Origin: Elusimicrobia bacterium LH_S2
GTDB taxonomy: Bacteria > CG03 > SLGR01 > JAGXOG01
Length of the DNA: 48,640 bases
Assembly: GCA_023660015.1 (NCBI GenBank)
Contig: JAGXOG010000005.1
Coordinates: 1 to 48,640, forward strand
Direction: 5' to 3'
This document shows, piece by piece, positions 1-48,640 of the stretch. Numbering within the stretch: the stretch's first letter is position 1; each line of letters opens with the position of its first letter. Both the position numbers and the translations under genes were made by a program. The notes under the pieces are model-generated. The model worked only from the letters and a program-made list of their open reading frames with translations, was not told the DNA's origin and made no database searches.

Positions 1-56
1 TAAAAAAATAAAAATCAAAAAGATAATATTGAATATAACGTTTAAAAGATTTTCGC

Positions 57-1850
57 ATGTTTCAAGTTAACGATATAAATAAGTTTGAGGCGCTTTTTTT
101 ATTTGAACCGGGAGACCAAACCCCGCAAGAACCCCGCGGTTATTGTTTTGCCGGGCCGGTCGAAATATTAACATTAGATGAACCCGCGGAAGTAAATAAT
201 TTTTTTAAAGATATGGAGCGATTAAATAAAGAGCATTATCTGGCCGGGTATTTTAGTTATGAACTGGGGTATATCTTTGAAGAAAAATTAAAAAAGCGTC
301 TTTCTTCTTCCGGGCCGCTTGCTGTTTTTTGCGCTTTTAAGAAAAGGTATGTGCACGATAGTTCAACCCGGCAAAAAAATGAATATACTATAAATCCCGG
401 TGATACGGCATACCGGATAAAAAATTTAAAACTTGATATTACCAGAGAACGCTATATAAATAATGTCCTTAAAATTAAAGATTATATTAAGGCGGGGGAT
501 ATATACCAGGCAAATTATACCGCAAGATATAATTTTAAATTTTACGGTTCCCATCTGGGTATGTATCTTGATTTAAAAGGTAAACAAAAGGGGCTTTATA
601 ACTCTTATCTTAAGACATCCCGGGGCCATATACTCTCTTTTTCCCCGGAACTTTTTTTTGAAAAAATCGGGAATGAAATTACTGTAAAACCAATGAAAGG
701 CACCGCGCCCCGAGGGATAGACGGCCCGGATGATGATAGGATAGGGCGGGATCTGGCATCCGATAAAAAAAATCTAAGTGAAAATCTTATGATAGTCGAT
801 TTACTGAGAAACGACTTATCCAGGGTGTCGGAAAGAGGGTCGGTAAAGGTGGAAAAATTGTACGAGCTGGAAAAATACCCGACCCTTTTTCAATTAACAT
901 CTACAATAAAAAGTAAGCTGAAAAAATCAACGGGTATGCGTGATATAATAATGAGCCTTTTTCCTTCCCGTTCGGTTACCGGAGCCCCCAAAATAAGGGC
1001 TATGGAAATAATTAATGATTTCGAGAGTACTCCCCGCGGAGTTTATTGCGGAGCTATGGGATATTTTGAGCCGGGCGGCAACGCTAAGTTTAATGTATCC
1101 ATAAGAACGGCGGCTATAGAATCCGGAAAAGGAATTTTTGGAGCCGGCGGGGGAATAATAGCGGATTCTGAGCCTGAGTTGGAATACAAGGAGCTTAAGT
1201 TAAAGGCTAAATTTCTTACAGAGCCCGGAGATGATTTCCGGATTATAGAAACTATGCTATATGACGGTTGCTATAATTTACTTGAAGAACACCTTTACAG
1301 GATGGAATCTTCGGCGCGGTATTTTGATTTTACTTTTGACCGCGACGGCGCCCGGGAAAAACTAAAAAAATTAAGGCGCAAACTTAAAGGCGGCAGATAC
1401 AAGATAAGGCTACTGTGCGCAGCGTCCGGCGAGATTTCTGTTTCTGAATATCCGGTTGGCAACTATCCTGCAGAATTTAAAATTACACTCTCCGACAAAC
1501 ATACCCACAGCGCAAATAAATTTTTATATCATAAGACTACAAACCGGGACCTATACAACAGGGAGTTAAAAAAAGCGCAAAAAGCCGGGTTTTACGATGT
1601 TGTATTTTTTAATCAAAACGGCTGTTTGGCAGAAGGGGCAAGGACCAATGTCTTTATAAAGAAAAACGGCCGGTTTCTTACCCCCCCGGCAGAATGCGGC
1701 CTTTTAAACGGTATTACCCGGAAAGATATGATTGAAAAAGGCGAAGTGAAAGAAAAGAGATTATATAAAAAAGACCTTATTTCCGCCGATGCAGTATATA
1801 TATCAAATTCAATTATTGGCTTTAAGAAAGCTTTGTTGCTTTTTAAATGA
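57..1850 (+). CDS. pabB: Aminodeoxychorismate synthase component I fused to aminodeoxychorismate lyase (PabB-PabC)
   Basis: 597 aa; chorismate-binding motifs (GDIYQANYT, PMKGTAPRG, SRSVTGAPKIRAMEII) followed by a C-terminal class IV aminotransferase-like domain (FRIIETMLYDG..LLEEHLYRM..GARTNVFI). Confidence 0.9.
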   Translation: MFQVNDINKFEALFLFEPGDQTPQEPRGYCFAGPVEILTLDEPAEVNNFFKDMERLNKEHYLAGYFSYELGYIFEEKLKKRLSSSGPLAVFCAFKKRYVHDSSTRQKNEYTINPGDTAYRIKNLKLDITRERYINNVLKIKDYIKAGDIYQANYTARYNFKFYGSHLGMYLDLKGKQKGLYNSYLKTSRGHILSFSPELFFEKIGNEITVKPMKGTAPRGIDGPDDDRIGRDLASDKKNLSENLMIVDLLRNDLSRVSERGSVKVEKLYELEKYPTLFQLTSTIKSKLKKSTGMRDIIMSLFPSRSVTGAPKIRAMEIINDFESTPRGVYCGAMGYFEPGGNAKFNVSIRTAAIESGKGIFGAGGGIIADSEPELEYKELKLKAKFLTEPGDDFRIIETMLYDGCYNLLEEHLYRMESSARYFDFTFDRDGAREKLKKLRRKLKGGRYKIRLLCAASGEISVSEYPVGNYPAEFKITLSDKHTHSANKFLYHKTTNRDLYNRELKKAQKAGFYDVVFFNQNGCLAEGARTNVFIKKNGRFLTPPAECGLLNGITRKDMIEKGEVKEKRLYKKDLISADAVYISNSIIGFKKALLLFK

Positions 1851-1884
1851 TAAATATGATAAACCTAATCGCAGAATAAAATCT

Positions 1885-2259
1885 CTGCCTAAAAAAAAGA
1901 CGATACTGGTAGTAGATGACGACCCGATGATTTTAAGGCTGCTTGAAGTACGCCTTGGCAATATGGGTTACAAAGTTGAGACCGCTCCCAACGGTGAGAA
2001 GGCCATAGAGAAAACTAAGAAAATAAAACCTGAAGTTATTCTTATCGATGTCGTACAATTGGATATTGACGGGCTTCAAATTAATAAGCTTAAAGCAGAA
2101 AGTAACGAAATTGCCCAAATTTCGGTTATTGCTTTTACCGGAAAAGTCAATCTTGATGGTATGGAAGATATACTGGGCATAGAGAAGTTTGTGGGGCAAA
2201 ATTTTTCCGCGGACAAACTGATTAAAGAGATAGTGAGGTTTCTTAAAAGCAGTGAATAA
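1885..2259 (+). CDS. Degenerate response-regulator receiver protein
   Basis: KKTILVVDDDPMILRLLEVRL..PEVILIDVVQLDIDGLQ..: acidic pocket and phospho-Asp region present; the usual K-P (KPF) motif is replaced by GQNF. No ATG/GTG/TTG near the domain start; CTG at 1885 gives (M)PKKKTILVVDDD. Confidence 0.7.
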   Translation: MPKKKTILVVDDDPMILRLLEVRLGNMGYKVETAPNGEKAIEKTKKIKPEVILIDVVQLDIDGLQINKLKAESNEIAQISVIAFTGKVNLDGMEDILGIEKFVGQNFSADKLIKEIVRFLKSSE

Positions 2260-2308
2260 AATTTTTGTTGATAAATTTAAATTAAAAAAGTATAATAAAT
2301 AATGTTTC

Positions 2309-2684
2309 ATGTGTGGAGTAAAGAGAAAAAAGAATATACAACTTGAATCGCTGGGCAAGAAGGATCATTACAATACTTAATATAGCCGGCATCCAGTATA
2401 ATAATTCGGATGGTTCTTCAAGAAAGGTAATTTTATCCCGGCTGCATAAAGGTGATAAACTCGTAACCCGGCCCGAAGAAGACAACCCGTATGATAAAAA
2501 TGCCGTAAAGCTTCTAAGTTCGAACGGCAAAACGGTCGGTTATCTGCCTCGGTTTGTAGCGGTTTTTCTTAAACAGCAGTTAAAATCCGGCAAAAAAGCT
2601 GAAGTTAAAATTGTCGAAGAACCCGATCTCGCAGAAAATCATTATCCGGACTGTAAAATATCCGTAGATATCATAGATTCATAA
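2309..2684 (+). CDS. HIRAN-domain protein, possibly frameshifted near its N-terminus
   Basis: The 2343-2684 frame encodes LNIAGIQYNNSDGSSRKVIL..DNPYDKNAVKLL..GYLPRFVA, a HIRAN signature. A different frame from ATG 2309 gives MCGVKRKKNIQLESLGKKDHYNT*, which looks like a natural N-terminus. Confidence 0.65.
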
Positions 2685-2759
2685 ATTTCTGTTTTTGCTT
2701 GGTAATCTTTATTTCTGTAATTGACTTACCTTGCCTCAATTAATATATTTAGATTATAT

Positions 2760-3116
2760 ATGAAAATACTTATAATTGAAGATAACCCGTTTAATATGGA
2801 AATAGCCAGGACTGTTCTCCGGCAGGAAGGGTACGATACTATAACGGCCTCAGACGGGCAGGAAGGATTGGAAAAAGTCAGTTCTTTACCGGACCTGGTT
2901 CTTCTGGATCTGTCGCTTCCCAAATTAAGCGGTGAAGACGTAGTAAAAACTATAAGGAAAGATACCAGGTATAAAGATATCCCTGTTATCGCGCTTACTG
3001 CCCATGCAATGGAAGGGGATCGCGAGAGAGCGCTTGAAATCGGATGCAGTTCCTATATTCCTAAACCCTGTCTCCCTAAGGATATAGTCAGAGAAGTTAA
3101 AAAATATATCAGTTAA
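2760..3116 (+). CDS. CheY-like response regulator
   Basis: MKILIIEDNPFNMEIARTVL..DLVLLDLSLPKLSGEDVV..IALTAHAM..YIPKPCLPKDIV; full receiver motif set. ATG at 2760 is preferred over the ORF-track TTG at 2721, which lies in a -35 box. Confidence 0.85.
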   Translation: MKILIIEDNPFNMEIARTVLRQEGYDTITASDGQEGLEKVSSLPDLVLLDLSLPKLSGEDVVKTIRKDTRYKDIPVIALTAHAMEGDRERALEIGCSSYIPKPCLPKDIVREVKKYIS

Positions 3117-5032
3117 TGATAGGAAATATAATAAAGAATATTTTCAGGGTGGCTATTTTTATAGTTAAGCTTTTTTATCAGATTATAAAGCTGTTTTACA
3201 GGGCTGTTAGAAACCTTTTTAAGATTATTGAAACGAAATTTTCCGGGCTGAATTTAAAGATAAGATATAAGCTTATAATACTCTTTTTGATTGTTTCTCT
3301 GCCCGCCATAATATTTACACTTATATCTTTCGGGTTGGTAAAAGAGACAATATCTAATCAGATAGACGCCTACCAGAGATCCCTGGTAAGCAGTTCGGTA
3401 AAAGCTGCCCAGCACTATATTCTTACCTGCCAGAAACCGCTTACAAGCATGGGAGACGACAGAAATTTTAGGGAAACTGTCAGGCTTTCCGATCGGGCCC
3501 AGCTTTCCCGGATACTGAAAAGAATTTACACTAAATACAAGAACTTTGACTTTGTGGGCGTAGTTGTAAGGAAAGGTGGTAGGCTGGTTATGGAGTCGGT
3601 TTATCCTTCAGGTAAGTATAGCGAAATTTTAAAAGATGAAAAGATTAATGAATACATGGAGTATAATTTTAAATTGCCAAAGTTCCGGAATTCCCCCGTA
3701 TTTTATTATCGCGGTGAGCGTGAAGTTATCATAATCCAGCCCATGAAAGGAGCGGTGCTTGTAGGGGGGGTGGATATAGATAAACTCTCCCGGCTGCTTA
3801 TTAAGACCAAACCGGAGCCGGAAAGTGAATTTATTGTTTTTGACGAAAACAATAATCTGATTGTAGGGAAGGAAAAAGAAGAACGATTTAGTCCACCCGA
3901 CACAGAAAAAACCGGGAGGATTACTTTTGCAGATAGTGTTATATATTACGAACCCTTTCCTTTAATAGACGGTTGGCTGGGACTTTCCACCCCGGAAAAT
4001 GTTATATACCGCAGCTTGGGATACCTTACCCGGTTGCTGATTTTCTTTATAGTTCTGTCAATCGCCGGAGCATTTATTTTGGCCCTCTATTTCAGCAGAA
4101 AAGTTACCGTGCCTATTAAAAATTTAAATAAAGGAGCCCGGATACTGGGGGCAGGCAACTTTGCTTACCGGATAGAATTAAATACCGGGGACGAACTTGA
4201 AGAGCTTGCTGACGAATTTAACTGCATGGCAGAAAAACTTAAAGAGTCCTATGATTCATTGGGAGACAAAATAAGAATAGCGACCCGGGACCTTCAGGAT
4301 GCCTACAGCGAGATTGGAGAGAAAAACCAGCAGTTAAAAAAAGCGGACAAGTTAAAATCCGAGTTTCTGGCAAGTATGTCTCATGAGCTGAGAACACCCA
4401 TAAACGCAATCATAGGTTTTACCTCCCTTATGCAGGAAGGAACGTACGGAGAACTTGCCGATAAACAGAAAGAGACCTTAGACAAAATTATAAGGAATAC
4501 TAATAATCTGCTTAATCTTATAAATGACATTCTGGACTTATCTAAAATAGAGGCGGGCCGGATGTCGCTACACAAGGAAAAAATCAAAGTTGATAAATTA
4601 TTAAGGGAGTTGAGTGAGGAATTAAGACCCCTTGCAGAGTCAAAAGGACTGGTTTTTAAACTTGAATCGGAAAGTGATATCAGCTGTAAAAATGATTATA
4701 CCCGCCTTAAGCAGATAGTTACCAACTTGGTATCTAATGCTATAAAATTTACATCCAAAGGCGAAGTAGTAATAAAAGCAGAGAGTCTGGAAGACGATTA
4801 TCTCATAACCATAAAGGATACCGGAATAGGCATAAAAGAAGAACAACTGCAGAATATTTTTGACGAATTTGTACAGGCCGACGGATCGGTTACCAGGGAT
4901 TTCGGAGGCACTGGCTTGGGCTTAAGTATTTCAAAAAAACTTATAGATATGATGGGGGGCAGGATAGATATTGACAGCATCTGGGGGCAGGGAAGCATTT
5001 TTAGGGTTTTCTTGCCTTATGAAATAGATTAA
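3116..5032 (+). CDS. Membrane sensor histidine kinase (HAMP, HisKA, HATPase_c)
   Basis: TM segments, HAMP (PIKNLNKGARILGAGNFAYRI), H-box SHELRTPINAI, N-box NLVSNAIKF, G-boxes DTGIGI and GTGLGLSI. Confidence 0.92.
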   Translation: MIGNIIKNIFRVAIFIVKLFYQIIKLFYRAVRNLFKIIETKFSGLNLKIRYKLIILFLIVSLPAIIFTLISFGLVKETISNQIDAYQRSLVSSSVKAAQHYILTCQKPLTSMGDDRNFRETVRLSDRAQLSRILKRIYTKYKNFDFVGVVVRKGGRLVMESVYPSGKYSEILKDEKINEYMEYNFKLPKFRNSPVFYYRGEREVIIIQPMKGAVLVGGVDIDKLSRLLIKTKPEPESEFIVFDENNNLIVGKEKEERFSPPDTEKTGRITFADSVIYYEPFPLIDGWLGLSTPENVIYRSLGYLTRLLIFFIVLSIAGAFILALYFSRKVTVPIKNLNKGARILGAGNFAYRIELNTGDELEELADEFNCMAEKLKESYDSLGDKIRIATRDLQDAYSEIGEKNQQLKKADKLKSEFLASMSHELRTPINAIIGFTSLMQEGTYGELADKQKETLDKIIRNTNNLLNLINDILDLSKIEAGRMSLHKEKIKVDKLLRELSEELRPLAESKGLVFKLESESDISCKNDYTRLKQIVTNLVSNAIKFTSKGEVVIKAESLEDDYLITIKDTGIGIKEEQLQNIFDEFVQADGSVTRDFGGTGLGLSISKKLIDMMGGRIDIDSIWGQGSIFRVFLPYEID

Positions 5033-5064
5033 TTAAAATAAAGATAAAAGAGGTATAAATAAAT

Positions 5065-6000
5065 ATGAAAATACTTGTAGTAGAAGATAATCCCGCCACG
5101 CAGGAAATTGTACGGGATATAATTGATGATACAGAGTATGAACTGAAGATATGTTCCCGCGGTGATACCGGCCAAGAGCAAATCCTAAAAAAAGAATGGG
5201 ACCTCTTTATATTTGATATAATGCTCCCCGGCAAGGACGGCTTCCAACTCTTAAAGATTGCAAAAAAGCATCATAAATTTATCCCGGTAATTATGTTTAC
5301 GGCGCTTAAAGCCAGGGAGAAAAAGATAATGGCCTATGATAACGGCGCAGATGATTTTATAAACAAGCCACTCCACAAATGGGAATTCCTTTCCCGGATA
5401 AGGTCGCTCTTAAATCTAAGCTTATCATACAGGCAGCTTGAAGAAACACAAAATATTGTAATAACTCTGGCTAACGCGGTAGAGGCAAAAGACCCTTATA
5501 CGCGGGGTCATTCCGACCGGGTAGGACATTACAGTAGAAAAATAGCCGAAGTGGTAGGGTTTTCCGAAGAGAAAGCCGAAGATATGTACTGGGCGGGTAT
5601 TCTACATGATATAGGGAAACTGGCTATACCGATGGAAATACTTACCAAACCGGGAAAACTTACGGCCGCCGAGTACGAGAAGGTGAAAAAGCATCCGGAA
5701 ATCTCTTACCGAATATGTAAAGACCTGCGAACTTTAAGGAGAGTACTACCTGCTATTAAACACCATCATGAAAGTTGGGACGGAACCGGATATCCCGGAG
5801 GGCTTGAAAAAAAAGAGATACCGGTAGAGGCGAGGGTCATGGCGGTAGCAGATGCCTATGACGCCATGACTTCCGACCGGTCTTACCGCAAGGCAATGCC
5901 CCGGGGAAAAGCATTAAGTATTTTAAAAGAAGGAAAAGACAAACAGTGGCAGGGAGCTATAGTTGACAGAATTATTGAAATACTGAAGGAAGAAAGTTAA
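5065..6000 (+). CDS. Response regulator with HD-GYP phosphodiesterase output domain
   Basis: Receiver (MKILVVEDNPATQEIV..LFIFDIMLPGKDG) then HSDRV..HDIGKLAIP..HHESWDGTGYPGGL (HD...GYP). Confidence 0.93.
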   Translation: MKILVVEDNPATQEIVRDIIDDTEYELKICSRGDTGQEQILKKEWDLFIFDIMLPGKDGFQLLKIAKKHHKFIPVIMFTALKAREKKIMAYDNGADDFINKPLHKWEFLSRIRSLLNLSLSYRQLEETQNIVITLANAVEAKDPYTRGHSDRVGHYSRKIAEVVGFSEEKAEDMYWAGILHDIGKLAIPMEILTKPGKLTAAEYEKVKKHPEISYRICKDLRTLRRVLPAIKHHHESWDGTGYPGGLEKKEIPVEARVMAVADAYDAMTSDRSYRKAMPRGKALSILKEGKDKQWQGAIVDRIIEILKEES

Positions 6001-6005
6001 GAGGT

Positions 6006-7787
6006 ATGAGTCGTAAACTTAATTGGGATATAAGCCATATCTTGACCGCCGGACGTTTCGGGGTGTTTATAAAAGAACTTAAAAAAGATCTTGTCCGGAC
6101 AAAAAAAATAAACGGTAAGCTCCGTTCCGGTATCTCCGCTGCTGAATTCAAAAGTATCATAAGTTATACGGAAGATATAAAACGCAGGGTTAATATTCTG
6201 TCTTATTTCGGACTTCTTATGGAAGCTGTTGACCAAAAATCCCAGCAGGCTCGTTTATTTAAATCAAAAGCCGGGGATATGGAAGTATACGCCGCTAAAA
6301 AATTAAGAAAGATAGAGCATTGGATAAAAGGCAAGGCGGCAGAAGGAATAAAGAGACTCGATGATAAAAATGCTTCAAGGCTTTTTAAAGCGGCACCGGA
6401 TTTAACCTATGTGCTTAAATATAAAAGGAAGCTGGCTCGGCATACTCTTTCTGAACAAGAAGAAGATATAATTGCCAATAAAGATGCCGCCGGGCAGAAT
6501 GCGGTAACGGACCTGAGGGCACTTATAGAAACGGAATTTGAATATTTTTTTAAGCCGGAAGGGTCAAAAAGAGGGAAGACCATAAAAACCCGTGCCGGGC
6601 TTACAGCCTACCTCAAGTCATCCTCTACTGCCGAAAGGAAAGAAGCATATGAAACTCTGCTTGAAAAATACAGGGACAACCTCGATAAATTTTTTATAAT
6701 ATACCAGGCAGTGGTAAAAGACTGGGGTTATGAAGCCCGTCTCAGGAACTTTAAGTCTCCCATATCGGTCAGGAATAAATATAACCGGGTATCCGATAAG
6801 GCGGTAGATACAGTTATAAAAGTATGCGAGGATAACCGGGGGGTATTTCACCGGTTCTTTAAATATAAGGCCGCAAAGCTGGGGAAGAAGAAACTCTCCC
6901 GGTATGATCTCTATGCTCCGCTTGCCGGCAAAGCCGAACCGGATATCCCCTTGAAAGAAGCAAAAGATACAGTCCTTCAGTCCATAGGGGATTTCAGCGG
7001 TGATTTCAGAAAAAAAGCGGAAGAAATAATAAACGCAAACCACATAGACTATATGCCATCCCCGGTAAAGACAGGAGGAGCTTTCTGCGCCACAGTTGAA
7101 CCGGGGATAACCCCCTATATAATGCTCAATTACAGCGGCAGGTACAGAGATATCCTTACTCTTGCCCATGAGCTGGGTCACGGCATACATTCGCTTTACG
7201 CATCAAAGCATTCACTCAGCGCCCAACAGGCCCCGCTTCCCCTCGCCGAGACTGCATCGACCCTTGCCGAGACCTTGGTCTTTGAAAAATTATACCGTAA
7301 GGCGGGGAGTAAAAAAGAAAAAAGGATACTGTTAGGTGAGAAGATGGGGGATCTTTACGCTACGGTTTTAAGGCAGAATTATTTTGTGAAATTTGAATTG
7401 GAAGCCCATAAAAAGATAAGGGAAGGTATTACATCTTCCACACTTTCAGATATTTATTATAAAAATCTGAAGGACGAGTTCGGGCACGCTGTTAGTGTGC
7501 CCAATATTTTTAAATACGAATGGGCATATATACCTCATATAGTAAATTCACCTTTTTATTGTTATGCGTATAACTTTGGGGAGCTTCTGGCCTTTTCTCT
7601 TTATTCTAAGTATAAGACCGACCCGGGAAAATATTTACCCAAAATAATTAAGATACTTCGGGACGGAGGTTCTGTCTCTCCCCGTAAAGTTTTAAATTCC
7701 GTAGGGATTGATATGGAGTCGGAAAAGTTCTGGGAGACCGGTTTTAAAATTATAGAAAGTTGGCAGAAGGAAATAGAGGAGATATAA
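6006..7787 (+). CDS. pepF: Oligoendopeptidase F-like M3 metallopeptidase
   Basis: 593 aa; HELGHGIHSLYA zinc motif followed by ETASTLAETLVFE. Confidence 0.88.
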   Translation: MSRKLNWDISHILTAGRFGVFIKELKKDLVRTKKINGKLRSGISAAEFKSIISYTEDIKRRVNILSYFGLLMEAVDQKSQQARLFKSKAGDMEVYAAKKLRKIEHWIKGKAAEGIKRLDDKNASRLFKAAPDLTYVLKYKRKLARHTLSEQEEDIIANKDAAGQNAVTDLRALIETEFEYFFKPEGSKRGKTIKTRAGLTAYLKSSSTAERKEAYETLLEKYRDNLDKFFIIYQAVVKDWGYEARLRNFKSPISVRNKYNRVSDKAVDTVIKVCEDNRGVFHRFFKYKAAKLGKKKLSRYDLYAPLAGKAEPDIPLKEAKDTVLQSIGDFSGDFRKKAEEIINANHIDYMPSPVKTGGAFCATVEPGITPYIMLNYSGRYRDILTLAHELGHGIHSLYASKHSLSAQQAPLPLAETASTLAETLVFEKLYRKAGSKKEKRILLGEKMGDLYATVLRQNYFVKFELEAHKKIREGITSSTLSDIYYKNLKDEFGHAVSVPNIFKYEWAYIPHIVNSPFYCYAYNFGELLAFSLYSKYKTDPGKYLPKIIKILRDGGSVSPRKVLNSVGIDMESEKFWETGFKIIESWQKEIEEI

Positions 7788-7790
7788 AAA

Positions 7791-8246
7791 ATGTTTAATA
7801 TATTTAAAAAGATAAACAATAAAGAGAGTCTTACCGGTAAAGATAAATCAAAAAAAGATGTTGAATTAAAAACTGCCGCAGTGGTGGTTATGGTAAATAT
7901 GGCTTATGCAGACACGGATTTCAGCGATGAAGAAAGGGGATATATAAAGCAACTCTTGCAAAAGGATTTCAGCCTTACTGCAAAAGAGGTAAAGGATATC
8001 ATTGAAGAAGCTGAAAATTTTATAAAAGAAGATACAAATAAGTGGAGATATATTAATAAAATTAACCGGGAATACTCAAATGCCTACAAAGAAGAGCTTC
8101 TTTTAAAATTATGGAAGCTTATTTATCGTGATGATAAACTCGATAAATATGAGGACAGTTTAATGCATTCAATAGTTAAAATGCTCCATATCCCTCACAA
8201 AAAAATGATTGAGCTGAAAGTAAAGGCTATGAAGAAGGAAAAATAA
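7791..8246 (+). CDS. TerB-family (tellurite-resistance-like) protein
   Basis: AAVVVMVNMAYADTDFSDEERGYIKQLL and KLWKLIYRDDKLDKYEDSLMHSIVKML resemble the TerB fold. Confidence 0.7.
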   Translation: MFNIFKKINNKESLTGKDKSKKDVELKTAAVVVMVNMAYADTDFSDEERGYIKQLLQKDFSLTAKEVKDIIEEAENFIKEDTNKWRYINKINREYSNAYKEELLLKLWKLIYRDDKLDKYEDSLMHSIVKMLHIPHKKMIELKVKAMKKEK

Positions 8247-8247
8247 T

Positions 8248-8640
8248 ATGCTCGGCTGGCTGATACTTTTTTTTACGGCTATACCTCTTGTTGAACTCAG
8301 CCTGCTGCTTTATGTCGGAAAGGCTATAGGAATTTTTTATACGGTGCTTGTAGTTATTTTAACCGGCATTGCCGGCGCAGCGCTGGCCCGACAGCAGGGA
8401 ATTCTGGTTATAGGAGAGATACAGGACGATTTAAGTATGGGGATTATGCCGGGTGATAAACTCATAGACGGATTTATGATTCTTGCCGGAGGAATATCTC
8501 TCCTTACCCCGGGGTTTATAACAGACACCGCGGGATTTTTAGTGCTTATACCTTTTACCCGGGAAAAAATTAAGATAATTTTAAAACGCCTCTTCAGGAA
8601 TAAAATAGATACGGGGAATTTCATAGTTCACCGCTACTAA
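8248..8640 (+). CDS. fxsA: FxsA family membrane protein
   Basis: MLGWLILFFTAIPLVELSLLLYVGKAIG..GAALARQQG..LLTPGFITDTAGFLVLIPFTR. Confidence 0.88.
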   Translation: MLGWLILFFTAIPLVELSLLLYVGKAIGIFYTVLVVILTGIAGAALARQQGILVIGEIQDDLSMGIMPGDKLIDGFMILAGGISLLTPGFITDTAGFLVLIPFTREKIKIILKRLFRNKIDTGNFIVHRY

Positions 8641-8775
8641 AAAAAGAAAAAAAGGGGACGGTTCTATTTTTTAGTGAAGCTATATGATAGTTAACAGAAT
8701 ATATCATAATAACCTAACTTTAATTTTAGTTTTGTAAATTTTTTAACCCAATTTTTATTATAGTTTTTCGAATAT

Positions 8776-8804
8776 TTGAATTTAATTTATTTTTTGTGTA
8801 TAAT
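8776..8804 (+). promoter_or_regulatory. Sigma70-type promoter (TTGAAT-17-TATAAT)
   Basis: TTGAAT 8776-8781, 17 nt, TATAAT 8799-8804, upstream of ATG 8829. Confidence 0.6.
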
Positions 8805-8828
8805 TACTATAATTAGCGAGGTAAAAAG

Positions 8829-9989
8829 ATGAGCCAAAATCTAAAAGACAATAAAGCTGAAGATGGGGGGAATTGCCCGATATGCGGTTATTTTGTTGGA
8901 CTTGCTTCGATCTGCCCCAGGTGCGGAGCGAGAGTCGAAAAACGGCTGGCTATAAAAGTAGCCAGAAAGATAGCCATATTCGGTTCAATACTGGGCATAG
9001 TTCTTTTATGGTATGCGGCACTCCTTAAAGAGCCAGAGAAAATTAATATAGGCGATATCTCGGCGACTATGAATAATGCCCTGGTGGAAATAGAAGGCAG
9101 AGTTACCAGCATAAATATAAATGAAGAGAAAAATAGCCTTAAACTTTCTGTTTCCGACGGCACCGGCGACGGGGTTACTATTAATGCAATAAATAAACTT
9201 AATAAATTCAAAGAAGCCCTCGGTGAAAATATCCCATCTGTAAAAGACACGGTAAGAGTAGTGGGGGCACTTAATGTATCCCAGTCATGGGGCAGCTCAA
9301 TGTTTCTTTCTCTTCCTTCCCGGTTTAAACTTGTTGAAAGATATGAAATTAAAGATAGAAATATCGGGGATATCTCTGTCAGTGACGAAGGTGACCTTTT
9401 CCGCATTGACGCAACTATAAAAGAATATGAACAATTTACCACTAAGAGTGGATATCTACTTAACCGGTTTTTGCTGGCAGATGATACCGGCGAAATTGAG
9501 ATGGTTCTTTTTTCGTCCGACTTTGAAAGCCTTCCTAAAGAAACCCGCTATGCGCTGACAAAAGAAGGCAGCCGTTTTAGTATGCTGGCTGAGGTTTCTA
9601 CTTATCGCGGCGATCCTCAGGTGGCTATTAACAATCCTTCTGACCCGGAAAGCATTAAGGTCTTAAGTTCGGCCGGAGGCAAGATGCCGGCAGATATGTC
9701 TATGGAACTGAAAAAGATAAAGGCCTCAAAATTAACTTCCGGCAATATCGGGGAATCTTTTAAGGTAACTGCAGAGGTTGAGGAGTCCGGCCTTGGCGCT
9801 GGAGGCGTTTATCTTTCCCTGAGCGGAACTAATATAGAGATAATGATAACTTATGACCAGCAGGAACAGATAAGAAATTTTGACAAACTTAACGACGGCG
9901 GTCTGATAACGGCTCCTATGAAACTTGTCTCTTCAGATTACGGCCCGGAGCTGAGAATAATTGACGTAAACAGAACAGTAGTTAAGTAG
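8829..9989 (+). CDS. Membrane-anchored zinc-ribbon protein with tandem OB-fold-like domains
   Basis: CPICGYFVGLASICPRCGARVE zinc ribbon, one TM (IAIFGSILGIVLLWYAAL), then repeated OB-like units (ALVEIEGRVTSI..LKLSVSDGTGDG; LFRIDATIKEY..LLADDTGEIEMVLF; ESFKVTAEVEESG..LSGTNIEIMI). Confidence 0.65.
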   Translation: MSQNLKDNKAEDGGNCPICGYFVGLASICPRCGARVEKRLAIKVARKIAIFGSILGIVLLWYAALLKEPEKINIGDISATMNNALVEIEGRVTSININEEKNSLKLSVSDGTGDGVTINAINKLNKFKEALGENIPSVKDTVRVVGALNVSQSWGSSMFLSLPSRFKLVERYEIKDRNIGDISVSDEGDLFRIDATIKEYEQFTTKSGYLLNRFLLADDTGEIEMVLFSSDFESLPKETRYALTKEGSRFSMLAEVSTYRGDPQVAINNPSDPESIKVLSSAGGKMPADMSMELKKIKASKLTSGNIGESFKVTAEVEESGLGAGGVYLSLSGTNIEIMITYDQQEQIRNFDKLNDGGLITAPMKLVSSDYGPELRIIDVNRTVVK

Positions 9990-9991
9990 AT

Positions 9992-11410
9992 ATGGGCAGC
10001 AACGCGCTTACCATAATAGTTTATGTGGTTTTAGGAACTATTGCCGGTTCCATTCTCTGTGTTATACCGGCCCTGCATATATATAATGTTGCCGGAATCG
10101 CGGTTGTCTTGTGGATGGGGACAAAATCGCTCATACCTTATTACTCGCTGGCTCCTTTTTTTATGTCTCTTGTAGTATCTTTTGCTTTTTTAAATACTAT
10201 TCCTAGGACATTTTTAAATACCGCCGACGAATCGGCCGGGGCTTCAATGCTTCCTTCTACGGACATGGTAACCCGGGGTCGGGGTAAAGATGCTGCTCTT
10301 ATGACCGGAATGGGCACACTGGCCGGGGCTTTTATGCTTCTTGTTTTATATCCTTTTTTCTGGTTTATATGGCCTTATCTTGCCCGGGTTACGGGACCTC
10401 ATCTTCACTGGCTTCTGGGTCTTATAATTGTTCATTATATAATGAGTGAATGGCCCAAAGGTGCCGGGCGAGGTGATACGATATGGAAAAAGTTTAAAGA
10501 TGCCTGGCGGAACGTCTTTGCCGGCCTGCTTACATTTACCCTGGCCGGAACTTTCGGCATTATATTTCTTTCCAAACCGATACTGCCTGCGGCAAACAGT
10601 TTCCAGAATATAATGCCGGTATTTATAGGTTTTTTCGCCATACCTTCAATTATTCAAAGCTTATTATCTAATTATAATCCGCCTAAACAGTATAATTCAA
10701 AATACATAAACGCTGACTGGGGAGATTTTTCTTACGGCCTACTTCCCGGATTTATAGGCGGGATGCTCGCCGCATATCTTCCCGCGGTTACCGCCGGTAT
10801 TGGAGCTATGCTTGCAGGCCATACTACCAATCACAGGAATCTTGAGCGCACCGAATTCAGGCCGCCGAAAGAAGAAGGGACTATAATTGATCTACATACA
10901 CCTGAGATGTATTATCGCCAGGAACGGCTCTTTATGATAGCCGGAGGAACGATTAAGATACTTTATTACGTGGGGGCGTTTCTGCTTTTATTTGTCTTAA
11001 CCGAACTTACCCCCTACGGTACGGGCCGGGGAGGGCTTACTTTTATCTTAAAGCCGGTATTTATTGCCGAACCCGGAGATTTTTTTGTTATGGCCAGCAC
11101 CATAGTTTTAAGCGCCAGCCTTTCGTTTATACTTCTTACTTATGTAGCTTCGCTGATGACTAAAATACTGACCAAACTGAATTTGAAATTTATATATTTT
11201 CTGGCTCTGGTTATGGTCTTTACCATTATTTATATAATAGGCGGCGGGTTAATGGGCATCGGGGTTTCGTTGATAACCGCTTGTATAGGTATGATTCCGG
11301 TTTTTTACGGCTGCCGCCGAAGCCACGCCATGGCGGTCCTGCTTGTGCCCATAACTTTAAATATGGCCGGTTACGGTGATTCTATAATACACTTGCTGAG
11401 GCTTGCCTGA
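9992..11410 (+). CDS. TctA-like polytopic membrane protein (tripartite tricarboxylate transporter permease superfamily)
   Basis: 472 aa, many TMs; GLLPGFIGGMLAAYLPAVTAGIGAMLAG and TRGRGKDAALMTGMGTLAGAF resemble the TctA/COG1784 family. Confidence 0.6.
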   Translation: MGSNALTIIVYVVLGTIAGSILCVIPALHIYNVAGIAVVLWMGTKSLIPYYSLAPFFMSLVVSFAFLNTIPRTFLNTADESAGASMLPSTDMVTRGRGKDAALMTGMGTLAGAFMLLVLYPFFWFIWPYLARVTGPHLHWLLGLIIVHYIMSEWPKGAGRGDTIWKKFKDAWRNVFAGLLTFTLAGTFGIIFLSKPILPAANSFQNIMPVFIGFFAIPSIIQSLLSNYNPPKQYNSKYINADWGDFSYGLLPGFIGGMLAAYLPAVTAGIGAMLAGHTTNHRNLERTEFRPPKEEGTIIDLHTPEMYYRQERLFMIAGGTIKILYYVGAFLLLFVLTELTPYGTGRGGLTFILKPVFIAEPGDFFVMASTIVLSASLSFILLTYVASLMTKILTKLNLKFIYFLALVMVFTIIYIIGGGLMGIGVSLITACIGMIPVFYGCRRSHAMAVLLVPITLNMAGYGDSIIHLLRLA

Positions 11411-12561
11411 TGAAAGGTCTAACGCATTTTATTTCAGGGGTAGCAGCGGCGACTTTTATTCCCCAGGCTGTGCGTATGTCTATATCCTCGAGGATGGATA
11501 TAGAGGGTGCGGCTAGTTCTTTTATACTTGTCCTTGCCGGTATGTACGGCATTATGCCCGACACACTTGATTTTAAGTTCGGTCAGTTTTTTGAAATGTC
11601 TGATTTTGTCGTGGACCCCGACCCGGAAAACCCTGATCCCGTCCAGATGGCCCGGAAGTTTAAAGAGGCGGTCGAAAAAGCTGACCGGACGGGAGAAGAA
11701 GTAAGGATACAGTATTTTCCCACCCAGCTGGGGACAAATAAATGGCGTCAATACTGTATTGTATTTGAAGAAAGCAAGGTTAGTATTCAACTAAATGAGA
11801 TTGTAAGCACCTCCCAGATTCCTTTTATGGGTACCGCTCCGAAAGGAAAGAGGGTGGGCAGAGCCAAATTCTCACAAAAACTTAAATCCCGTTCGGAGGA
11901 GATAGATTGGCTCAATAAACTTATAAGATTTTTAAGGCAGAAACTTAAAGGGCCGGACAGAAAAGGGGGCACCGTTAAACCATCAACTATAGATATACTT
12001 TCCAGCACAATGTTCGGCTTAAAAAAAGAAGCTGACGGGAGGATATATTTTAACTGGCTTCCCTGGCACAGAACCTGGAGTCATTCGTATGTTCTGGCAG
12101 CCCTTATGTCTCTTCCGGTAATTGGTATCACCTATCTTCTTAATTTAGAGTACTGGTGGCTTTACGGGGTAGTCTCTTTTGTAGGCATGGCCACCCATAT
12201 AACTGAGGATATGACAGGCCATATAGGAGGCTCGCTTCTCTGGCCGCTTCTTAGACCCCGAACGGAAGGATTTGAGCTTTTTAAAGCCAGCGACCCGAGG
12301 ACTAATTTTAGCGTAATCTATACAGCGTTCATATTTATAATATTTAACATTGACCGGTTTACCACCCGGCTTATAACCGGCGGTCCCGGTGCGGCTATGC
12401 CCTGGTGGCTTTTTCTTCTCCTCTTCTGGATTCTTCCCATGTTTATATATTTTAAAGTAGTCGCAAATATCAAGAAAAAAATTGACGAAAAGAAAAAAAG
12501 GATAAAAGAAGAAGAAGAGGAAGAAGACCCCGACGGCATGGGTGACGCTGTCATAGATTAA
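11410..12561 (+). CDS. YdjM/DUF457-like membrane-bound metal-dependent hydrolase
   Basis: MKGLTHFISGVAAATFIP..GIMPDTLD..WLPWHRTWSHSYVLA..GMATHITEDMTGHIGGSLLWPL: His/Asp motifs typical of the family. Confidence 0.75.
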   Translation: MKGLTHFISGVAAATFIPQAVRMSISSRMDIEGAASSFILVLAGMYGIMPDTLDFKFGQFFEMSDFVVDPDPENPDPVQMARKFKEAVEKADRTGEEVRIQYFPTQLGTNKWRQYCIVFEESKVSIQLNEIVSTSQIPFMGTAPKGKRVGRAKFSQKLKSRSEEIDWLNKLIRFLRQKLKGPDRKGGTVKPSTIDILSSTMFGLKKEADGRIYFNWLPWHRTWSHSYVLAALMSLPVIGITYLLNLEYWWLYGVVSFVGMATHITEDMTGHIGGSLLWPLLRPRTEGFELFKASDPRTNFSVIYTAFIFIIFNIDRFTTRLITGGPGAAMPWWLFLLLFWILPMFIYFKVVANIKKKIDEKKKRIKEEEEEEDPDGMGDAVID

Positions 12562-12588
12562 ATTATATACTTTCTTCCCTATAACCGG

Positions 12589-12917
12589 ATGCGTAAATTT
12601 ATTCACAACATATTACTTATACTTTTGTTGCCGGGTTTATACGGCTGCCGGAAAGAAAATTACGGGATACGGGGACTCAATTCCGGTTCAGGCCCTCGGA
12701 TTTAACCGGGCCATAACTTGAAGCCCCCATCACGGCAAATCAGGTGGAAAAGATTTCATCAGTAAAATAAGTCCGGAAATAGCGGTAATTTCAGTAGGGC
12801 CGTCTGAGTGAGGAGGGGCGAGACAGAGATAGAATAAAGAATTATAAGAGGCGGGCGTTACCCTGTTTCGAATGGATAAAAACGGGGATATAGCCGTTAA
12901 CCCTCCGGACGCCGCTG
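12589..12917 (+). pseudogene. Decayed lipoprotein-like / ComEC-Rec2-type metallo-beta-lactamase gene
   Basis: MRKFIHNILLILLLPGLYGCRKE (lipobox) runs to a stop at 12703. In-frame block 12728-12808 HHGKSGGKDFISKISPEIAVISVGPSE*, then stops, then AGVTLFRMDKNGDIAV at 12851: the order of conserved ComEC C-terminal MBL motifs. Confidence 0.6.
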
Positions 12918-12930
12918 AAAAAAATAAAAT

Positions 12931-13368
12931 TTATTTCGGCAGATACGGGCCGATTTTGGAAATAAAAACATCCAGGGCGGTAAGTTCGTTTTCAACGGTT
13001 TCCCGGAGCTTTTCGATAAAACCTTCTTCGTGTTTATGTATCCGATAGACCTCGCCGGCGTCAAGCCAAAGCCCTTCGCAGACAGGGCAGATTTCAACTT
13101 TTATATTTTCTTTGGTTTCTCCGGGTCCCGGTTCGTAGTTAACTGTCTTCAGCGAGCTGAAGTCGCGGGGGCATTTTTTATCGCTGGTATTAATTTTTCC
13201 TGATGCGCCTTTATGCCTGTAGTCAATTTTAAACCAGTCCTTGTCCTTTTTAAACCGGGCCAGCTCGTCCCTGTCAAACCAGAATCCTTCGCATGAAGGG
13301 CAGTTGTGATATATTTTGCCTTTTAAAAGCCGGTTTTCTAATTCTGCATCACAGTTTGGGCATTTCAT
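12931..13368 (-). CDS. Tandem zf-TFIIB (zinc ribbon) protein
   Basis: MKCPNCDAELE..YHNCPSCEGFWFDRDEL and KCPRDFSSL..VEICPVCEGLWLDAGEV; AGGAG-like RBS on the minus strand. Confidence 0.85.
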   Translation of the reverse strand: MKCPNCDAELENRLLKGKIYHNCPSCEGFWFDRDELARFKKDKDWFKIDYRHKGASGKINTSDKKCPRDFSSLKTVNYEPGPGETKENIKVEICPVCEGLWLDAGEVYRIHKHEEGFIEKLRETVENELTALDVFISKIGPYLPK

Positions 13369-13510
13369 AGAGTTACTCTTCCTCCTTTTATCATAAGATA
13401 TAGTTATCTGATATGAGTATAAATAAATAGTTGCCGTTGTTCAAATTTTTTGATTCAAAATTAGGAATTGTCCCGGAGTTGTTGGATATGATAAATAATT
13501 ATGTAAAGAG

Positions 13511-13624
13511 CAGATTCTTCGTCTGAAGGTTCTCCTTTTGCCTATAGGGCACACAAAAGCCATGCTTAAAACTCAAAAACTCAGCCGACTCATCGGCGGC
13601 TTCAAAGAGTTTGAGCTTTTTTTT
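13511..13624 (+). ncRNA. Candidate structured RNA of three hairpins, the last terminator-like
   Basis: CAGA-TTCTTCG-TCTG (13511-13525); CTTTTG..CAAAAG (13535-13559); AAAACTCAAAAACTCAGCCG..CGGCTTCAAAGAGTTTGAGC+T8 (13568-13624). Intergenic. Confidence 0.35.
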
Positions 13625-13727
13625 CAAATCGGACTGACTTATGATAGAAGGACTAAGTTACTAAAATATTTTTGCAACTTAAATACGAAAGAACCGTTTA
13701 TCCATTATTTTTGAGACAAAGTTAAAA

Positions 13728-13756
13728 TTGAATTTTAGTATAATAAATGTTATAAT
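13728..13756 (+). promoter_or_regulatory. Sigma70-type promoter (TTGAAT-17-TATAAT)
   Basis: TTGAAT 13728-13733, TATAAT 13751-13756, followed by AAGGAG RBS and GTG 13809. Confidence 0.65.
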
Positions 13757-13808
13757 TTTTTAAATAAGGTATATAGGTTGAAGAGTATAATATATAAGGA
13801 GATTTATT

Positions 13809-14741
13809 GTGGCATATCAAAGAACCAAATATCCTCCATGGAGTTGGTCTTCATCGAGAAAGGGTACTTTCAGAGAGTGCAAGAGAAAATATTATTATAA
13901 TTACTACGGGGCCCACAATGGATGGGAATCGGACGCTCCGGAGGAAGCCAAGCAGGCCTACCGGTTTAAAAATTTAGATGGGATATATCTTATTCTGGGA
14001 AGCGCAGTTCATGAGATAGCGGAGTTTACCTGCAAGATAATTGACAGCACCTCTAAATTACCCGAGGAATCAAAACTAATAGACAAAGTAAGATATCTCC
14101 TCAATCAGGCATATACGGAATCAAAGAATCCCGAAGCATGGTACAGGTCCCCTAAACAGAATTTTATGCTTCAGGAGTTTTATTATGGCGGCGGTTTGTC
14201 AAATAACCTTATAAAGCAGATAAAAGAAAGAATGAGAAAAGCCGTACCTAATCTTTTAACCTCACAGAGCATAAGCGAAATAGTTAAGGATAAATGCGAA
14301 ATAAAAATTGCGGAGAGAATGGATACCTTCATGGTGGGAGATACTCCGGTTTACGCCATACCGGACCTTGTCTATAAAGATAAGGGAGGCAGCTGGATTG
14401 TTGTTGATTGGAAGACAGGAAAAGAATATGACAGCCATCTGGCCCAGATAACAATCTATGCCATATATATTATGGAAAAATTTAATCTTAAGATTAAGGA
14501 TGTCAAGGGGAGAGTAGAATATCTCCTGACCGGACGCAGCCGGGACGTAGAAATAACTCCGGAGACGGTCAAAGAAGTCCGTTCGGAGATTGTAGAGAGC
14601 ATAAAAAATATGAAGGAATACCTAAAAGACGAAACAGAAAACATCCCTAAGAGTAAAGAAAACTTTCCCCTTACCCGACATACAAGGTTTTGTAGGTGGT
14701 GTAATTTTTACGAGCTCTGTAAAGAAGAGATAGGGCGCTGA
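13809..14741 (+). CDS. PD-(D/E)XK superfamily nuclease with putative 4-Cys cluster
   Basis: GSAVHEIAEF, PDLVYKDKGGSWIVVDWKTGKEYDSHLAQITIYAIY core motifs; FRECKRKYYY plus C-terminal FCRWCNFYELC as in AddB/Cas4-type Fe-S nucleases. Confidence 0.85.
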   Translation: MAYQRTKYPPWSWSSSRKGTFRECKRKYYYNYYGAHNGWESDAPEEAKQAYRFKNLDGIYLILGSAVHEIAEFTCKIIDSTSKLPEESKLIDKVRYLLNQAYTESKNPEAWYRSPKQNFMLQEFYYGGGLSNNLIKQIKERMRKAVPNLLTSQSISEIVKDKCEIKIAERMDTFMVGDTPVYAIPDLVYKDKGGSWIVVDWKTGKEYDSHLAQITIYAIYIMEKFNLKIKDVKGRVEYLLTGRSRDVEITPETVKEVRSEIVESIKNMKEYLKDETENIPKSKENFPLTRHTRFCRWCNFYELCKEEIGR

Positions 14742-14743
14742 AC

Positions 14744-15216
14744 ATGAAAAAGACATTTGTATTTGATACTAACGTGCTTATAGATGAATCAGACAGCATA
14801 TATGATTTTAACGATAATAACGTCGTCTTGCCCCTGACCGTTATTGAGGAGCTGGGTGGGCTTAAGAAATTCTCGGATGAGAGAGGACACAATGCCTATC
14901 GGGTTATACGCAAACTTGAAATGGAAGCTCTTACCTATTTAAAGGGGAAGAGCATCCTCAGCCAGTTTATAATCATAGACGAGGCGCAGAATTTAACTCC
15001 ACTGGAAGTAAAGACCATAATTTCCAGGGCAGGTAAAGAGACAAAAGTCATCGTTACAGGGGCCCCCAATCTGATAGACAATCCTTATCTTGATCCTTTC
15101 TCAAACGGGGTTACTTACCGTGCTGAAAAATTTAAAGGGCAGAAACTATTTGCTCATGTAACTCTCGATAAGAGCAAAGAAGCGAGCTTGCGGGGCTGGC
15201 GGCGGAGTTGCTTTAA
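14744..15216 (+). pseudogene. phoH2: PIN-PhoH (YlaK-like) ATPase remnant with internal deletion and C-terminal frameshift
   Basis: PIN N-terminus (KKTFVFDTNVLIDESDSI..VVLPLTVIEELGGLKK) joined directly to LTYLKGKSI..FIIIDEAQNLTPLEVKTIISRAG; Walker A region absent. Canonical ending SELAGLAAELL* (stop 15214-15216) is in another frame. Confidence 0.8.
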
Positions 15217-15218
15217 AA

Positions 15219-16922
15219 ATGGATAACTTAGCCCAATTCTTTTTAAATAGAAGCAAATTTTATTCGAAGCGCACCGCGTACGAGGAATTTAAAAAAGAAA
15301 ATTATATATCTTACAGTTATCGCCGGGTCCGCCGGGAAGTTCTTGCTTTTGCCGGGTATCTGAAAAAAAGGGGGTTTAACCGCGATTCCAGGCTGGGAAT
15401 TCTTGCTAAAAATTCAATTTACTGGCCGATTGCTTATTATACCGGCCAGGTTTTAGGTATTCCCGTTGTTCCCCTGGACCCTCTCCTTGCTCCCCGGGAT
15501 AATATACATTTTCTGCGTCATGCCGGCGCTGATATTTTATTTACAGATTCTGATATATTTCAGCAGATGGACCTCGAAATTGCCCCGAATTTAAATATAA
15601 AAGAAGTTATCCTTTCTAACGGAAAAGTATATGAACAAAAGGGGGTAAGCAGCATAGAGAATATAATCAAAGATAATTCTGCGGCGCCGCCTGCTGCCGT
15701 TACAAAGGAACTTGAAATTAAAAGGGATGACCCGGCGCTCATTATTTATACTTCGGGAACCACCGGCTCCCCCAAGGGTGTAGTTTTAAGCCACGGGAAT
15801 ATACTTCACCAGGTAGATGCAATCCCCCGGATTATTGAATTTAAAGAGGATGATGTATTTATAGGGATACTCCCTCTCTTTCATATGTTCCCCTCTACTA
15901 CATCTATGCTGGCGCCGTTTAACTCCGGCTCCAAAGTAGTTTTTCTAAACTCACTTAAAGCTACCAATATTGTGAAGGTAATGAAAGAAAAAAAAGTTAC
16001 CATCATGATAGGGGTGCCGGCATTATTTGAGTCTCTCAAAAGAGCTATAGAAAGAAATATCGGGAATGCCTCAATTTTTAAGAGGGCCTTTATAAATACT
16101 TCCCGGGGTATTTCCAAAGTGGCGTCGGCAATAAATATAGGCTCCCCGGCTCTGCTTTTTAAAAGTCTAAAAAATAAAGCCGGAATGAAGAAACTAAGGC
16201 TAATGGTATCCGGCGGCGCGCCCCTAATGCCGAGAACCGGAGAATTTTTCCGGATGCTGGGAATTGAATTCATTCAGGGGTACGGGCTGACCGAAACATC
16301 GCCGGTGCTTACGGTTAATTATCGCACGGGGGCAGGGCTTGAATCCGTCGGTCGTCCGCTTGAGGGGGTTGATATACGCCTCAAAGATAAAAATAAAGAA
16401 GGTATAGGAAAAATAGAGGTTAAGGGGGAAAATGTCATGAAGGGTTATTACGATAACACTGCAGCTACTGAAAAAGTAATGGATGGGCAGTGGTTTAAGA
16501 CCGGCGATATGGGATATGTTGACCAAAAGGGCTGTTTATATATTAAGGGAAGAAATAAAAATATTATAGTCTCTTCGGCCGGGAAAAATATATACCCCGA
16601 AGAGATTGAAGAGCTCATACAGCAAAGCAGCTATATATTGGAAATAATGGTTTACGGTCGGAGGATATCCCCGGAAAATCCTGCTGAAAAAGTGGGAGCG
16701 TTTATATACCCCGATTACAATATGTTAGATATTTACTTTAAAAGAAATAAAATTGAAGAGACAAGCGACAATATAAAAAAAACCATAAAAAAAGAGGTAA
16801 AGAAATATACTAAGGACTTGCCCGCTTACAAGAAGATAAAAAACATAAAAATTCAGTCCGAAGAATTTCAAAAAACAACTACCCGAAAAATTAAGCGCTA
16901 TCTGTATACCAATTCCGAATAA
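15219..16922 (+). CDS. AMP-forming acyl-CoA synthetase (long-chain fatty acid-CoA ligase-like)
   Basis: IIYTSGTTGSPKGVVLSHGN, GYGLTETSPV, WFKTGDMGYVDQKGCLYIKGR. Confidence 0.9.
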   Translation: MDNLAQFFLNRSKFYSKRTAYEEFKKENYISYSYRRVRREVLAFAGYLKKRGFNRDSRLGILAKNSIYWPIAYYTGQVLGIPVVPLDPLLAPRDNIHFLRHAGADILFTDSDIFQQMDLEIAPNLNIKEVILSNGKVYEQKGVSSIENIIKDNSAAPPAAVTKELEIKRDDPALIIYTSGTTGSPKGVVLSHGNILHQVDAIPRIIEFKEDDVFIGILPLFHMFPSTTSMLAPFNSGSKVVFLNSLKATNIVKVMKEKKVTIMIGVPALFESLKRAIERNIGNASIFKRAFINTSRGISKVASAINIGSPALLFKSLKNKAGMKKLRLMVSGGAPLMPRTGEFFRMLGIEFIQGYGLTETSPVLTVNYRTGAGLESVGRPLEGVDIRLKDKNKEGIGKIEVKGENVMKGYYDNTAATEKVMDGQWFKTGDMGYVDQKGCLYIKGRNKNIIVSSAGKNIYPEEIEELIQQSSYILEIMVYGRRISPENPAEKVGAFIYPDYNMLDIYFKRNKIEETSDNIKKTIKKEVKKYTKDLPAYKKIKNIKIQSEEFQKTTTRKIKRYLYTNSE

Positions 16923-17165
16923 TATTAAATCGACTCATTTAGCCGTTACAATCTTTTAACTTACAGCCACTTTACGCAGATATCGGAAACCCGACGATCT
17001 TTTTAGTTATTCTTTTTCCTGTTTTACATCTAACATCCGTAAATATTTTCTCCTACTTTCTTCCGCAAATTTAATCTTTGTAAATTTGACCTTTTACATT
17101 AACGGTAGCAATGGCCCACTCTTTTTTTTTAAGGTTCTATTTGTAAATTACAGAAATTATTTTAT

Positions 17166-17256
17166 GTTTCCCCCGTACACACGGGAATAGTTCGCATGAA
17201 AGAGGTTGAACCTCTCTCATGTTTTAGTTTCCCCCGTACACACGGGGATAGTCCGC
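17166..17256 (+). CRISPR. Two-repeat, one-spacer CRISPR remnant with type I-E-like repeat
   Basis: GTTTCCCCCGTACACACGGGAATAGTTCGC (17166-17195) and GTTTCCCCCGTACACACGGGGATAGTCCGC (17227-17256), 28/30 identical, 61-bp period, internal CCCCGT/ACGGGG hairpin. Confidence 0.65.
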
Positions 17257-17452
17257 AAAAAAGAAAAGATATTTGCAAGATAGAAGGAGTGCCTACACCG
17301 GATGTGTATGAAGGGTTGGTAAAGTGGGATAGGAGGAAAAGTGCATCCGAAGGCCCGGGTAAAGAAAAATAGGATAAATATTTAAAGCCAAAAACTGGAA
17401 TTAAGTAAAGCAGAAACACCAATATTGGTTCTTGGAAGTAACTTTACGGATT

Positions 17453-17481
17453 TTGACAATTTCCATTAAATTTTATATAAA
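17453..17481 (+). promoter_or_regulatory. Sigma70-type promoter (TTGACA-17-TATAAA) for a predicted leaderless mRNA
   Basis: TTGACA 17453-17458, TATAAA 17476-17481; ATG at 17491. Confidence 0.7.
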
Positions 17482-17490
17482 TACTGTAAT

Positions 17491-17910
17491 ATGGATATAA
17501 GAAAAGAAAATAATATTCTCGCCGTGCGGTTATACTCGGGGGAAGATGTAATTGAGTCATTAAAAGAGGCATTCAAAGCTGCATCGAGCCCTGCGGGAGT
17601 TATGATAAGCGCTGCGGGTATGATGGAAGATGTTAAACTTGGTTATTTTATGGGGCGCGGCCACTATAAAGAGAATTTAATAAATATGCCTCATGAGGTG
17701 GTCTCTTGCACCGGCAATTTTATAAAATCAGGCGTTGAAGTTGAAATACACCTTCATGTCTCTCTTGCCGACGATGCCGGCAAAGTTTCCGGCGGACATC
17801 TGCAGAAAGCGGTTGTTCACGGCACAGGAGAATATTTTATTTTACTGACCGGTATGGATATTAAACGCGAATTTGAAAAAGAGTCAGGATTAAAAGGATT
17901 AAAACTATGA
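17491..17910 (+). CDS. PPC/DUF296-domain protein
   Basis: LAVRLYSGEDVIESLKEAFKAA..GAGMMEDVKLGYF-type start and EIHLHVSLADDAGKVSGGHL metal-binding His motif. Confidence 0.85.
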   Translation: MDIRKENNILAVRLYSGEDVIESLKEAFKAASSPAGVMISAAGMMEDVKLGYFMGRGHYKENLINMPHEVVSCTGNFIKSGVEVEIHLHVSLADDAGKVSGGHLQKAVVHGTGEYFILLTGMDIKREFEKESGLKGLKL

Positions 17911-18218
17911 AATATGCAGTTATAGAAACCGGTAGAAGCCAAGAAATAGTAGAAGAGGGCAAGACCGTAAGAATAGATGAACTTGACCTTGAAAAAGGGA
18001 AGGACTATCTATGGAAAAATGTTCTTTTAGTAAAGGACGGCGGCGATGTTAAAATAGGCACTCCCTATGTTAAGGATTCAAAAGTTAAAGGCAAAGTCAA
18101 GGGAATGGTAAAAGGGCCTAAGGTGATAAACTTTAAGAAAAAAAGAAGAAAAGGATATAAAAGAAAGGGCGGTCACCGTCAAAAATACACAAAGATATTA
18201 ATTGAGGAGATAAAATAG
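17907..18218 (+). CDS. rplU: 50S ribosomal protein L21
   Basis: [50 protein letters not shown]. Confidence 0.96.
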
Positions 18219-18220
18219 TT

Positions 18221-18484
18221 ATGGCACATAAAAAAGGAAAAGGTTCAACACAGAATTCTAAGGATAGTGCGGGTCGCCGGTTGGGAGTTAAAACTTTCGG
18301 CGGTGAATTTGTTAATGCAGGAAGCATCATTGTCAGGCAGAGAGGGACCAAGTTCCATCCCGGATTTAATGTCGGCTGCGGGAAGGATTTTACTTTATTT
18401 GCCAAGAAAACCGGAACGGTTGAATTTACCCGAAAAGGAAGAAGAAAGAAAATAATTAACGTAATAGAACAGCAGACCGTATAA
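18221..18484 (+). CDS. rpmA: 50S ribosomal protein L27
   Basis: [48 protein letters not shown]. Confidence 0.97.
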
Positions 18485-18538
18485 GGCGTTCTACAGCAAT
18501 CATAGGATTGCCCGAGATGTTTACGGATTTTATAAAGG

Positions 18539-18576
18539 ATGAAGCGGTTTATACCGTTTCATTCTTTTGTTTTATT
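18539..18576 (+). terminator. Rho-independent terminator after rpmA
   Basis: ATGAAGCGGT-TTAT-ACCGTTTCAT stem followed by TCTTTTGTTTTATTT. Confidence 0.7.
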
Positions 18577-18644
18577 TGAGGTTTTTATGATGCAAAGATT
18601 AATAGTTGATATGGACAATGTTATTATTAAGGTAATTTAATTAT

Positions 18645-19724
18645 TTGAGGATAGTTGTAAAATTAGGAACAAAACTTCTCACTGAAAAAAGCGGTCTCCT
18701 AAATTTGAAGAGTATGGGAAGAATTATCGGGGAGCTCGGTCAGCTTATGGATGCCGGTCACGAGATCATTATCGTCTCTTCAGGTGCCATCGGAGCCGGC
18801 TGCGGCGTGCTACAGATAAGTCCGGATAAGCTCTACCTGCGCCAGAAACAGGCTGTAGCCAGTATAGGTCAGACGGAACTTATGAAAGTATTTAAAGAGT
18901 TTTTTAAAAAACAGAACCGGATTATAGGTCAGATCCTGATTACTTCATCTGATTTAAGTTCCCGCCGGAGTTATCTTAATATCCGAAATACCATCTTTAC
19001 CCTGCTGGATATGGGGGTAGTGCCGGTAATAAATGAAAACGACACGGTAGCGGTAGAAGAATTAAAATTTAAGGATAATGACAAGATAGCAGGGATAGTA
19101 ACTGCCAAGGTGGATGCCGACAAATTGGTCATACTTACCGATGTGAAAGGGCTATATGATGATAAGGACTGCCTGGTTAAAGAGGTGAAAAAAGTTGACC
19201 AAAAGATATATGATTATGCCTCAGGCAAGGGTTCTGAACTGAGCATGGGGGGGATGAAGACAAAGCTACAGACCGCCAAAAAATTAATTAAGTTATGCGG
19301 GGCAAATATGTATATTGCTGACGGGACAAAAGAAGGAAATTTAAAAAGTATAGCCGAAGGGAAAAATCCGGGAACAGAATTTATCGCTGGTGATAAAATT
19401 ATATCTCAGAAGAAAAGATGGATTGCATACGGTTCCGAGCCCAGAGGGAAAGTTTTTTTAGACAGGGGGGCAGTAGATGCCTTGACAGAAAAAAACAGAA
19501 GCCTTCTTCCCGTAGGGGTGCAAAAAGCCGAGGGTTCTTTTTCCCATGGAGATTTAATAAGCTGTGTTAATCAGTCGGGCACTGAAATTGCCCGGGGGCT
19601 TTCAAATTATTCTTCAAGGGAAGTAGGTAAGATTGCAGGGTTGAGAAGTTATAGAATAAAAGAAAAACTTGGTTATATGGATTACGAGGAAGTTATTCAT
19701 CGGGACAACCTGGTGGTCATTTAA
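18645..19724 (+). CDS. proB: Glutamate 5-kinase with C-terminal PUA domain
   Basis: MRIVVKLGTKLL..IIVSSGAIGAG..NENDTVAVEELKFKDNDKIAG; PUA RGKVFLDRGAVDAL. TTG start. Confidence 0.94.
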   Translation: MRIVVKLGTKLLTEKSGLLNLKSMGRIIGELGQLMDAGHEIIIVSSGAIGAGCGVLQISPDKLYLRQKQAVASIGQTELMKVFKEFFKKQNRIIGQILITSSDLSSRRSYLNIRNTIFTLLDMGVVPVINENDTVAVEELKFKDNDKIAGIVTAKVDADKLVILTDVKGLYDDKDCLVKEVKKVDQKIYDYASGKGSELSMGGMKTKLQTAKKLIKLCGANMYIADGTKEGNLKSIAEGKNPGTEFIAGDKIISQKKRWIAYGSEPRGKVFLDRGAVDALTEKNRSLLPVGVQKAEGSFSHGDLISCVNQSGTEIARGLSNYSSREVGKIAGLRSYRIKEKLGYMDYEEVIHRDNLVVI

Positions 19725-19752
19725 AATATGTAAGAACTATGAGGAGTATATA

Positions 19753-21021
19753 ATGACAGAGCATAAAAAAGAGTTACAAAAACAGGTTTTTGATATTGCT
19801 AAAAATGCGGTCAATGCCTCCCGCCTTATGTCAGGCATTGAGAGCGCACATAAGCGGGAAACCTTAATAAAAATTGCGGATAGATTAGATAAAAAATCCG
19901 ATGATATAAAATTTAAGAACGAAATAGATATGGAGGCCGCCCGCGAAGACAGCTTGCCAGACGCTATGATAGATCGGCTTATTCTTGACGAGGCCAGAAT
20001 AAAATCAATGACAGACGGTATAAGGGAAGTAGCTTCACTTGATGACCCTGTGGGGCAAATAATAGAAACCAGGGACCGTCCTAACGGAATTAAAATCGAA
20101 AAAGTGAGGGTCCCTCTGGGAGTAATCGGTATAATATATGAATCCCGCCCCAATGTTACCGCAGATGCGGCCTCACTTTGCCTTATGTCATCAAATGTTG
20201 TTATACTGCGAGGTGGTTCGGAGGCTTTAAATTCAAATCTGGCCATAGGGCATCTTGTAAGAGATGCGCTCGCCGAGTCCGATATTCCGGTTAACGCAGT
20301 GCAAATTATTGATAATACCGACCGGGAAATTATAGGGTATCTTACCACTCTTGCCGGGATGGTTGATGTAATTATTCCCCGTGGAAGCCAGGAGATGATT
20401 AATTCAGTTTCGCGGGGCAGTGCCGTCCCGGTTATTGGGCATGGAGAAGGGTTGTGCCATACCTATATCAGCACTACAGCTGACAAGAAAAAAGCCATAC
20501 AGATAAGCCTTAACGCCAAGGTCCAAAGGCCCGGGGTCTGCAATGCTATGGAAACTTTGCTCGTTCACCGGGAAGCGGCAGAAAAGATATTGCCGGAGTT
20601 ATGTGAGAAAATGGCGGAAGCAGGAGTAGAGATGAGAGGGGACAAAAAGGTCCGCCGATTATATGATATGACTGATGCAACTAAAAAAGATTGGAGTACG
20701 GAGTACCTTGCCCTTATATTGTCAATAAAGATAGTGGAATCAACCGAGGAGGCCATCAACCACATAGAGCGTTACGGTTCAAAACATTCAGACGCTATAA
20801 TAACCGAAGATAAAGCTGATGCCGAAAAATTTCTCAATGAGGTGGATTCTGCCTCTGTCTATGTGAATGCTTCTACGAGGTTTACCGACGGCAATCAGAT
20901 GGGGCTGGGCGCAGAGATAGGTATTTCAAATCAGAAACTGCATGCCAGGGGCCCGATGGGATTAAAGGAACTTACTTCATATAAGTATAAGTTAAGAGGT
21001 TCCGGCCAGATTCGCAGGTGA
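19753..21021 (+). CDS. proA: Gamma-glutamyl phosphate reductase
   Basis: VPLGVIGIIYESRPNVTADAASLCLMSSNVVILRGG; ATG 19753 within the longer ORF. Confidence 0.95.
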   Translation: MTEHKKELQKQVFDIAKNAVNASRLMSGIESAHKRETLIKIADRLDKKSDDIKFKNEIDMEAAREDSLPDAMIDRLILDEARIKSMTDGIREVASLDDPVGQIIETRDRPNGIKIEKVRVPLGVIGIIYESRPNVTADAASLCLMSSNVVILRGGSEALNSNLAIGHLVRDALAESDIPVNAVQIIDNTDREIIGYLTTLAGMVDVIIPRGSQEMINSVSRGSAVPVIGHGEGLCHTYISTTADKKKAIQISLNAKVQRPGVCNAMETLLVHREAAEKILPELCEKMAEAGVEMRGDKKVRRLYDMTDATKKDWSTEYLALILSIKIVESTEEAINHIERYGSKHSDAIITEDKADAEKFLNEVDSASVYVNASTRFTDGNQMGLGAEIGISNQKLHARGPMGLKELTSYKYKLRGSGQIRR

Positions 21022-21590
21022 GCTATATTATTTACGGGGGGCTTTTTGATCCTGTCCACCTGGGCCATATAGTTATTGCCCGGGAAGCCTACAGGAAGAT
21101 TAATCCCAAAAAAATTATATGGATACCTTCTGCCGCACCGCCTCACAGAAAAGTTGATGGTATACCAGCCCGGCAAAGAAAAAAAATGTTAGAACATCTC
21201 TTTAGAGATATCGGAGAATACGAGGTTTCTTCCGTTGAACTGGATAAAGAACATTCCGGTTATACATCAGAGACAATTAAGATATTTAGTCGCAGATACC
21301 CGCAAGAGAAAATATACCTTCTTATAGGAATTGATGAAGCAATAAATTTTAAAAAATGGAAAAACTGGGAATATATATTAAAAAAGGTTTCCTTGATTAT
21401 CGGAAAAAGGGATAATATTAACGGCAGTATACCGGATGAAGTAAAGTCCGGCGCAGTTATACTTGATAATCCGCTAGTAGATATTTCATCGAGCTGGTTA
21501 AGGGAAAGGTTAAAAGAGGGTAAATCTGTAGAGAAATATTTGCCGGATAATTTAGATGAGTATATAAAAGAAAGAGGACTTTACATCTGA
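21018..21590 (+). CDS. nadD: Nicotinate-nucleotide adenylyltransferase
   Basis: IIYGGLFDPVHLGHIVIAREAY..WIPSAAPPHR..ISSSWLRERL; GTG start overlapping the proA stop. Confidence 0.93.
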   Translation: MSYIIYGGLFDPVHLGHIVIAREAYRKINPKKIIWIPSAAPPHRKVDGIPARQRKKMLEHLFRDIGEYEVSSVELDKEHSGYTSETIKIFSRRYPQEKIYLLIGIDEAINFKKWKNWEYILKKVSLIIGKRDNINGSIPDEVKSGAVILDNPLVDISSSWLRERLKEGKSVEKYLPDNLDEYIKERGLYI

Positions 21591-21594
21591 AACC

Positions 21595-22815
21595 ATGAAA
21601 AAAGAATCCCGGTTTCCAAAGATTATTATATTGGCGGCGGCAGTAGGGGCTCTCTTTATTATAGTCACGGCCTTTAGCACTGTTAAAAGAGATATGCTCT
21701 TAAAGAAACGAGTAAATATCATGATTCTGGGAATAAGCGCCACCGACTATGTAAATCACGCTGAAGTTATTAAAGTAGTAAGTTTTGAGCCAGGTACCGG
21801 TTTTATTGATGTGGTATCCATACCCCGGGACACAAAGATACCGGTGCCTCATTCTGTAACCTGGAAAAAAATAGAGAAAGCCAATGAGATATACGCCCGC
21901 TACAAGCAAGATATAAAAGACGCCGACAAAGTTTTTGAGAAATTCAGTGCCAAACTGGAAAGATTTATGGATAAGAGGCTCGATATAGATTATTATATTC
22001 AGATAGACTACAAATCTTTTACCGAAATTGTAGATAGCTTAGGCGGTCTTAAAATAGAAGTCATGCGGCCTCTTGACTACGATGATAACGCCCAGCAGCT
22101 TCATATACATATATCATCAGGGATTAATCATTTTGACGGTGAAGAAGCGCTTAAATATGTCAAGTACAGAAATAAGATAACGGGGGATATAGGGCGGCTT
22201 GCCCGCCAGCATAAGTTTATTGAAAAGATTATTGAAAAAATAAATTCTCCGTCTATAATAGTAAGAATGCCGAAAATTATTAAAGCAATATTCAGGACTC
22301 TGTCCACAAATCTTATCGTCCCGGATATTATGACTTTTATAGATGTCGCCCGGAGCATTGAAATGAAAAATATAAGGATGCAGCAGCTCCCCGGCGAATC
22401 GGAAATAAGATGGGGTAAAAGTTATTGGAATGTTGACAGGGAGGGTATGTCTGATCTGCTGGATGTGGTAAATAACTCGAGGTATATTAATATGCCGGAG
22501 GCAAATATTGACCGGGAGTCAAGCCTAACCCGGCCTGTCGTAGCCGAGGTCTGGAACGCTTCGGGCAAGAAGGGGTATGCGAGACAGATGACGGATTATC
22601 TAAGAAAACGAAATGTGGATGTAGTTCGGTTTGGTAATTACGGGGTTTATAAACGCTACACCCAGATTATTTCCCGTAAAGGTGAGCTTAAGCCCGCCCG
22701 GGAAGTGGCAAAAATCATCGGATGCAGGAATATTAAAACTGAACTGGATTCAAGTAGAATGGTTGATATAAATGTTGTTATAGGGAAGGATTTTAAACCT
22801 TTATGGACAGAGTAA
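21595..22815 (+). CDS. LytR-CpsA-Psr family protein with LytR_C domain
   Basis: VNIMILGISATDYVNHAEVIKVVSFEPGTGFIDVVSIPRDTKI..YRNKITGDIGRLARQHKFI; C-terminal VWNASGKKGYARQMTDYLRKR. Confidence 0.9.
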   Translation: MKKESRFPKIIILAAAVGALFIIVTAFSTVKRDMLLKKRVNIMILGISATDYVNHAEVIKVVSFEPGTGFIDVVSIPRDTKIPVPHSVTWKKIEKANEIYARYKQDIKDADKVFEKFSAKLERFMDKRLDIDYYIQIDYKSFTEIVDSLGGLKIEVMRPLDYDDNAQQLHIHISSGINHFDGEEALKYVKYRNKITGDIGRLARQHKFIEKIIEKINSPSIIVRMPKIIKAIFRTLSTNLIVPDIMTFIDVARSIEMKNIRMQQLPGESEIRWGKSYWNVDREGMSDLLDVVNNSRYINMPEANIDRESSLTRPVVAEVWNASGKKGYARQMTDYLRKRNVDVVRFGNYGVYKRYTQIISRKGELKPAREVAKIIGCRNIKTELDSSRMVDINVVIGKDFKPLWTE

Positions 22816-23150
22816 GAGACCGGCAGTTAACTGAAAATATTATAACTGTTCTTAGAGATAAGAAAGGTTACGATATTATAGCTTATAATGTCAGAGAGCT
22901 TACAACGTTTACAAACTATATTTTAATAGTTTCTTTTAATTCACAAGCGCAGTTAGATTCTGTAGCCAGAGAAATAAAAGGGGGTATAAAAAGCAATCCC
23001 TATCATATAGAGGGCGACGGTGAATCAGGATGGATATTGATTGATTTCGGCGAGGTTATAGTAAATATTTTTCTGGAAGATGTGAGGAAATTTTATGGGT
23101 TGGAAAGATTATGGGGGAAAGCCAAAAAGATAGAAGTAAAAAATGTATGA
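22803..23150 (+). CDS. rsfS: Ribosome silencing factor
   Basis: DIIAYNVRELTTFTNYILIVSFNSQAQLDSVA..EGDGESGWILIDFGEVIVNIFLEDVRKFYGLERLW. Confidence 0.94.
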   Translation: MDRVRDRQLTENIITVLRDKKGYDIIAYNVRELTTFTNYILIVSFNSQAQLDSVAREIKGGIKSNPYHIEGDGESGWILIDFGEVIVNIFLEDVRKFYGLERLWGKAKKIEVKNV

Positions 23151-24675
23151 AATAAAGGTAAGAGACCGGTTGATGGAACTTGCCGGCAATAAAGACGTGA
23201 GACTGGATACTCCTCCGGATAATATACCCGGGGATTTATCGACCAATGCCGCTATGGTATATGGATTAAAGCCGCAAGAGTTAGTTGCCGAAATAGAGAA
23301 AATGGACTCTATTGAATCGGCCGCGGTAGTGGGTCCCGGATTTATAAATATCTTCCTGACCGATGAAACAAAAAACCGGGAAATTGGAGAGATAGTAAAA
23401 GCTCCCGGGGATTACGCAAAAGGAATCGCTGGGGGGGATATACTATTTGAGATGGTCAGCTCAAACCCGACCGGCCCGCTTCATATAGGCCACGGTCGGG
23501 GCGCCGCTATAGGGGACGCCCTGGCTAGAATGTACGAATGGCTCGGCTATAAAGTACGTCGGGAGTATTATGTAAACGATAGAGGCCGCCAGATGGATTT
23601 GTTGGGGGAGAGTATCTTTAATATTATAAACGGAAAGGCAGCACCCGAGCAGGGATATAAAGGGGATTACATTAAAGATATAGCTGCCGGTTTCGACCCG
23701 GCTTTAAATGCCGAAGAATGCGCTCATAAAGCTTCGGAGATTATACTGGATACCCATTTTAAAGTCCTTAAAGAATTTAGGGTGGAATATGACAGTAAAT
23801 TTTATGAGACAGACTTGATAAGAGCCGGTAAGGTAGAGGAGACGATAGATTTTCTCAAGAAAAAGGGCCTTACCTACAAAAAAGATGGAGCCCTCTGGCT
23901 TAAAACCACCACCTACGGTGACGACAGGGACCGGGTATTGGTTAAAAAAAACGGTGAGTTTACTTATTTTGCTTCCGACTGCGCTTACCACAAAGATAAA
24001 GCCCAAAGACATAAAGAGGTAATAAATATATGGGGCGCTGACCATCACGGTTACCTAGACCGGTTGGAGGCTTTCTGGGAAGCCGCGGGATTTAAAGAGA
24101 ATAAAAGGTTAAATGATGTACTCTACCAGCTGGTTAACCTTAAGCGGGCCGGCGAGTTGATTTCGATGTCTACACGGGAAGGTGAATTTGTAACTCTCAA
24201 GGAGGTAATAGACGAGGTGGGGACGGATGCAGCAAGGTTTTTTCTGCTTATGAGAAATTCCGATACTCCGCTTGATTTTGACGTTGAACTTGCTAAAGAA
24301 GAAAACAAAAGAAACCCGGTATATTACGTTCAGTATTCACATGCCAGGATTTCTTCCGTATTTAAAAAAGCAGGAGTTAAGCCCGGGGAGGTTGATCCGT
24401 CTGCGGCCCGACAACTGGGAAAAGAAGAAGACCGCCTGATTAAAATGGTGGCGCATTTTCCTTATATTTTAAGTAAATGCGTCCAGTTAAACGCCCCCCA
24501 TCTTTTAACTGAATACCTTCGTGATACGGCTACGGCGTTTCATAAATATTACGATACAGTAAAGATAGTGGGAAGCCGCAAAGAAAGAGCCCGCCTTGCA
24601 TTGATAATGGCTGTAAAATCAGTAATTAAGAACGGCCTGGAGCTTGTAGGGGTCAGCGCCCCTGACAGGATGTAG
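23143..24675 (+). CDS. argS: Arginyl-tRNA synthetase
   Basis: VSSNPTGPLHIGHGRGAAIGDALARM, YVNDRGRQ, GADHHGY, C-terminal DALR domain. Confidence 0.95.
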   Translation: MYEIKVRDRLMELAGNKDVRLDTPPDNIPGDLSTNAAMVYGLKPQELVAEIEKMDSIESAAVVGPGFINIFLTDETKNREIGEIVKAPGDYAKGIAGGDILFEMVSSNPTGPLHIGHGRGAAIGDALARMYEWLGYKVRREYYVNDRGRQMDLLGESIFNIINGKAAPEQGYKGDYIKDIAAGFDPALNAEECAHKASEIILDTHFKVLKEFRVEYDSKFYETDLIRAGKVEETIDFLKKKGLTYKKDGALWLKTTTYGDDRDRVLVKKNGEFTYFASDCAYHKDKAQRHKEVINIWGADHHGYLDRLEAFWEAAGFKENKRLNDVLYQLVNLKRAGELISMSTREGEFVTLKEVIDEVGTDAARFFLLMRNSDTPLDFDVELAKEENKRNPVYYVQYSHARISSVFKKAGVKPGEVDPSAARQLGKEEDRLIKMVAHFPYILSKCVQLNAPHLLTEYLRDTATAFHKYYDTVKIVGSRKERARLALIMAVKSVIKNGLELVGVSAPDRM

Positions 24676-24676
24676 T

Positions 24677-25327
24677 ATGAAGATAAGGTGGTACGGCCAG
24701 GCAAACATTCTTATTGAGTCAGTGCAAGGGATTAATATCCAGTGCGACCCTTATGACGATACCCTGGGGTATAGAATCCCGGATTTTAAACCGGATATTG
24801 TAACGGTCTCCCATAATCATTTCGATCATAACGCCGTTGAATTCATCGGGGGAACGCCGGAAACCGTAAGAGAGCAGGGAGATTTCGACATCAAAGGAGT
24901 AGATATAAAAGGCGTCGGGGTTTATCATGATAAAGTAAGAGGCAAAAAGCGGGGCAAAAACATAGTTTTTAAAATACACATAGACAATATGGATTTTATA
25001 CATATGGGAGACATAGGCCATACCTTAAGTGAGGAGACCGCCCGCCGTCTAAAGCCGTGCGATATAGTCGCGGTTCCGGTGGGAAGCCGTTATACGGTAG
25101 AAGGAAAAGATGCGGCAGATATAGTCCGGAGCCTTTCGCCGTCTGTTGTTATACCTATACATTATGATACCCCCTCAAACAGAATAGGACTTAATAGCGC
25201 AGATGAATTTTTGAAAGAGTTCATGGATGTAAGACGCTCACGGTACTGGCAGGGCAGCAGGAAGGACCTTAAAAAAGAAGTCGTAATTGAAGTATTAATG
25301 GCACTGGGGGAATTTAATCCTGAGTAG
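24677..25327 (+). CDS. Metallo-beta-lactamase-fold hydrolase (UPF0173-like)
   Basis: MKIRWYGQANILIES..IVTVSHNHFDHNAV..FIHMGDIGHTLSEE..VVIPIHYDT. Confidence 0.85.
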   Translation: MKIRWYGQANILIESVQGINIQCDPYDDTLGYRIPDFKPDIVTVSHNHFDHNAVEFIGGTPETVREQGDFDIKGVDIKGVGVYHDKVRGKKRGKNIVFKIHIDNMDFIHMGDIGHTLSEETARRLKPCDIVAVPVGSRYTVEGKDAADIVRSLSPSVVIPIHYDTPSNRIGLNSADEFLKEFMDVRRSRYWQGSRKDLKKEVVIEVLMALGEFNPE

Positions 25328-26228
25328 CAATAAATTTAATCCGGAGATAGATTTACAGAGTATAAATAAACAGCTTGCCGAATTAAAATCGGAGATAGAT
25401 CATCTGCGGCGCGAGCGGCATAAAATATTAGGCGAAGAAGAAGAAAGGATTAAGAAAATTATAAATATAGAAATCAAGAAGATTACTGAATACGTTGAAA
25501 ATTCATTAAAAGAACTCTCCGCCCAGAGTTCGCTTCAAATAAGCCGTCTCTATGACGAAGGTAAAAAAGTCGGACAGAAGATAGATAAAATTTCCGAAGA
25601 AAAAGTCGTAAAAAAGGCTACCAGTTCTATTGAGGATATGGGAAAACAGGCCCAGCGGCAATTGACCGGCAATGTAAAAGAGCAAATTGAGAAGGAAACC
25701 AGTCGTCTGAGAGTGGGTATTAAAGAAGCTGAGCAGAGAGCCATAAGGGACGAACTTACTCATGTGTTCAACAGGAGATATTTTATACCGGCCATAAAGA
25801 AAGAGATGAAAATAGCAAAGAGGTTAGAGGAAGATCTATCCCTAATTATTATGGATATTGATAATTTTAAAGGTATTAACGATACTTACGGTCATCCTGC
25901 CGGGGACAGCGTATTGGCCGAGGTGGCCGATATCCTTAGGGAACACAAAAGAGCAAAAGATACACTGGTCAGATACGGTGGGGAGGAGTTTGTGATAATA
26001 TTCCCGGCCATGGATAAAGCCGCCGCATATAAGGCAGCCGAGAGAATAAGGATAGCCGTAAATAAATATATCTTTTACTGGGAAGGAGAAAGTTTTAGTG
26101 TTTCACTTTCTATAGGAGGAGCGGCATTCCCCAAAGATGCGCAAAATTACAGCGATTTGCTTCAAAAAGCCGACAAAAAACTTCTTGAAGCCAAAGAAAC
26201 CGGGAAAAATAAGACAATCTTTGTTTGA
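25320..26228 (+). CDS. GGDEF-domain diguanylate cyclase with N-terminal coiled coil; CTG start suspected
   Basis: The frame is open upstream of ATG 25638 to a CTG at 25320 (LSSNKFNPEIDLQSINKQLAELKSEIDHLRRERHK..). GGEEF signature LVRYGGEEFVIIF. Confidence 0.85.
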   Translation: MSSNKFNPEIDLQSINKQLAELKSEIDHLRRERHKILGEEEERIKKIINIEIKKITEYVENSLKELSAQSSLQISRLYDEGKKVGQKIDKISEEKVVKKATSSIEDMGKQAQRQLTGNVKEQIEKETSRLRVGIKEAEQRAIRDELTHVFNRRYFIPAIKKEMKIAKRLEEDLSLIIMDIDNFKGINDTYGHPAGDSVLAEVADILREHKRAKDTLVRYGGEEFVIIFPAMDKAAAYKAAERIRIAVNKYIFYWEGESFSVSLSIGGAAFPKDAQNYSDLLQKADKKLLEAKETGKNKTIFV

Positions 26229-26350
26229 ATTTAAAGATAAATTATGGTATATTTCTAAATTACAGTTATTTTTAAGAATAATGAAATTAGTCAGTAAAAT
26301 TAAGAAGTGAGAAGTTTTAAAAAATATATTTGATGAATTAGGATATAAAA

Positions 26351-27559
26351 ATGGATAAGAAAGTTAAAGTTGAACCATCAAAAAAATTAACAGAACTGCC
26401 GCCGTATCTTTTCGGAGCAATAGATGTATTGAAAAAAGAAGCGCGGAGCAAGAAATTAGATGTAATAGACCTGGGTATGGGCAATCCCGATATTGAAACC
26501 TCGGCCCATGTTGTGGAAAGACTCTGCGATACGGTAAAAAACCATCCTAAAACCCACCGGTATCCCCAGGCAAAAGGTATGCCTAAATTCCGCCTTGCGG
26601 TAGCCGACTGGTATAAGAAAAAATTCAATGTTGATCTTAATCCGGAAAACGAAGTTCTTGCCCTTGTGGGGTCTAAGGAAGGGGTGGCGCATCTCTGTAT
26701 GGCTTATCTTGATCCCGGGGACACGGCCCTGGTAACCAATCCATGTTATCCGGTACACAGAAACGGTATAATCCTGGCCGGCGGTCAGCCATATGATATT
26801 CCTATTTCCGAAGATAATAATTATATACCGGATTTAAAAAAGATTCCTGCTGAAGTAGCTTCCAAGGCAAAATTAATGTTTATAAATTATCCCAATAATC
26901 CTACAACCGCGGTTTTAGAAGATACAAAATTTTTTGAAGAAGTCGTTGAATTTGCAAGTAAACACAATATTGTTGTCTGCCAGGATTTTGCTTATTCAGA
27001 GATTACGTATGACGGATATAAAGCGCCGTCATTCATGGAAGTAGAAGGGGCAAAAGATGTGGGGATGGAATTGCACTCATTTTCAAAAACGTACAATATG
27101 GCCGGATGGCGTGTCGGTTACTGTGTGGGGGGGAAAGATTTAATTAAACCGCTGGAAAAGATGAAATCATATCTTGATTACGGGGTTTTTACGGCCATAC
27201 AGCTTTCGGGAATTAAAGCCCTCAAAGGACCTCAGAAATGCGTCAGGGAGACAGTGAAAGAATACCGTCGCCGCCAGAAAAAGTTGGTAGACGGATTAAA
27301 TAAGATAGGTTGGAGCGCAAAATTGCCTAAAGCGACTATGTATCTGTGGATGCGGTTGCCTGAAAATTTCAGAGACATGAATTCGCTTGAATTTGCCGAA
27401 CTTCTTATAGAAAAGACAGGTATTGCGGTGGCTCCCGGCATAGGTTTTGGCGCTTACGGAGAAGGGTTTGTAAGGATTGCCGTGGTCACTCATTATCAGA
27501 GATTTCATGATGTTTTGCTGAGACTTAAAGAATTTTTAAAGGAGGGTCCTCCAAAATGA
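26351..27559 (+). CDS. Class I/II PLP aminotransferase (alanine/LL-DAP aminotransferase-like)
   Basis: VIDLGMGNPDIETSAHVVERL..FINYPNNPTTAVLE..SFSKTYNMAGWRVGY. Confidence 0.9.
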   Translation: MDKKVKVEPSKKLTELPPYLFGAIDVLKKEARSKKLDVIDLGMGNPDIETSAHVVERLCDTVKNHPKTHRYPQAKGMPKFRLAVADWYKKKFNVDLNPENEVLALVGSKEGVAHLCMAYLDPGDTALVTNPCYPVHRNGIILAGGQPYDIPISEDNNYIPDLKKIPAEVASKAKLMFINYPNNPTTAVLEDTKFFEEVVEFASKHNIVVCQDFAYSEITYDGYKAPSFMEVEGAKDVGMELHSFSKTYNMAGWRVGYCVGGKDLIKPLEKMKSYLDYGVFTAIQLSGIKALKGPQKCVRETVKEYRRRQKKLVDGLNKIGWSAKLPKATMYLWMRLPENFRDMNSLEFAELLIEKTGIAVAPGIGFGAYGEGFVRIAVVTHYQRFHDVLLRLKEFLKEGPPK

Positions 27560-28875
27560 ATATTATAAATATAGGAATTGTCGGCCTGGGCACGGTGGGG
27601 GGAGGCACCTATGAGATTTTAAAGGCAAATAGAGAGTCTATTTCAAAGCTTGTCGGAGGGGAAGTAAGAATAAAGAAAGTATGTGACAAAAGAGAAGAGT
27701 TAAAAAAAGAGCTGGGCATAGATGATAATATTTTTACCACGGATTATGAGGATATAATAAATGACTCGGAAATTTCCCTGGTGGTAATTTTAACAGGCAA
27801 TAAAGATATCGCCTATGAGATAATAATAAGATGTTTTAAAAAATCAAAACATATAGTTACGGCCAATAAAGCTTTGCTTGCGCTTAAGTGGAAAGAGATT
27901 TTTAATGCAACAAAAGAAAATAATTCTCTTATATATTTTGAAGCCAGCGTCGCCTCGGGAGTGCCTGTAGTACAGGGTATAAATGAAGGATTGGTTGCAA
28001 ACGACATTAAGAGCATTAAAGGAATATTAAATGGTACAACTAATTATATACTTACTAAAATGAGCCGGGATTATTTAACGTTTCAAGAAGCCAAAGAAGC
28101 TGCGGTAAAAGTCGGGTTCGCAGAACCGGATTCCTCGGAAGATATAGAGGGGTACGACGCCGCTTACAAAATTTGTGTCTTGGCTAATATAATTTTTGAC
28201 CATCCTATAAATTTTCGGGATGTATATGTAGAAGGTATCAAGAATATAGAACAGGTTGATATCCAATATGCCTCTGAGATGTTTAATCTTGATTTAAAAT
28301 TACTGGCAGTAGTTAAAAAACATAAAGATAAAGTTGAAATAAGGGTTTATCCGGCGCTTCTTGAAAGAGACGGTATGCTCTCAGAGGTTAACTATGAAAA
28401 TAGCGGTATGCTCGTAGAGGGAAATTATGCCGGACCGGTGATGTTTTACGGTAAGGGAGCGGGTAAATTCCCCGCCGCCTCGGCAGTCATGAGTGATATT
28501 ATATACCTTGCTCAGAAAATAAACTACAACATTGCCGGGAGAATTCCTTATGTTAATACCGATATTTCCGGGGAGATGTCGGTTGAAGAAATTGATAATC
28601 TTAAGTTTCAGTATTATATAAGGTTTACAACAGTAGACCGCCCGGGTGTTCTTTCAAAAATATCAGGAATTCTTAGTGATAATAGGGTTTCCATAACCTC
28701 TTGTTTTCAGAGAGACCATGGACGCGGCCCGGAGGTTCCAATTCTCATGGTAACCCATTTTGCAAAAGAAGGGGATTTAAAGAGGGCATTAAAAGAAATT
28801 GATTCCATGAATATTATAAAAGCTAAAAGTATTTATCTGCGCATTGAAAGTAAAAATGAGGAAGAGATAAAGTAA
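27556..28875 (+). CDS. hom: Homoserine dehydrogenase
   Basis: NIGIVGLGTVGGGTYEIL..VTANKALLA..GILNGTTNYILTKM; C-terminal ACT domain. Confidence 0.95.
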   Translation: MNIINIGIVGLGTVGGGTYEILKANRESISKLVGGEVRIKKVCDKREELKKELGIDDNIFTTDYEDIINDSEISLVVILTGNKDIAYEIIIRCFKKSKHIVTANKALLALKWKEIFNATKENNSLIYFEASVASGVPVVQGINEGLVANDIKSIKGILNGTTNYILTKMSRDYLTFQEAKEAAVKVGFAEPDSSEDIEGYDAAYKICVLANIIFDHPINFRDVYVEGIKNIEQVDIQYASEMFNLDLKLLAVVKKHKDKVEIRVYPALLERDGMLSEVNYENSGMLVEGNYAGPVMFYGKGAGKFPAASAVMSDIIYLAQKINYNIAGRIPYVNTDISGEMSVEEIDNLKFQYYIRFTTVDRPGVLSKISGILSDNRVSITSCFQRDHGRGPEVPILMVTHFAKEGDLKRALKEIDSMNIIKAKSIYLRIESKNEEEIK

Positions 28876-29948
28876 TGAAAGAAATAAATAAGCAAATTGG
28901 AGTTATAGAAAGATATACTCATATTTTGCCGGTAACGGATAAGACCCCGATAATAACTTTATCTGAGGGATCTACGCCTCTTATAAAGGCCGATAATATA
29001 AAAAAAATGTTGGGAGTTAATTTTAATATATATTTAAAATACGAAGGTTTAAATCCCACTGGTTCATTTAAGGACAGGGGGATGACAGTGGCGGTTTCTA
29101 AAGCCGCCGAAAGTGGAGTCAAAGCGGTTATCTGCGCTTCTACGGGAAATACTTCCGCTTCCGCTTCAGCCTATGCAGTACGCGCCGGGCTTAAATCTAT
29201 AGTAATTATACCTGAAGGAGCTATTGCGCTGGGTAAACTTTCCCAGGCTTTAATTCACGGGGCAAAGGTAGTTGCTGTTGAGGGGAATTTTGACCGCTGC
29301 CTGGAAATTGTGCGGGAAATATGCGAAAACTATGACGTAGAACTGGTAAATTCCATAAATCCCAACAGGATAGAAGGCCAAAAGACTGCTGCTTATGAAA
29401 TAACAGAAGCCCTGGGGGATACTCCGGATTATCAGTTTATGCCTGTGGGCAATGCCGGAAATATAACGGCTTACTGGAAGGGCTATAAAGAGCTCAACGA
29501 GACAAAAGCTTTAAATCTTCCGGTAATGATGGGCTTCCAAGCGGCCGGTTCGGCTCCGATAGTTGAGAAAAAGTTTATTAAGGAACCTAAGACCATAGCA
29601 ACAGCTATAAAGATAGGTAATCCTGCCTCGTGGGAGCAGGCCGAAACGGCGCGAGATGAATCCGACGGAGTCATAGACCGTGTAACCGATGAAGAAATTT
29701 TAGAAGCCTGGCAGGATCTCGCCGAAACCGAAGGGGTATTTGTAGAACCGGCGTCGGCCGCATCGCTTGCCGGCTTAAAGAAATATCTGGATAACGGAGA
29801 TTTTAATCCTGCATACAGCAAAAACGTAGTATGTATTTTAACCGGGCACGGCCTGAAGGACCCCGACCGGGCGGTAGAAACAGTATCCCGTCCCCCGGTA
29901 GTATCTGACAGCGTAGATAAAGTAGTAAAGTGTACCGGGATAAAATAG
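28875..29948 (+). CDS. thrC: Threonine synthase
   Basis: LSEGSTPLI..YEGLNPTGSFKDRGMTVAVSKA..ICASTGNTSASASAYA. Confidence 0.95.
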   Translation: MKEINKQIGVIERYTHILPVTDKTPIITLSEGSTPLIKADNIKKMLGVNFNIYLKYEGLNPTGSFKDRGMTVAVSKAAESGVKAVICASTGNTSASASAYAVRAGLKSIVIIPEGAIALGKLSQALIHGAKVVAVEGNFDRCLEIVREICENYDVELVNSINPNRIEGQKTAAYEITEALGDTPDYQFMPVGNAGNITAYWKGYKELNETKALNLPVMMGFQAAGSAPIVEKKFIKEPKTIATAIKIGNPASWEQAETARDESDGVIDRVTDEEILEAWQDLAETEGVFVEPASAASLAGLKKYLDNGDFNPAYSKNVVCILTGHGLKDPDRAVETVSRPPVVSDSVDKVVKCTGIK

Positions 29949-30844
29949 TGAAACCTTTTAAAGTAAAAGTTCCGGCTACGGTATCTAATATAGGGACCGG
30001 ATTCGATGTTTTGGGTTTTGCTATAGATCTTTTTTTAACTATTGAGGTTAAATCCGGCGAAGGTAAATTTTCAATGGAGGGAACCGCATCGCAAGTAGCC
30101 GGTGAAAATAATGCCTTATCTGAAGCTTTTAACGATGAATCAGAAAAGGTGGGAGGGAAGTATCCGGCCGTAGATATAAGAGCTAAAAGTAATATACCTC
30201 TAAAAATGGGATTAGGCTCCTCAGCAGCCGCTCGGGTAGGGGGAGTTATGGCTGCCGCCAAAGTTTCAGGTAAAGAGCCGGATATTTCTTATGTCGCCCG
30301 CCGGGCTGCGCTGCTTGAAGGGCATCCTGATAATGCCGTCCCGGCCACAGTCGGGGGATTGACCGTTTCCAATTTTACTGATGAGAAAGAGTTATATTTT
30401 AACAGGCACAGAATTAGAACTAATTTAAAGATAGTACTCGGTATTCCGGATATTCAGGTTGACACCAATAAAGCCCGTGCGGCATTGCCGAAGAATATTA
30501 GTTTTGCGGATGCGGTTTATTCAAACAGCCGTTCTTGCCTGCTGCTTTCTGCACTTATAAGCGGACGTAAAAAGTTAATTAAAAATTCTGTTCAGGACAG
30601 GCTGCACCAGCCGTACAGGAAAAAATTTATACCCGGTTTTGACAAACTGGTTAAAAAAACATACGAGGCCAAAGCTCTGGGCACTGTAATAACCGGATCG
30701 GGACCGGCGGTAGTTTCGTTTACAGAAAAAAAAGATTCAAAAGAAGTAGCTAAGGCTATGGCTGCAATATGGAAAAAAGAAGGTATAGCATCGACATATA
30801 TGATAAAATCAATGGTAAATTCCGGAGCGGAATTTTATGAGTAA
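29948..30844 (+). CDS. thrB: Homoserine kinase
   Basis: VKVPATVSNIGTGFDVLGFAIDL..IPLKMGLGSSAAARVGG..EGHPDNAVPATVGG; GTG start overlapping the thrC stop. Confidence 0.94.
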   Translation: MKPFKVKVPATVSNIGTGFDVLGFAIDLFLTIEVKSGEGKFSMEGTASQVAGENNALSEAFNDESEKVGGKYPAVDIRAKSNIPLKMGLGSSAAARVGGVMAAAKVSGKEPDISYVARRAALLEGHPDNAVPATVGGLTVSNFTDEKELYFNRHRIRTNLKIVLGIPDIQVDTNKARAALPKNISFADAVYSNSRSCLLLSALISGRKKLIKNSVQDRLHQPYRKKFIPGFDKLVKKTYEAKALGTVITGSGPAVVSFTEKKDSKEVAKAMAAIWKKEGIASTYMIKSMVNSGAEFYE

Positions 30845-32069
30845 AAGAAGCAATATTGTAGTTCAAAAATACGGGGGAACTTCCGTTGACGACGCGGAAA
30901 AGATAAAAAGAGTAGCTTCCCAGATAATAGAAAAGAAAAAATCCGGAAAATCCGTGGTTGTCGTCGTCTCTGCCCCGGGAGATACAACCGATAATCTTAT
31001 TTCTATGGCAGCCGGCATCTCTCCCGACCCGGAAATCCGGGAGATGGATATGTTGCTGGCTACCGGAGAGCAGCAGGGAATAGCTTTAGTGGCCATGGCC
31101 ATTCACGAGCAGGGATATAAAGCAATATCGTTTACCGGACATCAGGTGGGGATAATAACGGATTCGGTTCATAGCCGGGCAAGAATTAAGAGCATAAATA
31201 CAAAAAAAATCAAAAAAGAATTGACACAAGACAATATAGTTATAGTCGCCGGTTTTCAGGGAATATCACCGGAGGAAAATATCACTACCCTCGGAAGAGG
31301 CGGCAGCGATTTAAGCGCTGTAGCTCTGGCGGCGGTCTTAGATGCCCATGTCTGTGAGATATATACGAATGTGGGCGGGGTTTACAGTACAAACCCGTCG
31401 ATAGTTCCCGGAGCTGTAAAGATAGAAAAAATAAGTTATGATGAGATGCTTGAACTTGCTTCGGCCGGAGCAAAGGTTTTGCAGTCCCGCTCTGTGGAGA
31501 TTGCCAAGAAAAACAATGTAAGGATAGATATAAAATCAAGTTATATCGATGAACAAAAAAATAGCGGTACAATAATTATGAAAGAAATAAAAGATTTAGA
31601 GCAGGTAGAGGTAAGAGGGGTTACCCTTGATAAAAATCAGATCAGAATGTCTATAGTAGGAGTTCCCGACCGGCCGGGTATAGCTGCCAAAATTTTTGGT
31701 GAGCTGGCCGAAGAAAATATAAATGTGGATATGATAATACAGTCCTCGGCGCATGAGACAGGCATAAACGATATATCTTTTACGGTTAACCGGGAAATGC
31801 TTAAAAGAGCGGTAGAAATATGCGGCCGCATAAAGGATGAACTTAAAGCTCGGGATATTATAACCGATAAGGACGTCGCTAAGATATCAATAATAGGCGT
31901 AGGGATGAGAAGCCACGCAGGGGTTGCCGCCGGAATGTTTAAACTTCTGTCGGATAATAATATTAACATAGAAATGATTTCTACTTCGGAGATAAAAATA
32001 TCCTGTGTTATTAATTCAAAAAAAGGAAAAGCAGCGGTTAAAATATTGCATAAGGAGTTTTGCGAATAA
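30837..32069 (+). CDS. lysC: Aspartate kinase
   Basis: IVVQKYGGTSVDDAEKIKRVA..TTLGRGGSDLSAVALAA; tandem ACT domains. Confidence 0.95.
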   Translation: MSKRSNIVVQKYGGTSVDDAEKIKRVASQIIEKKKSGKSVVVVVSAPGDTTDNLISMAAGISPDPEIREMDMLLATGEQQGIALVAMAIHEQGYKAISFTGHQVGIITDSVHSRARIKSINTKKIKKELTQDNIVIVAGFQGISPEENITTLGRGGSDLSAVALAAVLDAHVCEIYTNVGGVYSTNPSIVPGAVKIEKISYDEMLELASAGAKVLQSRSVEIAKKNNVRIDIKSSYIDEQKNSGTIIMKEIKDLEQVEVRGVTLDKNQIRMSIVGVPDRPGIAAKIFGELAEENINVDMIIQSSAHETGINDISFTVNREMLKRAVEICGRIKDELKARDIITDKDVAKISIIGVGMRSHAGVAAGMFKLLSDNNINIEMISTSEIKISCVINSKKGKAAVKILHKEFCE

Positions 32070-32082
32070 CGGAGGCATTTAA

Positions 32083-33645
32083 ATGGGCAAAAAAATATTT
32101 ATATTTGATACAACTTTAAGAGACGGTACTCAGGCGGAGGGGATTTCACTTTCAGTGGATGATAAGTTGAAAATTGCCGCTAAACTTGACTGGTTTGGTA
32201 TGGATTATATAGAAGGCGGCTGGCCGGGTTCTAATCCAAAAGACGAGAAATTTTTTGAAAGAGTAAAAGACCTTAATCTAAAAAATTCTAAAATGACGGC
32301 TTTTACTTCCACCCGAAGAAAAAACATGAAAGCAGAAGATGACATAATACTAAATAAAGTAGTTGCTTCCGGGGCGGCTGTGAGTTGCCTCTTTGGCAAG
32401 TCATGGGATTTCCATGTAAAAACCGCACTTAATACTACTTTGGAGGAAAACCTTAAGATGATAGAAGAGTCAGTGCGTTATCTTAAAGAAAAAGGAATGG
32501 AGGTTATATATGACGCGGAACATTATTTTGACGGTTATTTTAATAATCCTGAATATGCCCTGAAGACTATAAAAGCCGCTGAGTCCGGGGGGGCCGACTA
32601 TATATGCCTCTGCGAAACTAACGGAGGAAGATTGCCTGATGAGGTGGCCGCTGTTGTAAAGAAAGCAAAAGACGAAGTCAGTGTTAAACTGGGTATACAT
32701 GCCCATAACGATTCGGAAGTAGCTGTGGCTAATTCTATCGCCGCTGTCCGTGAAGGAGCTCTTATGGTCCACGGAACAGTAAACGGATACGGCGAGCGCT
32801 GCGGAAATGCAAATTTATGTTCGGTTATACCGAATTTACAGCTTAAACTGGATTATGAATGTGTAGCCGGCAGCGGACTTGAAAAACTTACGGAACTGTC
32901 GAGGTATGTCGACGAAATTGCCAATAAGATACCTGCTTCGCATAATCCTTTTGTCGGTCATTCGGCATTTGCCCATAAAGGCGGAATACATGTCAGTGCG
33001 GTGAGGAAAGATTCATCTACGTATGAGCATATTGAACCTGATTCTGTGGGCAACAAGAGGAAAATACTCATTTCCGAACTGGCCGGAGCCAGTAATATTA
33101 AGTTTAAATCAAAAGAGTTCGGAATTGATTTTACAGAAGATTCCAAAGAAGTGGATATCCTATTGAAAAAAATAAAAAAGAAAGAAGACGACGGATATTA
33201 CTATGAAGGGGCAGAAGCTTCGTTTGAGTTAATTATGCTCAGACAGTCGGGAGTTAAAAAGAAATTTTTTGAATTAGAAGGGTTCAGAGTTATAATTGAA
33301 AGTGATTCGGAGGGCGAGCTCAGGAGTGAGGCAACGATAAAAGTAAAAGTTAACGGGGTAAAAGAACATACTGCCTCAGTAGGTAGTGGCCCGGTTAATG
33401 CTCTGGATAACGCAATGAGAAAGGCCTTAGAAAAATTTTATCCTGAACTTAAAGAAGTAAACCTTACAGATTTTAAGGTTAGAGTTATAGATGCCAGGCA
33501 GGGGACTGCGGGAAAAGTCCGGGTTTTAATTGAGTCCAGCGACAAGAAAAATGCTTGGGGTACCATAGGGGTCTCGGAAAACTTAATAGAGGCTTCCTGG
33601 GAAGCGTTGGTGGATAGCATAGAGTATAAATTGCTTAAAGGATAG
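32083..33645 (+). CDS. cimA: (R)-citramalate synthase
   Basis: FIFDTTLRDGTQAEGISLSVDDKLKIAAKLDWFGMDYIEGGWPGSNPKD; LeuA-type C-terminal regulatory domain. Confidence 0.92.
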   Translation: MGKKIFIFDTTLRDGTQAEGISLSVDDKLKIAAKLDWFGMDYIEGGWPGSNPKDEKFFERVKDLNLKNSKMTAFTSTRRKNMKAEDDIILNKVVASGAAVSCLFGKSWDFHVKTALNTTLEENLKMIEESVRYLKEKGMEVIYDAEHYFDGYFNNPEYALKTIKAAESGGADYICLCETNGGRLPDEVAAVVKKAKDEVSVKLGIHAHNDSEVAVANSIAAVREGALMVHGTVNGYGERCGNANLCSVIPNLQLKLDYECVAGSGLEKLTELSRYVDEIANKIPASHNPFVGHSAFAHKGGIHVSAVRKDSSTYEHIEPDSVGNKRKILISELAGASNIKFKSKEFGIDFTEDSKEVDILLKKIKKKEDDGYYYEGAEASFELIMLRQSGVKKKFFELEGFRVIIESDSEGELRSEATIKVKVNGVKEHTASVGSGPVNALDNAMRKALEKFYPELKEVNLTDFKVRVIDARQGTAGKVRVLIESSDKKNAWGTIGVSENLIEASWEALVDSIEYKLLKG

Positions 33646-33649
33646 TAAT

Positions 33650-33901
33650 ATGTTCAGCAAAAAACAGACAAGGTTAATTTTGTTGTTAACAATAATTATC
33701 ACGATTTTAATAAGTGTTATAGGGCTCAACTGGAATAAAAAAGAAAAAGAGGTCAGCGAGGGCAAAGCGGTTTTAAACAAACCCACTTATATAAAAGAAA
33801 TAAAAAAACCCGCTCCGGGGGCAGTTAAAGAAAAAGAAGAACCTGACCGAAAAGATACCGGTGGTCTAAAAGATGAAGGAAGTTCAATAATATTTGATTA
33901 A
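33650..33901 (+). CDS. Small single-pass membrane protein, uncharacterised
   Basis: 83 aa: KQTRLILLLTIIITILISVIGLNW TM then a Lys/Glu/Pro-rich tail; 4 nt after cimA. Confidence 0.6.
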   Translation: MFSKKQTRLILLLTIIITILISVIGLNWNKKEKEVSEGKAVLNKPTYIKEIKKPAPGAVKEKEEPDRKDTGGLKDEGSSIIFD

Positions 33902-33921
33902 ATTAGAGAGGTATATTTAAT

Positions 33922-35574
33922 ATGCGAAGCGACAAAGTTAAGAGAGGGCCTGACAGGGCGCCGTCCAGAGCGTTGCTATACGCTTGCGGTGTAGATGATA
34001 AGGAAATATATAAAAAGCCGTTTATCGGGGTGGCAAACAGTTTTTCTGAAATTGTACCTGGGCATATAAATATGCAGCGGTTGGGGGGCGCCATAGAAAA
34101 AGGGGTCCACGCCGGTGGGGGTATATCTTTTAAATTCGGTATACCGGCAATTTGCGACGGGATAGCCATGGGGCATAAAGGAATGAGATATTCGCTTCCT
34201 TCCAGGGAGCTCATTGCTGATTCGGTGGAGAGTATGGCTATAGCTCATAGTTTTGACGGGCTTGTTCTTCTAACCAGTTGCGATAAAATAACCCCGGGTA
34301 TGCTCATGGCCGCCGCCAGGTTAAACATACCGGCAATAGTAGTTACTGCCGGGCCCATGATGGCCGGTAATAAAAACGACAAGAGGTTATCTTTGGTTCG
34401 GGATACATTTGAAGCGGTAGGCAACTACGAAGCGGGGAATATATCAAAAGACGAGCTGGAAAAACTTGCTTTAAATGCCTGTCCCGGCTGCGGTTCGTGT
34501 CAGGGCCTGTATACCGCTAATACCATGAATTGTCTCACCGAAACCATGGGAATGAGTCTTCCCGGTTCCGGGTCTTCGCTTGCAGTCTCTGCTAAGACCG
34601 AAAGGCTTGCTTACAGAAGCGCAAAACGAGTAGTTGAATTAGTAGAAAAAGATGTTAAACCCCGTGATATCCTTACCAAAGAGGCTTTTCATAATGCAAT
34701 TGTGGTGGATATGGCTGCCGGCGGCTCGACAAATACGGTTTTGCATCTTTTGGCTATAGCCCATGAGGCCGGGATAGATTTAAAGATGGAGCTTTTTGAT
34801 GAAATAAGCGCAAAAGTTCCTCAGATTCTAAGTTTGAGGCCGGGTGGGGAGTATTTCATGGAAGATTTAGAATATGCAGGCGGCATTCCCGCTGTTTTAG
34901 GTCGTCTCACGGATTATTTAAAAGATAACCGGACGGTTTCCGGCCGTCTCATAAAAACTATTGCCTCCAAAGCAGAGGTAGAAAATATTAATGTAATAAG
35001 GGCAAAGTCTAATCCCTGGCGCTCTTCGGGAGGGCTTACTGTTCTCAAAGGTAATCTATGTCCGGATGGTGCTGTGGTTAAGGCCGCGGCGGTAGATGAA
35101 GATAATATGGTAATATCCGGTCCGGCAAAAGTTTATGACAGCGAAAAAGCAGCTCTTAAAGCAATCAGGGCCCGCGAAGTTAAAAAAGGGGATGTGGTGG
35201 TCATAAGATATGAGGGGCCGGCCGGAGGGCCGGGAATGCCTGAGATGCTTAATCCTACATCTCTTTTAGCCGGCATGGGGTTGGAAAAGGATGTGGCACT
35301 GATTACCGACGGAAGATTTTCCGGGGGAACCCGGGGACCCTGTATCGGTCATATATCGCCTGAAGCTGCCGCCGGCGGAGTAATAGCGGCTATACAGGAT
35401 GGGGATATTATTGACATAGATATTAATAAAAAACGGCTCGATGTAAAATTGATGAAACAGGAAATAAAATTGAGAATGTTAAAAGTTAAAAAACCAAAAA
35501 AGAAAGTCAGCGGATGGCTGGCCCGGTATTCAAAGCTTGTTAAATCAGCCGATAAAGGGGCTATATTACAATAA
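33922..35574 (+). CDS. ilvD: Dihydroxy-acid dehydratase
   Basis: [50 protein letters not shown]. Confidence 0.96.
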
Positions 35575-35587
35575 GGAGATAATAAAT

Positions 35588-37273
35588 ATGAACGGTGCTA
35601 AAATTATACTGGAGTCATTAAAAAAAGAAAAGATAAATAAATTGTTTGGTATATGTGGAGGTTCGGTAATACCGCTTTTTGACGAAATATATAAAGATGA
35701 CGATATAGAGTTTATACTTACTCGTCATGAACAGGCCGCCGCGCATATGACCGACGGATATAGCCGGGCTACAGGCGAGGTAGGAGTCTGTGTGGCCACA
35801 TCGGGCCCGGGAGCTACTAATTTAGTTACCGGTCTGGCCACGGCTTATATGGATTCAATACCTATGATAGCGATTACCGGGCAGGTAGCAACGCATCTTG
35901 TAGGCAATGACGCTTTTCAGGAAGCCGACACTACCGGGATAACACGTCCGGTTACCAAACATAACTATCTTGTAACCGATGTTAAAGACCTGGCATCTAC
36001 AATTAAGGAAGCTTTCTATCTTGCCCGTTCGGGCCGCCCGGGACCGGTACTTATAGATATTCCGGTGGATATTCAAAAGGGTTCGTGTAAGTTTACTTAT
36101 CCGGAAAAAGTAAATATCAGGGGATATAAACCAAAGACAAGCGGCCATACAAAGCAGATAAAGGCAGCGGTAAAACTTATCAATGCTTCTAAAAAACCCG
36201 TTGTATACGCCGGCGGCGGAGTTATAATATCCAAAGCATCAAAAGAGTTAAGAGCTTTTGCGGCTAAGGGAAAGCTCCCGGTTACCACTACATTAATGGG
36301 GACAGGGTCATATCCTGCGGACTCCGAACTTTCATTGAGTATGTTGGGTATGCACGGAACCTACTTCGCCAATCATGCTATACAGAATTCGGATTTAATA
36401 GTGGCAATCGGGGCAAGATTTGACGATAGGGTTACCGGCAGAGTTAAAGATTTTGCCAGGGGAGCCAAGATTATTCATATAGATATAGATCCTACTTCTA
36501 TTTCCAAGATTGTAAATGCCGATCTACCTATAGTAGGCGACTGTAAAATTATACTTAAAAAGCTGACCAAAGATATTGAAACAAAGAAACGCTCAGGGTG
36601 GCATAAACAGATATCAAAATGGAAGAAAGAGCATCCGATAAGTTATAAGAAAGATAAAAAGTTAAGGCCCCAGTATATAATTGAACAGTTATACGAAGCG
36701 ACTTCGGGAAAAGCTATAATTACCACTGAGGTAGGCCAGCATCAGATGTGGGCAGAACAGTTCTATAAATACAATGAACCGGGTACTTTTCTTACTTCCG
36801 GGGGGCTGGGCACGATGGGATATGGTTTTCCAGCGGCAATGGGTGCTAAAATGGGTAAACCTAAGAAGACCATAATAAATATTGCCGGCGACGGTAGTTT
36901 CCAGATGAATATACAGGAACTAGCCACCTGTGTAATAAATGATATCAATGTTGTCAATGTGGTTCTTAATAATAATTATCTGGGGATGGTTCGGCAGTGG
37001 CAGGAACTCTTTTACGACAGGAGATATTCGCAGGTATGCCTCGGTAAATCCCATAAAGAACGCGTGCCGGATTTTGCCAAAGTGGCCGAAGCTTACGGGG
37101 CTAAAGGAATAACTGTATGCAAAAAAGAGGAAGTTATGCCTGCAATAAAAGAAGCTTTAAAATATAAAACAGGGCCCGTAGTCATGGATTTTATTATTGA
37201 AGAAGAAGAGAACGTCTATCCTATGGTTCCGGCCGGCGCCGCAATAGATGAGATTCTCGTGGATATGGCGTAA
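35588..37273 (+). CDS. ilvB: Acetolactate synthase large subunit
   Basis: GICGGSVIPLFDEI..LTRHEQAAAHMTDGYSRATGEVGVCVATSGPGATNLVTGLA..NIAGDGSFQMN. Confidence 0.95.
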   Translation: MNGAKIILESLKKEKINKLFGICGGSVIPLFDEIYKDDDIEFILTRHEQAAAHMTDGYSRATGEVGVCVATSGPGATNLVTGLATAYMDSIPMIAITGQVATHLVGNDAFQEADTTGITRPVTKHNYLVTDVKDLASTIKEAFYLARSGRPGPVLIDIPVDIQKGSCKFTYPEKVNIRGYKPKTSGHTKQIKAAVKLINASKKPVVYAGGGVIISKASKELRAFAAKGKLPVTTTLMGTGSYPADSELSLSMLGMHGTYFANHAIQNSDLIVAIGARFDDRVTGRVKDFARGAKIIHIDIDPTSISKIVNADLPIVGDCKIILKKLTKDIETKKRSGWHKQISKWKKEHPISYKKDKKLRPQYIIEQLYEATSGKAIITTEVGQHQMWAEQFYKYNEPGTFLTSGGLGTMGYGFPAAMGAKMGKPKKTIINIAGDGSFQMNIQELATCVINDINVVNVVLNNNYLGMVRQWQELFYDRRYSQVCLGKSHKERVPDFAKVAEAYGAKGITVCKKEEVMPAIKEALKYKTGPVVMDFIIEEEENVYPMVPAGAAIDEILVDMA

Positions 37274-37309
37274 GCAGAGTAAATATTAAAGAAAAATACG
37301 GAGGATGCG

Positions 37310-37789
37310 ATGAAGCATACTATTTCTGTTCAGGTAGAAAATAAATTTGGGGTTCTTGCCCGTATATCGGGGCTTTTCAGTGCCCGGGGGTATAATATAA
37401 ATTCTCTGGCGGTGGGGGAAACCGAAGATCCGGAAATTTCCAGGATTACTATTGTAGTTCACGGCGACGAATCTGTTTTAGAGCAGGTTACCAAACAACT
37501 TAATAAACTTCCGGATGTTATAAAAGTAAAAGATTTTTTAAATTCCGATATAATTAAAAGGGATCTTATATTGATTAAAGTGTCGGCAAATAAAAAGGTC
37601 CGGCCCGAAATTATAGAGATAGCAACAATTTTCAGGGCAAAGATAGTTGACGTAGCTAAAGAAAGTATTACTATCGAGGTTACCGGAGATGAAGATAAAG
37701 TTAGTGCTTTTATGGATTTAATGAGACCGTATAAGATTAAGGAAATTGTAAGGACAGGTGTGATTGCCATTGAAAGAGGAGGCAAGTAA
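37310..37789 (+). CDS. ilvN: Acetolactate synthase small subunit
   Basis: MKHTISVQVENKFGVLARISGLFSARGYNINSLAVGETEDPEISRITIVVHG. Confidence 0.95.
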   Translation: MKHTISVQVENKFGVLARISGLFSARGYNINSLAVGETEDPEISRITIVVHGDESVLEQVTKQLNKLPDVIKVKDFLNSDIIKRDLILIKVSANKKVRPEIIEIATIFRAKIVDVAKESITIEVTGDEDKVSAFMDLMRPYKIKEIVRTGVIAIERGGK

Positions 37790-38791
37790 ATGAGTGCAAA
37801 GATTTATTACAAGGATGACGCGGATTTAACTCTGCTGGAAGGGAAAAAAATAGCAATTATCGGTTATGGCTCTCAGGGCCATGCCCATGCTTTAAATCTA
37901 AGGGATTCGGGGGTAGATGTTATTGTAGCGGATGTGGAAGGTTCACCAAACTGGAAGGAGGCCGAAAAAGACGGTTTTAAACCGGTCAGTGCAATAGAAG
38001 CTGCCCGGGACGAAAAAGTTGCCTGGATTCAGATGCTGGTGCCCGATACGATTCAGAAAAGAGTTTATGAAGAGATAGAATCAGAAATAAAGAAGAAAGA
38101 CGAGTTAGTACTGGGATTTTCTCACGGATTTAACATAAGGTTTGACCAGATTCTACCTCCCTCAAACTGTGATGTGGTTATGGTGGCGCCCAAGGGTCCG
38201 GGACACCTGGTAAGAGACGTATTTGTTGACGGCAAAGGTGTGCCGATGCTTATAGCTGTTGAAGAAGACCATTCCGGAAAAGCTCTATCTATGGGGTTGG
38301 CCTACGCTAAGGGCATAGGAGGAACCAGAGCCGGAGTTATTGAGACAACTTTTTCAGAAGAGACAGAAACCGACCTTTTCGGTGAACAGGTAGTTCTTTG
38401 CGGAGGGGTAATAGAGTTAATTAAGAAAGGTTTTGAAACACTTGTAGAGGCCGGGTATCAGCCGGAGATTGCTTATTTTGAATGTCTTCACGAATTAAAA
38501 CTTATAGTTGATCTTATCCAGGATAAGGGAATAGCTTATATGAACTATTCAATTTCAGATACTGCCGAATACGGCGAGTATTCACGGGGCGATAGAATAG
38601 TTACCGAAGAGACCAAAAAAGAGATGAAAAAGATCTTAAGTGAGATAACTTCGGGACAGTTTGCCGAAGAATGGATTCAAGAGAATAAAAACGGTCGGCC
38701 TGTATTTAAGAAAAAACAGAAGGAACTTAATGGTCACCTCATAGAAAAAGTCGGCAGAAAATTACGGGGAATGATGGACTGGCTGAAATAA
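37790..38791 (+). CDS. ilvC: Ketol-acid reductoisomerase
   Basis: [41 protein letters not shown]. Confidence 0.97.
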
Positions 38792-38807
38792 TGCTATCCA
38801 ATTAAGT

Positions 38808-40343
38808 ATGGAAGAGATAATTATATTTGATACTACCCTCCGGGATGGTGAGCAGTCTCCCGGGGCGAGCATGAATATAGCCGAAAAGATACAAATTGCC
38901 AGGCAGCTGGACCGGATGAAAGTTGATATAATCGAAGCCGGGTTTCCTATAGCCTCTATAGGCGATTTTGAAGCTGTCCGGGCGGTAGCCGGAGAGGTGA
39001 AACATTCGGCTGTTTGCGGTCTTGCCCGTGCCCGAAAAAAAGATATTGAGAGGTGCTGGGAGGCGGTTAAAGGAGCCCGCAAGCCCGTCATACATATATT
39101 TATGGCTACAAGCCCTATTCACAGGGAAGCAAAGCTTAAGAAGTCCAAAGAAGAGGTCTTAAAAGAAACTGTTAAGGCGGTAAAGTTTGCTTCGTCCTTA
39201 TGTAATACTGTCGAATTCTCGGCTGAGGATGCGACCCGTACTGAGATTGATTTTTTAAAAGAAGTAGTAGTGGCTGCAGCCGGTGCCGGCGCAAAGACAA
39301 TAAATATTCCTGATACTGTGGGATATACGATGCCTTCGGAGTTTAAAAATATCATCCGGGAAGTTGTTGATGTCTTACCCAGAGATATTATTGTCAGTGT
39401 TCACTGTCACAATGATCTGGGAATGGCTTCTGTAAATTCTCTAATAGCCATACAGGCCGGCGCCTTGCAGGTTGAATGTACCGTAAACGGAATAGGTGAA
39501 AGAGCAGGGAATGCTTCTATGGAAGAGATAGTTATGAGCCTGACTATCCGCAAGGATATATTTAAACGCAGAGTCAATATAGATACTACCAAGATATATC
39601 CGGCTTCCTCGCTGGTCTCAAGGTTGTCGGGGATATATATACAGAAGAATAAGGCAATTGTCGGGGAGAATGCTTTCCGCCATGAAGCGGGGATACATCA
39701 ACACGGAGTTTTGCAGGATAAACTTACTTATGAGATAATGACACCGGAGTCAATCGGCAAAAAAGAGGAAGCCCTCGTACTGGGTAAACATTCCGGTAAG
39801 CATGCGATAATACAGAGATTAAAAGATTTGGGGATAGATACACGGAAAGTTAAGATAGATAATCTCTTTGTGAGTTTTAAGGAATTGGCTGATAAAAAGA
39901 AAGAAGTCTATGATGATGAACTGCTTACTTTAGTTAATGAACAGTTGGGGAAACTAAAAAAGATTTATGAGATAGATTATATACATACGGTCTCGGGCAC
40001 AAATACCGTCCCCAGCGCTACGGTGAGATTGAAGATAAATAAGAAAGGGAAATCCGAAATGAAGGAAGAAGCATCTATAGGAGACGGGCCGGTAGATGCC
40101 TCTTACCAGGCTATAGGTAAATTGATAGGAAGAGTTTTTATACTTGCCGATTACCGCATAAAGGCGATATCCAAAGGCGGTGATTCTATGGGTGAGGTAA
40201 CCGTAGGTATAAAGGAAGATGATTCTTCGGCAGAAATACACGGCCGCGGCGCTTCCACTGATATAATAGAAGCTTCGGCGATGGCTTATGTGGAGGCAGT
40301 AAACAGGTTGATGATACTGAAACAACAAAGAGAGCAGGTATAA
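38808..40343 (+). CDS. leuA: 2-isopropylmalate synthase
   Basis: IIFDTTLRDGEQSPGASMNIAEKIQIARQLDRMKVDIIEAGFP..VHCHNDLGMA. Confidence 0.95.
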   Translation: MEEIIIFDTTLRDGEQSPGASMNIAEKIQIARQLDRMKVDIIEAGFPIASIGDFEAVRAVAGEVKHSAVCGLARARKKDIERCWEAVKGARKPVIHIFMATSPIHREAKLKKSKEEVLKETVKAVKFASSLCNTVEFSAEDATRTEIDFLKEVVVAAAGAGAKTINIPDTVGYTMPSEFKNIIREVVDVLPRDIIVSVHCHNDLGMASVNSLIAIQAGALQVECTVNGIGERAGNASMEEIVMSLTIRKDIFKRRVNIDTTKIYPASSLVSRLSGIYIQKNKAIVGENAFRHEAGIHQHGVLQDKLTYEIMTPESIGKKEEALVLGKHSGKHAIIQRLKDLGIDTRKVKIDNLFVSFKELADKKKEVYDDELLTLVNEQLGKLKKIYEIDYIHTVSGTNTVPSATVRLKINKKGKSEMKEEASIGDGPVDASYQAIGKLIGRVFILADYRIKAISKGGDSMGEVTVGIKEDDSSAEIHGRGASTDIIEASAMAYVEAVNRLMILKQQREQV

Positions 40344-40348
40344 ATGAA

Positions 40349-41605
40349 ATGAGTTTGGGAAGAAAGATATATTTAAAAAGTGTCAAAGATAAAAAAAAGT
40401 TAAAACCGGGGAAGTTTATTGAGATAGATGTGGATTTAATACTTTCCAATGACATCACTACACCGCCAGCCATAGATGCTTTTAATCAGTCGCAAATAGG
40501 AAAGATAAAAAGCCCTGAAAAAGCTGTAATAGTAGCTGATCATTTTACCCCCAATAAAGATATTGACTCTGCCGAGCAGGTTAAAAAAGTGCGTAATTTT
40601 GCACAGGAATGGGAACTGAAATTTTTTGGCGCCGGTTGTGGAATCGAGCACGCTCTTCTTCCGGAAAAAGGGCTGGTAGTCCCCGGAGACATTACCATAG
40701 GGGCGGATTCCCATACCGTAACTTACGGAGCGCTGGGAGCGGTTGCTTCCGGGGTAGGGTCAACGGATATTGCCTACGCTTGGGTAACGGATAAGGTCTG
40801 GTTTAAAGTGCCGGAAGCAATCAAGGTTATTTTAAAGGGGAAGTTGCAACCTCATGTCAGCGGCAAAGATATAATTCTTTATCTTATTTCCTTAATAGGA
40901 ATCGACGGGGCTTTGTATAAGGGGATGGAGTTCTGCGGGGAGACTCTCGAAGAACTTTCTATGGAATCCCGATTTACAATTTCCAATATGGTAATTGAGT
41001 GCGGGGCAAAGTACGGCATTATGGAGCCGGACGATAAGACCATTAAATATGTTGAAAAAAGAGCACAGCGCCCTTACTTGCCGCTGCCGGACAAATATTC
41101 TATAAAAGAAGACAATGATTTTGACGAGGTTATGGAAATAGATTGTTCGTTAATTGAGCCCCAGGTGGCTTTTCCTTCTTCACCGGCTAATTCATATCCG
41201 GTAAGTTCTATACAAAAAGTTGAAGTTGACCAGGTGGTCTTAGGATCATGCACCAATGGTCGGTGGGAAGATTTTGTAAAAGCATCTAAAATAATTAAAG
41301 GCAGAAAGGCAAAAGAAGAACTCAGGTTTATCGTTATCCCGTCAACTGCCGCTATATATAAAAAGATGGCAGACGAAGGGCTCTTGAGCGTATTTATAGA
41401 TGGGGGAGCAATAATATCGCCGCCTACCTGCGGACCCTGTCTGGGAGGCCATATGGGGGTACTGGCCTCCGGGGAGAAAGCATTATCTACTACCAACAGG
41501 AATTTTGTGGGAAGAATGGGGCATAAGGATTCCGAGGTTTACCTGGCAAATCCTGAAGTTGCCGCCGAGACCGCGGTAAGAGGGTATATAAGCGTTCCCC
41601 AGTAA
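40349..41605 (+). CDS. leuC: 3-isopropylmalate dehydratase large subunit
   Basis: IGADSHTVTYGALGAVASGVGSTD..VLGSCTNGRWEDF..PPTCGPCLGGHMGVLASGE; short ~420-aa form. Confidence 0.94.
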   Translation: MSLGRKIYLKSVKDKKKLKPGKFIEIDVDLILSNDITTPPAIDAFNQSQIGKIKSPEKAVIVADHFTPNKDIDSAEQVKKVRNFAQEWELKFFGAGCGIEHALLPEKGLVVPGDITIGADSHTVTYGALGAVASGVGSTDIAYAWVTDKVWFKVPEAIKVILKGKLQPHVSGKDIILYLISLIGIDGALYKGMEFCGETLEELSMESRFTISNMVIECGAKYGIMEPDDKTIKYVEKRAQRPYLPLPDKYSIKEDNDFDEVMEIDCSLIEPQVAFPSSPANSYPVSSIQKVEVDQVVLGSCTNGRWEDFVKASKIIKGRKAKEELRFIVIPSTAAIYKKMADEGLLSVFIDGGAIISPPTCGPCLGGHMGVLASGEKALSTTNRNFVGRMGHKDSEVYLANPEVAAETAVRGYISVPQ

Positions 41606-41621
41606 AAGAAAGGGAGAAGTT

Positions 41622-41882
41622 ATGAAAAACAGACATACAGCGGGAGTAATAATATATATAAAAGATATAAAGATTGAGGGGAATATTTATACCCGGAGTG
41701 AATATACGCGGGGAAGAATAAGCGATGCCTTAAACAGTAATAAAAAAAAATTTCTGGCGGTAACGGATGCAAAAGTTTCTGATTGCGCAACTTCAAAAGA
41801 ACTTGATGTAAAAGATGTTATGTTTGTAAATAAAAATCATATACTTTATGTTAAACCAAAGAGTCAGTCAAATGAGCAGTAA
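41622..41882 (+). CDS. Small uncharacterised protein embedded between leuC and leuD
   Basis: 86 aa: VIIYIKDIKIEGNIYTRSEYTRGRISDALNSNKKKFLAVTDAKV..VMFVNKNHILYVKP; its stop overlaps leuD. Confidence 0.7.
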   Translation: MKNRHTAGVIIYIKDIKIEGNIYTRSEYTRGRISDALNSNKKKFLAVTDAKVSDCATSKELDVKDVMFVNKNHILYVKPKSQSNEQ

Positions 41883-42381
41883 ACAAAAATTAAATATAAA
41901 AGGCAGGGCTTTTAAATTTTCAGACAGCGTAGATACCGATCAGATAATCCCTGCCAGGTTTTTAGATACTTCAGACCCAAAGATACTGGCTTCGCATTGT
42001 ATGGCCGGGGTGGACGATGAATTTGCGTCAAAGGTCAAGCCCGGGGATATAATAGTTGCAGGTAAAAATTTCGGTTGCGGCTCCTCCCGGGAGCATGCAC
42101 CACTGTCCATAAAAGGATGCGGTATCAGCGCAGTTGTCGCAGAGAGTTTTGCCAGGATTTTTTTCAGAAACGCAATAAATATAGGGCTTCCCATAATTGA
42201 GTGTAGTGACTTTAATACTAATACCGGAGATGAAATATCTATAGATCCTGAAAAAGGGCATATTGAAAATATTACTACCGGCGATGTAGCGTCCTTTTGT
42301 GAATTTCCCGAGTTCCTGTCAAAGATAATTGCCGCCGGCGGACTTATGGAAAAAGCAAAGGAAGGAAACAGCGGTGAGTAA
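41872..42381 (+). CDS. leuD: 3-isopropylmalate dehydratase small subunit
   Basis: GRAFKFSDSVDTDQIIPARFLDTSDP..GKNFGCGSSREHAPLSIKGCGISAVVAESFARIFFRNAINIGLP. Confidence 0.95.
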   Translation: MSSKQKLNIKGRAFKFSDSVDTDQIIPARFLDTSDPKILASHCMAGVDDEFASKVKPGDIIVAGKNFGCGSSREHAPLSIKGCGISAVVAESFARIFFRNAINIGLPIIECSDFNTNTGDEISIDPEKGHIENITTGDVASFCEFPEFLSKIIAAGGLMEKAKEGNSGE

Positions 42382-43477
42382 AAATTACAAAATTGCAGTA
42401 ATACCCGGAGACGGTACCGGGCCTGAAGTTATACGGGAAGGCCTTAAGGTTCTGGATGCGGCTTCCCGAAAGTATGGTTTTACTTTAGAATACAATAAAT
42501 ATAATTACGGGGGGCAGCGTTATATTGAAACAGGCAAAGTTTTAGGCGACCGGGATGTGGAAGGATTAAAAAAATATGATGCAATTTATCTGGGGGGGAT
42601 AGGTCATCCGGATGTAAAACCCGGAATTCTTGAAAAAGGGATATTGTTGAAATTGCGCTTTGACCTGGACCAGTATATAAATCTTCGCCCGGTAAAGCTA
42701 TATGATAATGTTAAAACTCCCATAAAAAATGTCGGCCCGGAAGAAGTGGATTTTACGGTTATCCGTGAAAATACAGGCGGATTATATACCGGAGTGGGGG
42801 AATTTAAGGATAAGGGCACAGAAAATGAAGTAGCCGTGCAATCTATGGTTTATTCCCGCAGGCAGGTTGAAAGATGCGTGAGATTTGCTTTTGAGTATAT
42901 AGAAAATCTTCATAAAGAGAAACCGTGGAAGGGGCTTACAGAGAAAGAGAAAGAAGATGGCTATATAGGAAAATTAACTTTATGCGGGAAGACCAATGTT
43001 TTAACTTATGCGTACGATCTGTGGGAAAGGGTCTTTAACGAAGTTGCCCGGGAGTACGATAATATAATAACGGATTACAGTCATGTCGATGCCATATCTA
43101 TATACATGGTGGAAAATCCGAAAATTTTCGACGGAATAGTTACCGGCAATATGTTCGGAGACATAATAACCGATCTGGCTGCTGTTATCCAGGGGGGGAT
43201 GGGAGTGGCGCCCAGCGGCAATTTAAACCCGGAGGGCGTTAGTATGTTTGAACCTGTACACGGCACGGCGCCTGCATTTGCCAGAAAAGGTGTCATAAAT
43301 CCGGTGGCGGCAATTCTTACCGCCCAAATGATGTTAAACCAGCTGGGGCAAATAGAAGCCGCTTCCGCTATTGAAAGCTCTGTCAAAAGCACACTAAAGA
43401 AAATGAAATCCATGGAGGTAGGCAAGATGGGGCTTGCGACTTCTGAAGTCGGAGATTTAATAGCAAAGGGTATCTAA
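42374..43477 (+). CDS. leuB: 3-isopropylmalate/isocitrate dehydrogenase family
   Basis: KIAVIPGDGTGPEVIREGLKVLDAA..VIRENTGGLYTGVG..GNMFGDIITDLAAVIQGGMGVAPSGNL; GTG start overlapping the leuD end. Confidence 0.92.
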   Translation: MSKNYKIAVIPGDGTGPEVIREGLKVLDAASRKYGFTLEYNKYNYGGQRYIETGKVLGDRDVEGLKKYDAIYLGGIGHPDVKPGILEKGILLKLRFDLDQYINLRPVKLYDNVKTPIKNVGPEEVDFTVIRENTGGLYTGVGEFKDKGTENEVAVQSMVYSRRQVERCVRFAFEYIENLHKEKPWKGLTEKEKEDGYIGKLTLCGKTNVLTYAYDLWERVFNEVAREYDNIITDYSHVDAISIYMVENPKIFDGIVTGNMFGDIITDLAAVIQGGMGVAPSGNLNPEGVSMFEPVHGTAPAFARKGVINPVAAILTAQMMLNQLGQIEAASAIESSVKSTLKKMKSMEVGKMGLATSEVGDLIAKGI

Positions 43478-43482
43478 CTAAT

Positions 43483-44511
43483 ATGAAAAATAAAAAGTAT
43501 AACGTAGCTGTAATAGGAGCTACAGGAGCGGTAGGGAAAGAAATGAGGAAAATCCTTCAAAGCAGAAATTTTCCCGTAGGTAAAATAAGGTATATGGCAT
43601 CTTCACGGTCGGAAGGGAAGGTCTTAAAGTGGAAGGATGAAGATATCCGGGTCGAAGATTTAGAAAAAGCGGATTTTTCAGGTATTGATATAGCTCTTTT
43701 TTCAGCCGGCCGACGGCGCTCTAAAAAGTTTGCTCCCCGTGCGGCTTCTTCCGAAGCGGTAGTGGTAGATAATTCCAGCGCATTTAGGATGAATAAGGAA
43801 GTTCCCCTGGTGGTTCCGGAAGTAAATCCCGAAGCAGCGTTAGGACATAAGGGTATAATTGCTAATCCCAACTGTTCTACTATTCAGATGATTATGGCCT
43901 TAAAACCCATATCTGACGAAGCGGGTATAAGACGGATAGTTGTCTCGACTTACCAGTCGGTTTCTGGCGCAGGACTTAAAGCTGTCGAAGAACTTATGCA
44001 GCAGACGCGTGATTTTCTGGAAGGAAAAGAAGTTAGATGTGATATTTTTCCCTACCAGATGGCTTTTGAGTGCATACCACAGATTCCTCAGTCGGATGCT
44101 TTCGGCGAAAATGGATATACCTCCGAAGAGATGAAGTTATTAAACGAGACCAGAAAGATACTTGAGGACGACTCTATAAGAGTTACCATGACCGCTGTCC
44201 GGGTTCCGGTTATCGGCGGCCATTGTGAAGCTGTAAATATAGAAACTATAAAGACCATTAAACCGCAGCGAGCCCGAAAACTTCTTTCCGATTTTCCCGG
44301 AGTAACGGTTATTGATAAACCTAAGAGACAGAAATATCCATTGGCAAATATCGCCTGGGGCAAGGATGATGTATATGTGGGGCGCATCCGCCGGGATGAA
44401 TCGATAGAATGCGGATTGAATATGTGGGTTGTGGCCGACAATCTCAGGAAAGGTGCGGCATTGAATGCAATTCAGATTGCCGAACTCCTTATAGATAAAG
44501 AGAATATATAG
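43483..44511 (+). CDS. asd: Aspartate-semialdehyde dehydrogenase
   Basis: YNVAVIGATGAVGKEMRKILQSRNFPV..IIANPNCSTIQMIMALKP..STYQSVSGAG. Confidence 0.96.
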   Translation: MKNKKYNVAVIGATGAVGKEMRKILQSRNFPVGKIRYMASSRSEGKVLKWKDEDIRVEDLEKADFSGIDIALFSAGRRRSKKFAPRAASSEAVVVDNSSAFRMNKEVPLVVPEVNPEAALGHKGIIANPNCSTIQMIMALKPISDEAGIRRIVVSTYQSVSGAGLKAVEELMQQTRDFLEGKEVRCDIFPYQMAFECIPQIPQSDAFGENGYTSEEMKLLNETRKILEDDSIRVTMTAVRVPVIGGHCEAVNIETIKTIKPQRARKLLSDFPGVTVIDKPKRQKYPLANIAWGKDDVYVGRIRRDESIECGLNMWVVADNLRKGAALNAIQIAELLIDKENI

Positions 44512-44523
44512 TAACTGCAATTT

Positions 44524-45267
44524 ATGAATATTGCTCACCGGTTTTTGCTCGGAAGATATTCCGGCAAAGAATCTTTCTTTTCAAAGATAGATCCCCGGTT
44601 GAAAATATTTTCTTTAGTAATAATTTCGGCGTCTTTATTGAAAATAAATTCTGCTGCCGGGTTTATCTTGCCTGCCGGGCTGCTTTTAGCGATAACATTA
44701 ATTGCCAGGTTAAAAATCAAACTACTTATAAATGGTATAACTCCTATTATATGGCTTACCGTATTTACATTTTTGCTTCATAGCGCATTGCCTCCCCATG
44801 ATATTAATACTGCAGTCGTAGTTTCGCTTAGATTAGTATTGCTTTTTGGGTGGGCGTCTGTAATTACCGCAACCACAAAAGTTATCTCTCTGGGGCGTGC
44901 TGTTGCTTGGTATCTCACTCCGCTTAAAATCTTTGGTTTAAATCCTGCCGATATAGCCTTAACATTTACTTTGGCCATACGGTTTTTCCCCTTAATATTA
45001 GAGGAGGCCGAGGCAGTTATAAAGGCACAGAAATTAAAAGGCTCCCGCTTAAAAGTTAAAAAGCGGTTGGAGGTGTTTGTGACAGTTTTTTTTATCAGGG
45101 TCTTTAACAGAACTGAAAAAATAGAGGAGACTATGCAAAACCGTGGTATAAATTCCGAAACTATGAATAATTTACAAAATACTATCAGCAGCAGTGTCTT
45201 GGCAAATTTATTTATGTTTTTATTAATTTCTGTATATCTATATATTATAGGAAGACTTTATATATAA
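44524..45267 (+). CDS. ecfT: ECF transporter T component
   Basis: HRFLLGRYSGKESFFSKIDPRLKIFSLVIISASLL..EAQKLKGSR-type signature (IKAQKLKGSRLK), EETMQNRG. Confidence 0.85.
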   Translation: MNIAHRFLLGRYSGKESFFSKIDPRLKIFSLVIISASLLKINSAAGFILPAGLLLAITLIARLKIKLLINGITPIIWLTVFTFLLHSALPPHDINTAVVVSLRLVLLFGWASVITATTKVISLGRAVAWYLTPLKIFGLNPADIALTFTLAIRFFPLILEEAEAVIKAQKLKGSRLKVKKRLEVFVTVFFIRVFNRTEKIEETMQNRGINSETMNNLQNTISSSVLANLFMFLLISVYLYIIGRLYI

Positions 45268-45998
45268 ATTTTAGAGCCCGGGTAGAATATGACAGAACAA
45301 AGTATTTCGGGTGGCAAACTCAGCCGGGCGTTAAGACTGTTCAGGGAGAGATTGAAAAAGCGCTTAAAGTTATTGAAACACAGGATATATGTATAAAATA
45401 TTCAAGCCGCACGGACCGGGGGGTTCATGCTCGCGGTCAGGTTATAAGTTTTGATATAAACAGGAATATTTAAAGCGGCCGGCTTGCTTACGCGCTTAAT
45501 TCCAAAACCGACGATGATATAATTATAAAAGATTTAAAAGAATGCTCTCCGAACTTTAATCCCCGTTACGATATCAAGTATAAAATTTATAAATACAGGA
45601 TACTTAATAGAATATTAAACGATTATATGCTTAAAAGTTTTGTCTGGCACGTAAATTATAAATTAGATAGAAGTTTAATTAGGGAAGGTCTTAAAAAACT
45701 CGAAGGCAGGCATGATTTTAAAAATTTTTCTTCCGGGCATGAAGGTAAAAAAGAGACTAAGATAGTTATACAGGAAGCAGGTTGTCTTATGCGGGATGAC
45801 AATCTTATAATTATATCAATTAAAGCAGAATATTTTTTAACCTATATGATATGTTACCTGGTAGGTTTTATAGATGCTGTGGCAAGCGGAAAGGAAACGC
45901 TGGATAAATTAGAGAAGCTGCTTAAAGGCGATGGGGAATTATCTGATTATTGCGCCCCTCCGCGCGGGTTAGAACTGACAGAAATTAAATATAGGTAG
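45264..45998 (+). pseudogene. truA: tRNA pseudouridine synthase A pseudogene
   Basis: One frame throughout: (ATA)NFRARVEYDRTKYFGWQTQPGVKTVQGEIEKAL..YSSRTDRGVHARGQVISFDINRNI*(TAA 45471)..FLTYMICYLVGFIDAVASGK. Start codon and an internal codon are both lesioned. Confidence 0.85.
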
Positions 45999-46086
45999 AA
46001 TCGGGATTCCCCCGCAAAGAAAATTTGCTCATGATTTGTATCTACGCTGACGTTGCTGCATTCGCTCATCTCCATTTAGGAGTTGC

Positions 46087-46251
46087 GAAGCGTCAAGAAA
46101 AACAGTCTAAATGACTGTTTTTTAGCGAAGCACACTCGTTTGAAGCGTCAAGAAAAACAGTCTAAATGACTGTTTTTTAGCGAAGCACACTCGTTTGAAG
46201 CGTCAAGAAAAACAGTCTAAATGACTGTTTTTTAGCGAAGCACACTTGTTC
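46087..46251. repeat. Three tandem 55-bp repeats, each with a bidirectional intrinsic-terminator hairpin
   Basis: Unit GAAGCGTCAAGAAAAACAGTCTAAATGACTGTTTTTTAGCGAAGCACACTCGTTT at 46087, 46142 and 46197; the AAAAACAGTC-TAAAT-GACTGTTTTT stem is in every copy. Confidence 0.95.
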
Positions 46252-46276
46252 GCTTTCCTTCGAATCCAAGATTATA

Positions 46277-46361
46277 TGGTGCCGAAGGTGGGATTCGAAC
46301 CCACACAGGAGAACCTACACGGTCCTGAACCGTGCGCGTCTGCCAGTTCCGCCACTTCGGC
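46277..46361 (-). tRNA. tRNA-Leu (CAG anticodon) with encoded CCA
   Basis: Reverse complement GCCGAAGTGGCGGAACTGGCAGACGCGCACGGTTCAGGACCGTGTAGGTTCTCCTGTGTGGGTTCGAATCCCACCTTCGGCACCA; class II variable arm. Confidence 0.96.
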
Positions 46362-46391
46362 ATAAAAAAAGTATAAGTGAAATTAAAATTA

Positions 46392-46420
46392 TTGTCAAGG
46401 CAATAACTTTTTGTTATAAT
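46392..46420 (+). promoter_or_regulatory. Sigma70-type promoter (TTGTCA-17-TATAAT) for a predicted leaderless mRNA
   Basis: TTGTCA 46392-46397, TATAAT 46415-46420; ATG at 46429. Confidence 0.65.
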
Positions 46421-46428
46421 ATTTTTTT

Positions 46429-46992
46429 ATGATTAGAAAACTATATCATATTTGGGGTTTGATATTCCCCGTTTTAATCTATATATTTTCAAAAAAGCTC
46501 GCCGTATATGCTGCAGGGTGTTTTTTTATAGTTATATTTATATTTGACCTCACCCGCCTTTTAAACTCAAAATTTAATTTATGGGTATTTAGAAAAATAA
46601 AATTTATGTTAAAATCCAGGGAGTTTTACTCTTTTTCGGGTAGCACGTATTTTTCAGCCGGAGTCCTGCTGACTCTTCTGCTTTTTAAACCGGATATAGC
46701 TGCCGGAGGCATAATATACTTATGTCTGGGGGATCTGGCCGCTGTTGCATTCGGGGAAAGATATGGAAAAACATCTTTTGTCGGTAAGACATTGGAGGGA
46801 ACAGCAGCTTTTATTGTAGTTACTTTTATATCTATAAGCATATTAAATATTTTGGGTTTATTTAATTTTAATTACCTGGGTATATCCACCGCAGCTGTTT
46901 TATGCGGAATAATTGAGCTTTTGCCTCTTAAAATTGATGATAATTTTTTGTTGCCTGTAGCGGGGGCTTTCCTGCTTAATCTACTGGGTTAA
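46429..46992 (+). CDS. Dolichol/phytol kinase-like (CTP-dependent) membrane protein
   Basis: RKLYHIWGLIFPVLIYIF..YLCLGDLAAVAFGERYGKTSFVGKTLEGTAAFIVV. Confidence 0.75.
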   Translation: MIRKLYHIWGLIFPVLIYIFSKKLAVYAAGCFFIVIFIFDLTRLLNSKFNLWVFRKIKFMLKSREFYSFSGSTYFSAGVLLTLLLFKPDIAAGGIIYLCLGDLAAVAFGERYGKTSFVGKTLEGTAAFIVVTFISISILNILGLFNFNYLGISTAAVLCGIIELLPLKIDDNFLLPVAGAFLLNLLG

Positions 46993-46993
46993 T

Positions 46994-47896
46994 ATGAAAG
47001 ATATTTTAATAACCGGGTCTAACGGTTTTATCGGGAGTCATCTTGCCGAAAGATTGATTGATGAAGGCCATAGGGTCTTTTGTATGATAAGAAAGACTTC
47101 GGATACTACATATTTGAAGGGATTGAATATAGAATACACTTATTGTAATTTTATGATTCCTGACACACTTCCCAGCGCTGTTGAAGGCAAAGATGAAATA
47201 TATCATCTCGGAGGTGTCCTCAGAGTGGCAAATAAAGAGCGATTTTACGATGTAAACAGTTCTGGCACCCGCAATCTCGTGAATGCGGTTAATAAGTATA
47301 ATCCGGATATTAAAAAATTTGTATATGTTTCTTCGCAGGCCGCCGCCGGTCCTGTGGGGAAAGGACCGGTATCTGATTACGGCAAGAGCAAAAAGATGGC
47401 TGAAAATGCAGTAAGAGAAATTAAAAATTATGTTATAGTGCGTCCGGTTCCAGTTTACGGCCCACGAGATAAAGATTTTTTAGCTCTATTTAAGATGGCC
47501 CGCAGTGGAATATTTTTAAAGCCCGTCCAATCTGGAAAATTGAGTTTTATACACGTAAAAGATTGTGTTGAGGGGATTGCTTCCACTATGCCCGCAGAAG
47601 AAAAATTTCTAAGTGACGGTAATGTCTATAGCTGGCAAGAAGTTGCAAATATTCTGAAAAAAGTTATAAAGAAAAGAGTGCACATTATAGTTTTGCCTGT
47701 TTTTTTAATGAAATTAGGGGGGGCTATAGGTACAACAGCATCTAAGGTTACGGGCAAGCCCGTAATTTTAAATAGTGACAAGGTAAGAGAAATGTTAGCG
47801 GATTGGGGGGTTAATGTTAATAGTAAGGCCGGCTATAGTTTATATGACGGTTTTTTGGATACATTCGACTGGTATAAAAAACACGGGTGGTTATGA
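46994..47896 (+). CDS. NAD-dependent epimerase/dehydratase (extended SDR)
   Basis: MKDILITGSNGFIGSHLAERLIDEGHRV..FVYVSSQAAAGP..YGKSKKMAE. Confidence 0.9.
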   Translation: MKDILITGSNGFIGSHLAERLIDEGHRVFCMIRKTSDTTYLKGLNIEYTYCNFMIPDTLPSAVEGKDEIYHLGGVLRVANKERFYDVNSSGTRNLVNAVNKYNPDIKKFVYVSSQAAAGPVGKGPVSDYGKSKKMAENAVREIKNYVIVRPVPVYGPRDKDFLALFKMARSGIFLKPVQSGKLSFIHVKDCVEGIASTMPAEEKFLSDGNVYSWQEVANILKKVIKKRVHIIVLPVFLMKLGGAIGTTASKVTGKPVILNSDKVREMLADWGVNVNSKAGYSLYDGFLDTFDWYKKHGWL

Positions 47897-47944
47897 GTAA
47901 GGAGATAACAATATAAAAGTCAAGTGAAGTTAAATAATTCAAAA

Positions 47945-47985
47945 AAGACATAAATCTCCTGTTTCCGCTGAAACGGATTTTAAAA
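47945..47985 (+). terminator. Hairpin downstream of the epimerase, probable terminator
   Basis: AAATCTCCTGTTTC-CGCT-GAAACGGATTTT with minor bulges, ending in a T run. Confidence 0.5.
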
Positions 47986-48103
47986 ACAGATATAAACATT
48001 AGAACTTTGACAATTAAATAACGCATACAATTAAAAACATTTGCGAGAAGGGTAGTTGGGCATCAAAAGTGCTCCCCGGTGAATCTCAGTATATAATAAC
48101 CCT

Positions 48104-48252
48104 GGCGATACGGACTTCCCTGAAAAGAGGGAGAGGTCGAACAAACTATCCGAAATTAGCTGAGAAGGGAGGGTATCGAAACTCCTTACCGAAGTTGTCC
48201 TGATAAAAGGACAGAGCTTAAGGAAAAATGTCGGATTACCCTCCTTCTCGGC
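48104..48252 (-). ncRNA. Candidate IS110 bridge RNA/seekRNA region (3' noncoding end)
   Basis: Long stem GCTGAGAAGGGAGGGTA (48159-48175)/TACCCTCCTTCTCGGC (48237-48252) enclosing TCCTTA/TAAGGA and TGTCCT/AGGACA with unpaired internal loops; adjacent stem-loop TCCCT/AGGGA with outer GATA/TATC. Confidence 0.45.
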
Positions 48253-48296
48253 AAACAGATTCAATTGTAGTGTTAAATAATTAATCATAGATTTAG

Positions 48297-48640
48297 TTAT
48301 TTGAAATTAGGATTTAATTTTACATTAAATTTATTCTCAATATCTTTTTTAATTTTATTTAAATAATTATCTTCGGAAACTAAAAGATTCGAAGAAAAAT
48401 TAGACAGTTTTTTGATAATAGTTTTATAGCAGGAAACAATGGACTCTTTTTCATTAAGGTTAAGATAATCTCTTACAGTAGGTGGATTGAAGAAAGATTC
48501 GGACTTCATCATGGCAAGAGATACTCTTACGAATTTGGAGCCAACAGCGAAGTTGACACAGCGAGGATGTTTGCCTCTATCTAAGAGTCTTTGACCGAAG
48601 GCAGCAAAATAAGGGCATCCTTTGTTACCTCTGGATTTTA
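48297..48640 (-). CDS. IS110-family transposase, C-terminal part (continues past the window edge)
   Basis: Minus-strand frame open to the edge: KSRGNKGCPYFAAFGQRLLDRGKHPRCVNFAVGSKFVRVSLAMMKSESFFNPPTVRDYLNL..; matches the IS110 C-terminal pattern (RL..RGK.P..A..AV..K..R...AM.K...F.P). Confidence 0.7.
   Translation of the reverse strand, partial: KSRGNKGCPYFAAFGQRLLDRGKHPRCVNFAVGSKFVRVSLAMMKSESFFNPPTVRDYLNLNEKESIVSCYKTIIKKLSNFSSNLLVSEDNYLNKIKKDIENKFNVKLNPNFK

What the first reader, a model, noticed from the sequence alone, without database searches (positions are those of the whole stretch)
48060..48640. IS110-family transposase tail followed by a strongly structured noncoding end: candidate bridge RNA/seekRNA
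Seen: the minus-strand ORF entering from the right edge has an IS110-like C-terminus. The ~400 nt after its stop holds no credible gene but has nested stems (17/16-nt arms at 48159-48175 and 48237-48252, then TCCTTA/TAAGGA, then TGTCCT/AGGACA), with internal loops on both sides, plus a second stem-loop (48104-48149). Established: IS110/IS1111 elements encode a guide RNA with programmable internal loops in a noncoding end; in the IS1111 group it is 3' of the transposase. Inference: this is such an RNA. Its guide loops, around ATCCGACATTTT/GTTTCGA on the minus strand, could be new specificities.
Basis: partly seen in the sequence, partly recalled or inferred. Interest (0 to 1): 0.68.

Follow-up and report, generated by a model that had tools for sequence, protein, structure and literature searches.

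The report
Guide-RNA transposon that targets gene starts
The window ends inside a small bacterial jumping gene of the known IS110 family that carries its own guide RNA, and that guide spells out the ribosome-binding site plus start codon of genes, which matches where the element has actually landed in this genome.

Summary
The finding is largely right. The minus-strand ORF at the right edge is the C-terminus of an IS110-family transposase; a sister copy in the same MAG is near full length (Pfam IS110 domains, IS621-like fold). The noncoding end after it runs from 48296 to 47905, and the hairpin at 48156-48255 folds far better than shuffles (z -5.0).

Copies of the element's ends (9 right, 5 left) reveal the target: 7 of 9 right ends abut AAGGAG, and all 5 left ends lie 7-9 nt before an ATG, 4 of them opening real genes. 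The element splits Shine-Dalgarno sequences (AAGG^AG-N5/6-ATG, core CT), antisense to the gene. A same-genus genome without the element has the empty site at this locus (TAAGGAGCTTAAATG).

About 50 relatives with the RNA upstream share this anatomy, and their guides covary with their own targets (0 of 5000 shuffles).

IS900 is already known to hit translation-initiation sites; a guide-RNA explanation for that habit is what is new. Donor guides, covariation of this RNA itself, and expression remain unproven.

The parts
48297..48640 (-). C-terminal part of the IS110-family transposase gene, cut by the window edge (113 codons to 48638)
   Evidence: 79% aa identity to the C56 sister copy, which has both IS110 Pfam domains
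47905..48296 (-). Noncoding right end of the element
   Evidence: Bounded by the stop codon and by nine right-end copies in the same MAG
48156..48255 (-). [quoted passage not shown]
   Evidence: Fold z -4.97 against shuffles; guide matches on both sides
48221..48230 (-). Proposed left target guide CAUUUUUCCU (left target plus core CU)
   Evidence: 10 of 10 match to the insertion sites at C36 and C48
48182..48188 (-). Proposed right target guide UAAGGAG (complement of core plus right target)
   Evidence: Matches TAAGGAG/AAGGAG at 7 of 9 right junctions
48196..48213 (-). Apical stem TGTCCT/AGGACA of the main hairpin
   Evidence: Read; part of the minimum-energy fold
48100..48152 (-). Second stem-loop, candidate donor-binding region (weak)
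   Evidence: Position after the first hairpin as in IS621; fold and donor guides not above chance
47918..47923 (-). TTGACT, -35-like half of a promoter completed in the circular form by TATATA of the left end (17-nt spacer)
   Evidence: Joining the C86 right end and the C56 left end
47903..47904 (.). Core dinucleotide AG (CT on the transposase strand)
   Evidence: Shared by both junction types and by the empty site
47899..47902 (+). AAGG, the outer half of the split Shine-Dalgarno target
   Evidence: Nine right junctions and the empty site in G001
46994..47896 (+). NAD-dependent epimerase gene upstream of the insertion; its operon partner (serine-palmitoyltransferase-like in G001) lies beyond the element
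   Evidence: Pfam Epimerase 3e-28; gene order in G001

Best explanation
This is the right half of an IS110-family insertion sequence whose 3' noncoding end encodes a bridge RNA. [quoted passage not shown] Together they specify TAAGG^AG-GAAAAATG, that is a Shine-Dalgarno sequence, its spacer and the start codon. The transposase-RNA complex therefore inserts the element, antisense, into ribosome-binding sites between AAGG and AG. Shown: element identity, ends, insertion sites, core, and the guide match in the DNA. Inferred: that the RNA is made, bound by the transposase and used as the guide, and that the region 48100-48152 recognises the donor.
For: Sister transposase with IS110 domains and IS621-like fold. 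Nine right and five left junctions define target and core; AAGGAG at six of the eight right ends other than the window's has P about 1e-20, the ATG spacing about 1e-7. Four of five left ends precede real genes. Empty site TAAGGAG-CTTAA-ATG in a same-genus genome at this locus. Hairpin z -4.97. Guides match independent sites, jointly in 2 of 5000 shuffles at 11+8 nt. Relatives with the same layout show guide-target covariation, 0 of 5000 shuffles, and stem covariation. Circle junction makes TTGACT-17-TATATA.
Against: Guide significance is moderate under looser cut-offs (95 of 5000 at 10+7 nt), and the segments were picked after inspection. Three of five left targets fit the guide poorly (4-6 of 10). 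Only one copy has the left half of the hairpin, so its covariation is untested. The relatives' covariance model does not match this RNA. Donor guides not found above chance. The only near full-length transposase has E33 in place of the first catalytic D, and alanine there abolishes IS621 activity (PMC11208158). No RNA data.
Confidence: 0.8

Rival explanations
1. A decayed copy: the noncoding end is the relic of a bridge RNA that no longer works, and the present copies are old, immobile insertions.
For: Copies differ by about 12-15%; C74 and C63 hold fragments; C56 has E33 in place of the first D; several left targets fit the guide poorly.
Against: Hairpin and ends are intact in the window copy; ends are near identical (97-100%) over the last 30-100 bp between most copies; many sites are occupied.
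Confidence: 0.2
2. Targeting is real but not RNA-guided: the transposase or survival selection confines insertions to ribosome-binding sites, and the guide match is chance.
For: The guide match is statistically moderate. Insertions inside genes are lost by selection, which would enrich intergenic sites.
Against: Selection does not place insertions at one exact base within AAGGAG in one orientation. IS621-type enzymes are RNA-guided (PMC11208160) and the relatives' guides covary with their targets.
Confidence: 0.08
3. A true IS1111-group seekRNA.
For: Noncoding region downstream of the transposase, the usual IS1111 position (PMC11187229).
Against: Guide order is of IS110 type; the transposase (444+ aa) is outside the 330-350 aa of IS1111; a 210-nt left end and no long subterminal repeat.
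Confidence: 0.05
4. The structure acts as plus-strand RNA, for example an attenuator in the interrupted operon.
For: The plus strand folds better (z -6.7 against -5.0) and the host operon runs in that direction.
Against: No terminator-like site. The guides have the strand and order of a bridge RNA on the minus strand, and the relatives encode theirs on the transposase strand.
Confidence: 0.05

Closest known systems
IS900 (Mycobacterium avium subsp. paratuberculosis, IS110 family)
   Same: Target CATGNNNNNNTCTCCTT (PMC8141618) is essentially CAT-N5/6-CT-CCTT found here: start codon plus Shine-Dalgarno, element antisense to the gene.
   Different: Host phylum; IS900 has an antisense ORF (hed) across the element, while no plus-strand ORF of 60 codons or more lies in the visible part here. 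No bridge RNA for IS900 was found in the literature searched.
IS621 / IS110 bridge RNA systems (PMC11208160, PMC11208158)
   Same: Fold, DEDD-like and SG motifs, CT core, 5' guide for the bottom strand and 3' guide for the top strand, promoter at the circle junction.
   Different: RNA lies 3' of the transposase; transposase 444+ aa instead of about 326; target is a translation-initiation site; first D is E in the one near full-length copy.
Upstream-RNA IS110 relatives in Lachnospiraceae and others (L061-L155)
   Same: Same target-hairpin layout; similar right terminus (CTTGACTTTTAATAGTTAGT-CT against CTTGACTTTTATATTGTTAT-CT); insertion at ribosome-binding sites.
   Different: RNA is upstream of the transposase; insertion leaves the Shine-Dalgarno on the gene side instead of splitting it; transposases about 30% identical; their RNA model does not match the window RNA.
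IS1111-group elements with seekRNA (PMC11187229)
   Same: Long noncoding region and RNA 3' of the transposase.
   Different: Opposite guide order, shorter transposase, long subterminal inverted repeats.

Membership tests
IS110 family | DEDD (RuvC-like) domain plus Transposase_20 domain with SG motif | tested here: met
   Sister copy C56: PF01548 and PF02371 over cut-off; E88, D128, D131, S343-G344 conserved, first D is E33. The window fragment itself lacks these residues.
IS110 family | Precise insertion at a sequence-specific target without duplication, core CT | tested here: met
   14 junctions and one empty site; one junction (C48) keeps two extra bases.
IS110 family | Promoter formed across the circle junction | tested here: met
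   TTGACT, 17 nt, TATATA by sequence; not shown to be active.
IS110 bridge RNA | Target-binding loop: 5' guide for the bottom strand, 3' guide for the top strand, core in both | tested here: met
   CATTTTTCCT and TAAGGAG on opposite sides of one hairpin; moderate statistics.
IS110 bridge RNA | Donor-binding loop matching the element's own junction | tested here: inconclusive
   Best matches not above shuffles.
IS110 bridge RNA | Covariation supporting the stems of this RNA | tested here: inconclusive
   Only one copy has both arms; the relatives' model (10 of 17 pairs with two-sided changes) does not match it.
IS110 bridge RNA | RNA expressed and bound by the recombinase | not testable with these tools
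   Needs small-RNA sequencing or copurification.
IS1111 group | Noncoding region downstream of the transposase | tested here: met
   392 nt downstream, but also about 210 nt upstream.
IS1111 group | Top-strand match 5' of the bottom-strand match | tested here: not met
   Order is reversed (definition in PMC11187229).
IS1111 group | Subterminal inverted repeats of 7-17 bp | tested here: inconclusive
   By eye only a short imperfect A+T-rich similarity between the ends (ATATAAAG / TATAAAAG).
IS900-type target | Insertion at ribosome-binding site and start codon, CAT...CT-CCTT | tested here: met
   IS900 motif from PMC8141618.

The most novel reading that the evidence does not exclude
A broad lineage of IS110 elements, spread over several bacterial phyla, is RNA-programmed to the Shine-Dalgarno/start-codon region. 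The guide RNA in effect copies the ribosome's own anti-Shine-Dalgarno logic, giving the element landing sites in front of many genes, and IS900's long-known preference is explained by such a guide.
Probability: 0.6. Interest if true: 0.68.

Novelty: new member of a known kind. Interest (0 to 1): 0.52.

Why it matters
It offers a concrete, testable reason why some IS110 elements (IS900 being the known case) land in front of genes: the guide RNA encodes the ribosome-binding site and start codon. It is also a natural example of a guide set against a generic site rather than one locus, and suggests that RNA position (5' or 3' of the transposase) and guide order are separable traits.

Tried and rejected
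Rfam scan of the region: nothing. Single-protein scans of genome and viral collections: no close relative. Covariance model of the relatives' RNA against the window: no match. Sequence alignment of the window RNA with the left end of the nearest relative (L061, Omnitrophota MAG): not above shuffles, although the hairpins look alike. Donor-guide search: not above chance. Second stem-loop as an independent structure: not significant. Empty-site check behind RNase E/G: gene order differs, uninformative. Search for the lost downstream gene in the own MAG: absent (the MAG is 67% complete). khpA query in the same-genus genome: no match. Literature search for bridge RNA with Shine-Dalgarno: nothing relevant. 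IS1111 membership was considered and rejected on guide order and transposase length.

Full report
What is in the window. The window is contig C86 of a 1.04-Mb, 130-contig MAG. Its right edge cuts a minus-strand ORF of 113 codons (48297-48638) that has no Pfam match on its own. The same MAG holds a near full-length sister on C56 (3-1334, minus), 88% identical over the shared 196 bp. That protein (444 aa before the contig ends) carries DEDD_Tnp_IS110 and Transposase_20 and hits IS621 in the PDB by sequence (3.5e-7). Its model (mean pLDDT 74) finds IS621 and ISCro4 as best folds (E from 3e-12 to 8e-11). Residues E88, D128, D131 and S343-G344 align with the DEDD/SG motif of relatives; the first D is E33.

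Ends and target. Searching the MAG with the noncoding right end and with the C56 left end recovered nine right ends and five left ends, many at contig tips as expected of a repeat that breaks assemblies. In gene sense, right ends read ...AAGGAG|ATAACAATATAAAAGTC (7 of 9; exceptions AAGAAG and TACCAG), and left ends read ...TTTATATACC|AG-N5/6-ATG (one of the five, C48, keeps two extra bases). Four of the five ATGs open recognisable genes: nitroreductase, an HTH protein, ribosomal protein S13 and a KhpA-type KH protein; C59 lies in a truncated frame. Chance is about 1e-20 for AAGGAG at six of the eight right ends other than the window's, and about 1e-7 for the ATG spacing. At the window's own locus, a same-genus genome lacking the element reads epimerase stop - TAAGGAG-CTTAA-ATG of a serine-palmitoyltransferase-like gene (L156; gene name by my reading). 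AAGGAG is therefore target, not element, and the insertion point is AAGG^AG. Read on the transposase strand the target is CAT-N5/6-CT-CCTT, with core CT as in IS621.

The RNA. The noncoding end spans 47905-48296. Its hairpin 48156-48255 has z -4.97 on the transposase strand (0 of 300 shuffles) and -6.7 on the other; the second stem-loop is not significant. The hairpin's 5' side contains CATTTTTCCT, the only CAT-N5/6-CT in the noncoding end, identical to left target plus core at C36 and C48. Its 3' side contains TAAGGAG, the complement of core plus right target. A joint match of this quality and order occurred in 2 of 5000 shuffles at 11+8 nt, 18 at 11+7 and 95 at 10+7. This test did not count the hairpin geometry, but I chose the segments after seeing them. 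Three other left targets (C56, C45, C59) fit the guide poorly (4-6 of 10), perhaps because those copies were placed by other RNA variants; C130 shows that RNA variants exist. The order, bottom-strand match then top-strand match, is that of IS621 and ISEc21, not of IS1111 elements (PMC11208160, PMC11187229).

Comparison with relatives. A scan of GTDB genomes with a five-member alignment gave 479 relatives, of which 80 were kept; 15 more came from viral contigs. Multi-copy relatives gave exact ends. They carry a 133-nt RNA upstream of the transposase, with a hairpin in which 10 of 17 consensus pairs show two-sided changes. Guides match their own element's flanks far better than others' (left 7.26 against 5.42 of 9; right 5.92 against 4.11 of 7; 0 of 5000 label shuffles). 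The left guide is often CCUCCU, and 26 of 50 junctions lie 6-15 nt before a start codon of a frame of at least 60 codons, against 155 of 1880 random positions. The right terminus resembles ours, and both circle junctions give TTGACT, a 17-nt spacer and a -10-like hexamer. The covariance model does not recognise the window RNA, so I claim shared anatomy, not proven RNA homology.

What is known. IS900 inserts at CATGNNNNNNTCTCCTT (PMC8141618), essentially this target, and was described as targeting translation initiation signals (Doran 1997, title as cited there). Bridge and seek RNAs are established for IS110 and IS1111 elements, and IS110 elements with a downstream noncoding region are known exceptions (PMC11187229). 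I found no paper linking a bridge RNA to the Shine-Dalgarno sequence, within an open-access library that misses most subscription journals. The element is thus a new member of a known kind; the new point is that the guide's sequence explains the start-site target.

Limits. Covariation of this RNA, its transcription, its binding and its donor loop are unproven. The left junction of the window copy is missing from the assembly, and the only near full-length transposase may be inactive (E33; alanine at the equivalent D11 abolishes IS621 activity, PMC11208158).

Noticed in passing
L064, L085, L103, L135, L140 (left junctions): In the upstream-RNA relatives the left end reads outward as CTATATAATACGAGGAGG before the gene's start codon, so insertion may leave the gene with a new -10-like box and an intact Shine-Dalgarno.
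   Followed up: partly
L070, L076, L094, L097, L106, L112, L116: A subgroup whose left guide and targets end in AAATTACT or AACTTACT, so not a Shine-Dalgarno target.
   Followed up: no
L027 1394-1416 (C56 left end): Terminator-like hairpin in transposase sense between the circle-junction promoter and the transposase gene.
   Followed up: no
C63:1-55 (L039) and C130 (L006 1-268): Two right ends with deviating flanks (TACCAG; AAGAAG). TACCAG resembles the element's own left end, and C130 carries a variant RNA with AAAGGAG as right guide.
   Followed up: partly
L030, L031 (C45, C36): Insertions lie in the ribosome-binding sites of rpsM (S13) and a khpA-type gene; how essential genes such as rpsM stay translated after losing AAGG is unexplained.
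   Followed up: no
L015, L025 (G051, single-contig genome): One copy of a relative sits before pdhB (left end) and another after pdhA (right end), suggesting that recombination between copies split an operon.
   Followed up: no
C56 transposase (L007 3-1334 minus): First catalytic Asp replaced by Glu (E33) in the only near full-length copy.
   Followed up: partly
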